From the NCBI RefSeq assembly GCF_009389715.1, contig NC_052392.1, positions 37,939,410 to 38,003,409 on the forward strand: 64,000 nucleotides of DNA, in the 5' to 3' direction. Both the position numbers and the translations under genes were made by a program. Origin of the DNA: Phoenix dactylifera. Its lineage: Eukaryota > Streptophyta > Magnoliopsida > Arecales > Arecaceae. Shown one piece after another: positions 1 to 64,000 of the stretch; position 1 is the stretch's first letter; the number at the start of each line of letters is the position of its first letter. The notes under the pieces are model-generated. The model was not told where the DNA came from and searched no databases. It was given only the letters and a program-made list of their open reading frames with translations.

Positions 1-130
1 GACGGCCTCGCGGGAGGAGAAGAATTCTCCGCGGGCCATCTACGGCCGCTGGCGGCGGTGGCCCGACCCCTTCCTGTGGCCCCTCCTGTGTCCGCCATGG
101 CTCGGCCCCCTTCCGACGCCGGCGACGTTG
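1..130. repeat. GC-rich block at left edge of a low-complexity mosaic
   Basis: This short GC-rich stretch leads directly into the homopurine array. A similar GC-rich block followed by TTTATTTA repeats and pyrimidine tracts lies at about 2930-3225, in roughly mirror orientation, so the two look like related modules of one composite repeat. Frames across it show no recognisable protein. It is cut by the window edge. Confidence 0.5.
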
Positions 131-788
131 CAGGAGGAGAAGAAAGAAGAAAGAAGAAGAAGAGAAGAAGAAAAGAAAAAAAAGAAAAAAAAAGGAAAAA
201 AAAAAGAAAAAAAAGAAAAGAAGAAAAAAAGAAAGAAAGGGAAATAAATAAATAAATACATGCATATATAAATGAATGAACGAAAAGAAGAAAAAAAGGA
301 AAGAAAAAAAAGAAGAGAAGGAAAAAAAAGAAGAAAAGAAAAAAAGAAGAAAAAGGAAAGAAAAAGAAGAAAAAGGAAAGAAAAAGGAAGAAAGGGAAAG
401 AAAAGGAAGAAAAAGGAAAGGAAAAGAAAAAAAAAAGAGGAGAAGAAAAAGGAAAGAAAAAGAAGAGAAGGAAAGAAAAAGAAGAAAAAAAAAGAAAAAA
501 AAAGGAAAGAAAAAGAAGAAAAAGGAAAGAGAAAGGAAGAAAAGGAAAGAAAAAGGAAGAAAAAGAAAGAAAAAGAAAAAAAGGAAAGAAAAAGAAAAAA
601 AGAAAAGAAAAAAAAGGAGAAGAAAAGGAAAGGAAAAGGAAGAGAAGGAAAGAAAAATAAGAAAAAAAATAAGAAAAAGGAAAGAAAAAGGAAGAAAAGG
701 AAAGAAAAAGAGAAGAAAAAGGAAAGAAAAAGAAAAAGAAGAAAAAAAGGAAAGAAAAAGAAGAAACGAAAAGAAGAAAAAAAAATAA
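131..788 (+). repeat. Long homopurine (GA-rich) array
   Basis: About 650 bases are almost entirely A and G on the + strand, in irregular units such as GGAAAGAAAAAGAAG. A short AT-rich break with AATAAATAAATA lies at 241-275. Frames through it translate to Lys/Glu/Arg strings in several phases, which is a product of composition and not a gene. Homopurine-homopyrimidine DNA of this length can form triplex (H-DNA) structures; that is general knowledge and was not tested here. Confidence 0.9.
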
Positions 789-789
789 T

Positions 790-1500
790 GAGTGAATGAC
801 AGTTAGGTTAGTAAGCTTGGTACACAGGTAATATAGTATAGCACATATTTAAGTAAGCTTGGCACACAATTAATCAATGTTTTAACACTTAATATAGCCT
901 AGCACAGTTTTCTGTTTTGTGCACACAGTTTACCGTTCCATGCACATAGATATAGTTTTTGTACACATAGTTTAGTTAAGCTATCTGATTTTTATAGAAT
1001 ATTTCGAATCAGTTATAACGACGTGGTAGACACTTGATATAGGTTGTTCTTGTGAGCCAAGACTTATCCTAACATGGCGCATAGTCGATTAAGCTTGAAA
1101 CACACTTAATTAACCAATACACACTTAATTAACCTCGAAACATAATTTCTGCTATGTGCACACAGTTTACCGTTTTTTGCATACATGTATGGTTTCTCTG
1201 CACACAGTTAAGTTAAACAATTTGATTTTTGTAAAATGTTTTGAATCAATTATAATGATGTGGTAGACACTTAATATAGGTTGTTCTTGTGAGCCAAGTC
1301 TTACCTTAGCATGGCGCATATTCGATTAAACTTGAAACACACTTAACTAACGATGGTACATACTTAATTAACCTCGAAATACAGTTTTCTGTTCTATGCA
1401 CACAATTTACTGTTTCCTGCACATAGGTATGGTTTCTCTGCACACAGTTAAGTTAACCATGTCATATTACTTGTATACCAAGCTTACTAACCTAACTGTC
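790..1500. repeat. Tandem duplication (about 245-bp unit) flanked by an inverted repeat
   Basis: A unit of about 245 bp occurs twice (about 960-1205 and 1206-1450). It shares blocks such as GGTTGTTCTTGTGAGCCAAG and CTCTGCACACAGTTAAGTTA. The outer ends are inverted copies: AGTTAGGTTAGTAAGCTTGG at about 801 matches the complement at about 1474-1500. The spacer is therefore bounded by an inverted repeat that continues into the purine tract on the left and the pyrimidine tract on the right. No coding signal was seen. Confidence 0.75.
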
Positions 1501-1504
1501 ACTC

Positions 1505-1645
1505 GTTCATTATTTTATTTTTTTCTTCTTTTCTTCTTTTCTTTCTTTTTCTTTTCTTTTCTTCTTTTTTCTTTCCTTCTCTTCTTTTTCTTTTCTTTTA
1601 TTCTTTTTCTTTCCTTTTCTTCCTTTTTTTTTCTTTTCTTTTCTT
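1505..1645. repeat. Homopyrimidine tract
   Basis: This CTTTT-rich run is the strand-flipped counterpart of the purine array at 276-788 and carries the inverted-repeat junction at its left edge. Confidence 0.85.
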
Positions 1646-1663
1646 GATATTGATAGATACAGT

Positions 1664-1952
1664 GGAAAAAAAAGACAAAAAAAGAAGAAAAAGAAAAGAA
1701 AAAGAAGAAAAGAAGAAAAAGAAGAAAAAGGAAAAAAGGAAGAAAAAGGAAAGAAAAAGAAGAAAAAGGAAAAAAAAAGAAGAAAAGAAAAGAAAAAGGA
1801 AAGAAAAGGAAGAGAAGGAAAGAAAAAGGAAGAAAAGGAAACAAAAGAAGAGAAGGAAAGAAAAAGGAAGAAAAGGAAAGAAAAAGAAGAGAAGGAAAGA
1901 AAAAGGAAGAAAAGGAAAGAAAAAGAAGAAAAGGAAATAAAAAAAAGAAGAT
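1664..1952. repeat. Homopurine tract
   Basis: This GA-rich run of AAAAAGGAAGAAAAGG-type units follows the pyrimidine tract after only about 20 mixed bases, so strand asymmetry switches abruptly. Low-complexity reading frames here are not genes. Confidence 0.85.
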
Positions 1953-2500
1953 AATTAAGTATTCTATGTGCACATTTAAGTCTTCCTTGCACACAGACTT
2001 AATTGTATACAGAGAATACTTAACTGCGTATAGATAGCACTTAACCGCATGCATCACAGTTAAGTATTCTTTGTACAGAATTAAATTTTCTCTGCACACA
2101 GTTAAGTGTTCTCTGCATCACCCAGTTAAGTATGTATAGAGAATATTTAACTGCGTGCATCACACAGTAGGTGTTCTCTATATACAATTAAATCTTCTCT
2201 GCACACACTTAAATCTTCTTTGTACACAGTTAAGTATTTTCTGCATCATACAATTTAGTGTGTGCAGAGAAGACTTAATTGTATACAGAGAATATTTAAT
2301 TGTGTGCATCACACAGTTAGGTGTTCTCTATACATAATTAAATCTTCTTTGCACATATTTAAATTTTTTCTACATACAGTTAAGTGTTCTATACATCATA
2401 CAGTTAAGTTAAATATTCTCTGTACACAATTAAGTCTTCTCTTCACACACACTTAAATCTTCTCTGCATACAATTAACTGCTCTATGCATCACACAGTTA
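1953..2500. repeat. Array of short degenerate repeats (GCACACAGTTAAGT type)
   Basis: Repeated, degenerate units of roughly 25-40 bp combine TTCTCTGCACACAGTTAAGT and GCATCACACAGTTAAGT cores. Some occur as reverse complements (CTTAATTGTATACAGAGAA). The same units recur at 2716-2865 and related words occur in 790-1450, tying these blocks into one repeat family. Confidence 0.8.
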
Positions 2501-2930
2501 AGTATTTTTTCCTTTCCTTTTTCTTCTTCTTTTTTTCTTTTCTTTTTTCTTTTTTTTCCTTTTCTTCTTTTTCTTTCCTTTTTTTCTTTTTCTTTCCTTC
2601 TCTTCTTTTTCTTTCTTTTTCTTTTTCTTTCCTTTTTCTTTTCTTTTTCGTTCCTTTTTTTTTCTTTTTCTTTCCTTCTCTTCTTTTTCTTTCCTTTTCT
2701 TTTTCTTTCCTTCTCTACACAGAGTTAAGTATTCTCTGCATCACACAGTTAAGTATGTGCAGAAAAGACTTAATTGTATACAAAGAATACTTAATTGTGT
2801 GCATCATACAGTTAAGTAATCTTTGTACACAATTAAGTCTTCTCTACACACACTTAAATCTTCTTTTTCTTTTTTTTCTTTTGTTTTTCCTTTTTTTCTT
2901 TTTTTCTTTCTTTTTTTTTCTACTTTCTCA
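2501..2930. repeat. Homopyrimidine tracts with interposed short-repeat block
   Basis: T/C-only runs at 2501-2715 and 2865-2925 bracket another copy of the GCACACAGTTAAGT-type array (2716-2865). Any reading frame is Phe/Ser/Leu-rich noise. Confidence 0.8.
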
Positions 2931-3225
2931 TCTCGTGAGGCCGACGGCGCCAAAAGGGGGTTGTGCCATGGCAGCAGCGGGAGGGGCCCCGACCGCAGCC
3001 ACTTTATTTATTTATTTATTATTTTATTACAATATATTATTTATTTATTTATTTATTTATTCATTCATCACATATATATATGTATTTATTTATTTATTTA
3101 TTTTTCTTTTCTTTCTTTTATTTCTTTTTTTCCTTTTTATTTTTAAATTTCCTTCTTTTTCTTTCCTTTTCATCTTCTTTTTTCTTTCATTTTCTTCTTT
3201 TTTCTTTCTTTTCTTCTATTTTCTC
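2931..3225. repeat. GC-rich block, TTTATTTA repeats and pyrimidine tract
   Basis: GC-rich sequence (2931-3000) is followed by TTTA tetranucleotide repeats (3001-3110, with TATATATATG inside) and then a T/C tract (3110-3225). The order mirrors 1-790: GC block, AT tetranucleotides, purine run. Confidence 0.75.
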
Positions 3226-3530
3226 CTCCGGTGAGGCGGTGGCGGACGTGGAAGGAGGGCGGGTTGCGGCCGGCGACGGCCGCAGGAGGGGGCTCGTGAG
3301 GGGGCAGGGGCGGGGCCAATCCTGGTGACACGGCCGCGGGAGAGGGCTTGGGAGGGGGCAGGGCCGTGGGAGGGGGCTCGGGAGGGGGCGGGGCGGGGTC
3401 GGCAGCGGCAGCAGGAGGGAGCTCGGGTGGGGTCGTAGAGGGGGCTCAGGAGGAGGCGAGCCGGGGCCGGCGGCGGCCGCAGGAGGGAGCTCGGGCGGGG
3501 GCGGGCCGTGGTCGGCGGGGGGATCTTTTT
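3226..3530 (+). repeat. G-rich minisatellite, possible quadruplex-forming
   Basis: Degenerate units such as GGGAGGGGGCTCGGGAGGGG are repeated on the + strand. Closely spaced G3-G5 runs (especially 3335-3400) fit the general pattern of G-quadruplex-prone DNA. It ends about 240 bp before the pectinesterase start codon. Confidence 0.7.
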
Positions 3531-3773
3531 CTTCTCATTATGGTAATGGGAGATGAGGAGGGCCGGGGCATTTTTGGTCTTCTTAAAAAAAATAAAAGAG
3601 ACTTAAGGATCGGGAATTAAACTTGGTAAAGATATTGGATGGAAGATTTTAAAACCCGTTAACCGGGACTTTTTGTTATAGCGTGGTCTTTTGGAGGGGT
3701 TTTTCCTAGTTTCTTCTTCGGTATAGCTGGCTTTCCTTTGTGTTTGTGAGCTTGCCCCATCAACCAACCCCAC
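3531..3773 (+). promoter_or_regulatory. Upstream/leader region of the pectinesterase gene
   Basis: These 243 bp separate the G-rich minisatellite from the first ATG. No convincing TATA box is visible; AATAAAAGAG near 3590 and TTATAGCG near 3676 are weak candidates. If the transcription start is here, the gene has a very short promoter before repetitive DNA begins. Confidence 0.35.
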
Positions 3774-6555
3774 ATGGCCCCGTTCCTCTCTCTCCTCCTC
3801 TTCTTCGTCCTCGTCTCCGCCGCCGCCGGCGGCCACCGCTACGACCACCACGGCCACCACTTCCCCCATCCCAACCCAGAAATCTCCGCCGCCCCGTTGT
3901 CCCAGATCCGCCAGGCCTGCAAGGCCACCCGCTTCCCGGACGCCTGCGAGTCGACCGTCTCCCAGTCCCCTTCCCTCCCTCCCAATCCCTCCCCCTCGGA
4001 CCTCATCCTCGCCGCCGCCAACGCCTCCGCCGCCGGCCTCTGGACCGCCCGCTCCATGCTCCAGTCCATCCTTAACGCCTCCGAGAAAGCTTCCAACCTG
4101 AACCGCACCAACACCGCCCGCATCTGCCTCGAGGTCCTCTCCTACTCCGATCGCCGCCTCTCCGCCGCCTTCTCCCGCGCCCTCCCCGCCGGCGCCCTAG
4201 CCGACGCCCGCGCCTGGGCCAGCGCCGCCCTCCTCTACCAGTACGACTGCTGGTCCGGCCTCAAATACGTCAACGATACCACCCAGGTCTCCGACGCCAT
4301 GGCCTTTCTCGCCGGCCTCGCCAACCTGACCAGCAACGCCGTCGCCATGCTCGCCGCCCTCCAGCGCTACGGCCCCGACATCGCCCGCTGGGGCCCGCCC
4401 CAGACCGAGCGCGACGGCTACTGGGCCGACCACGTGGTCTCCTCCTTCGCCGCCGCCGCCACCGCCGCTGGGACGACGGGGCACCTGCCGTCGGAACCCA
4501 ACCCGGACTTCACGGTGTGCAAGGGCGGGGGTTGCGGGTACGCCACGGTCCAGGCGGCAGTCGACGACGCGCCGGAGGGGGCGGCCAGCCTGTTCGTGAT
4601 CTACATTAAGACCGGGGTCTACGAGGAGACGGTCCGGGTGCCGTACGAGAAGACGAATCTGGAATTCGTCGGCGACGGCATGGGCAAAACCGTCATCACG
4701 GGATCTCTCAACGCCGGCATGGTCGGCGTGACCACTTACAACACGGCAACTGTCGGTAAGCAATCCATTTATGTCTGTCACGTAATACCGAATAGGACAC
4801 GTGGCAGTATTTCACTTACAAGTGCTCCTTCATGATTGCCACGTAGCCCAATTCGAGGATTACTCTGCTGGAGTAAAGGGGGGGCATAATTACTGGAAGG
4901 TTTATGGTAAAACGTTAGCATTAGAAACATGAGCATGGGAACAGCAGGTTTTCATGTGGAGTAATTATCGCCAGTAATTATGATCAGTTGCTTTCCAAAG
5001 CCAAAACTGGGAATTTTGGCTTTGGAAAGCATCTACGAACATGGAGGACACGAGGATCGAGCGAGCAGAGAAATTATTGAGGTCAACCGCTTTGAGTTCT
5101 CTTGCTTCTAGTCACATTTGGACATACAAAAAATAATTGCACAGAGGCTAGGCTAGCAATTTGAGCCAGGTCTAACACAACATATAGTTTTAGGTTGGAT
5201 TGAGTTTGTATCGCTCGGTCATGAGAGGTTTGGATTGATAATGGAGACTTGCTAACCAACTTTCCTCTCAGCCCAACCCAACATTTCTCCTTACAATTTT
5301 TCTTGCTTGATCCAATTAACCGGACAAAACGGGCCAAGCCTAGACGAGTCCTGCAAACCGAGCCTGCTCTAACCTAACAAGATTAAGGTAGGATCAGCAA
5401 ATTATGAGTAAATTTGGGTTCAATTTCAGAATATAAATTAGGTTTGGCATTAAACCTTGTAGAATCAGGTCATGTATGCCGATCCTAGTCAGTTTAAGAT
5501 TAAGATTTAATTGAGTTGATTTGTATTAATAAGTCAGGTCATGTATGCATTAGCCGTTATTAATTTAGGTTTTTTCAAAATATTTCGGTATGTGAGACTG
5601 ATTTTGTAGACTTAATTCTTTGCAGTTGTGCATCTTTGGGTTTCTCTCGCAGCTTAATCTCATACAAAAATGGAACGATAAAATCCAAAACTGGTATCTC
5701 AAGCAATTATAAAATTAACAAAATATTCTTTTTACATTTTTTTTTTCGAATATGGATAAGTTATTAATATCACTGTATTAGTGCTAAAGTCGGTTTTAAT
5801 ACTTGTCAATTAATAATGAGTCACTTTTGCCTCTCCGCGCAGGGGTCAGCGGCGACGGATTCCGAGCCCGGAACCTGACCATCGCCAATACGGCCGGGCC
5901 GGACGCCCACCAGGCCGTGGCCTTCCGCTCCGACAGCGACCTCTCCGTCCTCGACACCGTGGAATTCCTCGGCCACCAGGACACCCTCTATGGCCACTCC
6001 CTCCGCCAGCTCTACCGCAACTGCCGCATCTCCGGCACCGTCGACTTCGTCTTCGGCAACTCCGCCGCCGTCTTCGACAGCTGCCTCATCCTCTTCCTCC
6101 CCCGCCAGCTCAACCCGGAGCACGGGGAGTCCAACACCCTCGCCGCCCAAGGCCGCACCGACCCCGCCCAGTCCACTGGCTTCGTCTTCCACCACTGCGT
6201 CGTCAACGGCAGCGACGACTACATCGCGCTCTACCGACAGAAGCCCGCCGTCCACCGGGCCTACCTCGGGCGGCCATGGAAGGAGTACTCGAGGACGGTG
6301 TTCATCGACACCTACATGGAGTTCATTGTGAGGCCGGAAGGGTGGCTGCCGTGGGACGGCGACTTCGCGCTCAAGACGCTCTTCTACGGCGAGTTCGGGA
6401 ACTCGGGGCCGGGGGCCAATGCGTCGGCGAGGGTGCCCTGGAGCAGCCAGATCCCGGCTGAGCATCTCGGGGCCTACACGCTGGAGAACTTCATACAGGG
6501 AAATGAGTGGATAGGCTCCAATGGAGCAGTAGGAGACGTTTGGAGGAGGCGGTAA
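3774..6555 (+). CDS. Pectinesterase with N-terminal inhibitor domain, PME51-like (2 exons)
   Basis: Predicted exons are 3774-4755 and 5843-6555. The intron has a GTAAGC donor at 4756 and a CGCAG acceptor ending at 5842, phase 1, giving 564 aa. Residues 1-20 look like a signal peptide, so the product should be secreted to the wall. Residues about 40-195 are the PMEI-like pro-region, with Cys49, Cys58, Cys118 and Cys159 in the usual pattern. The catalytic beta-helix starts near 247. All family signature positions are present: GVYEETV (281), Gln351, Gln373-Asp374 in HQDTLY, Asp395 in DFVFG, and Arg471/Trp473 in LGRPW. It should remove methyl esters from homogalacturonan. No obvious RRLL-type processing site between the domains was seen. 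Exon 1 is strongly GC-biased at third positions, as in many commelinid genes. The splice join restores the GVSGDGF motif, so the model is well supported. The PME51 assignment is from recognition, not a search. Confidence 0.93.
4756..5842 (+). other. Intron of the pectinesterase gene
   Basis: This 1,087-bp AT-rich intron has GT/AG ends. It contains a stretch at about 5190-5480 with CCAACCCAACA and CGGGCCAAGCC words, resembling the family-like sequence at about 14430-15050. It may be an old repeat fragment, but no element ends were found. Confidence 0.8.
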
Positions 6556-9500
6556 ATTTGAATTTATAAATGGTGACAAAAAAATAATAAGGTAACAAAG
6601 GTGTTTAGCCGATCAATTTCTCTGCATGTTTTATTGGCACGTATGCATGTAAATAATTTTGCTAAATTTGATGCAGAAGAGAGGGATGATTCTTAAGATA
6701 AACATTAACTACTTTGGTAGGATGGGGCTGGATAGATCGTGTTGGGCAACTTCGCGTATCAAGCTTAAGGAAAAAATTAGAAAATTATCCCTTTCAAGAG
6801 CCTCGAACTTTTATTTTTTATTTATTTTTAATCAAGCTTCAGGCTAAGCCTACATAAAATTTGATATTTTTTATACCCAAACCGGCTTTACTATGCATGT
6901 GGTGTAATAAAAATATTATCTCTAAGATACAAAACCGATGCTTGCTGCACCTTAAGTATAATACATCAATATCTATATATTTGCTAATTTGTAAGAAAGA
7001 GAGATTGTATGTTTATACGAGAAAAGAGATTCGTTGTAAGAATAAAGAAAAGAGTTTTCAGTATATGCCATAGAGTGCCATATTGTAAAAGTAAAAAAAA
7101 ATATAACTAGTCAAATTTCATACTTTCTTCAATGAGGTGGAGAAAAGCCAAAGGGCCAAAAATTTAAGAAAAAAACTACTTCTTACGGATAAAAGAGTTA
7201 GAGTTATTTTGAAAATAATAAAACTCTAACAGATTATTATTGTGGAAGGTCTTGGGGTAGATTTTAAAGGCTGTTCCACCTGTTGGATGTTGCCCCTTGT
7301 CAAATTCCCTTGTGATACCTACGGAGTTGGAATCGATCCAACTGTAGAACAAACAGTTCCTAGAATCAAAATATTGAATGGTAAAAGTAGAAAATTTTGT
7401 ACCTACTTATTTTACATGTCAAAATCTATAAATTGTGTACTCTGAAACTACGTTGACTTTGCAATTCAGATGGATACTTTAGGGAAGCTGCACTGTTATT
7501 ACTAGTGAGTAGGATTTTCTTTCTTTTGGACGATATGAGTTTTCTAATTGAACTCAATTTCCTCCCTGGAAATATCTAAGATTAATAATAAGTTTACGTA
7601 AAAATTTTAAATCTTTAGCATAATCATGATTCATAACCGAAATGATCAAGGCCGTCACAACTATTAAGAGTCATTTTAATGAATCTTGACCATTTGCTCT
7701 AGACCTATAAGCAGTCTGAAGCAATTCTATTTAAGAATTCTCAAAAGATTAAGAAACAAGTACCAATATGTCTATCTGTTTCAGGTTTTGAAATTTTTTT
7801 CAAGTTCTCTCTAGTGATCCACTGGATCTCTATGCTTTTTAGAGCCTAATTAGATATTTCTAAAGAATTGAACTGAAAATCATGTAGAAATCAGATTTGT
7901 TGGCTCATCTAACTCGCATGTTTTAAGAGCCTATCCAAACCCAACTTATATCTCAATCTTTGGGCTGCAGAGAAAAGAAAAAAAACACACATAGAGATCT
8001 TTTTATTTTATGAGCTTTTTGATATGCGGTTCCTCTATGGATCCACATGTAATGATAAAGGGTTGTAGGTCGGTCCTTAATTTTTGATACCTCCAAGTGA
8101 CCAGAAATTTTTTTAAAAAAAATGATTGGTGGAACATGTGTTACAAAGTTGGTCAGCAGAGATTTTTTATTAAAATTTGGTCCATATAAGGACCAGCAAG
8201 CTCCTTTTTTTTTATTCTCATAATATTTAGGCTGGATGGTGTTTAGTTTATACAGAACCATGCTTAAATGAACATAAACAGCCCAATCCATAAATCCTAT
8301 CAGATTTTCAGTCAATACTGTAGAAATATCTGAACAAGTCCTTAACAGTGTTTGTCCCTTGGAACAGTGATTTGTAGAGAGAGAGAGAGAGAGAGAGAGC
8401 AATGCGTTTGTCAGTGGAATTCCACCATGCATATGCGGCTCCATGTGCCCCTGTTTTCTTTGTTTAGTTGGGCATGGAGATACTATTCGAGCAGTATTTA
8501 GTGGCAGTATTAGAAGCATGGAATAAGACAAGCAAATAAGCTGGCTGTGCATGTGGTCTCTTTTTATCTTTTCTGTGCATCCCCTCATCTCTCCGACAAT
8601 ATCAAACCATCTGGTGGTCCAACTTTTTCACAGTGAGGTCTCCATGCCATTGTGGGATCTGGTGGTCCAGCCGTGCTTTAGTGGGCAGGCACTCAGAATG
8701 CTCCTCCAGGGGTTTCTTGAAAGGAAACACTGCAAATTTCACTCAGCCGACAATAAGGGAACTATGGCAACAGAAATAAGCTTAAAAGTACCCAAAGGAA
8801 ATAGAAAGTTGAATTTATGTAATATTGTATCGAATAGAAAATTTTGTTTCCAAACAATTAATAGTTAAGAACCAAATTCTGTAAAACTCCACATTTCTGA
8901 ATATTGATCAAAGGTCCCATCATTTAAAAGAATCAAGCATGGTGTACTTCTCAAAACATATAAAGATGGAATGACCATATTACCAAGAGAGTCTCTGCAA
9001 TAGTGAAAAGTGATACTCATTCTAGTAGTAACAGACCGACCACATTAAGCAGCATCCTGGGCCTGTCACAAGACCCAAGCTCTAGACCAGATATCAATTC
9101 CTTGTATTATTTTGATAGTGACTCTGAATTATTGCAAGTTTGGAGTTGCATAATGCTGAAGTCTTCTGATAATCCTGTCAGTAATTCCTTTCAGTGATAA
9201 ATAAGTTCTACATCTGCATACAGTTATTGCATTTTAATTAGCTATCCCTTAATTACCTTGATTAAACCGAGCTTAAAGTATGAAAATTAAGACACAGTGA
9301 TCAAGCTACAACCATCTTCTCTTTTAACCCCTGCTCTTAAGATACTTTAAATATAAAATTTTTAATTATCAAAAATATGAAATCTTCTTTTTTTTTCTTG
9401 ATAGAAGAGTCTATAGGAAATGAGCTACACAACAAGGTTAGCCCTCTCCTAAATACCTCTAACCCCCCAAACAATGGAGAGAATCGAGCTCAAGTCACTT

Positions 9501-10225
9501 GGTTCAATTGTCAAAGACATTATCAGCTTGCTAAGTGAGAACCTTCAAAACATGCAGTCATCTCCCATTGGATTTATTTGTATAACATTACAATTCTCAT
9601 CAATTTTATCATTAAAAATAAATGCTGCAATGATATATCAGATGACCAGTTCGAAACCCCTGTATGATGCAAATTTCTTGCATGAAACACATCAGGAATA
9701 CGTTAGCTTCATTGCAGTAGAAACCAATTTGAGAAGTAACACAGTTCGTATACCAGAATTGGAAACTTAATTTAAGTTCCTAGCATGCTACCTATGAAAT
9801 GATGTCAGCCTAAAAACTTGCTCCACGAGAACCTAACATCTTTAGGGTATAGAGTTAATTGCTCCAGCAAAATTATGAGTAGAGATAACAAACAAACAAT
9901 CTTGCCATGACAACTTGCACGCAGTGGAGAAAGATTGTTGAAAAAATCAGTAAAGCATATGTATTATCCACCAAAAAAAAAATTCCAGCCATTGATACAA
10001 TGGAACAGTTGAAACCTATGACACCCAGGAACAAAGCATGTACCTAAGCCCAGACATGGCCAGCTTCACACTTTAAAAGCCGGTGGAAGGATGTCTATGA
10101 AAGGTGTCATAAGGTGAAGATCTAGAGACAGGTTGGAATCAGGCGAATACCAATCTAACTATGAAAACTGTAAAATGAGAAGATGGAGAAAGAAACAGAA
10201 AGCAGGAGTGAGGAGAGAGTACAGA
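6556..10225. other. Intergenic region between convergent PME and GUX genes
   Basis: About 3.7 kb of AT-rich DNA holds no reading frame with recognisable protein content. The longest (7953-8588 on the minus strand) looks random. A (GA)n run lies at 8376-8399 and a T-run at 9388-9396. Both flanking genes end here, so their 3' UTRs and terminators should be inside, but no poly(A) signal could be assigned with confidence. Confidence 0.6.
8376..8399. repeat. (AG)12 microsatellite
   Basis: A perfect AG dinucleotide run. Confidence 0.95.
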
Positions 10226-12789
10226 TTATAAACTAGGTAGAGCTACAGTGGGAGTTGCTCGGACAGGGCTGTCATTTGTCAAATTTGTCTCGCCCCAATG
10301 CCACAGCATGCTTTCCCAAAAGCAGAACTCCTCAAAGCAGATATGTAGTCTTGGATCAGTTATGTTCCGCTTCCAGTGTCCATCAGGAAAGTTTGCCTTC
10401 CTAGCCTGCCTCCGGTCCCATTCCAAGGCAGCTTTCTGCTTTGACTTAAGAAGACAGAAGTGCTGCAGGTTTTCTGGCATTGTGTCGTGCACTTTCCACC
10501 ACCTTGCATGTGCTACATCACTTGCAAACTCCTGAAGTATGCCTTCATTCCAGTTGCAATCATAATCACGGAAGCATAGCCATGGCTTCAGCCCCAAGTA
10601 GTGAAGAACATAGAGAACTGGTGGGTCAGCCGCGAACAACTGCGTCTTTTTAACTTTCATGCTCTCTTCATCACCCTCCCAAAAGTGCTTCAAGAAGTTA
10701 ATGTGCTTCGGAATACGGTGCCACCATGTAAAGATCTCATTCAAGTACCCCTGGTCCCCACCATTGTAAGATTCTATCTCATTAATGTGTTCCATTAACA
10801 ACTGGAATGTGCAGTTTGAAGGCTCAACGACCATCACACCTGAGTTGAATAGGGTTGCATTGTTTCCCGTAGCAGTTATTTCTGGCATCGTGAATAGGAA
10901 ATCAATGTTTCTTAGGATAAGCAGGTCAGCATCAATGAATATGATCTTGTCATAGTCCGTGAGCTGCCAGAGCCGGAACTTGCTGTAGTTCCATTCATTG
11001 TAGGCATCACGCTCAGCCTTTGGGTTGCGGATCCTTTGGATCGTCCTAACCTTCCACCCTGCAGCTTCAAGGCCACTTCGGTGATGTTCACTTATTGTTT
11101 CATCAACTAGTATTACAAGGTCCCTCGTCGATCCTGCCAAACGGATGCTTTGTGCTGCAGTAATTGCACCACAGACATATACATGTGCAGAGTGAAGTAT
11201 TGTAGCATATGCTTCTCGATGTCCAGTCTTTGAGTATGGCCGCACTGTGTGCACAACAAGCAGCTAGTGAATCTTTCTGAAAGATCGGCATAAAACCAAA
11301 ATGCACAAATGTAGAAAGAAAAAAATTACAAGAAACAAGAATGTGCAAGTGAACATTATTAGGCAATTCTTTTCGAGCATTCAGAAAATTTTGAATTTTT
11401 GATCACTGAAATCCATGTCTGATGCAGTATCTAAAAGACATCAGGGAAAAAAAATATTAATGCATATAATTTGCATCCTGGCAAAAAGGAAAGAGAAAGG
11501 TGTATAATGAGCAAGTCCTTATACTTTCTGAAGATCAATGAAATTAGACAATTCACGATAGAAAACCAACAGTACATTTCCATTTTCATACAGAATCTGC
11601 GGAGTAGAAAGGTAAAAGAAGATAATCAAACTAACCTTTTGCTTTGAGCGGGAGAGCAAGTTCACATGATCCAACAGGAAGCCGAAGCTTTTCCTTTAAG
11701 GTTTTTAAGTTAGGCCTGTACAGCCAAAGATTTCCTTCCCGTTTAACAAGGTCCTTGCAAGTGAAGAGATTAGGAATTGGGAAGCAATCAGTTACAAAAA
11801 GAACATGAACCCGAGGCTGGCGTTCGGCAGAAGTGGAAGCAAGTTTTGCTGCAGCAATCTGCAAATGCAACCTTGCAACGTCTCTTGACCATCCTCCTGA
11901 CCTACTACAAGGAAGCTTAACTGCAACAAGGTCAAACTTTGACCCTCTAGGAACTTCCGGTGCAGGAAGAGGAGGACAAACAGGCACATTATATTCTTCT
12001 TCCTCATCAATCCATTCAGGATATAGAACCTCCCAAGTAAGATTGCTGTTGGCATAATCTAGATGTACAACAGAAGTTTTTGCCCATGGTAAAATCTGCT
12101 GCCAGTAGCTGATCTCCGTAGTGTTGAAATTCAGTAAGCCAATTTTGAGATTTCCTTTCATGTGACCCACTTGTTCTATAATTAATGATATTTGCACCCA
12201 ATCAACATCCGAATGTGATATGTATCGGGAATCTGAAATGGTTCTGTCCCATAACCACCCAAGATCTACAAGGCCAGGCCTGCATTCCATCATCATACAT
12301 TAATTCTGAATTAGATGCTTCAACATAAGTTCCACCAGAATATATTATCATACAAAGTTAGCATTTTATAGATTGATTTCAGAACATGAGCATAGGCTTT
12401 TTACCTCCCTTTAATGTGGAATTGTACACTATCAAAGTTAATTCAATTTCATTTACAATGTGTTTTCTCAAAAATTTCGTTACAATGCGAACAATTCTAA
12501 AGGTATTTCCATCTCCTAAACAGCTCTAAACCATGCAGTGTCTGTTCAAACAAAAGAAGACATACCGAGAAACAGACTGCAGGGGATGCTCATTATGGAC
12601 AGCTGGAGAGTACAGAAGTGTTAAAATTGTGCCGCATATAATGATAACCAACACAAGTTTCAAAGAATGAAACTTGCAGCTTGAACTCCTTTCCGAAATA
12701 AGGATGCTGAACTTGTCTACTTCTTTAAAAACTCTGCTTCGTCGTGTTTTTCTTTTGCTTGCATCATCACTGGTCAATAAGGCATCCAT
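10226..12789 (-). CDS. GT8 xylan glucuronosyltransferase, GUX/PGSIP family (3 exons)
   Basis: Predicted exons on the minus strand are 12566-12789, 11636-12279 and 10226-11244, joined in phases 2 and 1, giving 628 aa. Introns use GTATGT...GCAG and GTTAGT...ACAG ends. Residues 1-42 are basic and cytosolic. About 43-60 is one hydrophobic segment (LKLVLVIIICGTILTLLY), making a type II Golgi membrane protein. The GT8 domain starts near 299 and shows the metal-binding DAD at 394-396 (IIFIDADLLI), FNSGVMVVEP (422-431), NGGDQGYLN (450-458) and HYLG (504-507). GUX enzymes add glucuronic acid, from UDP-GlcA, to the xylan backbone; older names call them plant glycogenin-like starch initiation proteins. 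Length and the CELALPLKAK junction fit the family. Which paralogue (GUX1, 2 or 3) is uncertain. Start choice: the first in-frame Met just before the basic tail. Confidence 0.93.
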
Positions 12790-13390
12790 AGATCAATTTA
12801 ATCATTCCAGCAGGCAGAAAAGAAGAATCAACTGTGCTAAAGGGCAGTCAAGGCAGGTGAATACTGAGCAGTCAAAAATGCAGAACATACAAATATAGAA
12901 TTAATAAGGATAGGCTAAAGATTTGAATTGTCTTCCACATAAGGCCAAACGGAATGCTCAGAAACCAAATCTATAATCATGCACTGCTTGGATCTGGAAT
13001 TTTTCGAGAAATGGTCCCATCTTTCAATATCTTGATGGGGTCGCCCAAGCCAGATCATAAGTGAAATATCATGATTGGGTCGACCAGGTAGCAAATGGTA
13101 GATTACTTGATGTCATTAAGTAATATTCAAGAAAATGATTGATTACTACATGCCCTAGAATTTCTTTTTAGGGTATCAGCTTTGTGATGAATTTTTAAAA
13201 ATTGTATTTTGGGACCAAGTCTTGTTGGTAATTAGTTTATTCTCTTTTTTATACAATATAATTGGGCTAATGTTTAGGGTCATTTTTTGTATTATGGAAG
13301 CTTGCACCTGTATGACACACATCTAAATCAGCCCATTAACAAGGTAATGAAGTCCATTAAGTAGGATGAGATGAAGGGACCGATGTCATA
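12790..13390. other. Upstream region of the GUX gene
   Basis: AT-rich sequence lies 5' of the minus-strand GUX start codon. It should contain the promoter and 5' UTR, perhaps with a leader intron. No clear TATA box or core motif could be assigned. Confidence 0.4.
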
Positions 13391-13391
13391 A

Positions 13392-13645
13392 CTTTTACAG
13401 TTTATATTTCCATTTTCAGTTGGAGTTAGTTCATAGGTCCACAAACATGTTTCTGAATATGATCTAACAAATAAACATAGCAGTGTCTCCACCTTTTTTT
13501 CAAAAAAAAAAAATCTGTTTATAGTTATATTTTCATTTTTAGTTGGAGTTAGTTTATAGGTCCACAAACATGTTTCTGAATATGATCTAACAAATAAACA
13601 TAACAGTGTCTCCACCTTTTTTTCAAAAAAAAAAAAAAAAAAATC
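13392..13645. repeat. Tandem duplication, about 125-bp unit with A-tract
   Basis: Two near-identical units share GGTCCACAAACATGTTTCTG and CAGTGTCTCCACC. Each ends in TTTTTTTC followed by a poly-A tract (11-19 A). The copies differ at a few positions, so the duplication is fairly recent. Confidence 0.9.
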
Positions 13646-13664
13646 TGTAGCATCCAGCACAAGA

Positions 13665-13855
13665 TTCACCGTCTCGGTACTGGATCCCGTATCAGTGTCA
13701 CACTAGTACAGTGTCATTACGATATGGTATAGAATTTTTGGCGTACCGAGTATCGGTATACCATCCGTACTGGGGTACCGGTACCAAACCAATACGATAC
13801 GCCCTATACCACCCGATTGGAGCCGATACAGCGTACCTTAATCCAGCTCATGCAT
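13665..13855. repeat. Dispersed ACCGGTACC/CGGTAC-rich repeat, copy 1
   Basis: This segment is unusually rich in GTACCGGTACC, CGATACG and TATCGGTA words compared with its AT-rich surroundings. Related word content occurs at 32056-32135 and at 41080-41145/41640-41780, so it is probably one dispersed repeat family. No ends or coding capacity were found. Confidence 0.55.
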
Positions 13856-14244
13856 AGAAACCCAGCATAGTCCAACCTATAATTTGGTTCAACGTAATTT
13901 TCTTGTTTTAGTATGTTCAAAAGCAACCAATAGTCAATGACTAATACCTCACAAATTGTAGATGATTGCAGTTCAAGCTTACATATCAGTAATTAACTAA
14001 AAATTTATTATTGATATTTTATAAGATTGCAGTTCCCCTTTTCATCTTTTTAGCTTTTTTGATTTCATTTCCTTATTTTGTTACTAATTTTGCTTCTGCT
14101 TGCTTTGTTACACTTAAGTAATAGTCAACATATTTAGTGAGAAAGTGAAAACACCACATTAACAGCTTTAGTACAGGACTACGCCAAGCATGCAACACAG
14201 TTAGCATTCTCGACTCCCTCAATAAAAACAAATATAACTTCTTC

Positions 14245-14273
14245 TTTTTTTTTTGGGGGGGGGGGGGGGGGGG
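14245..14273. repeat. T10-G19 homopolymer junction
   Basis: A run of T is followed directly by 19 G. Such G-runs are rare in plant DNA and prone to sequencing and assembly length error. Confidence 0.9.
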
Positions 14274-14429
14274 TGTAAAATGTAACTTAACACACATTTC
14301 GATATTGGATTAAATTTAAAAAAAGAAATACTCTTAATGGTTATGGCAAGAAATCTTTTAGCAGTCACATATCTTAAAATATCAAGTAAATTACTTCCAA
14401 AAGTAGTCAAAACATGCAATATATATTGA

Positions 14430-15049
14430 ATCTAGAAATGGGTTCAACTCGGCCCAATGCCCACCTGTACAGAATGTTTTCAAGCCAGGCTTTGTAGGCC
14501 TAAACATTAGAGAATCAATAAATTTTGGACAGGGTTCGGAAACCTCCAGCCCACCCCAAGCTCATCACCATAGCCCAAATCATATTAATACCTACAGGTC
14601 TAAAGATTAACTGATGTATTGTGTACATCACATATTCTAAATAATATTCTTAGCCATCTATATGGTTTTGAATGGATGCCAAGATCAATTAGGCCCTTTG
14701 CTCTCCAAAACCCAAACTATATGAGAAAAGGAGGGGGAGAGGTATGGAGATGATGGCTAGTACAAGAACAAAAAGAAAAGAGCTTGGGCATGCACGCATT
14801 GACAAGCACCAAAATCACTTTGCAATTGTGGGAATGTTAGAGAATGCACCACCACCAGAATCTCTCTGACATGTACCAATGGGGATACATATACAAGGTC
14901 ATGATGCAGAATTTCCACCACTTCTATAATAAGAACCTTGAAGTTTTTTTGGGCTTAGACCTTGCCTAAAGCCCAAAAATTTCAGGCTAGGCATGGGCAA
15001 GGAAGCCCAGCCAATTTCCAACTCCGGGTAGCAGTTTGCAGTTTTACCA
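14430..15049. repeat. Probable non-autonomous repeat with GGCCCA-rich ends
   Basis: The left end (CTCGGCCCAATGCCCAC, about 14448) and the complement of the right end (near 14985-15025, with GGGCAAGGAAGCCCAGCC) share GGCC/GCCCA-rich words in roughly inverted order. Similar words occur in the PME intron. No clean terminal repeat or target duplication could be fixed. Confidence 0.3.
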
Positions 15050-15058
15050 AATACTATT

Positions 15059-15185
15059 AGGAAAATTACAGTTTGAGCACCTCAACTTTGCCCATGTTGC
15101 ACGTACTCCCCATCGACTTTAAAAATTTTCAATTAGATTTATCAACTTAATTTTTGTTGCAATCTGAGCCCTCCATCCATCTCCA
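15059..15185 (+). repeat. Left terminal inverted repeat of the MULE
   Basis: Matches the reverse complement of 17095-17237 over roughly 125-140 bp, with scattered differences and small indels. Confidence 0.8.
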
Positions 15186-17094
15186 TTAATGGGGCTTTAG
15201 TAAAAGACTCATGTGAATATCATGTGAGTGTTAAAATTTGCAAAAAAAATCCAAAATACACTTGGCACAAAAGTGAATAGGGAAAATGAAAAGCAAGAAA
15301 CTTTTATCTCACCAACCATCACTGGCCTTCTCCCACCCCTCCCTATCTCCCTGATGTTGCCTGTCCCTCCCCATCTCCCACCATCGCGCTCCTCCACCTC
15401 CTTTACCCACCACCCCCGCCTCACCCCACCTCACCTAAAGGTGATGTCTTGGGATTGACTCTGACATCAATATCATTTCTTTTTGTGTCTCCTCATTCTC
15501 TATGCCTCAACTATTCATTAGAGTTTAAAGACCCTCCCCTTGTTAGATTGGCTGAGGGATCTCCTACTCTTTTTAAGATTTTCTCCTCATTTTTCCCTGT
15601 TCCTTTTTTCTCTGGCCTATAACTCTTTTTTTGATATTTTTCTTTTTCATCTTAAATTCTTCATGCCACAAAGGACGAAGAAAAAAGAAGACAAAATTGC
15701 TTCCTTTTCATGTCTTCTCAATACTATTGTTTGGTTCCTACCTTTTTTGACGTTATTCTCTTTGTTCTCTCTCAAAGTTCAATATAAAGAAGCTCCTACC
15801 AAAAATCTTGATACAAAGAAAAAGGAAGAAAAAATAGAAAGATGAAACAGGGGGAAGCAAAGATCTTCTAATATCTTTTTTTCCCTCAATGTTGTCCAAT
15901 TGTTTGCTTCTTTCTTGAGTTCTGGCCTCCATTATCACATGGGTTTCATTTTAATGCAGGGTTTCATTTGTTTCTTGTAGGCTGCAACGCCTACTTCATG
16001 TACTTCATGGGCCCCAAGCATATCGAGGACTCCCCCAAGTGCTGATACCTCCTCCTCCACCTCAACTACAACGATTGCATCTAAGAAATGTTCGACTTTG
16101 CCTCAAATTTGTCAAAACAAATCATTTTTAAGCCAATTTTCAATTTTCACCCTCTTCTTCCCCTGTTTCCATCTTCTTCTCTTTTTGTTCTCTCCCTATC
16201 TATACCCCGCTATGTATCATAGAGAAAATTTTATAAATAATGATATATAGCCTCTTTTTCATCACATTTATTCTCTCCAATGCCCTGGTTTATAAATTTT
16301 TCATAATTTATAGTAGAGTTTTTAATGGTATTAGAACACATTCTCACAATTTTTGTTTTCGTCTTGGTCTGAGAAGAAAGCATGTAATCTCTATCGATGG
16401 ATTCTAACTTGATTTCTTTTTATTTTCTTCCCTCTACATCATGCCATTGCCTTGCCAATCTGGCTGGACAAAAAGTTCTTGAAACTTTCGAGTTTTGTTC
16501 TAATTCTAATGTTTTTTCCTTGCTTCCATGCTCCCTTCTCCCATTTTCTCCCTCTCTGTATCATTCTTCTTGTTTTGTCTTTGGTGGAGTTTTTATTAGA
16601 CTCCCTTATAGAGGGCGAGACATGACGGAAGTCTAAAGCCGTAGCTAAACAATGGGCACCACTTCAGCTTCGTCAGCATAGATACCAGTACCGAGCATGA
16701 CCCTGCAATGCTCAACACCATCAACCTCGGAGCCCTCGTTACTAGGAGCATGGGTCAACCAAAGATGGCATCAATGGGGCTCGTTGGGCTTGCCATGGAG
16801 GTGCTGAGGTGGAAGTGAGGAAGCCCAAATGAGTGAAGATGAGCAGGTGGGATCAAGCATTCCTCACCTACGAGTAGATGACACACACCGCCATGGATGC
16901 CTTCCCTCTCCTCTGAGATTGGTAGGCATCTCTTCATTGGGGATCAAGTTTTGAGATCATGAAGGAAGGAGATCGGTGATCTGAGAGGAGCCAACAATCT
17001 TCTCTCTCCAACAAAAATAATAGAAAAAGAAAGAGAGGCGAGTCAAGAAGAAGATGAATGTGTTGGGGGCATTTTACACAGTTATAGATGGCTA

Positions 17095-17237
17095 TTAACA
17101 GTGTCGCTGGAGAGATGGATGGAAGGGTTAGATTGTAACAAAAATTATGTTAAATGGGCCTAATTAAAAAATTTTAAAGTGCATAGGGTGCATGTGCAAC
17201 AAGAACCAAGTTGAGAAAATCAACTGATAATTTTCCC
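17095..17237 (-). repeat. Right terminal inverted repeat of the MULE
   Basis: Inverted partner of 15059-15185. It is followed by the 9-bp target-site duplication at 17238-17246. Confidence 0.8.
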
Positions 17238-17261
17238 AACACTATTTGGGTTTGGGCATTT

Positions 17262-17430
17262 TCAAAAATTTTCTTTTTCTTTAAACTAGTTTTGCTTTAG
17301 GTATTCCTAGAACTACTTCAATTGTGCAAAACACTATATATTTTTTTTCAAAAATTTTACTTTCCCTTTAAACTAATTTTGCTTTAAGTATTCTTGGCAC
17401 TGCTTCAATTGTGTAAAAGACTACTTATTT
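17262..17430. repeat. Tandem duplication, about 84-bp unit
   Basis: Two diverged copies share TTTCAAAAATTTT, CTTTAAACTA, TTTTGCTTTA and CTTCAATTGTG. They lie directly beside the MULE right boundary. Confidence 0.75.
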
Positions 17431-17433
17431 TTC

Positions 17434-17540
17434 TTAATTTTGGTTTCAGCGATAACAGGTTTTGATAAAGCTTCAGTTTCAGCTAAAGCTTTGATTCAGC
17501 TCAAGGCTGCCAAAGACATAGGCTAAAACCAAAATTTTTA
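17434..17540. repeat. Short inverted-repeat (MITE-like) segment
   Basis: The ends AATTTTGGTTTCAGC and GGCTAAAACCAAAATT are inverted copies about 105 bp apart. This could be a tiny MITE or a chance palindrome; no target duplication was fixed. Confidence 0.35.
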
Positions 17541-17559
17541 GAACTTCGAAAGTAGGCCA

Positions 17560-20090
17560 TGTTATGCGATTTAAATTCTAACTAAGTTGGTTGAATTATC
17601 TTTCCAGGGGATTCGAAAGCTTTGAGTCTCCCTCATCTATTAGTTGGATAATCCATTTTTCAGATTTTTGGAAGTGTCATCACCTGTGGATAGTCAAGCA
17701 GAATATAATATGGCCAGGTTACATCAGCAAAATGGTGCTGACACATGGCCTTTGTTGTTCCCCCGTCGAGTGTAACAAAGGGTACTCTTTATTTCAAGTT
17801 CTGGACAATTGAAATGAAGTATCATTCCATTTTTCAATGTGAAGTTATTACAGCCGTTTATTAATTCTCACCTCTAGTAGAACTTTAACATAAATATATT
17901 TAAGTGGTAACTTAAATCAACTCAAGCAACAACTAGCATACACCCAGGGAATGACTTGTACAAATGATGTACTATATATGTGAAGTTTACAGCTTGTCTG
18001 ATATATAGGTGAGGAGTAAATTAAAACAATTGAAGTAATAACCTAGCACAAGTTAACTAATATATAATATAAACAAAATGTTTTTGACATATCAAGGGTC
18101 TTTTCTATCTTATTTTTGATATTCTGAATTTGCAGCTCCACAAACAATTGATAATTTTTATAAAAATTATATGATCACATAAAAATTTAGTTTCTGTATC
18201 TATCACTATAGAGACTACAATACTAGCTGAAACAATTGTTTTGGACTTGTCTATGCTCTTTGTCTCTCTCTTTCACTCTTTATTACATACATACACATGC
18301 ATGCAAACATGCATAGATGCGTCCCCACCTTACAACCTTCGGCTTCACAATATCGCCTTACATTTAACCTTAATTCTATTTGGTTCGATCAAATTTACAA
18401 AGAATCCAGTCAAACAGCTGAGGGGAATTCCTGTAAAAACAGCATAGAAAAAGACCTAGTTGTGAACTTATTTGATTGCTAGAGGGTTGAAGGCTAATTT
18501 GTTTACGTGGGGGCTTCTACCACCTTTATGTGGTTAACTAGGCCTTTTCTTTCAAAAAAGTAAAAGAAGAGAAAAAATAGAGAGAGAAAGAAAAACATTA
18601 CCACTTCTCATAAGAAACTTCACAACTTATTTAGCACTTAACAAAACACGGTAGGAATCACAGCACCCTCCTATGTTGGTTTTTTTCCATTCAATGAAAC
18701 ATATGAATCTAACAGAAAAGCGCTATTGGTCATATTTTAGAGCACTTGGAGTAATTACAGTAGGTTGAAGATGGCTTCCAGAAAGAGTTAATCCACCACT
18801 TGAGACTAACAAGGTAGATCACTAAAATAAATAAATAAATCTCTGCTTCAATCAAAATAAGGAAAAAAAAAACTATCAAAGGCTTTGAAGCTATCAAGAT
18901 AGATCATTAAATTGCAACTTTGCCTCGAGCCCAATTAGCTCTAGACTAAACCGATGGGTAGAAATATTCATTTTCTTACTGTTTATTGATCATGAAACAC
19001 CATAAGGAATTATTGTCAATATAAGTCTATTCAAGGTTTTTCCTTAAAGAAAAATATAAAACGATCTTGCTGTAATGATCATAGAGGCAGAAAAAGGAGG
19101 AAAAATATCTGGTTCTTTGCCCTATGAATGAAGCCTTAAGCTGATAAATTGAGAAGAATGATGAGATTACAAATTTAATCTGGGTGTCATTTTTTCTGTT
19201 GGTAAGAAACTTACGAGCTTCTTTCCAGTTATCTTTAGGTTTAGGTCCAAAACTTGAGCTCGTAACAATTACAATTATTATGCAAGTGGCTAGTACCATT
19301 TATAATTGCACCTTATAAATGGGAGATTCCAAGAAGTGAAATCCCCTAGATGGGCGCATAGTCTCATAGACAATCATGTGCAGCAACCTTCTCATCTGTC
19401 TTGTTCCCATCTCTATAGGCAATTACTTTTACACATTCTCCTAAACATCCTTCCATCCTATTACTCTTTAATTTGCTTCTATTCCTCAATCCTTGGAAAG
19501 ATCTTTTGATGAACTGATATCTTCAGGCAGCAAGGCTTCAGTTATATTGTTTTCTGATTTAGAGGGATCTGGTAACATTGGATAGACCTCAAATCACCAA
19601 ACTCGAGGTGCCTTTCACAAGAACAACAAGTGGGTCTGCTTGAACAACAAGAACACCAAATTCTATTGTCTGAACTGATAAAGCATCCAAATCAACATAA
19701 CCACAAAACAAGCAGCAAGGTGTACTTGAGCTCAACATATAAATTAAAAAAAAAAACTATTAGGCTCTATTTGAACACTTTAAATTTCAAAATCACGATC
19801 TTATCAATTTTCTTGTTTCAAAAGTTAAAGAAGTTGAGAAATTTCTGGCGGGCCTTTGGTTGTTTAAAAGAGGAACTTCAAAGTTATAAAATGATAGAGA
19901 GTGCAAAATCAAGAACTTGGAAAATCATACTCAAAGTAGAAATTTGCAAAATTGTGCTACGAAATACCAAGTTACCTAAAATCATAACTTTTAATTAAAA
20001 AAAAAGATATCACAGACTATCATAAATTTTCTGGATTCCATTATTACATGACTTTAAAAGGAGGAAGCCACACATAGAACATAATATGCT
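17560..20090. other. Gene-free AT-rich region
   Basis: Short reading frames only, none with recognisable domains. No RNA gene or element end was identified. Confidence 0.5.
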
Positions 20091-20615
20091 CAACTGATCA
20101 AGCATACAGAAAGATGATGGAAGTAAACCAAGACTAATGCCACATGTCGAAGAAAATCTTTAAAATGGCCTTCACATAAATCCATAAATAGCTTCTTCTT
20201 TTCTTGAGATTCACATGGCTTATGCTGATCAATCCCCGAAACATTTATTAAAATTTTAAAAATAAAAAGAAAGAAAATAGAAACCCTGTAGAGAGTAGAG
20301 GAAGAAAAATACGATCGAACTAAATATGAAACCAAAAATATTAACATGAAACAAAAAAATAATGCGAAACAAAGAATTAAATAACCCGATAAAGAGTAAA
20401 GCAAGAACAATTAATATAGCCAAAAAATTAATATGAAAAAAATAAAAAAAATATCTGAAAAAATTGAGCTGGAAAAAGAAAAAGGATGGAACAAAATATG
20501 AGTGCAGACCAGTCAGAAACCCATAACTAAAAGGTAATGGGTTCAACACCAAAACAACGACAGGGCAACCACAAACAGAAAAGAGGAAGCAAAAGTAAGA
20601 AAAGAACCAAGAAAC

Positions 20616-20750
20616 TCACTTGGTTCCAGCCGACCGGTGCCGGGCTTCCACGTTACCAGGAGATGCGCCCATGAACCTTCTTTCACTGATCAGGCCGCAG
20701 CAGGAGAATTCCTCATCTGATCTCCAATCCGCACAAGAATTCATTCTCAT
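20616..20750 (-). CDS. Possible small reading frame/first coding exon of an unrecognised gene
   Basis: I do not recognise this gene. On the minus strand a 44-codon frame begins with ATG at 20750 (second in-frame ATG at 20744). It has balanced composition (Cys, Trp, charged residues), unlike the surrounding noise. It sits just after a possible 3' splice site (AG at 20746-20747) and runs into a GTGAGT donor-like site at 20619, so it could continue into another exon. About 550 bp upstream are a good TATA box (21355-21363) and a short leader ending in a TAG/GTAAAA donor-like site (21306/21305). The T-rich sequence between them resembles plant 5'-UTR introns. A possible next exon lies near 20100-20240 but could not be joined with confidence. 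Alternatively this is a non-coding RNA with a chance small frame. Confidence 0.3.
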   Translation of the reverse strand: MRMNSCADWRSDEEFSCCGLISERRFMGASPGNVEARHRSAGTK

Positions 20751-21354
20751 GTGAGAATATACACAACCATAGACAACTGATTCACAGATCAAATAAAGAT
20801 ATTTCCAGACCGATGGCTACGACAATCACAAAAGCTATAAATCACTCCAAGCTCAACCAACACGACGGCTAATTAAAGAAGGGAACTGCTCGGTTGAAAC
20901 AAGAATCCATTATAAATAATAAAAATCAAGCACATAGAGATGAGACGAGAAAACCAAATCAAAGACCATGACAGAGACAGGGGCATAGCTCAAGGGAGAA
21001 ATGGTCAACAAAAAATCCCAAACAAGAGACGGCCTAAGAAACCACATTTAAAAACAAATGGCAGACCCAGAACAGTTAATGCTGATGCCATGAAAAATTT
21101 ACCGACCAGAAGGAATCCAACAGCCCGACAATCCACGGAAATCAAAGAAAAAACCAGTTTTGATAAGAAAATCAAAGAAATGAGTTCTTGAAACCCGAAA
21201 CCCCAGAAGAGACGAAACAGAAAAACATCAAGAAGAGTAAAAAAAAAAATCGACACCAAGAGAGAAGAATACCCGAAGAGACCAAGAAAGAGAGAGAATT
21301 TTTACCTACGTGGTGAGCTTGATCCTTTAGATTGTAGTGGGATTGTGTCCCCTT

Positions 21355-21363
21355 CTATTTATA
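21355..21363 (-). promoter_or_regulatory. TATA box of putative minus-strand transcription unit
   Basis: TATAAATAG reads on the minus strand within TCCGAAAATATAAATAGAAG, a textbook plant TATA context. Transcription would start near 21325-21333, leaving a leader of about 20-30 nt before a GTAAAA donor-like site at 21305. Confidence 0.5.
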
Positions 21364-21539
21364 TTTTCGGATCTCCCCTCCGGCTCCGAGAAAATTTTCT
21401 TTTTTTTCCCCCTTAGAAATGTCGGGGGGAGTCGGTGGAGTGTTGAAAGAGTACATAAGTAGAAGAATTGGCGCTGGGCGCCAGGTGCAGTGAAACATAG
21501 GAGGGGAAATATAGGAAAGTAATTAACCATTTTAACCAT

Positions 21540-22850
21540 AAATTATCATGTGATTAAGGAGAAACCGTTCTCATGGGGAAAAGTAAAAAATATGGGATTT
21601 AACAAATAGTGGGGCCAAATTTGAGTTAATGTGCACCGAATCATGGGCGGCTGGTTGTTGCCTTTAAATTAGTGGGGAAGGGGGGGAATAATAGTCCTTC
21701 TCAGAAATGATAAGAGGCTTTGAGGTCTTATATGAGATTCTTTTTCTTTTTTTTTTCTTCACAGTTGGCATGCCATGTGTAGCCTGGTGCTTTATGTGAT
21801 GGAGTTTGTGGATTACATCAATCTTTTTATGCTACATGGCGTGACAGCTGCAAAAGAAAAGAAGAAAAAAATTTGACACCAAGGTTGCCCATGACATTAC
21901 TCATGTGTCTAGAGTTTTGTTATGGTTGTTAGAACATGATGCATTCTATGCAGCATCTGATAGATATTAAATGTTGGAAAGCTCCATTTGCTTGGGACAA
22001 GGTATTTCATTATAAAAAGAATGCAATGTCATGTGAGATTGTATTATAAATACAAAGTTGTGGACCTCAAAGGACCCTTTCAATGTTGTTGGAAGATTCT
22101 TGAAACAAGATTGTAATAGACTATGATTTAGCTAATATGTTATGTTGAAAACATTTTTTTATCATTTTCGTATTGTTTTACAGTGACGTATAATAAAAAA
22201 AGAATAGCAAATAAATGCATAGTTGTTGATGAATATGACTAGGTCTTGGCACATACAATCCATGTAACGAATTTTATGGATGGCTAATTTTTTTAACATA
22301 TTCGGGATAAGGTTTTGATCGATGATTTTGATCGCATGTTTTATTTATACAAGATTTTATGGATGGCATTTCTCAATCACAAATATTATACTTTAGAGAG
22401 AATGATCAAGATTTAATAAGTAGTGGATCAGCGTTATAAATTTACAGGATGCATATTTAATTAATTATCTTTTAAAAGAGGCGAACTATGGCATGCTCTA
22501 GTTGCCATAACTTTATACTTAGCAATCAAAGGTTGTGGGTTTGATCTCTGAATGGTACATTATCAAAAATGTAGACTTAGAGTGATTATCATTTAGATAA
22601 GTAGTGCATATTTATTATTCTTTGTCATTAAAAAAGATAAATCAAAAAAAAAGATCAATAAAAAAAATGAGATAAAATACAGCTGGATTAGGGAAGCACA
22701 TTCCGCAAATAAGTCGCTATGCTACTCTTTTAAAAATATGACCATAACACCTTATTTATATATCTTATTGTATAAATAGTAAAATCATCCAATAATAGTC
22801 AATATTATACAAAAAAAAGACCGTAACATAAATGTTCGGCCATTTGGATG
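21540..22850. other. Gene-free region upstream of the putative 21.3-kb promoter
   Basis: AT-rich DNA without recognisable genes. A GTGGGTTTGATCTC word near 22537 resembles a Pol III B box (possible degraded SINE or tRNA-derived sequence), but nothing else supports it. Confidence 0.4.
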
Positions 22851-22851
22851 C

Positions 22852-22968
22852 TATGTATACGAATAACATTGATAGGGGGCTAAATTGATTCTCATGCCGT
22901 CCGATGCTATGTGTACGAATAACATTAATAAGGGGCCAAATCGATTCTCATGCTGTCCGATGACGATG
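22852..22968. repeat. Tandem duplication, about 60-bp unit
   Basis: GATGCTATGTATACGAATAA and GATTCTCATGCCGTCCGATG recur once with few changes, so two units are adjacent. Confidence 0.85.
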
Positions 22969-22969
22969 A

Positions 22970-25660
22970 TGAACATTGATAGCCATTGCAGTGTCCAACC
23001 CTAGATCAAATTTTTTTTTGGTGGTCCATATTAATTAATAACGAGTTACAAGCACCTCAGAGCATGGATACCTCGTTTTAACTGATGATAGTTGGTGCTT
23101 TTGCTTCCAACAAAACTCTGGGATATAATGATTAGACCATGAGTGATTTGCTTATGTGTAGATAAGGTGGGAGGGCACCATCTAGCTTTGTAAAGGATAA
23201 AGAAAAAGCGAAGGGGGAGTTCGAATGTGTTTGCTTGTGGTAAAAAGAAGCCTAGGCGCACAAGTAGTTGGACAGCAAAGAGGCTCATAAAGGAGTCAAT
23301 GACTCTCTTTAAATGGTCTTGTGGTTAGACAGGGGACAAGTCTCATTTTAGCTTTCCCTGCAACCATCATGCTTCCCTGTCAAATTTGAAGTCCGAATTA
23401 ATAGGTTTCAGTTCACCTACTCTTCTGTCGAAGTGTGAATAATGTCATCACAAGGTGATATATAGCTTTTTTTGAGGAAAATTATAAGAAGATATAAACG
23501 TTCATGTGAACGTTTTGCACTTGTCCTCCGGCTTTTGCATTTTCAACTCAATATTAGTAGATGCATAGTATGTTGCATTTCTGACGCTGCCGACAAGAAG
23601 GGCGAGATCTATAAGAATTAATTATCTAGCAAATGGATTCTCAATCAATCGTTTTCCATTAGCTAAAGCTTTTGAGGTGGACTCAACGCATGAAACATAC
23701 AATTCAGTCCATAAATGAAATTTCCTGGTAATTCAAGGCGAGAATATTTATTGATATTAAAGCTAGAAAATGTGTACGTTAACGAGCAAATGCGTTACTG
23801 TTTCTTGAAAAAAATCATATTAGCTAATGGTTTGTACCTAATTTTAATATTTAAAAATTTATTCATAGACAATCTGCGAAGATCCATGTGGGCGTATATT
23901 TAGTCCTACATCAATTATTCGCTAGGTAGATCTTAGATACTTATACAGAATCAAAAAATCCAAATAATACCCTTCAACTAGCTATTTTAGATGAGATTAT
24001 GAATTATTACAAATGATATCAGAATAGGTCTAGCCTACTAAACATCATTTTTCATTTGAAATTAGCCTTCCAGTACGCAAGCCTCCATTTACTGCTAATG
24101 TCTATGGCTGCATCTCAGAAGGACTCTCAACTGCATTTCTTTCTTTTTTTTTGTTTGAGATAAATTCTCAACTGCATCTCCACTTGCATTAAACTATAAA
24201 CATTTGTCACACAAACTGTGACTCTTCTTCTTCTATTTCATATTATATTCAAATGACGGAATCCTTAATGATAGATTAAACTAGTCAGAGTAAATCCAGT
24301 GACTTCAACTAATCCTAAAATACTCCCGGTAACAGGGATAAGGACAGCTTAGGTGTCCCAATGAGGTGCAGGACAACCACCCACGAAGACAATTTGGCCT
24401 GCAAAAGAGACTCGCGAGGGGTGAGAATAATAGTGCAAGCCAGCTGGAGAACTTTGTTCGTACTTTGCAGCTCTGTACCAGGATTCCCACCGTGAAGGGT
24501 TCACCATCTACTAGCTTTCAAAACTTGAGTCTGAAGTCCCACCTACTAGCGTTCCTCTCCACCAATCAAGGCATGACTTGTGGCATCCCAAAATTTGCCT
24601 GCATGCGGAAAAATGAGGTGGGACTATTCTTGGACCGTTTCCAGATGATTGAACTCTTGCACCAATCGCTGCGTCTTCACTTGCTGACCCTTGAGACACG
24701 TATAGAAATTGTAAACATTTCAGATAGATTAGAGAATTTTGGTAGAGAGGAAAGGGATTGGTGGTAGAAGAAACGTATGAGCACAACAACACAAGGTATT
24801 TGTATTGGAAGCAAAGCAAACATATCATCCCACAACTGCAAGACAAAGCGAGCACAAAGTGCCGTGTCGTGCCATGCAACTCTCGTAGCCGCCATCAGAA
24901 AATGGACGGCCATAAAACAGCCTGTATCATATATCATAGCTCGTTTTATTTGATAGCCATCCATCTTCGCCTAACTTATTGTATCCATCGTCGAAATTTT
25001 ACTGCTGCCATGTGATAAATGAGGATATGTTGACCGACTCGAAACAGTGGTCCTTTATTCAGCGCTATTTAGGCTATGCTATGTCCAAGAAGCCGGTGCC
25101 TTGTACTACTTTGACTGGATCTATTCAACACTACTTTAGATTCGTCAATTAGATGGGTTCTTGTCTGTCTCCTGAGCTGGAGTTTATAGAGGAATATTGA
25201 CTAGGAGCAGTCCTAGCATGACACAGAAATCTCACTTAAGAAGTTTAAACAGCTAATGTGCGATTCAACTGCTACTTCATGTTGTGAGATTTCAGAAGGA
25301 TTTCTTTGTTTTAAAATTAAATAGCACTATCTTCTTCTGAAAATATACTGATGAAGAATAGATGGCGATTTTCCTATGGCAGTATATGAAAATTTCTTTT
25401 TCCTAAAAGAGGTTTTTACTTGAATTTTAGTATATTAAGGCTTCCCTAGCATATATTTTATCAAAAAATATATAAAAAAGAAAGATTATTTTACTATTAG
25501 AGAGAATACTGTGAAACTATATATATATATATATCTTTTTTTTGGCCTTTTATTATTTGCAATGACGTGTTTTCTAGATGCAGACATATTTCTCTTTATG
25601 TCTTACAGTTGTTATCTTCTCTTTATTGACTAATATGTGAAACCCATCTCTTTATATACA
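22970..25660. other. Gene-free region
   Basis: No recognisable protein, RNA or element ends were seen. Reading frames on both strands between 24300 and 25020 are longer than expected for AT-rich DNA (up to 133 codons) but show no familiar domain. A (TA)n run lies near 25520. Confidence 0.45.
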
Positions 25661-25668
25661 TTCAGGTA

Positions 25669-26077
25669 GCATCTGGTGACCGAAATGGGATCATCGAGAT
25701 GATCATAGATTACTGGTGATTCTTATCATCGGATAATCTGATCCCCGATGATATAAAATCATCGCGTTTGGTATGCTATATTCTTGTGATTAAGGATTCT
25801 TAGGTATCCACGAGTAACCTGTTTAGTATTCCATAGAAATTCAACATCACTCATCATATAATACCAAAATTATTCCTGACATATTTTTTAAAAATATATT
25901 TATTAATCATATAAAATATATTATAATAAATTATTATTATATTTATATATTAAATATATTCTATAAAAATATATTTATTAGTTCTATAACTTATGAATCC
26001 TATAAAATATATTAATTATTGTTATAGCACCATCCACATCATCCTTGATCTTCAGATGTTCACCCTATACCAGACGC
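25669..26077. mobile_element. AT-rich MITE-like segment with short inverted ends
   Basis: GCATCTGGT at the left and ACCAGACGC at the right are inverted with one mismatch, enclosing about 400 bp that is very AT-rich in its second half. A flanking imperfect 8-bp match (TTCAGGTA/TCAAGGTA) would suit a hAT-type element, but it is too degenerate to be sure. Confidence 0.35.
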
Positions 26078-27740
26078 TCCCTCAAGGTAAATTAACCATG
26101 ATAATGGGAATACTATATGATAAAAAAATCATAAGAAAATGTTGATAAGCTTTCATGCCAATGCAAACCATGATTGCCAGACTATTTTTTTTCATTGGAA
26201 TGCATTATCCAAATTTTTAACTCAGGAGATTTTTTAATTCAGAATTCTGTCCAAGGATTCCATTGGCAAGTGGGAACAGACCATCTGCGACCCAGTTTCT
26301 CAAGATCTACATCCCAAAAATCCACATTCTACTAATCTTAAATGTGTTTCCAACTGCTAGTGGATTGCGAATGGATGACCATCGACCTAATACTGGTTCT
26401 TTACCTAATACATTATTTTTTGGTAAACCCTTTACCTAATACTTTCAAGATCAAGGGTTTCACCAATCTGCGAGCAAGAATAACACAAGAAAATAAAGAA
26501 CATAAACTTCTTCCCTAAAGTTCTTGTCCTTGTTGACAATTCTCATGTTATTTTTAATCAGGCTGAGTGTGACTTTAGTTGACTTGGCCAATAGTATAAG
26601 TTTTACAAAAAAAAAAAAAACAACATTTTATTAGATAATAACATATGATCCAAAAATATGCCCTAGTTTGAAATTTTCGTATTCATATGGACACTATTTT
26701 CCATTGAATTCTATTGTGATGACCGAAGTTAGTTGGTAGCATGACATAAACATTGATGTAATGCATTGCTGATAGCATCAGAGCAAACTATTGAGATTTC
26801 ATTAATGGTGGGTGAGATTTAGGGTTTGCTTTAAGAAATCAGAACAGGGCTACACTTAAAAAGAGTAGTTGAAAAACGGTTCTACCTGTTAAAGATAGCA
26901 ATCTTGCACTTCTCAGCCGGCCCACCATGAAAGAGCTTCAACTAACTCATTAAATCATGCTGGATGCATCACAGAAAAGCAGCTTAATTCCAAATTATTG
27001 TAGAAGCTTATTTGGGTAAATGCTGTTAGAGTAATGCCATCAAGTCCTCTTATTGCAAAAATATATATGAGAAGTGCTTTATTCATGCAAAAATCATCAC
27101 TTATTAGTCATGGTACCCCCTGCCCCAATTCCAATAAAAACAAAAGAAAACCGAAAAGTGAAATAACAAATTCGAGCTTCATCTTTAATTATATCATGAA
27201 TGGCTTCCTAATCCCACATCGTCTTGCACTCTCCGATTTCTATATTCGATATAATATATACACAGTAGAAAATGCAGGTTATATGTAAATAATAAATACT
27301 ATATGGGCATTTTTAAATTTGTAATGTTCATATATAATGGCAATATCAGCTAGTAGCTGGCCTTTTTCATTTTTTATCTGTGTTACAAAAAAAATTCTCA
27401 TTCAAATTTCTACAACCATTCAAAAATTAATATCCCTCCATAATGTAAATAGTGACATAATTATGGAGCAACATGTTCTTATTGTTAACTTGTGTCATAT
27501 TCCATCCTAATGGTGAAAATTGGTTATTAGTTAATGAGATGATGTTTAGTTGTCAAGTAGCACTAAAATGTGTTTACACAAAACACAAAATATTTGAGTC
27601 ATATGAAAAAACTTGTATTTCCTTGCCTTCCATAAGACTTCTAAAAGGAGCTCTATGAAAAACAGCTTCCTCCATTTTTATTTTTATAAATCTAATTTGC
27701 ATAAAAGCCAGGTTTTATTATTATCTGTTAAAATACAACT
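26078..27740. other. Gene-free AT-rich region
   Basis: No gene, RNA or element boundary could be supported. Only short AT-rich reading frames are present. Confidence 0.5.
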
Positions 27741-28596
27741 GACAAATATACCAGAAGCCAAAAAGAAGCAAATGATAACCACAAAGCATGTTATTGCAGT
27801 CTTGATGGTGGCCCAAAATCCAGCCACAAAGACTTTTGTTTTGGGAGATTTTTAGGGCGAGTTGCCATAAGTTGAAGGCAAGAACAATACCCTGGTGCTA
27901 TATAGGAATCATTAAATCTAGTACCATTTTATTTGGATCTAAACAGAGTCAAAAACATGTTCTTCATGTGTACATAGATTCCATCTGGCATGAGAATTTA
28001 GCCCCTTGATAAACAATCTGATCCTTGACAAATATACCAGAAGCCCAAAAGAAGCATATGATAACCATGAAGCATGTTAATGGAGTCTTGATGGTGGCCC
28101 AAAGTCCAGCCACAAAGACTTTTGCTTTGGGAGATTTTTAGGGCAAGTTGCCATAAGTTAAAGGAAGGCAAGAACAATGCCCTGGTGCTATATATCTAGG
28201 GATCACTAAATCTAGTACCATTTTATTTGGATCTAAACAGAGTCAAAACAATGTTCCTCATGTGTACATAGATTCTATCTGGCATGAGAATTTAGCCCCT
28301 TAATAAACAATCTGATCCTTGACAAAAGCATATGATTACCATGAAGCATGTTATTGGAGTCTTGATGCTGGCCCAAAGTCCAGCCACAAAGACTCTTGTT
28401 TTGGGAGATTTTTAGGGCAAGTTGCCATAAGTTAAAGGAAGGCAAGAACAATGCCCTGGTGCTATATATCTAGGGATCACTAAATCTAGTACCATGTTAC
28501 TTGGATCTAAACAGAGTCAGAAACAAGTCCTTCATGTGTACATAGATTCTATCTGGCATGAGAATTTAACCCCTTAATAAACAATCTGATCCTTGA
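27741..28596 (+). repeat. Three-copy tandem repeat, about 286-294-bp unit
   Basis: Copies start at 27741, 28027 and 28321. They share GACAAATATACCAGAAGCC, CTTGATGGTGGCCCAAA, CCTGGTGCTATATA and GAATTTAGCCCCTT. The third lacks about 19 bp near its start. Copies 2 and 3 share ATCTAGGGATCACTAAATCT, which copy 1 has in shorter form, so 2 and 3 are the most recent pair. No coding capacity is conserved between copies. Confidence 0.93.
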
Positions 28597-28783
28597 CTGC
28601 ACGTTGCGGCCAACTTTTAGCCAGGTTGAAACTTGTTCGGCTTAAAAAATGTGGCCAACTTGACACTGGCCACAATTTTGAGCTTCATAACACGTGCCCA
28701 TGCCAGGCATAAAGATTTTATGCTTGCAACGAGCATTAGTTATTGCACAACAAATAAAATACAATAGATCTTTTTTCTAGTAG

Positions 28784-28815
28784 GGAGAGAGAGAGAGAGA
28801 GAGAGGGAGGGAGGA
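28784..28815. repeat. (GA)n microsatellite
   Basis: A GA run that becomes GGGA-rich at its right end. Confidence 0.9.
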
Positions 28816-29387
28816 AGGCAAACCAACCAGTATTATTCTTATCTAGGTTCAGATCTTTGGGATGCACCAAACAAACAAAGCTCAAACCTAGGACCTCCCT
28901 CCAATTGCTGAAGTATAGATATAGAACTAATGCCATAAAGATTAATGTATTCATGTGATGTTGCAGTTTTCTTTAAAGAAACAGAAATAAAAAATTGAAA
29001 GGGTCCTGCTTCTGGGCCGAAATTTTCGATTACCCATATGCAAAGCCCAGCCCATTTGTGCAGATGGGTTGGCCAATGGGGCTGGGTCATTTGCTAATCT
29101 GTGACTTTATAGACTAGACTCCCGTTGTATCATGGTGATCTAAAGCGGGCCCAATGCCATAGTTTTTGCTCGCGAAAGCATATCCAATGTCCCATCTGAT
29201 TGCTCTATTTTTTGCTCGTAAAGTATCTATTGTGTCACATCTAATAGCTATCTATCACATCTTCATTATAACTTGTCTATTAACAATAATATGGTTGTGG
29301 AACAAGTGCTAAAGGAAAATATGCTTGGAAAACGTTCATATTACAACTTGTTAACTTTGAAGTTGCTGAAAATATGGGTAGGCTGTG

Positions 29388-29730
29388 ATTTTTTTTTTCC
29401 TTCTAAACCGAATAATTCATATAGCTTTAATAAGGACATATTTAAAAAAAATTAAAAAATAATAAATCATAGAGTGCTATAGGCAATTCTCTTTTTTCAA
29501 TCCATAAGACACTTCGGAGTGATTAGAAGGTTATCCAGTCCGCGGCCCCGTTAGCCTCTTTGAATACATACTTGATCTGAAATGTCACGCTACCGCTAAT
29601 CATGGCCTGAGAGGTGGCACCCTCTCATATCGCCGGTGCAATCATTATCTTAGAATCTGGGCCTCTGATGATGAAGCCAACACTATCTCTCCAGCCTAAA
29701 TAGTGGCTTCAAGGGACATGCCATTGGACA
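29388..29730 (-). mobile_element. 5'-truncated LINE fragment (RNase H end)
   Basis: On the minus strand, broken frames give FKEANGAADWIT-like sequence, the signature of the RNase H-like C-terminus of plant L1-type LINEs. About 100 bp further comes a poly-A run (T-run on + at 29389-29398), as expected for a LINE 3' tail. The fragment has several stops. Confidence 0.55.
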
Positions 29731-29958
29731 GCCTCATGGAAGGAAGAAAAAGAAAAAACTGTAAGTAATTTATCATTTATGTAGGGCGCTATTTAGAAAT
29801 TTACTCGCTAATATTTTTTTATTTTTTGAAAAGGACTAAGATATTTCGGAGTCCGACAATAAGTACGAGTAGGTCGGTGGTGAGACGCCGCACAGGGTGA
29901 CAGGAGTGGGCAACCTGCTCCTATTATCCTATATTTATGAGACCGTCGTCTGCCACGA

Positions 29959-30014
29959 GATAACCGTTGGAGCGAGGTGGTGAGGAGATAACCGTTGGAG
30001 CGAGGTGGTGAGGC
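29959..30014 (+). repeat. Perfect 28-bp tandem duplication in a putative leader
   Basis: GAGATAACCGTTGGAGCGAG plus the next 8 bases occurs twice in succession, immediately before GCGAAAACCCTAG. Confidence 0.9.
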
Positions 30015-30260
30015 GAAAACCCTAGATAGCGTCCAGTCCTCCTTCTCTGCCACCGCCATTGTTGCCAGAGCCTGCGATCTCCCTTGCCGTTTCGGCGGTA
30101 TCACCTCGAGACCACGCCGTGTCCTCCACTTCGCTTCAAGCCCTTTTTGCTTCTCGCACAATCGGGGATCAGAGTCCCCCAAGCACGAGGGGAGCTGATC
30201 AAGTGTTGAGGCGCCTTCTACAAACACCACAAGAATGAGGTCTCGTACTATCTTTCGGTC
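30012..30260 (+). promoter_or_regulatory. Telo-box and GC-richer leader of a possible + strand gene
   Basis: GCGAAAACCCTAG at about 30014 contains the AAACCCTA telo-box typical of promoters and leaders of plant translation and ribosomal-protein genes. About 200 bp of GC-richer, C/T-rich leader-like sequence follow, then ACAAGAATGAGG (ATG near 30235) and intron-like T-rich DNA. No downstream coding exon could be recognised before the retrotransposon at 32 kb. This may be a first exon separated from the rest by transposons, or an orphan promoter. Confidence 0.35.
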
Positions 30261-30390
30261 CGTCTTTTTCGTTCTTTTGGGTGATTGTTGATTCTTACGA
30301 GTTCGATTGATCCAAGGGTTCTTGGCTACAGTTCTTTAAAGATCGGCACTATTTGGATAAAGATTGGGGTCACCACTTCTCGCTGAGTGC

Positions 30391-30764
30391 AACTAACTCG
30401 TCGAGATCTTTTCTTGGTAACTTTAGATGCCTGGCTCTTAGGAGTTTAGGTTTTTTCTCGCTTTATCCGGCCATCCGGTGAAATCGGCCAAGATTCTGTT
30501 CGTCCTAAGGTTGTATTAGAAGTAAGTTCGAATTTAAATTCTTGTTTGATCGTGGACATCTTGATCTTGTGTTCATGTAACTAACTCGTCGAGATCTTTT
30601 CTTGGTAACTCTAGATGCCTGGCTTTTAAGAGTTTAGGTTTTTTCTCGCTTTATCCAGCCATCCGGCGAAATCGGCCAAAGTTCTCCTCCTCGTAGGGTT
30701 GTATTAGAAGTAATTCGAATTTAAATTCTTGTTTGATTGTGGGCATCTTGGTCTTGTGTTCATT
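30391..30764 (+). repeat. Tandem duplication, 188-bp unit
   Basis: Copies at 30391-30578 and 30579-30764 share AACTAACTCGTCGAGATCTT and TCGAATTTAAATTCTTGTTT with only a few substitutions. It lies in the intron-like stretch after the 30-kb leader. Confidence 0.93.
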
Positions 30765-32055
30765 TCCAAGATTCCATTGTGCTCAGATATCTTTACTCTC
30801 TCTTTCTTCGTTGGATTTCTTATTAGATACTTCAGATAACATTTTTTTTTGAAAGATGGAATTTGACTGTAGTCTGTCCATTGTAAACTTTGATTGGATT
30901 TGTAATGTGGATCAAGAATTTATTTCTGCCCTAGGAAAGGCAAACTTCTGATGCGTTGAAACCTAGGTTTAGTTGATATTGCCTTGTTTCACATTGTGTG
31001 AGGCAGTTTAATATATTTACATATTGCCCTAATCACATGGATATTTTACATGGGAGCCTTATCGTCTGTACCATTGGGTTTTTGCCTGGGATGATAGCCT
31101 AATTCTTGATCATAAATTCTCTTGAGATACTTCTGTAATTATCCATTGTTTTTGACGTCATCTTGACCTGCCTTTTGTGTTGTTTATTTATTAGTAGAAT
31201 GATCTGTTTGTTAGGACTGAAAGTTGTAGCATGTTTTCATCTGCATCAGAAGTTTTTTTCCCCTCCTTTTTTTTTCTTGAAGCTTGTGGTTATTGGATCT
31301 TCCAAGATCGTATAGTTTTGCCTAAGTAATTTGATATGTCTGATTATTTTGCATAATTAGCTTTTTCCTTTTAAATTGATGCTAAATTTGTGTTCTGATA
31401 CTCTTGATATCTATTGGAATATATGCTTTATTAGATACTAGCAATGACTTCATAGGCACATTAGTTCTCTCCACCTTTTAGCCATAGAAAAGGAGAAAGA
31501 TTCTAAAAACAACGAATAAACATAAGATATATTTAGTATATTTGGCGATATATTATAAAATTGCACCTTTAAGATTCCACCAAGCATAAGTTCTATTCAG
31601 AAAACAATTAGATTTGAATAAGGAAATTAGGAAGACCTTAATTTCAAAGCCACTTTTTTCAGTAAGCTTCACCTTTGTAGTTTTGAACTCAGAATGTTGA
31701 TATATGATTTGGAAGTAAAGGTTTCATTGTATATAAATTGAATGCTTTTGTAAATGTGGTTTGTCAGGTAGATTCTCACTTTATTCTAGATTGGTTGTGA
31801 TGCTGGAAAAACTCTTCCACTTCTAGCAGCATTTCCAGTTCTTTTTGTTCATGCTTGTGATTTCTTACCTCATACACTTCCACTTGTTTAAGGTATGTAG
31901 TTTTTCTAATACTAGCTATAGACTCTTGGTCCTTTTTAATACTGTTGGAACCTTTGAGGGGTTGTTTGTCAGCTTAAATTGGTAGATTAGGTAGGTTCTT
32001 TTTCCCTTTTAATTTGCATTTGTGATGTTCTACTATTTTACAACTGTCTTATACA
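30765..32055. other. Intron-like T-rich region
   Basis: T-rich on the + strand, no reading frames of note, consistent with a long intron of a + strand gene beginning near 30.0 kb. This is inference only. Confidence 0.35.
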
Positions 32056-33400
32056 TGGTCTGATGAACCGGCCGGTTCGGGCCGTATCGGACCGCTCTGG
32101 TGTGTAACCGGTACGCCGGAGCTATGGAAATTGGTACGGGCCAAATCCAGCCGGAGCTAGGGAAGACGAAGAGAAGGAGAGAGAGAGCGGGGAAGAGAGG
32201 GAGAGAGGAGAGGCCTTTGCCGCCCGCGGAGGGCCGCGAAGGGCCGGTGGAGGCCGGGGGGCGAGGGAGCCCGCGAGGGCCTGGCGGAGGCCACGACCTT
32301 GGCCTGTTGAGGACCTCTGCAAACGGCGCCATCGGGGCCGTCAACCAAGGAAGACTTCGGGCCATGAAGAAGCCAAATGAGGGTCGCGCCAAGGCCAAAT
32401 TTTTTGCTTGGAGGGCTGGCCAAGCACCAGCATCCGCCCAAGCACAGGCATCACAGCCGCCACGTGCGCCTGCCCGCGCGCGCCCGCATGTGCGTGCGTA
32501 CGACCACGCTTGTGCCGCTTGCGCATGCATACGGGGGCCTGCGCGCGCCCTGCCGCACGTGGCATGCGCCAGCGCCTGCCCTGCGCAAACTGACTGTGCC
32601 CAGCGCGCCAGGCCTCTGCCAGCCTGCGCCCAGCGCCCAGCCACCCTGCCACAGCGCCCAGCTGCCCTGCAGCGCCCAGACCTTGCCAGCCTGCGCCCAG
32701 CCGCCCATGCCATGGCCCTGCCAGCCGCAGGCCTTGGCCGATCTAGGCCAAGCCTAGGCCACACCATTACCCCCCTTCCATGAAGAGGTTGTCCCCAATG
32801 AAGAATCTATAAGTATGCCTTGGTGAGAGCTTGGGAGGATATCTTTTGTCTCAATGTGTTCACCTTGTATTTCGGCCTAAGGGCTTGGGAGAGCTTTGCT
32901 TTAGATTGTAATTGGTCCCAGAGTCACTCTAAGGACTTGGGCTAGTGAGAACACATCATAGTTTCACTAGATTGTTTTGTAACCTTGTTTTGGGAATAGA
33001 ATCGACCATCAAGCGTTCCTCTAAAATACTTGTGTTCAATACTTGTGTTCTTTGGTTGTTCTCATCAAGCCAAGGGTCGGGCCAAGCTGCAACCAGTAGA
33101 CCCTCCCCTTGCCTTGATTCCCACGAGTACTTGAGTGTCCAAACACCACCCGATATTACCCGCATCGGCCCGAATCAACCGTTCTCAAGGTGCGTACAAG
33201 GAACGCAAGGCAAAAAGTGGTGTGGAGGCTTCGGGGCCAAAAGCCACCCTCTATTATTAGTGCTTTCGTTGAGATCTTCTTTGGGAAGATCTCTCCCAAG
33301 AGGTAATGCCTACAACTCTGAAAATTTCAGATTCATAATCGGGCTAGGATTAAGGTGCTACCTTTTATTGCATGCTTAGAAGTGAGGTTTATTTCTTGCT
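32056..33400 (+). repeat. Probable 5' LTR and leader of the gypsy element
   Basis: GC-rich sequence starts at TGATGAACCGGCC (about 32062) and includes CCCAGC-rich repeats (32590-32710). A promoter-like CTATAAGTATGCC follows near 32808, then T-rich sequence with GTTTTGTAACC, as expected for U3/R/U5 order. With no second LTR, exact ends and the primer-binding site cannot be fixed. Confidence 0.45.
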
Positions 33401-34013
33401 ACCTTCAAATTAATTGTTAAGATTGTGGGAGGGCACATTAGAAGTTTCTTTTGCATGCAATTGGTGCTTAAATTTCTGCGACATATCATTTTTTCTTGCA
33501 AGAGGGTGTGAGCACTTTTCTTGTAAAGGTTTGGTTGATCTTTGCTGTGTTAACCCATGGATGCTCAAGAGGGAGGCTATTGGTAGTACCTCGAGCTATT
33601 TGGCCCAACCATTTTGCCGTTGGGTATATTAGGAGCGGCATAAAGGGAGGCTACCGGTAGTATCTTGTGCTCCTTCCCCAACTACAGTGATTTGGGAACT
33701 GGCATTATGTCAAACAACCTAGTGGGTTGTGAGGTTCTTCTTGCTTGTAATCTTTTGTTGTAATCGGAGGAGATTAAGTGTTGCACAACCCATTTTTATA
33801 AAGAGAAGGGCCGGATCATCCCTTGGGTGACGGCCAAAGGAGGTTTGGAGTGTGACTTTGGAGATAAGACAATGGAGTCCGGAGGAAATTCCAACACCCA
33901 TCATGCTCGGCTTGAGGCATTAGAAGGGAGTTCAACACACCTAAGTCGAGCCCTTGAAAATTTATCCACAACCCTAGCTGATATGAGGAAAGACTAATGC
34001 CCACTTAGAAAAG

Positions 34014-34873
34014 TTGGAGAAGAGAGTTGGAGAAAAAGAAAGAGAGAGGGAGCATAGAAGATCAAATGAAGTAGAGCCTTGGTCACACGCCTCCCGGCGG
34101 GGCCAAGTGAGGGAAGAAAGGGAAAGTGAAGTGGGGAGCTTGCGGGCTAACCAACTAGAAGAGGTAGACCACCGGAGACCTCGGAGGAGAGGGGGAAGAG
34201 TTGAAGCTCGGGGCATTGAGATTGAAAGATGGTTAGATGATGAAGGGCCTAGCACAAAGGGAAGCCATAGTGAGGGAGAAAGTGAGCCTGAGGAGGAGCC
34301 ATTCCATGTCCGAAGGCCTATTCACCGGAGAGATGGAAGGAGAGTTCGGGTGGAGGAAGACTATGGTGAAGAAGCTAGGGGGTCATGGCCACAAGAAAGA
34401 GGGGTGAGGAAACCTAAGATAGACTTTTCCAAATTTAGTGGTGGAGATCCTTATGAGTGGATGGACAAGGCGGAGCAATACTTTGATGTATATGAAGTTC
34501 TAAGAGGAGATCGGGTCACACTTGCTAGCTTCCATCTTGAGGGAAGAGCTAGCCGGTGGTGGAGGTGGATCCGAGACCTTTATGAGAAGGATGGAAAGAG
34601 ACTTGGGTGGACGGCCTTCGTGAAGGAGTTCATGTCACAATGGGGTCCTCCCGTTGTGAACCATCATGGCCAACTAGCCAAGTTGAAGCAAGAAGGAATG
34701 GTGCAAACTTACATTGATAAATTTCGGCTACTCCAAACCATGATTAGTGGGTGGTCCGAGGAGGCACTCTTGGGCACTTTCCTAGAATGGTGCAAACTTA
34801 CATTGATAAATTTCGGCTACTCCAAACCATGATTAGTGGGTGGTCCGAGGAGGCACTCTTGGGCACTTTCCTA
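34014..34873 (+). pseudogene. Gypsy gag (Retrotrans_gag), frameshifted
   Basis: The frame opens with an Arg/Glu-rich stretch. It then gives the gag capsid core: KIDFSKFSGGDPYEWMDKAE, FHLEGRASRWW and FVKEFMSQWG. Gag forms the virus-like particle. An 89-bp perfect tandem duplication (34696-34784 and 34785-34873) shifts the frame and ends it at 34832. Downstream codons of the same domain are in another frame with a stop soon after. Confidence 0.88.
34696..34873 (+). repeat. Perfect 89-bp tandem duplication inside gag
   Basis: GAATGGTGCAAACTTACATT through TGGGCACTTTCCTA is repeated exactly with period 89, which is not a multiple of three. The perfect identity indicates a recent event or an assembly artefact. 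Confidence 0.93.
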
Positions 34874-35023
34874 GATGGGTTGAAGCCTTAGCTAGCCAAA
34901 GAATTGAAGCTCAAGCAAAACAAGACTTCAAGAAGCAATGAGAATGGCGGAGATCTTGGACCAAAGCTATGGTCCGGAGAAGAGAATGACCAATGAGAGC
35001 CCCACACCAAGGCCATTTCATCT

Positions 35024-35734
35024 TTGCCACCTAAAGGGCTTTGGAAGGGCAAAAAAGAAGCCGGAAGGAGCCACAAAAATCGGCCTCAACAAGTCAAGAA
35101 GTTATCAAGAGATGAGCTTCAAGACTACATCAAAAAGGGGCTTTGCTTCAAATGTGGAGACAAACGGAGCCGGGGCCACCAATGCAAAACCGGCCAAGCT
35201 TTCCTCCTTGATATGGGCTTCGATGAGAAAGAGGCCACTTCGGAAGGTTCGGAGGAAGATGAGGAGCATGAGATTGGAGGTGACTATAGCTTGGAGGAGG
35301 AGGCCGAGCTCTCTTTGCATGCCTTGTCGAGGGTGCAAAGACCGTCCACCATGCGCTTGATCACATGGGTTGGCAAACATGAAGTTTTCTTATTGGTGGA
35401 TAATGGTTCTTCCCACAACTTCATCAACTCCGGCATTGTAAGAAAAGTTGGCTTAAAAGGGGCGGCGGGGGAACCCTTTGAAGTCAAGATTGCTTGTGGG
35501 GAGAAGCTAAAATGTGAAGAAGTGGTGAGGGATGTTCGCATGAATGTCCAAGGGGTGAGAGTCAAGGCCGAGCTACACATCTTGCAACTAGTCTGTTTGG
35601 ACATGGTTTTGGAAAATGCTTGGTTGAGGAGCTTGGGCAAGGTGCTAACTGATTATAGCGCCAACGGAGTTCAAGATTGGAGGCCAAAAGAAGAAATGGA
35701 CTGCCATGGGGAGCAAGGAGGTGCGGTCTTGTGA
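35024..35734 (+). pseudogene. Gypsy zinc knuckle and aspartic protease region
   Basis: The CCHC zinc knuckle is CFKCGDKRSRGHQCK near residue 41. A Glu-rich linker follows, then the retropepsin core with LLVDNGSSHNFI, where the family usually has D-S/T-G-S/A-T-H-N. Asn replaces the residue after the catalytic Asp. The enzyme would cleave the polyprotein. The frame ends at 35734, before the RT region, and the 35735-35943 stretch is broken. Confidence 0.85.
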
Positions 35735-35943
35735 AGCCAATATGCTAGAAAAGTTGTGCAAATGGAGGAGCATCTTACTTTGCCATTTTGATGATCGGCC
35801 AACATAATAAAGAAGGCAACCAAAGAAAAAATGAGATGAAGGGGGTTCCTTCAAGAATCCGAAATCTACTTGAAGGCCATCAAGAAGTCTTGAAGGTACC
35901 CACTACTTTGCCACCCTAACGAAGTTTTGATCATCCCATCCGG

Positions 35944-36045
35944 TTGAAGAATGAAGCTACACTGGTGAATGTTCCACCTTACCGGTATGCCCATTTTCAA
36001 AAAGGAAAGATAGAAAGGCAAGTGGAGGAGATGCTAGAAGGGAGG
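35944..36045 (+). pseudogene. N-terminal start of gypsy reverse transcriptase, before insertion
   Basis: The frame gives YRYAHFQKGKIERQVEEML, the conserved lead-in of Ty3/gypsy RT. It then breaks off and resumes 3.4 kb later at LIQHSTSSFSFPVLLMRKKD (about 39421). Confidence 0.8.
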
Positions 36046-37212
36046 AAGCAAGAGAGGATGCCAAAGGTTGTGAGAAATCTGGAGTTTATTTTTCGTTTTC
36101 CAAAAGCATGTCTCAACAAAGGTGAGAGCTTCCCTTTTTATAGACAAAATAAAAGAAGTGGATTCCAATTCATTTTGGAGTCCGAAAATCAATCTATCAG
36201 ACAGAACCTGATAAAGATAAAGCTATTTTACAAAAATCAGAGATGACTTAAAGTAACTTAAACAAAATTTGATCTGACATAAAGCTACTTTACAAAAGTA
36301 AGAAATGACTTAAAGTAACTTTACAAAAAGGTGAAAGCGACTTAAAGGAGATTCCTTCTGCTAAATGGTCTTGATTTAACACCATCTTCTGAAAAGTAGA
36401 TTCCTTTCTTATTGGTGAAGCAATAATTTCTTCACGAGAGTGCTTTCCTTCTGTCGGCATTAATAATTTTATTCTGATGTTGTCAGTTTTTTGCCTTCGT
36501 CTTTATGCGGGACAGCTTTTACTGCTCCTGTTCGAGATCTTCTGGCTAGAATTGTCTGCCATATCTCCTCCATTGGAGTTGGGGTATTCTGAACTTCTTG
36601 TTCTTCATATGGATCCTGGGATTCACCTGCTAAGCATACATAAGTGTTGTTTGCATCTTCAGGAGTATCAGAAGATGATTGCTTCGATGATGCAGATTTC
36701 ATTGATTTATCTTCAAATGCTTCAAAGAATTCCTTCTTAATTTTTTCAAGGCATTTTGCCTTAACTTCTTCTTCAGAGATGTTGGGATATCTCCTACTTA
36801 ATTTATATTTCATTGACATAAATAAATTGTCATCATTAGTGCTGGATTGCTGAGGAGATCCAAATATTTTTTCTCCTTATAAGCAAGAAGATTTTCTTGA
36901 ATGGTAATAAGGATACCATCTAGTTTGTCTTTGGGCATTCCGACCCACCATTTGTAAAGGGCATTCCTTTTTAGTACAGAAATATTGTTGCAGTCAAATC
37001 CAGTAGATAGAGTCCATTTTCATATCCATGGAATTCGATTTTCAATGAAGTAGATCATTGGGCAAGTACCAGTACATATCTGGTCATCTGTCATCTTATT
37101 TATGGTTGGATGGTTATCCACCCATTCTTCAAAGATTAAATAATTCTTTAGGTAATATTTTTATGTCGGGGCCAAAGAAAGTCCACCATTTGTTGAACCA
37201 GCCTAGAATAGG
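36046..37212 (-). repeat. Left arm of the pararetroviral inverted duplication
   Basis: Inverted partner of 38226-39410. Relative to the right arm it has independent small indels, for example a 2-bp deletion near 37130 (CTTTGAAG versus CTCTTTGAAG) and a 1-bp shorter A-run near 36875. Both arms have therefore decayed separately since the duplication. Confidence 0.88.
36133..36142 (-). promoter_or_regulatory. Left pararetroviral-type TATA box, facing left
   Basis: CTATAAAAAGG reads on the minus strand, preceded by repeated TGACTTAAAGTAACTT-like motifs (36240-36340). It mirrors the right-arm promoter and points out of the insertion into the gypsy protease region. Confidence 0.5.
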
Positions 37213-37914
37213 CTTGACCAAGATATTAGGATGTACCTGCAGGAACCAAGAGTGCTTCCTCTTAGAATTTTCATAATAAAATATGTTAGTAAATGCTTCT
37301 ATGTAGTCCCAGTAGGTTGTTGTGACTTCATGGCCATATTTCTTTATCATTACAGGCTTGTTGGGATCTAGTCCCCATTCCTGTGGTTGCATAATCCTGC
37401 AAATAATACATTTACTATAATTGATATAGTTATTTATATTATTATTATGAAAATTATGATTAATTTTCATAGAATCAGTGAGGAGCAATAATTTCTCCAT
37501 CATCTGTCTATTATTACCATCCATTGAAGGATATCCTTCATCGTCAAAGTATTTTTGACGTATGCACCATGGATCATTCATTTGTTGAATATCATTTTGA
37601 CCCATGTACATAATAATTTGCTCGTAATTATTTTGCAAGAACGAGGTGTTAATAGTACTTTCTTGAAGCACCTCTTTCATTGTCGGTTTCGACGATGACG
37701 TGGAAGAGAGATTTTCTCTTACAGCATTTTGCTGTTCAACCTTCTTTTGTTTCTGCTGATTGAGGTAAGTTGCTAGGTCCACCATTTGTGGTACCCTTTC
37801 TGGTTGTCTATGAAACAGCAAATTCGCTGTATTCATGGGAACATTGGCACTGCGTCCCCTGTTTCCTCGAGAAGAATTTCTTTCTCGAGCATAAGTTCCT
37901 CGAAGAGGAATCAT
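36469..37914 (-). pseudogene. Pararetroviral second frame (long copy), broken
   Basis: On the minus strand an Arg/Gly/Asn-rich N-terminus (from 37914) leads to a body with WDYIEAFTNIFYYEN, KHSWF and FNKWWTFFGP (to 37129). After frameshifts, a C-terminal part rich in Lys/Glu/Ser ends at 36469. This protein type is found in endogenous caulimovirid sequences next to RT-RNase H; its function is unknown to me. At least two frameshifts in the left arm interrupt it. Confidence 0.62.
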
Positions 37915-37924
37915 CCCTGCAAAA

Positions 37925-38225
37925 TTTCTCGTGTTAGAAAGTCTGGAAGATAATTTTCTTCAGATTTAATATATTCAATATTGAAATCAAACACAGATAA
38001 TTGTGCCTGTCATCCAGCAAAGATTTGCTTGGATACTAGATTCTTAATATCTTTTTCTTTGATCTATTTTGCTGCTGTGCAGTCTATTCTCAACAAAAAT
38101 TGTTGATTTAACAGATCACTTTAAAACTTTAAAATGCATTTAACTATTGAAAGCATTTCTTTTTTAATTGTAGAATACTTAGTTTGAGTGGGATTCCATT
38201 TTCCAGAAGTATATCTCACCATAAT
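37925..38225 (-). pseudogene. RNase H tail of the pararetroviral polyprotein
   Basis: Minus-strand translation gives SGKWNPTQTKYSTIKKE and, further on, NYLPDFLTRE. These match the C-terminal end of caulimovirid RNase H. Several in-frame stops occur. It runs directly into the start of the next frame at 37914. It lies in the single-copy spacer, so it occurs once. Confidence 0.62.
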
Positions 38226-38960
38226 CTATTCCAGGCTGGTTCAACAAATGGTGGACTTTCTTCGGCCCCGTCATAAAAATATTACTTAAAGAATTATTTA
38301 ATCTCTTTGAAGAATGGGTGGATAACCATCCAACCATAAATAAGATGACCAGATATATACGGGTACTTGCCTAATGATCGACTTCATTGAAAATCGAATT
38401 CCATGGATATGGAAATGGACTCTATCTACTGGATTTGACTGCAATAACATTCCTGTACTAAAAAGGAATGCCCTTTATAAATGGTGGGTCGGAATGCCCA
38501 AAAACAAACTAGATGGTATCCTTATTACCATTCAAGAAAATCTTTTTGCTTATAAGGAGAAAAAAATATTTGGATCTCCTCTGCAATCCAGCACTAATGA
38601 TGACAATTTATTTATGTCAGTGAAACATAAATTAAGTAGGAGATATCCCAACATCTCTGAAGAAGAAGTTAAGGCAAAATGCTTTGAAAAAATTAAGAAG
38701 GAATTCTTTGAAGCATTTGAAGATAAATCAATGAAATTTGCATTATCGAAGCAATCGTCTTCTGATACTCCTGATGATGCAAACAACACTTATGTATGCT
38801 TAGCAGTGAATCCCAGGATCCATATGAAGAACAAGAAGTTCAGAATACCCCAACTCCAATGGAGGAGATATGGCAGACAGTTCTAGCCAGAAGACCTCGA
38901 ACAGGAGCAGTAAAATCTGTCCCGCATAAAGACGAAGGCAAAAAACCGGCAACATCAGAA
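38226..38960 (+). pseudogene. Pararetroviral second frame (short copy), broken
   Basis: The + strand repeats the C-terminal two thirds of the frame found at 36469-37914: NKWWTFFGP, then IPWIWKWT, YKWWVGM and a KLSRRYPNISEEEVKAKC block. A 7-bp deletion near 38350 and another shift after about 38805 break it. It lacks the N-terminus because the inversion breakpoint lies inside the frame. Confidence 0.62.
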
Positions 38961-39290
38961 TAAAATTATTAATGCCGACAAAAGGAAAGCACTCTCGTGA
39001 AGAAATTATTGCTTCACCAACAAGAAAGGAATCTACTTTTCAGAAGATGGTGTTAAATCAAGACCATTTAGCAGAAGGAATCTCCTTTAAGTCGCTTTCA
39101 CCTTTTTGTAAAGTTACTTTAAGTCATTTCTTACTTTTGTAAAGTAGCTTTATGTCAGATCAGGTTTTGTTTAAGTTACTTTAAGTCATCTCTGACTTTT
39201 GTAAAATAGCTTTATCTTTATCAGGTTCTGTCTGATAGATTGATATTTTCGGACTCCAAAATGAATTGGAATCCACTTCTTTTATTTTGT

Positions 39291-39300
39291 CTATAAAAAG
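39291..39300 (+). promoter_or_regulatory. Right pararetroviral-type TATA box, facing right
   Basis: CTATAAAAAG on the + strand is preceded by CTTTAAGTC/AAGTTACTTTAAGTCA repeats (39088-39190) and followed by a C/T-rich leader. It is arranged like the intergenic promoter of caulimovirids and points into the gypsy RT remnant. Confidence 0.5.
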
Positions 39301-39419
39301 GGAAGCTCTCACCCTTGTTGAGACATGCTTTTGGAAAATGAGAAATAAACTCCAGATTTCTCACAACCTTTGACATCCTCTCTCGCTTCCTCCCTTCTCC
39401 ACCTCTCTTATCCTCTCTC

Positions 39420-40164
39420 TAATTTGATCCAACATAGCACTAGTTCTTTTTCTTTCCCCGTGCTACTTATGAGAAAGAAAGATGGGACTTGGAGATTTTG
39501 CACTGACTACCGAGTTTTGAATGAAGCCACTATCAAGGCTAGATTTTCAATCGCTACGGTGGATGAAATGCTAGATGAGCTACATGGTGTGAAGATCTTC
39601 ACCAAGTTGGACTTGAGGTCGGAATACCATCAAATCCGGATGGAGGAAGATGTACACAAAACGGCATTTCGGACTCATTCGGGGCACTACGAATACCTTG
39701 TGATGCCTTTTGGCCTTTGCAACGCACCTTCCATATTTCAATCTACAATGAATGTGGTATTCCGGTCCTACTTGAAAAGGTTTGTTCTAGTTTTCTTTGA
39801 CGACATCTTGGTCTGCTCACAGACCATGGAGGAGCACACGGAGCATCTAGGGGTGGTGCTCCACATTTTGGAGAAGCATCACTGCTACATCAAGCCTTTC
39901 AAATGTGCCTTTGCCCAACCGGAGTTGGAATACTTGGGGCACATCATTTCGGGAGGAGTAAGAGTTGACCAAAGAAAGATTGAGGCTATGGTGGATTGGC
40001 CACTATCCAAGAACATTTTGGCATTGAGGGGATTCTTGGGATTGACCGGCTACTACCGAAGATTTATAAAGAACTATAGGTTGATTGCTAAACCCTTGAC
40101 CACCATGTTGAAGAAAGGGAAGTTTGAATGGTCACCGAAATCACGAGAGGCATTTGACATTTGA
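39420..40164 (+). pseudogene. Gypsy reverse transcriptase remnant
   Basis: The frame holds the full RT palm: FPVLLMRKKDGTWRFCTDYR, FTKLDLRSEYHQIRM, MPFGLCNAPSIFQ, and the catalytic FFDDIL (YxDD equivalent, near 39800). The thumb/connection follows with LGFLG-type residues and GYYRRFI. In a live element this copies RNA into DNA. It lacks its N-terminal segment because of the insertion at 36046-39410, and it runs out of frame at the RNase H border (40164). Confidence 0.92.
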
Positions 40165-40850
40165 AGAGGGCCATGACTCAAACACCGGTCCTAGCACTCT
40201 CGGATTTTTTCCTTCCCTTCGAAGTCTATACCGATGCAAGTGGAGATGGCATCGAGGCTGTTTTAGTGCAATAAAAGAGACCTCTAGCATTCATTTCCAA
40301 AGCCTTAGGATCTATGAAGAAGGCTTGGGGAATGTATGCTAGAAAACTATTAGCATTAGTGCATGCCGTCAAAGTATGGAGACCTTATTTGCTTGGAAAG
40401 AAGTTCATTATTGTCACTGACCAATAAGCACTAAGGCACCTCTTGGAGCAAAAGATTGTGACCCCGGAGCAACAAAAGTTCTTGGTCAAATTGCTTGGCT
40501 TTGAATGTGATATTGTGTATTAACCGGAGAAAAGAGAACAAATTGACGGATGCACTTTCAAGAAAGGAGGGGAGCCCAATGCTTTGGGCGGCCGAAGGAG
40601 AAGAGACAACTTCCATGGCTCTTAGTGGTGTTGAGTGGCAAATTTGGGATCAAATCAAGGAGGCCAGCAAGCTTGATGCTCGGGCTAGGGAGATCATAGA
40701 AAAGATTGAAGCTTCATCTGAAGGTGTGGCCAACTTCAAATTTAGGGAGGGGTTGATCTTATACAAGGACTATGTCTATGTGCCAAATGTCCCCAACCTA
40801 AGAAGGAGCATTCTTGATTACTTCCACAATAGCAAAGGAGGAGGATAAAT
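40165..40850 (+). pseudogene. Gypsy RNase H and start of integrase, broken
   Basis: Mixed frames give YTDASGDG (RNase H start), LLALVHAVKVWRPYLLGKKF, IVTDQ then ALRHLLEQK, and ADALSRK-like sequence with stops between. At 40495-40848 the frame covers the linker to integrase (NLRRSILDYFHNS), the usual lead-in to the HHCC zinc finger, and ends abruptly. The catalytic integrase core is absent. Confidence 0.85.
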
Positions 40851-40852
40851 CA

Positions 40853-41070
40853 TCTACATGAGAACTTTCTAATCAATGTCATTTAACTATGTGGGTTGGT
40901 GTTAGTTGCATTGTTGTTGATTAGTTTTATGTCAATCATCTGGAATAAACAAGATAAAGACATCCATGAGAACTTTTTGGTTAAAATCATTTAATTAAGT
41001 AGTTTTGTGTGAGTTGCACCACTATTGATTAGTTTATATGTAAGTTATAGGGCTTGACTAATACTTTTCT
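40853..41070. repeat. Diverged tandem duplication, about 117-bp unit
   Basis: Two units share CATGAGAACTTT, ATCATTTAA, GAGTTGCA/TAGTTGCA and TTGATTAGTTT. They begin just after the gypsy truncation point. Confidence 0.6.
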
Positions 41071-41079
41071 TACCAAGGT

Positions 41080-41780
41080 TCACCGAACTGATCCTAGGGG
41101 GTCGTATCAGCCGGTGAATGGTTTAGTACGATATTGAGGCATACAAGAACTAGTAGTGGAGGGAGAAGGAGAGGGGGAGGAGGGTAGGGAGGAAGAGAGA
41201 GAGAGAGAGAGCGAGTTTGGTATGATATTGAGGCATACAAGAACTAGTAGTGGAGGGAGAAGGAGAGGAGGGTAGGGAGGAAGAGAGAGAGGGGGGTGGC
41301 AAATCTGCCATGGTCATCGTCATCCTTAGGAGAGAGAGATTAAGAGAGAAAGAGGAGAACGAGGGGTGAAGCCATCGGAGTTGTTGTCTTCAAGAGAGAG
41401 AGAGAGGGCAAAGCTGTCAGATCATCCTCTTTCGGAGAGAGGAAAGACAGGGCTAAGTGTGTGCCAGTGGTCATCATTGGAGGCCGTGGCAGTGTCATTG
41501 AAGGCTAGAGTGCGTACCTATGGTCATCGTTGGAGGCTGTGGTGGTGTCGAAATGCTAACCTTAGCTAAGCGCGAGAGCGAAAAAGTGATTGGGAGGCAT
41601 GGTGACTCAGGGTTGAGTCGGAGGGAGGGAGGTGTAAAGGCAGTGAACCACCTAAACCATACTAAATCGAGTACTACTCGACAGTTTTGATTGGTTCAAG
41701 CTGGTTTAAGGCTTTTTTCGAATCGAACCTGTCTTGACCTTGTTTTCGTCCAAAATGGGTTGGTACATCCTGAACATAGC
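41080..41780. repeat. CGGT-rich repeat with GA-rich core and internal duplication
   Basis: The left edge (GATCCTAGGGGGTCGTATCA, about 41092) and right edge (41640-41780, AACCATACTAAATCGAGTAC) resemble the CGGTAC-rich repeat at 13.7 kb and the 32.06-kb LTR edge. Between them lie GAGAGA-rich tracts and a roughly 95-bp tandem duplication (about 41119-41214 and 41215-41300) sharing GATATTGAGGCATACAAGAA. Confidence 0.55.
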
Positions 41781-42327
41781 GGTTTGGGTCGAGACAACTT
41801 ACATTGCATTTTCTTGTCTTTCTTCATCTTCTCATACAATGCTTTTGTTGTCAAATTGTTCAAAGTCTTTAGCATGACAATTTCAAAAGCATCAACAATT
41901 CAACATGAATATGTATTTAAATATGAATAGTTAAATTTTTTGAGGCAAATATTTAGAAGTGAATTTTGGCGGATCTTAGTTATGTAAGATTGTAATTATC
42001 ACATGAGAATATTGTAGGACAAGCAACATTGCTTAAGACTAATTAATAGAAAGAAGATTTTCAATCAAATAGCGGTGCTGTCCATTTGAGGCAAACCTTG
42101 TGGAAAACCAGTGCTTCTTGATATTCTTAATCCCAACTGAAGCATGAGGTAGGTTTAGCAAGGTGCTGGCCAACTTGTATGTAATGAAAATCATCTTTTT
42201 TCATGAATTTTTTTTTATATAGGTGTGGTATCACATTTGGCATGTTAACCAGATCTCTTTCTTATTTTGTTATTATGCCATTTTCTATTGGGAGTGACAG
42301 TGTTGTGCATCTTGTCATAATTATTGG

Positions 42328-43050
42328 TGTTTTCAAAATTGATCCTTTAACCGTTCCAGTCTCATCTCTCTGTTTTATATTGGTGCGTATGGGGTACACC
42401 GACTGTGTAGGTGACTACTTGACGCATCAGTGGACTTTTATTTTGTCTATAGTGTCTCCAAAGCAGAGATGCCTTTGGCATTACAGAATAGCAAAATGTT
42501 GAGCATTTGACAAGGCTGTAGAAATTCATTGTTACCAGTGTACTCATATTTTCAGGACAAAACTGTTCATTATTTTCAGCCAACTGGTATTTACTTTTCC
42601 GAGACTATGCCGCGGGGACTTTGCTCAATTAAGTCTCACGATTATTGCCTCCTAATGTATTTCTTAAGGTTTTTGTGATTGGGATATGTAGGTAGTTTAT
42701 TTGTAATTTAGTGTTTGTTTATTGCTAATCAGTGTTTTGTCCGGTCAGTAATTTTTTTTGACTCTTTTATATTGGTGTATTTTGGGTACAGTGACTGTGT
42801 GGGCAACTTACTTGACACATATGGTGCACTTTTATGTTGTCTAGTGTCTCCAATGCAGATGCCTTTGGCATTACAGAATAGCAAAAATATTGAGTATTTC
42901 ACAAGGCTGTAGTAATTCAGGCCCATCGGTTACCGCTTCATAGTTTAAGGACAAAAACTGTCCATAGGTTTTTGGCTAACTGGTATTTAACTTTCTGAGA
43001 CTATGCTGCGGGGACTTTGCTCAATTAGCTCTCATGGTTATTGCCTCCTA
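42328..43050. repeat. Tandem duplication, about 390-bp unit
   Basis: Units starting near 42328 and 42720 share TTTTATATTGGTG, GATGCCTTTGGCATTACAGA and ACTATGC[CT]GCGGGGACTTTG, with numerous small differences (roughly 80% by eye). No coding frame is conserved between them. Confidence 0.85.
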
Positions 43051-43969
43051 AAGTCTGTCTTTCTGTATGGTGAAATCTATAGCGTCGTGGTTAGTAGATA
43101 TGTTACTGATATCAGATAAAGGAAGCATTAAGGCAGCATCTTAGTTGCCTCATCATAAATTACTTTAACTGATTTCTGGCACCGTGACTGACCAAATCCT
43201 CATGGCAAATTCTTTTGGATGCCTGTTAAAACTGTGTGACCTATTTAGGACCCAGGGGCTCTTGGGTCAGACTGTAGTCCCAAGTTCACAGTTCCAGAAT
43301 AATTTTGCTAGACCAAAGTTTCTGAATTTTGAAAGTAATCTACTAAAATTCAGAAAAAAATGGATTAATTTTTGGAAATATATTTGTTTTTTATGTAAAA
43401 GTGAATATAAGGGGAACAGAAAAAATGAATGATAGAAAGCAATATCATGACATATGGGTTGGTAAGGCTATTACTTTGTAATGTAAAACATTTCTTAAAT
43501 TAGTCACGATCAACCTGTGAATAAATTATATATTCAAATAGAGTTGAGAAAATTTTTGGGTTAACTTATTTTTTTATGAAGTATAACTTGAAAGAATGAT
43601 TTGATCAAGAACAAAATCAAAAAATAGTTTAATGGTCTTTTTATGATTCAGATAATAGGGTTATGGACCAAACTCTAATTAAAGCATATCAACCCTGCAG
43701 GACGGCACTGCAGATTGCTTGGATTGTAGAAATGGCATGAAGGGGTAATGCAAGTTTAAGGCTATATCCAATGCATGGTTTGGGTGCCCATAATCTCTAG
43801 GTGGCACCTCTCTCAGCACTTGTGCTGGGGAGAGTTTCTGAGTTCGACTAAAGGTGGCAATGCCACTACTATTCTTGACAAGAAAAGAAAAGAAAAAATA
43901 AATGAAGAAAGAACTATGTTTCCATGAGCTTGCTGCATATTACTTTTTGTTTAAGTACTTTGCCTTCCA

Positions 43970-44027
43970 GGGGCATAGAACTTGAAATTTGGTTTGACCA
44001 AGTTAATGATGCCTTGGATGGTCGAGA
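43970..44027 (+). other. Exon-like segment of unknown gene
   Basis: A good acceptor context (TTTGCCTTCCAG, ending about 43970) is followed by an open stretch reading GIELEIWFDQVNDALDGRD, then a GTATGG donor-like site. I do not recognise the protein. It could be an internal exon of the + strand gene suspected to start near 30 kb, or chance. Confidence 0.2.
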
Positions 44028-44630
44028 TGGTATGGATATTAGATGCATCTTACATTGTTGCCAGCAATTTCTGTTTTCATTACTGCTAAATCAGTGAACT
44101 TGGAATCTTATTGCAGGGACCTACATATAAATTATTTATATTCTTTTTTAAGTTCATGTCTGATCCCTTGCTGTCACCTTATTGCGTTTAACTATTTATT
44201 GAGTTGGTGATTACCTTATAATGGAAGTGATATTGAACTACAGCTTTTGTTTTTTCCCAATGAAGTGCCTGAATGCTTATTTGTGTTTGAGTGACATTTT
44301 CTACTTCAGATGTAGGTTACTCGAGTTTTATTAAATACTTTATATTGACATCATGAATAATGCTAAATCTTTTATGGTTTTTCCTTTTTAAGAAAAAGGA
44401 GTAGCAGTAGCATTCCTCAATGGTTTTTTGCTTTCTGAATAGTATTTCAGCAATGAAATAATGCATATCAGGAATATTATTCGTAGGGCATCATTAAACT
44501 GTCATGTGATCCTAGTTTCATGGAAGCACATTGCCCACTTGTATTTCCATGTTTCAACTGCTTATCATATTATATATCAGTAAGTACCATGCATATATTG
44601 CACATATGTTGTTAATGTACAGCACTGTGA

Positions 44631-45137
44631 ATTTCAATGTCTAGTTTCATTCCTTACCTGCTTAGTTTCTCTCTCTTTTATCCTAAATTACTTGATTAGA
44701 CAAAAGTTCATATCATTTTTTTGAATATCTATTTTGCAAGAAGCACCATTTTGCTGCTATCTCATTCTTCGTGCTAATGCTACTTATTTCTTGGATTGCT
44801 TGCTAGTTTCGTGTTTGTTTTTTTGTATGAATACCCTCCTAAATATCAGATTTTGTATGAATACCTTTTCTAAATAAGTAGCATATATTTCAATGTCTGG
44901 TTTCATTCCTTACCTGCTTAGTTTCTCTCTCTTTTATCCTAAATTACTTAATTAGACAAAAGTTCATATCATTTTTTTGAATATCTATTTTGCAAGAAGC
45001 AACATTTTGCTGCTATCTCATTCTTCGTGCTAATGCTACTTATTTCTTGGATTGCTTGCTAGTTTCGTGTTTGTTTTTTTTCCATGAATACCCTCCTAAA
45101 TATCAGATTTTGTATGAATACCTTTTCTAAATTGATA
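44631..45137 (+). repeat. Near-perfect tandem duplication, 256-bp unit
   Basis: Copies at 44631-44886 and 44887-45137 share very long identical runs (for example ATTTCAATGTCT[AG]GTTTCATT and CAAGAAGCA[CA]CATTTTGCTG). Differences are few, so the event is recent. Confidence 0.93.
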
Positions 45138-45139
45138 TT

Positions 45140-47570
45140 TACATGTATACTCTTGTAAAATACTTGTTTTGCTATTTTACGTTTTTTTTTTTTTTTTTTT
45201 ACATGTGTACCTATGCTATCTAATGGCGTTTGTACAATAACAAAGTTTTACAATAATATATATATAAATATCAATTTTAGAAAAATATTTATGCAAAAAA
45301 AAATTTCGTGTTATTTCGTATTTCGGAAAAGAGGCCTGTTGCTGAAGCATGTAATTTTGTTTTGTTGTGATGAAGGCAGCCAATCATTAGTACCCTTGTG
45401 CAATCATAGAAGTCAAATTGACATAACCAGAAAAATGTACAGCCTATTAAATGAGATCTTGTATTACTTCTCGTGTTAGGGCGCGTTCCAGTTCCTGTAT
45501 CTATATTAGGACATTAAGATCTGCACGTTAAGTATTTGTTATATGCATATTAGCCCGAGTATTGATATATATTTCGATTTGTCCCAGCAGCCTCACCCCT
45601 CCACTTAGTAGTCGGCGGTGTTTCGTTTGAATCTTGGATGAAACGCATCATTTAACGTTAGGTTTGGGTGGCTGCGGTGTCTTGGTATCACACAAGCAAA
45701 GTACCCCCCGCGATGTGTGGGAGATAAAAATAAACAATGATAAAAATATTTGAAAAATAAAATATGGTGTAGGACATTATATCTTATCAAGTATGCGGCG
45801 TACTGAATAAATAATACTTTTGTACTAAAAAAATAAATAATACTTGGTATGGTCCAGGAATGACGCAGTCTTCATTAATAATAGAGAAGTTTGAAGATTT
45901 AAAAATCCAAAAATTTCTCCCAATACCAGCTACTTCAAAAAATCCGTACCAGTTGTTGATCTTGAGAGATTGCATGTACTTCTGGTTGAGGATTTTCATC
46001 GGCATCTTCGGCCTCGGCCTCCGCGCGATCAGCGTATTTCACCTTTTCCAAGTTTCCCTCCTCGATCATCCTCTTTGACCTCGTACTTCTCTAGACGTTG
46101 AGAACTTTCAACTCAGGAGGAAAAAAAAAAGAAAGCACGTATTCTTTATTGAAAACTCAAGCCATGATAACCATGACCAATTATTAAACTCTGAAAACAA
46201 TAAAATGTAACTCAAATCTTCCCAAAAAAGCAATGGTCACTCCCCTTTGTGGGCTTGTTGAACAAGATCCCGTCCTTTCTAATAAATCGAGAATAATCAT
46301 AAATATAATTACATCTCTGAAATGGAGAATAAAAGGGGAAAAAAAAGAGGAAAGTACAAGTTAGCCCTCTAAAATTAAAAAGTTTATTTAAAAACTACTA
46401 ATTGATTGAGGACGTGTGCATATGATAAAACGGAATTGTTGGTCTCAATGCAATGGGATTAGTGCAAAAAAGCATCGGGTCGTTACTTTGCTTGAAGTGT
46501 CGACCATAGCAAGTGCAATACTTTGATAAACGATCCGTGTATCGGCTTAATGAAACCAACCAGCCCATAATGGGGAAAACTAAGCCTAACAACTCACAAA
46601 CGTTTTATTTGTCCAAGGTTTTTTTTTTGGGGTACAAATTCTCAAACGTTTTATTTGTCGTACTTGTTTCATCTTGAGATTAATCCCTGACTCTAAGGAT
46701 AGGGTAAATGGCGGATGTTAATGAGGTTTTAAAACATTAGAAAGCAGAGCCCATCTAAAGAATAACATTAAGTATCCCAACGTCAACGTGAAACACAGTT
46801 CTCTATCTTAATTTCTCGTCATCGTAGATCTTTGCTTATGAATTTAGGTTCAACTCGGAAAACAAAAATAGAAATAGAAATGGGATTTCCGCAGCGTATC
46901 AGGCTTTGGAACAAAAATAGAATGTTCATGATTTAGGTAACATTACAAAATAATTATTATTGAATCCATACTTTTTTTAAAAGAAAATAACTTTTAGTAG
47001 AAAATAATATTTTAAAAATACTATCTTATAATGAAAATAATTTTTTTCTCATGTTTTTTTCCTTCTGCGTGGTGATTTAGTCATAACCCATTTAGTTGGT
47101 ATACGGATATAATATATTTAAAAAATAGATTTATTTTTTTAGTATTTTGGATATTTTACATGAATTTCTAGGATTTTTCTTTGAATTTTCGTGAATTTCA
47201 AAGAGAGATTGAGTTTTCATTCTCTTATCTGTTTAATTGGTATAGAGATTTGGTTATACCTAGGATATAATTAGTTGACACAAAGATGGAGATGGATGAC
47301 TGAATAAGAATCTTCAGTACATGATGTTTTACTTTTCTTTTCCCTTTTGCTGGCTGATTAAGACATGGACATTGCTTTAGTGTAAACTTTTGATATATAA
47401 CATTAAGTTTAAAAACTCGGTCATAAAAGTTCTTGTTTGTTGAAGTTCCGAGATCAACCAATTCATTGATGATCTCAAATGGTATAGAATGCATTTTCAT
47501 TTTTCTTAATATATATTTTTCTCGAATCAGTTTCTTGAGGCAGTTATCTTCAACAATCACCTATTTTTGC
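45140..47570. other. Gene-free AT-rich region
   Basis: No recognisable gene, RNA or element ends were found. A long T-run lies near 45183-45200. Confidence 0.5.
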
Positions 47571-47573
47571 TAT

Positions 47574-47635
47574 GTTGCGGCATATGATAGCATATGATTA
47601 TTTTGTTGCGGCATATGATAGCATATGATTATTTT
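47574..47635. repeat. Perfect 31-bp tandem duplication
   Basis: GTTGCGGCATATGATAGCAT plus 11 further bases occurs twice in succession. Each unit contains the internal near-repeat GCATATGAT. Confidence 0.93.
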
Positions 47636-47879
47636 CATTACTGTAATCATAGTTAGAATATCAATTTGATTGGCGTAATCAAATGATTTTTTTTTATTTG
47701 CGTAGACAGGCACCTTATATATAGTACATGAATATGAATATATTCAATAAAATCTGTAAAAAAATATCGCGAAGAGCTATAGATAGCGCTTTTTCAGCAT
47801 CCACAGCGTACCGAAGATTTCTTGGATGGTCTAAATGTTTCAGAGATGATTTTATTTTAACACCCTCGAATTTTTCAGG

Positions 47880-48360
47880 ATCCATTTTATAATGGTAGCC
47901 GTATTGTCCTCAGCTAGCCATCGGCACCCGCCGTCCTATAATCAAACGATTTTTACACGTTGGAATCTGCCCCTGCCCCGCTTAACGCGGTGTTAGCCGC
48001 GTCACATCCGCCCCGTCGTCAATTCAGACGCACCGCCATCATCACGCGCCCGTCGTCGTCATCGATACCTGATGCGACGCCCATCCTTCCCTGTTCTCCC
48101 GGCGCTCTGAAGTGGGGTGAGATTCTCTGGGGGTCTCGCGAGTGATGGACGGCAGCTGTGTCATCATCACTTTCTGGACGGTTGGAGCGTGATTGAAAGA
48201 TGTGATGGGGTCGGCAGGGTAGGTGTCCCATCACATCCGCCCCACAAGTGTCCTGGGTGGGTACTCTTTGTAGTAAGTTTTACATTTACTGCACCACCCC
48301 GGAAAAGGAATACAGCTTCCCATGTCACATTGGATGTGAAAGCTGAAAAGAATTAGAATG
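47880..48360. other. GC-richer stretch without a supported gene
   Basis: GC content rises and CATCCGCCCC occurs at 48005 and again at 48234, near each edge. Short frames on both strands show no domain. It may be a repeat fragment. Confidence 0.3.
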
Positions 48361-48595
48361 TTATGAGAAATCCATGAGAAGTGATGGGAATTGCACAGGT
48401 CACCTTCTTCGTTCCTTTTTACTCATCTTTTTGTCAATTTAAATAACAGCAAACTCTTCTACCGCCATGGGACTTGGGATAGGCGTTGGATGAGACAGTG
48501 CTCCCAATCAATCGTCCACCATATATTGTCATAGCAGTATATGGTGACGAAAACTGGCTCCCTTTGAGGGGAGGGACCGAGGAGAAAGGATGCAA

Positions 48596-50490
48596 AAAAA
48601 TTATGTCATGTGCATCTTGAAACATGGCCGGAAGATGGCCAGGGCAGCATGGGTCGAGTATGCTGTTATTAGTATCTATCTTACAATTGGAAAATACTTA
48701 TCTATTGCCGCTATAATTTATAAATTAGCCTAATTCAGACATTGGTGAGGGTTGCTGAAGCTCTTGGTTCGTATGCTCTTCAAATCGGAGAGATTGAATT
48801 GGATCGTTGCATACCCCTACAGCAATGTTCCAATAGCCACTATGCTCGATCGGCAGTGATCCTGACATCGAGGACCCACGAGCCGGCGTTGGATGATGAA
48901 GGAATAATTTTGGGTGGTGCTTTGATGCTGGCTCTGACCTGAAACAAGAAAAGCAAAGAAGTCCATTTATCGTAGCGTGCTCAACAGGGACCCTCCGATG
49001 TCTAAATAAGACAACTTTTAGAAAACAAGAGGAGGTCTGAGAAGGAAAAAGAGGCTGCCAAGATAATCGAAAAAGAACTTACCTAGAGGGCCTCCGAAAA
49101 TGCAATAAATAGACGATGGTTGAAGCCCATCGCCGAGTAGTTTAGGGCTACATGCTAGTTGATAAAGTAACAAACTGCGTATTTTGTTCGTAAATCTCAC
49201 TCGTATTTTGGAATTTGCTCTGGTATTGCATTCATTAAGAAATAGTTAGAGATCACGATCGAGTTGTTGCCAATTGTGGAAAAAGTTTGAAATACAAAAA
49301 ATTCTTCGCATGCCTTTTTGGTCGGTTATATGGCAAGCTTTAAATGGTTAGCCTGCAACTAGGTAGCAAACTTTTATTAGTTAATTTGCCTTGTTAGTAG
49401 AGGTCAGTACAAAGTGTATCACTTGCCCTCCACTTCCAACGTCGAGGTAACCTGATTGGCGCGATCAAAGAAAGTAGCTTTCTTTAGACGAACTAATCAA
49501 TGAAAACTCGCTACCTAACCACTGGTTGACCATTCAAAGCTTGTCACGTGGCCAACCCAAAAGGATTGTGGAGAGTTCTCTGTATTTTAGACTTTCCCAT
49601 AGCCAGCAACAGCTCGATTGTGATTGCTAACTATTTTCTAACAAACACGATACCCGAACAAATTCCGTGATCAAGAATGGGGGCTGAGATAAGCAGTTTG
49701 TTACCTCAACAACCAGTGTATAGCCCTAAACTACTCGACGACATGCTTCGACCCTCGCCTATGTATTATGTTACCGTAGGCTCTTCAGATAAGTTCTCTT
49801 TCGACTTTCTTGCACTGCTTCTTTGCCCTTTTTGGGCCTCGTTTAGTTCTTTGAAAGTTGTGTCTAACTTAGGCATCGGAGGGGCCCTCGCTAGACACAT
49901 TTCAATATGTGGACTTCTTTGATTTTATTGTTTTAGATTGGAGCACTGCCTGAAGCCGTTCTTTCATTGTCCAACGCCGACCCATGGGCGCTCGATGTTC
50001 CATTGTCCAACACCGACTCGTGGGTGCTCGATGTTCCATCGTCCAATGCCGACTCGTGAGTACTTAATATCGGATCACTACTAATCGAGCTCAATGGCCA
50101 CTTGGACATCATTGCAACGATATGCAACGATTCCATCTGATATTTCTGACTCGATCAGTGAATGAGCCAAAATCTGCAACGACCCCCACCAACTCTGTGC
50201 TTAGGTCGTACTGGTTCCCAGCGGCAAGAGTACCTATACCTGTCCGGAGGTGGATTGGTTTGGGTAGAGTTAGGTGAGATAGGTTGTGGCGAGTTAGGGC
50301 AGGTAAAGTTACAAAAATGATTTCTTACACCATACTCCTTGGTGCCTTGATCAATATGGCATGTGCTAAGTACTTCCATAGTAAATTTATCATGTGCATC
50401 TTGAAAGATGGCCAAGAGATAGCCATAACGGGGCAGTATAGGTCAAGTAGGTTAATATCTGTACTTACCTTGTAATTGGAAACTACATAC
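48596..50490. repeat. Composite repeat: direct flanks around inverted copies
   Basis: The flanks at 48596-48712 and 50384-50487 are direct repeats (CATGTGCATCTTGAAA, then GATGGCCA). Inside, 48890-49200 and 49675-50056 are inverted copies at roughly 70% identity, sharing GCAGTTTGTTAC, TAGCCCTAAACTACTCG and GACATCGGAGGG-type words. This suggests nested insertions or an element with internal inverted ends. No coding domain was seen. Confidence 0.6.
49965..50072. repeat. 36-bp minisatellite, three copies
   Basis: Units starting at 49965, 50001 and 50037 read CATTGTCCAACGCCGACCCA and onward to CTCGATGTTC, with two or three changes each. Confidence 0.9.
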
Positions 50491-50984
50491 GTATACTTGT
50501 CTCAATGTGGATCAGGTCAGGTAGAATTAGGTAAGACGGTTTGTGATGGATTGGGGAGGGCAAAATTGCAAAAACTATTTTTTTATATCAAATCAAATAA
50601 TCAAAAGGAATATAAAAGTAAATTTTTGTGCTTCATATGATATTAGACAAAATAAGAGTTAACGAAGTAAAATTTAATAAACCAAAAATTTAACAATATT
50701 AGAAATATAATAAAAGAAATATTGTTCTTTAGGATAAGGAGAGGAGGTGCAGCTAAAGTTTGGGAAGAGAGGGGATGAGCAGCCGAGCCAACTTAATAGG
50801 ATATTGAATCAAGATTTTGGGGAGGAGAGGGGGTGCGGAACTGTGTCTAAGGTTTGGAATTGGAAATAGAGGCATGGTGGACGACTGGACGAGCAACCGG
50901 AAAAAAAGATTGGACGAGGAAGGGAATTTAGTGAAAGGTTCAGCTTAAATAAAATTGAGTTGTATTTGGGACAAGCATCACTAT

Positions 50985-51870
50985 CATGTGTGTTGTGGTT
51001 CAAATTTGGCCTGAGGGCGACCACGCCGGAGGAGCCGAGGAAGCTGTCGGAATGTCAAGGAAGAAGGCGAGCCGCCTCCTGCGCGATCGTGGACCTGCAC
51101 AAAGCCTCACCGGTAGTTCTGGTGAGGGCCCTTCGATGCCCAAGTTAGAGTAGATTTTAGATAGATTCAAAAGTCCCGCCTTATATTACCTGACGGGGCT
51201 ATTTATAGTTCCTGTAGAGGTGTCCAGATGGCGGAGGTATGGCCAGTCCTCATCATGAGAGGGGATGACTTTAAGCCAGATGGCGCGTAGCTGAAGCTTG
51301 CTGGAGGCGCACAGTGTAGTTCGTTCTTATGAATGGGAAGGCATTAATTGTCGTAGCAAGGTATGGCTGGAGCAGTATGGTGTTGCCCTTAACTGTCGTT
51401 GGCCAGCAAGCGAAACCTGTCGCGGAAACATCGTAATGTACGGCCACGTAGGCGGACGTAGGCAGGCTCGTGGATGTGGTCGTAGGCGAGGCCGAGCTCG
51501 GTGAGGTCGCATCATGTGTTTGACAAGGTCAGCTTGTCGGGCGTTGAGGTCGGCCTAGCATCTCTGATTCCGAGGTATGCTCCATAAAGCGCCTCGAGCT
51601 CGGAGGTCGGGGTGCGTCAGTGAATATAGGAGCGCCCTGGGCTTGACCAGGGCGCGTTGTTTACGGAGAGTACTAGAGCAGCTCAGCAGAGAGCAAAGTA
51701 TTGTTCACTTTAGGGGAGTACGCACGTGCTTTACATCGTGCGCAGCTCGTGCACGGCAATTTTTTCCTCACGATTTTGTCCCACAAAGGGTGCCTTGTTA
51801 TGAGCATCAGAAAACGGTGACTCTTAGCAGAGCCCGGCTCAACCAGTGCTGGAGTTCATTTGGCTAAAAT
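50985..51870 (-). mobile_element. Probable solo LTR or LTR fragment
   Basis: A GC-rich block of about 0.9 kb lies in AT-rich DNA. It has a promoter-like ACTATAAATAGCCCC on the minus strand (about 51195-51208), many CGAGCTCGG/GGTCGG words and no coding domain. This is typical of a monocot LTR in minus orientation. The exact ends and target duplication could not be fixed. Confidence 0.4.
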
Positions 51871-52756
51871 TGGGCGGCCCTACTGTAATGAGCAGGACGA
51901 TCCATTTTGCCCCCTATTAATCTGCATCCGTTTCGGATCCGCTGCATAATTTAAAATCAAAATCTATCCTCACCCCTAATTCTAAATAGGCTAGGTAAAA
52001 CTCATCTTATTAGGATCAGGATGGGTTGGGTATCATATTGGGGTAGCATAAATTGTCACCCTAGACCAGCTAGGTTGCAAATAGCGGACCCATGCGTGCG
52101 TTATATGCACTTACTTGTCCTTCATGTTCCTATATCGATGAACGAAGGTCCCACCCTACAAGTTGACCGGAGGGAGTTAAAAATTACCATTCACAGGACA
52201 AATCATAAAAAGTTTTTCTGACAAAATAAATAATAACATTTAAATTTTTTGTTATACAAACAGATTGATTGTTTTTTTGGTAAAAAAAAAAAAAAAAAAA
52301 AAAAGGAAAAAGAGGAAAACCTCACATGCGTAGCAACCCCTGTTGGGCTTTCCTGCCACCAGGAAATGTTCAATGTAGACCGCAAATTTTCCGCGTATCC
52401 TCTCCGACCCGTGGGTTCCCTCCACTGGGTTCCTCACCTACGTGTGAGTACGTCATCCCAACGCCATCTTGGTACCAGCGGATTAGTAGAGCTTCCACCG
52501 AAAGCATCCAATCGTGGAGCATCCGTTTTTCAAATTTAATCGACATCCGCGCATTTCGAATCTGGACCACCTCGGTGGAAACAAAACTCCGTTCCATCTG
52601 TGCTATCACCTTGGTACTGGAGATTATTTCGCAAAATGAATTAATTGGGATGAGCTTTTTGTTGCTCGTCCCAAAAGAGGCACGCAAAACTTGGACCCGT
52701 TTAACTCCTGCGTCACCTTGTCCAATGTAAGAAGAGGCCGGGCCCGTCATATGCAC

Positions 52757-53165
52757 TTTTTTTTGATAGATATTTCATACATGATGAGTACGAATAAATT
52801 TAATGAAATCAATAAACAACATATTTTAAAGTGGTCTAAGCAACTTCCTCTCTTCAGTCCATAGAGTGTCTCCTAAGTGGCTAGCCACATATGCAGCTAT
52901 CCAGTCCACCGCTCTGTTGGCTTTTCAGTACACATGTTGCTGAGCTTGAAAGACCACTTTATCTTCAATCATCGTCCAAATGTCTCGAAGCAAAAGATAT
53001 CCCCCCACCACTACATAGGCCTTTTTGGATCTAGCCGATTACGGTAGTTTAGTCATCCTTCAGTATGATTGAGCCGATCTAAAGCACTCGCTGCGTGGCA
53101 CAGATCTGTCCAGGCCGCATGCAACTCTGCTCCATCAATCTGAGACACCGAGGATCTGACATTTA
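52757..53165 (-). mobile_element. 5'-truncated LINE fragment with poly-A end
   Basis: On the minus strand, broken frames read ELHAAWTDLCHA and later a WTG/W-A-rich RNase H end, the pattern of plant L1 LINE C-termini. A 3' UTR-like stretch follows, ending in a poly-A run (T-run on + at 52758-52765). It has many stops and is another member of the group seen at 29.4 kb. Confidence 0.6.
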
Positions 53166-53406
53166 CTTGTCCTTCATGTGCCGTTTAACTCTTGAGGTCA
53201 TGCTGTATCACGTTGGTACTCCCTCACCAGCCACGTAAATTTAACCGACAGACCATGTCGGCCAACACCCCGGCGCACAACATCCGGGCATCTGGTGCAC
53301 GATTTGTACTTGAAATACCACAGAATTCTAAGCGCTCGTTCTTTCCGATTTCCAATTTTTTGGGAAGGAATTTCTATTTTATCATTTTTGTCTAACCATC
53401 CTGCAG

Positions 53407-53408
<2 letters not shown>

Positions 53409-53457
<49 letters not shown>
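53409..53457. repeat. (AT)n microsatellite
   Basis: About 24 AT dinucleotides without interruption. Confidence 0.95.
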
Positions 53458-53459
<2 letters not shown>

Positions 53460-53461
<2 letters not shown>

Positions 53462-55080
53462 TCATAAAAAAAGTTCCAATTCTCAGCACCACCACTATCT
53501 TTCGATTTTTTAAATAATTATATCTTACACCACGCGCACCATACATACTTGTTAGAACAATATTTTTTTATTAGTATGATTTTGTATCAATCTATATTAG
53601 ATTTCTTTATTAATATAATCTTATTAGAATACTTTTAGAAATCATATGACAATCTGTATCACTTATATTATTTTTTCTGTATGAAGTCTATATACGAGTA
53701 TATATAACTTCTGAATCGTACTGGATATAGTGGACGGGGAACTAAGAAATAAAATCACATTTTTCTCTCTCTTCCTTTTATTTTTTTTCTTTTTCAAATA
53801 TTTCAACATTACCATACACCATATAAATCATCTCACCACTTTTTTTGTGGATTTTATTTATTTTCCATCTATTTCGGTGATTGGCCCATAAAAAAAAAAA
53901 AAAGAGCTAACTAGCGTGCATGCTTTTTTTTAAAAAATAGAATAATAGTGATATGATGGTAATTGAATCAAAAATTGATGTATGGATGAGCATTGGATTT
54001 ATTTTGTATTTTTTATATTAAAAAAAAGTTAATCGTTGGATCGTATTCTGTATAGATCTTATAGCACTTTAAACTTCGTCCCAAAGTCTGGACGGTGTCC
54101 ACTTATGGCGCGCTTCAATCACTGCACGGGTACGTATGCCTATCAATTTGCAGCAGCAGCAGCTATAAAAGAGACGCGTCCAAAAGCCAAGTTAAATACT
54201 AAAGTAAATGCCTAATAAAGTTTGGACTGGTAATTTACTCTGCTTCGTAATTGTTTAGAGCAAGAGCTATCAAAGCATGGGATGGTGCTGCATTTCTGAA
54301 CTGACGTAGGATAGGCGTTGTTACTTTGCCTTGGGCAGTGGTGAGAGTCTTCTGGAATCGATCCAGGTTCTTAAAATCATTGCGTCCCTTGGGGCCTGTT
54401 ATAGCGTTGCTTTGTTCTCATGCTATGACCTATTTACCCATTTCATTAAAGCAAAAAATTTATTGCTGCAAGTAATTATATTATATTACATAAATCTCAT
54501 ATCTACTTAATGGATCAAGTTCTAGTTGTACTTGGTGTCACTCTACAAAGAAGTCTGAATTGAATGATGAAGATTCCACATTGATGATATCTTGATGAGC
54601 TAAAATGATGTTAAACTGCCTCTGTTAATTAGAACTCTTAAGACAAATAACAAAACATGAGAATCTTTAATTTGGTAGTTGGCAAGAGGTAGTAAAGGGA
54701 CATGAGAATATGTTGCTTCTGCTTTGTATAGTCTTCTTGCTAGTAATGTAGCTGATTGTGCTTATGTGAGAGCAATGTGAACGATCGATGTATCAGAAAA
54801 AAGGAACAATAACAAAATAAAGAGGTTGTCGATCTCTTACTCCTAAAATTTCTAAGGACATAAGTTATCTTTGACAATACTGTAATACAGCGCATGCCAT
54901 GAATTTGATATGAGACTAATGGCCAAGGTGGATCAAACACCTTTCCCTAGATAGTGTTTACTTCTTCCTTCTTGTTAGAGAGAGAAGACGTGCTAGCGTT
55001 CTCTTCTATTATTTTTTATAAAAGAATAAGCAAAGATTCTAACCATCGATAAGATAAAGAATAGTAACCCAAAAAAAAGC
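53460..55080. other. Gene-free AT-rich region
   Basis: No protein, RNA or element ends could be supported. Confidence 0.5.
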
Positions 55081-55325
55081 TAGTTGTATTCAAAATCTAT
55101 CCAACGAATAATCGATGTAAAACTAAATATATTTATGTACGGATTTTTATATACTCTTTCGTTTAGATCGGCGGGAGCGGTGGAACTGACGCCACTGCGG
55201 GTGAGGCAGCGATACAGGACCAGCACAATAGTAGCATAGGCGAGGAAGATGAGTGCAGCCTCCGCGATCACCATGGTGACTATGATGAGGAGGCGGCGAC
55301 GGCGGTGGTCCGGTTGGGATGGCAT
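55080..55325 (-). CDS. Possible small membrane protein (unrecognised)
   Basis: A minus-strand frame starts MPSQPDHRRRRLL and has one strongly hydrophobic segment (about residues 11-37, IVTMVIAEAALIFLAYATIV) after a basic N-terminus. A Ser/Thr-rich tail follows; it could be a single-pass membrane protein. It lies in a GC-richer island (55160-55430). A longer overlapping frame (55147-55428) and a frame on the other strand compete. The last 20 codons enter AT-rich DNA and look non-coding, so this may be a fragment. I do not recognise a family. Confidence 0.25.
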   Translation of the reverse strand: MPSQPDHRRRRLLIIVTMVIAEAALIFLAYATIVLVLYRCLTRSGVSSTAPADLNERVYKNPYINIFSFTSIIRWIDFEYN

Positions 55326-55692
55326 GGCTCCAGGTGGCTCTCCCTCCCGAGAAGGTCCTCCTTCTCGCTCCCTCCTCCTCCGCTACCTCCTCCACTCCTT
55401 TTCCAGGGCCGCCGACGCCGCCATCCACTGCAAAGCATCGAAGCTAAGATGGGAGAAATGGCTTCCAAAACACATATGAAGTTCAAAGAATTTACTGTAC
55501 GTGCCATCGTTTTCACTTTTTCTTTTTTTTTTTGGTACACCGGCTCTTCACACCACTACACCACACGTAACACTGACTAGTTTCCGATGGGTGAATCAGA
55601 GCCCTCCAAATTACATTGGATGGCTAGAAATTTGCAAAGGTGAAAAGGACTAAAAAGCCCTTTGGAGTTTTGTAGAAAAAATTGGCACTTCT

Positions 55693-56415
55693 TAGGTTCC
55701 ATTTGGCAAAGCTTTTAGCGGACCAGAAAGCACTTTCTGACCCTCCAAAAGTACTTTTGAATAAAATAAATATATTTAATAAAAAAATCGAAAAACTATT
55801 TTAGCTTTGTAAGAAAGCTAAAACAACTTTTTAGGAGGAGCTCCAAAATAAAGCTTTTTTTTGGAAAAGTGCTTTTAGCATGTATTAGACAGTTGTTTTG
55901 ATTTATAATATTTTTTCCTTTTTAGACCTAAATAACCATAATAAAATATTATAATTATAAATAATAATAATAATAATATTAATATTAATATATAATGATA
56001 ATAATTATAATTTTTTATACCATTATTATTATATTATATCACAATATATTGATATATTATATTATATAATATCAAATTATGTTATATTATTATATTATAG
56101 TATATAATATTATATTACTATGTTATAATAATATTATATTACATTATAGTAATATTATACTATATCATATATTTATGTATTAATATATATTATATTTTAT
56201 TATGCTCAGTTGTATAATACTATGTTATGTTTTTTTGATCATTTTATCATACTAAAAGTATTTTTTTCAGTTTGTTTACCAAACGTATATTAAAGTTCCA
56301 CAACACTTTAAAAATATAGTTACCAAACAGTAAATAGCTTTTTATAAAAACTCTACTTCAAAAAGGCTCTAGTTTCGAAAGTTCTACTGCCAACAGCTCT
56401 ACCAAACAGAAAAAT
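55693..56415. mobile_element. hAT-type non-autonomous element (MITE)
   Basis: The terminal inverted repeats align base for base: left TAGGTTCCATTTGGCAAAGC versus the complement of the right end, ATTTTTCTGTTTGGTAGAGC. The flanks carry an 8-bp near-duplication (GCACTTCT at 55685-55692; GCACCTCC at 56416-56423). An 8-bp TSD and TTTGGNAAAGC-like ends fit hAT. The interior is extremely AT-rich (55900-56220) with no transposase. Confidence 0.65.
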
Positions 56416-56423
56416 GCACCTCC

Positions 56424-57100
56424 AAAACTCGACCATGACTTATAAGGAGGATATACCATCATCCCTGCGAATCACGATGTTCACGGATCTTCTTTATAAT
56501 AATACTACCAACTTGTAGCAGTAAATAACTATCGTATTTCTTAAAGAAAGACTAGTAATTAGTGAACTATCACATAAGAAATTTAATCAATTCTCTTAAA
56601 AAATGTTCTATTAATGTTCCTAAATTCCGTCATTTCTTTGAAAAAGGAAAGTCTGAAAAGGGAGAAGCTTTATCTTCCATAAACAAATATTTACTCCAAC
56701 TAAAAGGAAAAGAAAATAAGTCTTGAATCTCTTGATACAGGAGGCATGGAGTAGCTCCCTTTCTTACTCCAATTATGTATTTAATTCCCAACAATCTTAT
56801 TTTTCAAATAACAAAAAATACTAAATGAAATAGAATAAGATTTTGCATACGTGGTTATGTCCCCTGTTGGAGAGTAAAATATAGGTTCAAATTTTGTGTT
56901 GTTTCTTTGGTGTTTGATCTAAATAAATCTAATACATCATACCCCCACCGTTATCTTACAGGAAAGAAAGATTATCTTGCTGCTCAAAAACTTATAATAA
57001 AAAACATTATAAATTTTATGAGGTGCACTACATGGAGCTTCTTCATACAATGGTGCAACTCCCAAACTTGAGGTTCTTTGCATCTATCTTCTATTTGTAA
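56424..57100. other. Gene-free AT-rich region
   Basis: Nothing recognisable. Confidence 0.5.
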
Positions 57101-57109
57101 TACCAAATT

Positions 57110-57740
57110 TTTGTCATTGATTCAGGAGGATTCTTAGATCGAAGTGAACCATTTTTGCCACTACGAACAGGATTGGACAAAATCTAGGAGCAAGTTCTGC
57201 TACATCAGAAAGCCCAATCCTGGGCTAAACTTTCGGAGGTCATAACTTGGTCATATGACATATGATTGAAATGATATTTTTTTTAAAAAAAAGTGGATAG
57301 TTTTTCGAGATCTACGTCATGATATTCCCTAGCGATCGAGCCCAAATTCTATTATTTGGGGCCAGAAACGGACTAGTAAAATCAAAAATTTTCTTTTCAA
57401 ATTTAGATTTTGACCAGGCACAGCTTTCTATCCGATAAAAATCCGGTGTAGCGACAGAAGGCAGAGTTGATATGCAAGTCGAGATCTATCTCCTCTAAAT
57501 TTTAGCTTTTTATAGAAGATTTGTAATAGATATGTCTATTCTAGAAAAAATAGTCCTACTAAAATTAAGAAGATGAATCCGACCTAAATTATGTAAAGAC
57601 AAATCTTATATTATGAATAAAGATTAAATACCTCAATTTTTTAATTATTAATAAAAGAGAAAGAAACTTAAGCTTCTAGTTTCAAAATTTTTCTATCTTC
57701 TTCTTATCTTCTCAAAGGTTCAAGTCGGGCAGGTTGAAAA
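57110..57740. repeat. Probable LTR-retrotransposon-derived fragment
   Basis: Words such as TTTCGGAGGTCATAACTTGG and TTTTCGAGATCTACGTC are of a type common in plant LTR or leader repeats. No LTR ends or coding domains were found, so the call rests on pattern recognition only. Confidence 0.25.
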
Positions 57741-58324
57741 AAAAATTTCTTCTTTCGAATTATATCAATCATGGCTTACAACTATATAGGTGACATCCTA
57801 CACATTAACTCAACAACTGCACAAACCATGCTTCATCTTAAATAAACACTCCTATAACAAAACACCTGTTTTAGTTTGTCTTGCTCTTTAGGAAACCATA
57901 CAAATGCTGGCCGAAAGAACATTTTCCCTATCTCCATTACATAGCAGCACGCATATACCCATTTTTTATCTTAGTTGTTCTCCATGGAGAAATTATTTAA
58001 ATGGACGAGCCCAAGGTGAGCGAATATATGTTAAAAGTTGTAGATAAATGTTAGAAGAATTTTAGAATAATTTTGACTCATTTCTATACGTTGCAAAATC
58101 TCTCGTGGGCCATTAAAGCTCCCTCAGATAGAAGCCAGCAAAATTAACCATAGAAGACATAGCCAGCCTCCTCTGACTGAGGGTTCCACTTCTTAATTCT
58201 TCTTCTCCACGTCTATCCCTTCATTCTGGACAACCACAATAAGTCTCCTGGTGTTCAGAGTCAGCCTTTTAACTTTTTCTGGAGACTCAGTTAATGGCAT
58301 TCTACGAGCAATTCCTCCTCCATC

Positions 58325-58326
<2 letters not shown>

Positions 58327-58384
<58 letters not shown>
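58327..58384. repeat. Compound (CT)n(CA)n microsatellite
   Basis: About 14 CT units are followed directly by about 15 CA units. Confidence 0.95.
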
Positions 58385-58385
<1 letters not shown>

Positions 58386-58915
58386 TTAATCACTCCTACT
58401 GTTTATTACCGTCACCTTTCCTTGGTTTCCTATCTATCAAATATCACAAGAAAGGGGTTTCTCATATGCGTACTAGCAATGTAATTATAACAATTTGGGG
58501 CCTTGAAACCACTCGAGACCTGAATGAGGACAAAGAGGAAATCCCATGCAGCACTTTCACTGAAGGAACCCAAAGCACGAGCCTTTGGTGCAATAGGCGC
58601 CCTTTGGAAACCATGTTGGGCTTTTGTCCTATTCGCACTTGTTTTGGGTACATGTCCTATTCGCAGTTATTCATTGGAGAAAGGACAGCTCCATGTAGTC
58701 ACAGGACAGAACTTGATATCATCACTTGCTATGACGCAATTAATCTCTTGTGTGCTGCCACTGCACCCTTCCTCTGTCTTCTTTTACTTTTATTTATTTG
58801 CTTTCAGTTGTTGGAGCCAAAGGTTGCCTCAATCCATCAAACAATGACTATGCCTTGCTTTTCCACTCCTCCACTCACACTCTTTTCAGCAAGATTCCAA
58901 CTCCCACCAGTATTT

Positions 58916-58939
58916 CACACACACACACACACACACACA

Positions 58940-58977
<38 letters not shown>

Positions 58978-58980
58978 AGA
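58916..58980. repeat. Compound (CA)n(GA)n microsatellite
   Basis: About 13 CA units are followed by about 18 GA units. With 58327-58384 it forms two compound microsatellites about 530 bp apart. Confidence 0.95.
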
Positions 58981-59370
58981 GTAATTCACTTTGGCTGACT
59001 CTTCTGAACTGCCACTATTGGAGTGCAACAGTTCAAGAAAAGCCATGCCAATAGGAGATTAGGAGGTGGTGCCTCCCATGGACTCAAAATGCTACAAATC
59101 CATGGAGAAAAACATGCTCCCATAGAAACGAGCCCAAAGATGGCACTGTGTACTTACAGTGGCTGTCAAAACCTTCTCTTTCTCTCTTCTCCAGAAGGTG
59201 GCCCCACATTGCAAAATTAAGAAACTGCCCTTTCTTTTTAATATAGATGAGCAAAAACTAGATATAAAGATGTTCCTCCTTGTCAAGGGCCTCAGTGCAA
59301 AGAGAAGCAACCAAAAAAGCCAAAACTCTGAGGCTCCTCACCAAAAATCTACCACTCCATGACATCAAAG

Positions 59371-60654
59371 TCAGCAACAATTTATACTGAGTTCAGAGAA
59401 CTGGCTTGAGAGGCCAGACCCCTGTGTTCCTTTAGGCCTGCTGCCCCTGTCGTCGTTGGCTTGGGAGGAGGCATCCCTTCCTTTCTGGATCAAATCCTTC
59501 TTGGTGGGTGATAAAGCGTTGGGGAAGGGGATGGTGGAGGCTTTGTGGCAGCAAGAGAGCCATTTGGAATGCATGTAGCTTGACTTCCTCCATGGAGGGA
59601 TGTGGAGGCCCCTTTCTTTGAGAGACTGCTGTGCAGCTGAGCATAGGAGGGAGACCACCTTCTTAAGCTTCTCTTCTTTGGCAACGAAGATTGGGGGGAG
59701 GATGTTGGAGAGCTGGATGTAGGCTGAGGTGGGTCTGGCCAGTTCAAACTGGGACCTGAAATCTATGTCTACTATTAGCCTGCATGAGGCACCATTCTCC
59801 TCTGCCATCACAATGTCTATATACTCATAATCCCCTGCTCCAAAACATTGGGGAAAAAAGAAGAATCACAAGTAGAACTTTTGAGAGAATTCATTGCACA
59901 AACCCAAAAGCAGATTTGGTTAGTAGTATACAAGGAAAAGAAGGCTTCATAAAATTCACAAACTGTTTCAATTTGTGGATATAACAAAGAAAGCAGGAAG
60001 ACTAGCTCTTCAAAGAGAGACTAACATGAAATCTTCTCTATAACATCACCAAAGGAAAATTTAGGCACGAAAGAGGGAAAAAAGTCAAGGAAAGAAGCAT
60101 CACCTCCAGGACACTCCAAGGTTGAAACCCAAGAAGATCTACATAGGGAAGCCTGATAACCATCCATCCTCAATTTCATCATTAGCCTCTTCTTTACACT
60201 ACTCTGCTTCTTCTCATCTCCCATCTTTCTCACATATTTTAAGGCCTTATCAAAAATCTCCATCTCAGCATCTGTAGCACTCCCAAGTATCCTCTTCAAC
60301 CCACACAACAAAAAAAAGAAAATTAAGACAAAAAAGAAAACACAATAAAAGAAGCAAATCGTTCACTTGGATGCATGTAACTATGTTGCCAAGAAAACAA
60401 ACCAATGCATGAATAAACTTGTTTTCCTACAAAACAATAGAGAGAGGAAAAAAGAAAAAGGAACTAACTTAGAGAGTTGGAGAGATTGAAGTTAAAGAGC
60501 TCCATGCTAAACAAACCTCTAGGAGGAGGCATGTGTGCTGGTGGAGCGAAATGGCCTGCGAGGAGGATGGAATGGGGTTGGGCATTGATGGTGCGTCTGA
60601 TTCAATGAAGTCTTGGACCATTTGGACCAGCCTCTCTTCTTCCGAGCTACCCAT
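59371..60654 (-). CDS. DUF506 / PDDEXK_6 family protein (3 exons)
   Basis: Predicted minus-strand exons are 60517-60654, 60104-60293 and 59371-59834 (phases 0 and 1), giving 263 aa. Intron ends are GTTTGT...GAAG and GTGATG...GCAG. Residues 1-46 carry LVQMVQDFIES. About 75-105 hold the conserved VKKRLMMKLRMDGYQASLC then SSWVST. About 111-145 hold DYEYIDIVMAEENG and RLIVDIDFRSQFELARPTS, the hallmark of plant DUF506 (PDDEXK_6). A Ser/Lys-rich tail follows. The family is plant-specific and related in fold to PD-(D/E)XK nucleases; catalytic activity is not established for this protein. The short exon 1 lacks the longer acidic or Ser-rich N-terminus seen in many members. The acceptor of exon 2 (GAAG at 60294) is the least certain boundary. 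Confidence 0.9.
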
Positions 60655-60849
60655 TCTCCTCCCCTTTTCCCCCTTCTCCCCTTCGCCCTCAGATTCGCAG
60701 GAAAACCAAAGAAAGAGAACTTACAAAATCAAATGGATATCAATATATATAAATAAATGGTGCATTGGGGTTACTTAAAACTTCTTGGGTGGCGAGAAAA
60801 TTCCACTTATGTGATGGCAACTGATGTCAACAGAGGGAAGAGGCGCTTC

Positions 60850-60870
60850 AGAGAGAGAGAGAGAGAGAGG
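60850..60870. repeat. (GA)n run in the DUF506 5' UTR
   Basis: On the coding strand this is a CT-rich leader tract just downstream of the expected transcription start, a common arrangement in plant genes. Confidence 0.85.
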
Positions 60871-60896
60871 GCGAGGGAGTGAAGTGGACTGATGGG

Positions 60897-60905
60897 ATTT
60901 ATATA
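60897..60905 (-). promoter_or_regulatory. TATA box of the DUF506 gene
   Basis: TATATAAAT on the minus strand, about 240 bp upstream of the ATG at 60654. Transcription from about 60870 would give a leader of roughly 215 nt that includes the CT tract. Confidence 0.65.
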
Positions 60906-61049
60906 CAGATACAGTGGGATGTGAAGCAAAGCAGGAAGGGAATATCCAGAGGCATCCTTCTCTTCTAGTCTCTTTCCTTCCTTCCTTTGTTGTGCTAAAC
61001 TAAGGTATGGCATTGGATACATGCCACTCACCATATAGCAGCTAGCCAT

Positions 61050-61765
61050 TTCTTCTCATAGCTCCAGTTGCTAACATGTGTCCCTTGTGATTAGCATATG
61101 ATGTTAGATAAATGTCAGCAAACAAAGTCTATACTTGCTGCATCCAACTCTACAAAGAGTTTGTAGTATGATTCTACTAGTGTGATGCCATAAGGAAAAG
61201 TTTTGAGTTTTAGATTTGTTACCACCTACATCTTAAATAGAGAGGTGTATAAATCCTTTTTCAACAATCCAAGTTCAAAGTTCAGTTCAAAAATTTCTAA
61301 AATACAGCATTCAAAACATTTCGCTGGCACTGAATTATGAATCAAATGCTTATTGATGAAAGCTACTGATCGTTATCAATATGGTTATAAATGCAAATAG
61401 TCAGATTTGTTGAGGGTTTTGAGATTGCTAGTTAACTTTTCTTTTGTAAACAGAAGAAATGTCGTTCTACCGTTGGGCTTCAAATGTTAAAAGCCCATCG
61501 TTTCTCCATTGACCTCTTTTGCTTGCAAAAGCAAAGAAATGATGTAAACTGTAATCCTGCTGCACTTCTTGATGGAGGATAAAAGAGAGAAATGAACCTT
61601 AACATTAACTTGCAGTTAATTCAAGTTAATTCTTTTTGGCTTTCTTGATTGTCCTTTGTAGTCGATAGTCGGCGTACATGTCCATTGATTGCTAATTAAT
61701 GTTGTTATCATAGAGTGAGGACCCTATGCTTCTTGAATTTAATTGCTTTGGACTATCTCCCCATT
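61050..61765. other. Upstream region of the DUF506 gene
   Basis: AT-rich, no gene recognised. It is likely to include upstream regulatory DNA, but no specific site can be supported. Confidence 0.4.
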
Positions 61766-61768
61766 TCC

Positions 61769-61909
61769 AAGTCCATGCTCCATCTATATGTCTATTGATT
61801 AGCAATTAACATACTTCACTAAGGATTCAGCATTTGTCAAGTCCGTGCTCCATCTACAATGTCTATTGATTAGCAATTAACATACTTCACCAAGGAGCAA
61901 GGATTTGTC
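61769..61909. repeat. Tandem duplication, 70-bp unit
   Basis: AAGTCCATGCTCCATCTA and TCTATTGATTAGCAATTAAC recur with period 70 and few changes. Confidence 0.9.
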
Positions 61910-62089
61910 CTCCTTTGTTCAGCCCACCTCTCTCTCTTCCCCAGTCCCTCACTAGTGTCCCTATAGAGAGCAGAGATGGATCCTTTTGACTGTTTGGTTT
62001 TATCTATAATTGATAGGCCCACCAAAAGTTGCTAATTGAGTTTCTTGTTCCTCTTTTCCCCAGGTTCTGTGCAGTAGAAGCCTCAAATA

Positions 62090-62540
62090 GGGCTCAAATG
62101 GGATCCAATACAGTGAAATACTAATATATTTATTTTATTTGATGGCTATAAATACAGATATAAATATTAGTTGGATGCAAAAATTCATATCCATATTTAT
62201 TTTAAATAGATATAGATCGAATACCTAAAATATAAATACAGATATAAATTAGATAATTAAATTTTATCGTTACATAATCAAAGATACTACTAAATGGATA
62301 ATAAATCAAGCATGCTAATCTAATTATCTATTTTTCTTAAAAATTTATGAGTGCCATATAGAATTAAATAAGATTACAAATTAAATAGAATATTCGGATA
62401 CGGATCGGATATTTATTTATCTATAATTATCTTTTTTAGATATGGATACGAATAGATATTAATCGAATATTTAAATTTTTTTTGTATTTAAATATATTTG
62501 GATAAAAAATAAATTTGGACGGATAATATTGGATCCATTT
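62090..62540. repeat. AT-rich dispersed-type repeat with GATATGGAT/GGATACGGATCGGATAT words
   Basis: Repeated ATATAAATACAGATATAAAT (62138 area and 62235 area) and GATACGAATAGATATTAATCG words give a degenerate internal repeat structure. It probably comes from a common plant repeat, but no ends were found. Confidence 0.4.
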
Positions 62541-63655
62541 TTACCCTAAGATTGGTATCAAAGAAAGGGGTAAGCATAAAAAGTGACAGGAGGCTTTATT
62601 CATCGGAAAAAAGGGCTAGCCTTGTCCCTAGCAATGAATGTAAATGTTGCTGGTGTGCAAACCACACTGATATAGTGTAAATTACTAGACTGCCATTTGA
62701 AGTTGGTGGGCCTCACAATTGATGTGCCCGTATCCCTTTCCCATTAACCATCCTGATCCGTGCAATAGATCAGAGTTTCATCATTTGGGAGGCTAACATT
62801 GTTCTAATTGGTGGTCCAGTTCAGGAGATAAACAGGGTGGCCCAAACCAAGTACTGTCTTTGCTTTTGTCTAGGAGTAGAAGATTAGGTTTGTTAAAGGT
62901 ACTAGTTTTAAACTATGGAGTAGAATTTGGCCTAAAAAACTACATATTAGAGTGCTGATCTACACTTAAGCATCAAATCAAAAATATTGTTAATCTGGTC
63001 TGCATGCATGGAAGAAGTGAAAAAGAATTGATTCATGCAACAATTCATTATCTTTGTGGCAGAATTCATGTTCATCATGTTGGTTTTAAAGTGGTGATTG
63101 ATGGGTTCTCAACTATAACTTATCCTTGGTGGGAGATGAGGACATTGCAGAAGTAGGGGCCAATCTTTTATTGGATTACATACTTTGACAAAGATTGCTT
63201 CCAAGTGGATTGAATTACATATTTGAAAGTACTAGTTTCTTATACTACAAGGTAATGTCGGCAGTGGCTAGGTGTAAAATCAAAATGAGACGCATATACT
63301 CTAATGATGCTAGCGGATTAAGTGTTTTTAATCTTAATACCCCCTGTAATGTGCAATCATGCATGGAATCACTAAATAAGTGGGTTCCATCTTTCGTCCA
63401 TGTTTTGCCTTCCTAAAGACAATCCCTACTCATTCAAAACCAAATTTTGAACCGCCCAATGGAACATGGTTAGGAGTTTATTGGATTTTTAAATGTCTAG
63501 AAATAATTATGTGAAGAAGGAGAATTTCTCCCCTCATTTTGAAAGATTGGATCTATTAGTTATACATATATAAATGAGGGTTTAGCTAATCAGGATTTGA
63601 CAAATGAATGGAACCTAGGAGTTTTGAATTGGAGGGACATTGATGGTAGGAGGAA
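62541..63655. other. Gene-free region
   Basis: Short frames only (for example 63195-63416), with no recognisable domain. Confidence 0.5.
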
Positions 63656-63659
63656 TACT

Positions 63660-63820
63660 TTGGTATAATGATAAGGTTGTTCAATCATATGACTTACGTG
63701 TCACGGATTTGAAATACAGAAGTACTCTCTGCATGCAGGTCAGGTAAGACAATGTATACATGACTCTTTCTAGATCTTGCAATGGTGGGAGCCTCATGTA
63801 TTTGAATACATTTTTCTTTT
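63660..63820 (+). mobile_element. SINE resembling the Au family
   Basis: TTGGTATAATGATAAGGTTG at the start, GTGTCACGGATTTGAAAT as a diverged Pol III B box (about 63698-63715), CTAGATCTTGCAATGGTGGG and GAGCCTCATGTATTTG near the end, and a terminal T-rich run follow the layout of the tRNA-derived Au SINE of flowering plants. It has many substitutions, so the copy is old. No target-site duplication was confirmed. Confidence 0.65.
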
Positions 63821-64000
63821 CAAAAAAAAATTCAGCATTCATAAGATACACAGAAGGATATGAACAAGCCTAGGATATATCGTAGGTTGGTCCGTGCTTG
63901 ATCCAACCCCACCAGTGACCTTCAAGGTGCAGCTCTCTTTTTTTACACCCTCACAAAGTCTATGATTCACTATTTCCACATCTTTATGCCACAACCTAAG
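63821..64000. other. Right edge of window, no feature seen
   Basis: AT-rich sequence without a recognisable gene. Confidence 0.4.

Follow-up and report, generated by a model that had tools for sequence, protein, structure and literature searches.

We identified a palindrome of inverted viral copies within the reverse transcriptase (RT) of a Ty3/gypsy retrotransposon, in the 64-kb stretch of date-palm DNA analysed here (the window). This insert probably represents an endogenous florendovirus-type caulimovirid, in which two joined viral DNAs would have been captured as break filler in the gypsy RT. New here are the match of the outer ends to the place of the viral primer site, the apparently neutral decay of the copies, and the recurrence of inverted pairs in the palm genome. 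With its clear limits, the insert offers an example of captured viral DNA whose ends would correspond to a known step of reverse transcription, at the minus-strand primer site, and makes two questions testable: the chromosomal entry of plant viruses that lack an integrase, and the production of small RNA from inverted viral fossils outside tomato and soybean.

Structure of the insert and its target

The original prediction held that viral DNA forms a palindrome at this position. This was confirmed by a blastn self-comparison of the window (which contains no ambiguous bases), in which the inverted copies share 95.68% identity over 1,181 columns, and constitute both the top-scoring and the longest match. 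The insert and the interrupted element comprise the following features.

35920 to 36036, plus strand: left part of the split Ty3/gypsy RT (...VEEML), an open frame, with the gag and protease of the element upstream
36036 to 38225, minus strand: left viral copy, containing the RNase H tail, ORF2 and the promoter region
36036 to 37211, minus strand: left arm, about 1.17 kb, 95.7% identical to 39398-38226 by blastn
36037 to 36471, minus strand: promoter region of the left copy, TATA at 36135-36142 and AATAAA at 36085-36090, facing left (outward)
36227 to 36329, minus strand: 31-nt tandem unit, 3.3 copies, upstream of the left TATA, from repeat reading
36472 to 37914, minus strand: ORF2 of the left copy, with the frame broken in its 3' half; relatives are protein P0001 and 16 others
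37212 to 38225, minus strand: spacer (1,014 nt), the left copy continued, with the 5' part of ORF2 and the RNase H tail
37911 to 38225, minus strand: RNase H tail of viral ORF1, in a broken frame; 38121-38225 matches RT_RNaseH_2 (4.5e-7) and RT_RNaseH (5.3e-7)
38225 to 38226, no strand: head-to-head joint of the two copies, which have no base in common when read back from this point
38226 to 39423, plus strand: right viral copy, containing the 3' half of ORF2 followed by the promoter region and ending near the position of the primer site
38226 to 39398, plus strand: right arm, about 1.17 kb, matching the left arm by blastn
38226 to 38963, plus strand: right-copy ORF2, 3' half only, its frame broken by short indels, from sequence reading and alignment
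38964 to 39423, plus strand: promoter region of the right copy, TATA at 39292-39299 and AATAAA at 39344-39349, facing right (outward)
39104 to 39205, plus strand: 31-nt tandem unit, 3.3 copies, upstream of the right TATA, from repeat reading
39424 to 40164, plus strand: right part of the split Ty3/gypsy RT (LIQHSTSS...), matching RVT_1 (6.6e-35) and Ty3 RT (6.1e-59)

The spacer had been predicted to continue the left copy into the N-terminus of ORF2 and an RNase H tail, which the layout of its relatives bears out: these carry the spacer sequence adjoining the arm, and the spacer is 90% identical to date-palm contig C519. As the spacer is wholly left-copy sequence, it is therefore no separate element; what had been read as two arms and a spacer amounts to a pair of viral fragments that meet head to head, with the inner end of the left copy in RNase H and that of the right copy in ORF2. 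The outer end of the right copy extends approximately 25 nt beyond that of the left. The predicted bounds of 36046 and 39410 were accurate to within about 25 bases, and are here corrected to approximately 36036 and 39423.

The gypsy RT is interrupted between 36036 and 39424, thus between VEEML and LIQHSTSS as originally proposed, with the right half identified by its RVT_1 match. The left half (39 aa), a very short query, had no match in the PDB, and was recognised by sequence order only. The split RT is closer to Ty3 (6.1e-59) than to chain 8r0s (1.2e-31), which we take to be the cauliflower mosaic virus enzyme, and the domains of the target element follow in the order Retrotrans_gag (8e-11), RVP_2 (4.9e-9) and Ty3-type RT. 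No LTR pair was found around the gypsy element in the window self-comparison, and no target-site duplication was evident by eye at the edges of the insert. We additionally noted a perfect 91-nt tandem duplication (34696-34875) within the gypsy gag region.

Identity and coding content of the viral copies

The pieces of the insert share 64-93% DNA identity per piece with other date-palm loci (86-92% for RNase H and 77-93% for the ORF2 pieces). The insert starts in RNase H, of which a recognisable piece of only 34 aa is present in the window, and has no viral RT of its own, so that its link to the caulimovirids runs through the RNase H identity of these relatives. At one such locus (L018), the RT-RNase H encoded upstream scores 7.2e-92 against chain 8r0s ('Enzymatic polyprotein') and 1.6e-61 against Ty3 (4ol8). 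This best match, obtained via related loci, favours the predicted origin from Caulimoviridae and not from a retrotransposon.

According to Geering et al. (2014; PMC4241990), florendoviruses have an ORF1 that ends in RNase H, an ORF2 of 45-58 kDa in another frame, an intergenic promoter and a tRNA-Met site, and they insert in TE-rich DNA, frequently next to TA repeats; the word 'Phoenix' is absent from the main text of that paper. The date-palm copies resemble this layout, with the RNase H end of ORF1 followed by ORF2 in another frame (the ORF1 stop overlaps the ORF2 start at 37911-37914, minus strand), then the promoter and, in relatives, the tRNA-Met site. The ORF2 of locus L018 extends over 490 aa from stop to stop and had no Pfam match, as in the florendovirus second ORF without known domains; a frame that follows RNase H in another register, has a size of 45-58 kDa and lacks known domains was thus found in relatives. 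At one or more of the related loci ORF2 has an uninterrupted frame, which in the window is broken. The insertion likewise lies in TE-rich DNA. In contrast to many florendovirus insertions, that in the window is not beside TA repeats, with no TA run of at least five units within 35-41 kb. By its layout, we class the insert as an endogenous caulimovirid of florendovirus type. A 48-nt TA run was identified away from the insert at 53409-53456, where relatives of ORF2 match nothing.

The first open stretch of ORF2 (276 aa) shares 41% identity over 196 columns with an uncharacterised protein of Cornus florida, and a profile built from this Cornus sequence together with three pieces from the window retrieved 17 proteins, including sequences from Cornus, pea and two rhododendrons. 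ORF2 of the left copy had no Pfam match above the cut-off, and none of the 17 family proteins has a precomputed Pfam domain. When these proteins were compared with the window by tblastn, all 78 pieces matched at E <= 1e-3 (78/78) fell within the insert and none outside it. The family (P0001 and P0122-P0137) is conserved in several plants without a Pfam match, and is characterised by an RG-rich N-terminus, a W-rich core and, in most alignment rows, a CLAGESQ-like C-terminal motif. Its predicted fold gave no matches at E <= 0.001 in the PDB or a viral library, in a test that barely covered the core. The insert has no intact coding capacity. The 31-nt tandem repeats that precede the viral TATA in both arms may be enhancer-like.

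Outer ends of the copies

Minus-strand viral DNA naturally ends at the tRNA primer site. The sequence TGGTATCAGAGC, which we presume to be the primer site for plant initiator tRNA-Met, was found exactly in 14 of the 32 related copies read, 354-454 nt beyond the ORF2-arm end; the motif itself is absent from the window. In alignment with these relatives, the right copy crosses a pyrimidine-rich stretch to within about 1 base of the place of TGGTATCAGAGC before gypsy sequence begins, and the left copy ends approximately 25 nt before that place. This would put both outer ends at the point where minus-strand synthesis begins, or slightly inside it. The distance from TATA to the first exact TGGTATCAGAGC ranges from 100 to 158 nt among relatives, and that from TATA to the ends in the window is 106 nt (left) and 131 nt (right). 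As this distance is variable and the motif is absent from the window, we infer from the alignment with relatives that the right copy stops at the primer site and the left copy some 25 nt before it.

Divergence and decay of the arms

Base-by-base alignment of the two arms (1,168 aligned positions) gives 38 substitutions, of which 32 are transitions and 6 transversions, together with 5 indels, corresponding to a Kimura distance of 0.0335. Assuming between 2.6e-9 and 1.3e-8 substitutions per site and year, this distance corresponds very roughly to 1.3-6.4 million years, an age that is less certain if the arms exchange sequence. Polarised by relatives, 8 of the 38 substitutions are private to the left arm, 14 are private to the right and 16 fall in neither class, which agrees with the claim that both arms carry private changes and have decayed.

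We compared 225 codon pairs in the ORF2 of the two arms. Of 28 differences, 22 alter the residue, versus 70.6% expected without selection (P = 0.87 for as few or fewer residue-changing differences), and the differences are distributed 11/9/8 over the codon positions. The differences thus look neutral, suggesting decay without constraint. In a tree of 11 rows, the arms of the window resolve as sisters with 100/100 support; sister arms were similarly recovered at C6 (100/99) and at C12 (100/100).

Inverted copies elsewhere in the date-palm genome

Searches of the genome returned at least 47 matches to the left arm (in the best 40 of 130 candidate places) and at least 40 to the spacer (in the best 40 of 145). 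Merging these sets, which left out four short left-arm fragments and added one copy from the locus comparison, gave at least 51 copies in at least 26 clusters, 11 of these 26 (including the window) holding both orientations. Neighbouring copies within 5 kb of one another are arranged tail to tail in at least ten cases, head to head in at least two and in tandem in at least two. One of the two head-to-head cases is that of the window; the other spans the interval separating two palindromes on C16, which agree in their loops and inner ends and probably stem from a single event that was later duplicated. Inverted pairs are hence mostly tail to tail, and the head-to-head copy in the window is an exception. 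The original prediction did not include this recurrence of inversions in the genome.

An inverted pair of the ORF2 region was identified in 10 of 20 fetched regions, many of which had been picked for paired matches, with arms 92.8-99.3% identical, and in none of 7 shorter regions. Tail-to-tail palindromes of the same virus group, with arms in this identity range, are present at L010, L011, L013, L015, L016, L017, L018 and L027, and that of L018 covers almost all of the 9-kb region fetched. The centre of the L015 palindrome lies 362-375 nt past ORF2, at approximately the expected place of the primer site, with a loop of about 46 nt judged by eye; at other loci the tail-to-tail joint lies earlier or further on. 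An eleventh region, L014:1-9901, has inverted repeats outside the ORF2 region, which reach 1.4 kb in length and 99.8% identity. Finally, the C85 and C217 clusters contain tandem arrays in which same-strand copies are spaced by either about 1.8 kb or 6.1-7.4 kb, as if longer viral forms existed alongside others with internal deletions.

Origin of the insert

Under the reading that we prefer, a germline ancestor would have been infected and contained two linear viral DNAs, one truncated in RNase H and the other in ORF2. Their joining at the truncated ends, which we consider slightly more likely than not, would have yielded a product that filled a double-strand break in the gypsy element, with its natural primer-site ends toward the chromosome, and that decayed after capture without constraint. 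As a possible but distinctly less probable alternative, one nascent minus-strand DNA may have folded back and copied its own 5' part. The plus strand of 36036-38225 has minus-strand polarity (primer site, promoter region, ORF2, RNase H), and if a 3' end at 38225 had primed in ORF2, with synthesis running to the primer site and stopping there, the outcome would be exactly a longer left copy and a shorter, inverted right copy that share their outer end; the tail-to-tail palindromes elsewhere would then be the plus-strand counterpart. Such an event is consistent with the outer ends shared at about the primer-site place, with arms that are sisters and differ neutrally, as if identical at birth, and with the L015 palindrome, whose small loop lies near that place. 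Hairpin DNAs are also described in the old literature on cauliflower mosaic virus infection, which we count in its favour. The common outer end is, however, equally explained by a joint of two molecules, no base is shared at the priming point, and upstream similarity there amounts to 10 of 30 columns, a value equalled by 25% of shuffles. Furthermore, relatives carry both states at 14 of the 30 transition sites that differ between the arms, versus 29% of sites elsewhere (315/1,078; p = 0.044); this may point to a pair of parental molecules that were not quite identical, or to hotspots of mutation.

Later inversion or duplication, by host recombination, of a single or tandem insertion appears unlikely. 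Clusters with both orientations and tandem arrays do occur, and, as expected from local duplication, the two arms within each of the window, C6 and C12 group most closely with one another; by itself, however, a local inverted duplication would not position both outer ends near the viral primer site and against the two gypsy halves. A palindromic chimera produced by sequencing or assembly is very improbable. Loci L013, L015 and L018 match themselves straight through the centre, as missed-adapter long reads would, and the assembly contains the other inverted viral pairs with similar arms; the arms of the window, in contrast, are distinguished by their 38 substitutions as well as 5 indels, and on its two sides the insert borders different halves of the gypsy RT. 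At L009, L016, L023 and L027, one of the repeat's ends falls at the edge of a stretch shared with other contigs, without a mirrored flank, which speaks against mirrored reads.

Hairpin RNA potential

A transcript across the palindrome had been predicted to form a long hairpin, and computed folding of RNA over 36036-39398 agrees, giving 1,147 (plus strand) and 1,145 (minus strand) arm-arm pairs with longest uninterrupted helices of 174 and 213. As both viral promoters face outward, hairpin RNA would need read-through from an outside promoter. Read-through from either side would produce a duplex of about 1.1 kb; the transcript would terminate close to the AATAAA that lies toward the outer end of whichever arm is read second, potentially giving a polyadenylated hairpin directed against the ORF2 and promoter region of related viruses. 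RNA is the only plausible activity of the insert. In tail-to-tail pairs, the facing viral promoters would be expected to yield antisense RNA directly.

Valli et al. reportedly found in 2023 that inverted-repeat endogenous pararetroviruses of tomato give 22-nt siRNA. A review (PMC10377300) describes rearranged inverted-repeat endogenous pararetroviruses in tomato with dense 22-nt small RNA processed by DCL2, and caulimovirid- and TE-derived inverted repeats that also feed DCL2 in soybean. This kind of element is thus already known. The date-palm insert resembles that of tomato as a rearranged endogenous caulimovirid that forms an inverted repeat with hairpin-capable RNA, here predicted from sequence alone, but belongs to another plant, and its promoters in the window point outward. 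According to the same review (PMC10377300), endogenous banana streak virus loci contain fragments duplicated in the same or opposite direction, and are recent and replication-competent; the date-palm insert similarly holds viral fragments in both directions at one locus, but is broken.

More speculatively, inverted dimers could be a regular product of reverse transcription, generated by fold-back or end-joining near the primer site and repeatedly captured in the date-palm lineage, giving independent natural hairpin loci against one virus group; we consider this doubtful. If true, head-to-head loci would need read-through, tail-to-tail loci would be driven by their own converging promoters, and the whole would constitute a monocot counterpart of heritable RNA immunity.

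Other features of the window

We additionally identified an older palindrome at 48931-49944, with arms (48931-49386 and 49491-49944) that are 70% identical over 461 columns and a 104-nt loop, a structure resembling that of a fold-back or terminal-inverted-repeat element that has since decayed. A pectinesterase exon at 3774-4832 shares 100% identity with Phoenix dactylifera pectinesterase 51 over 93% of the query.
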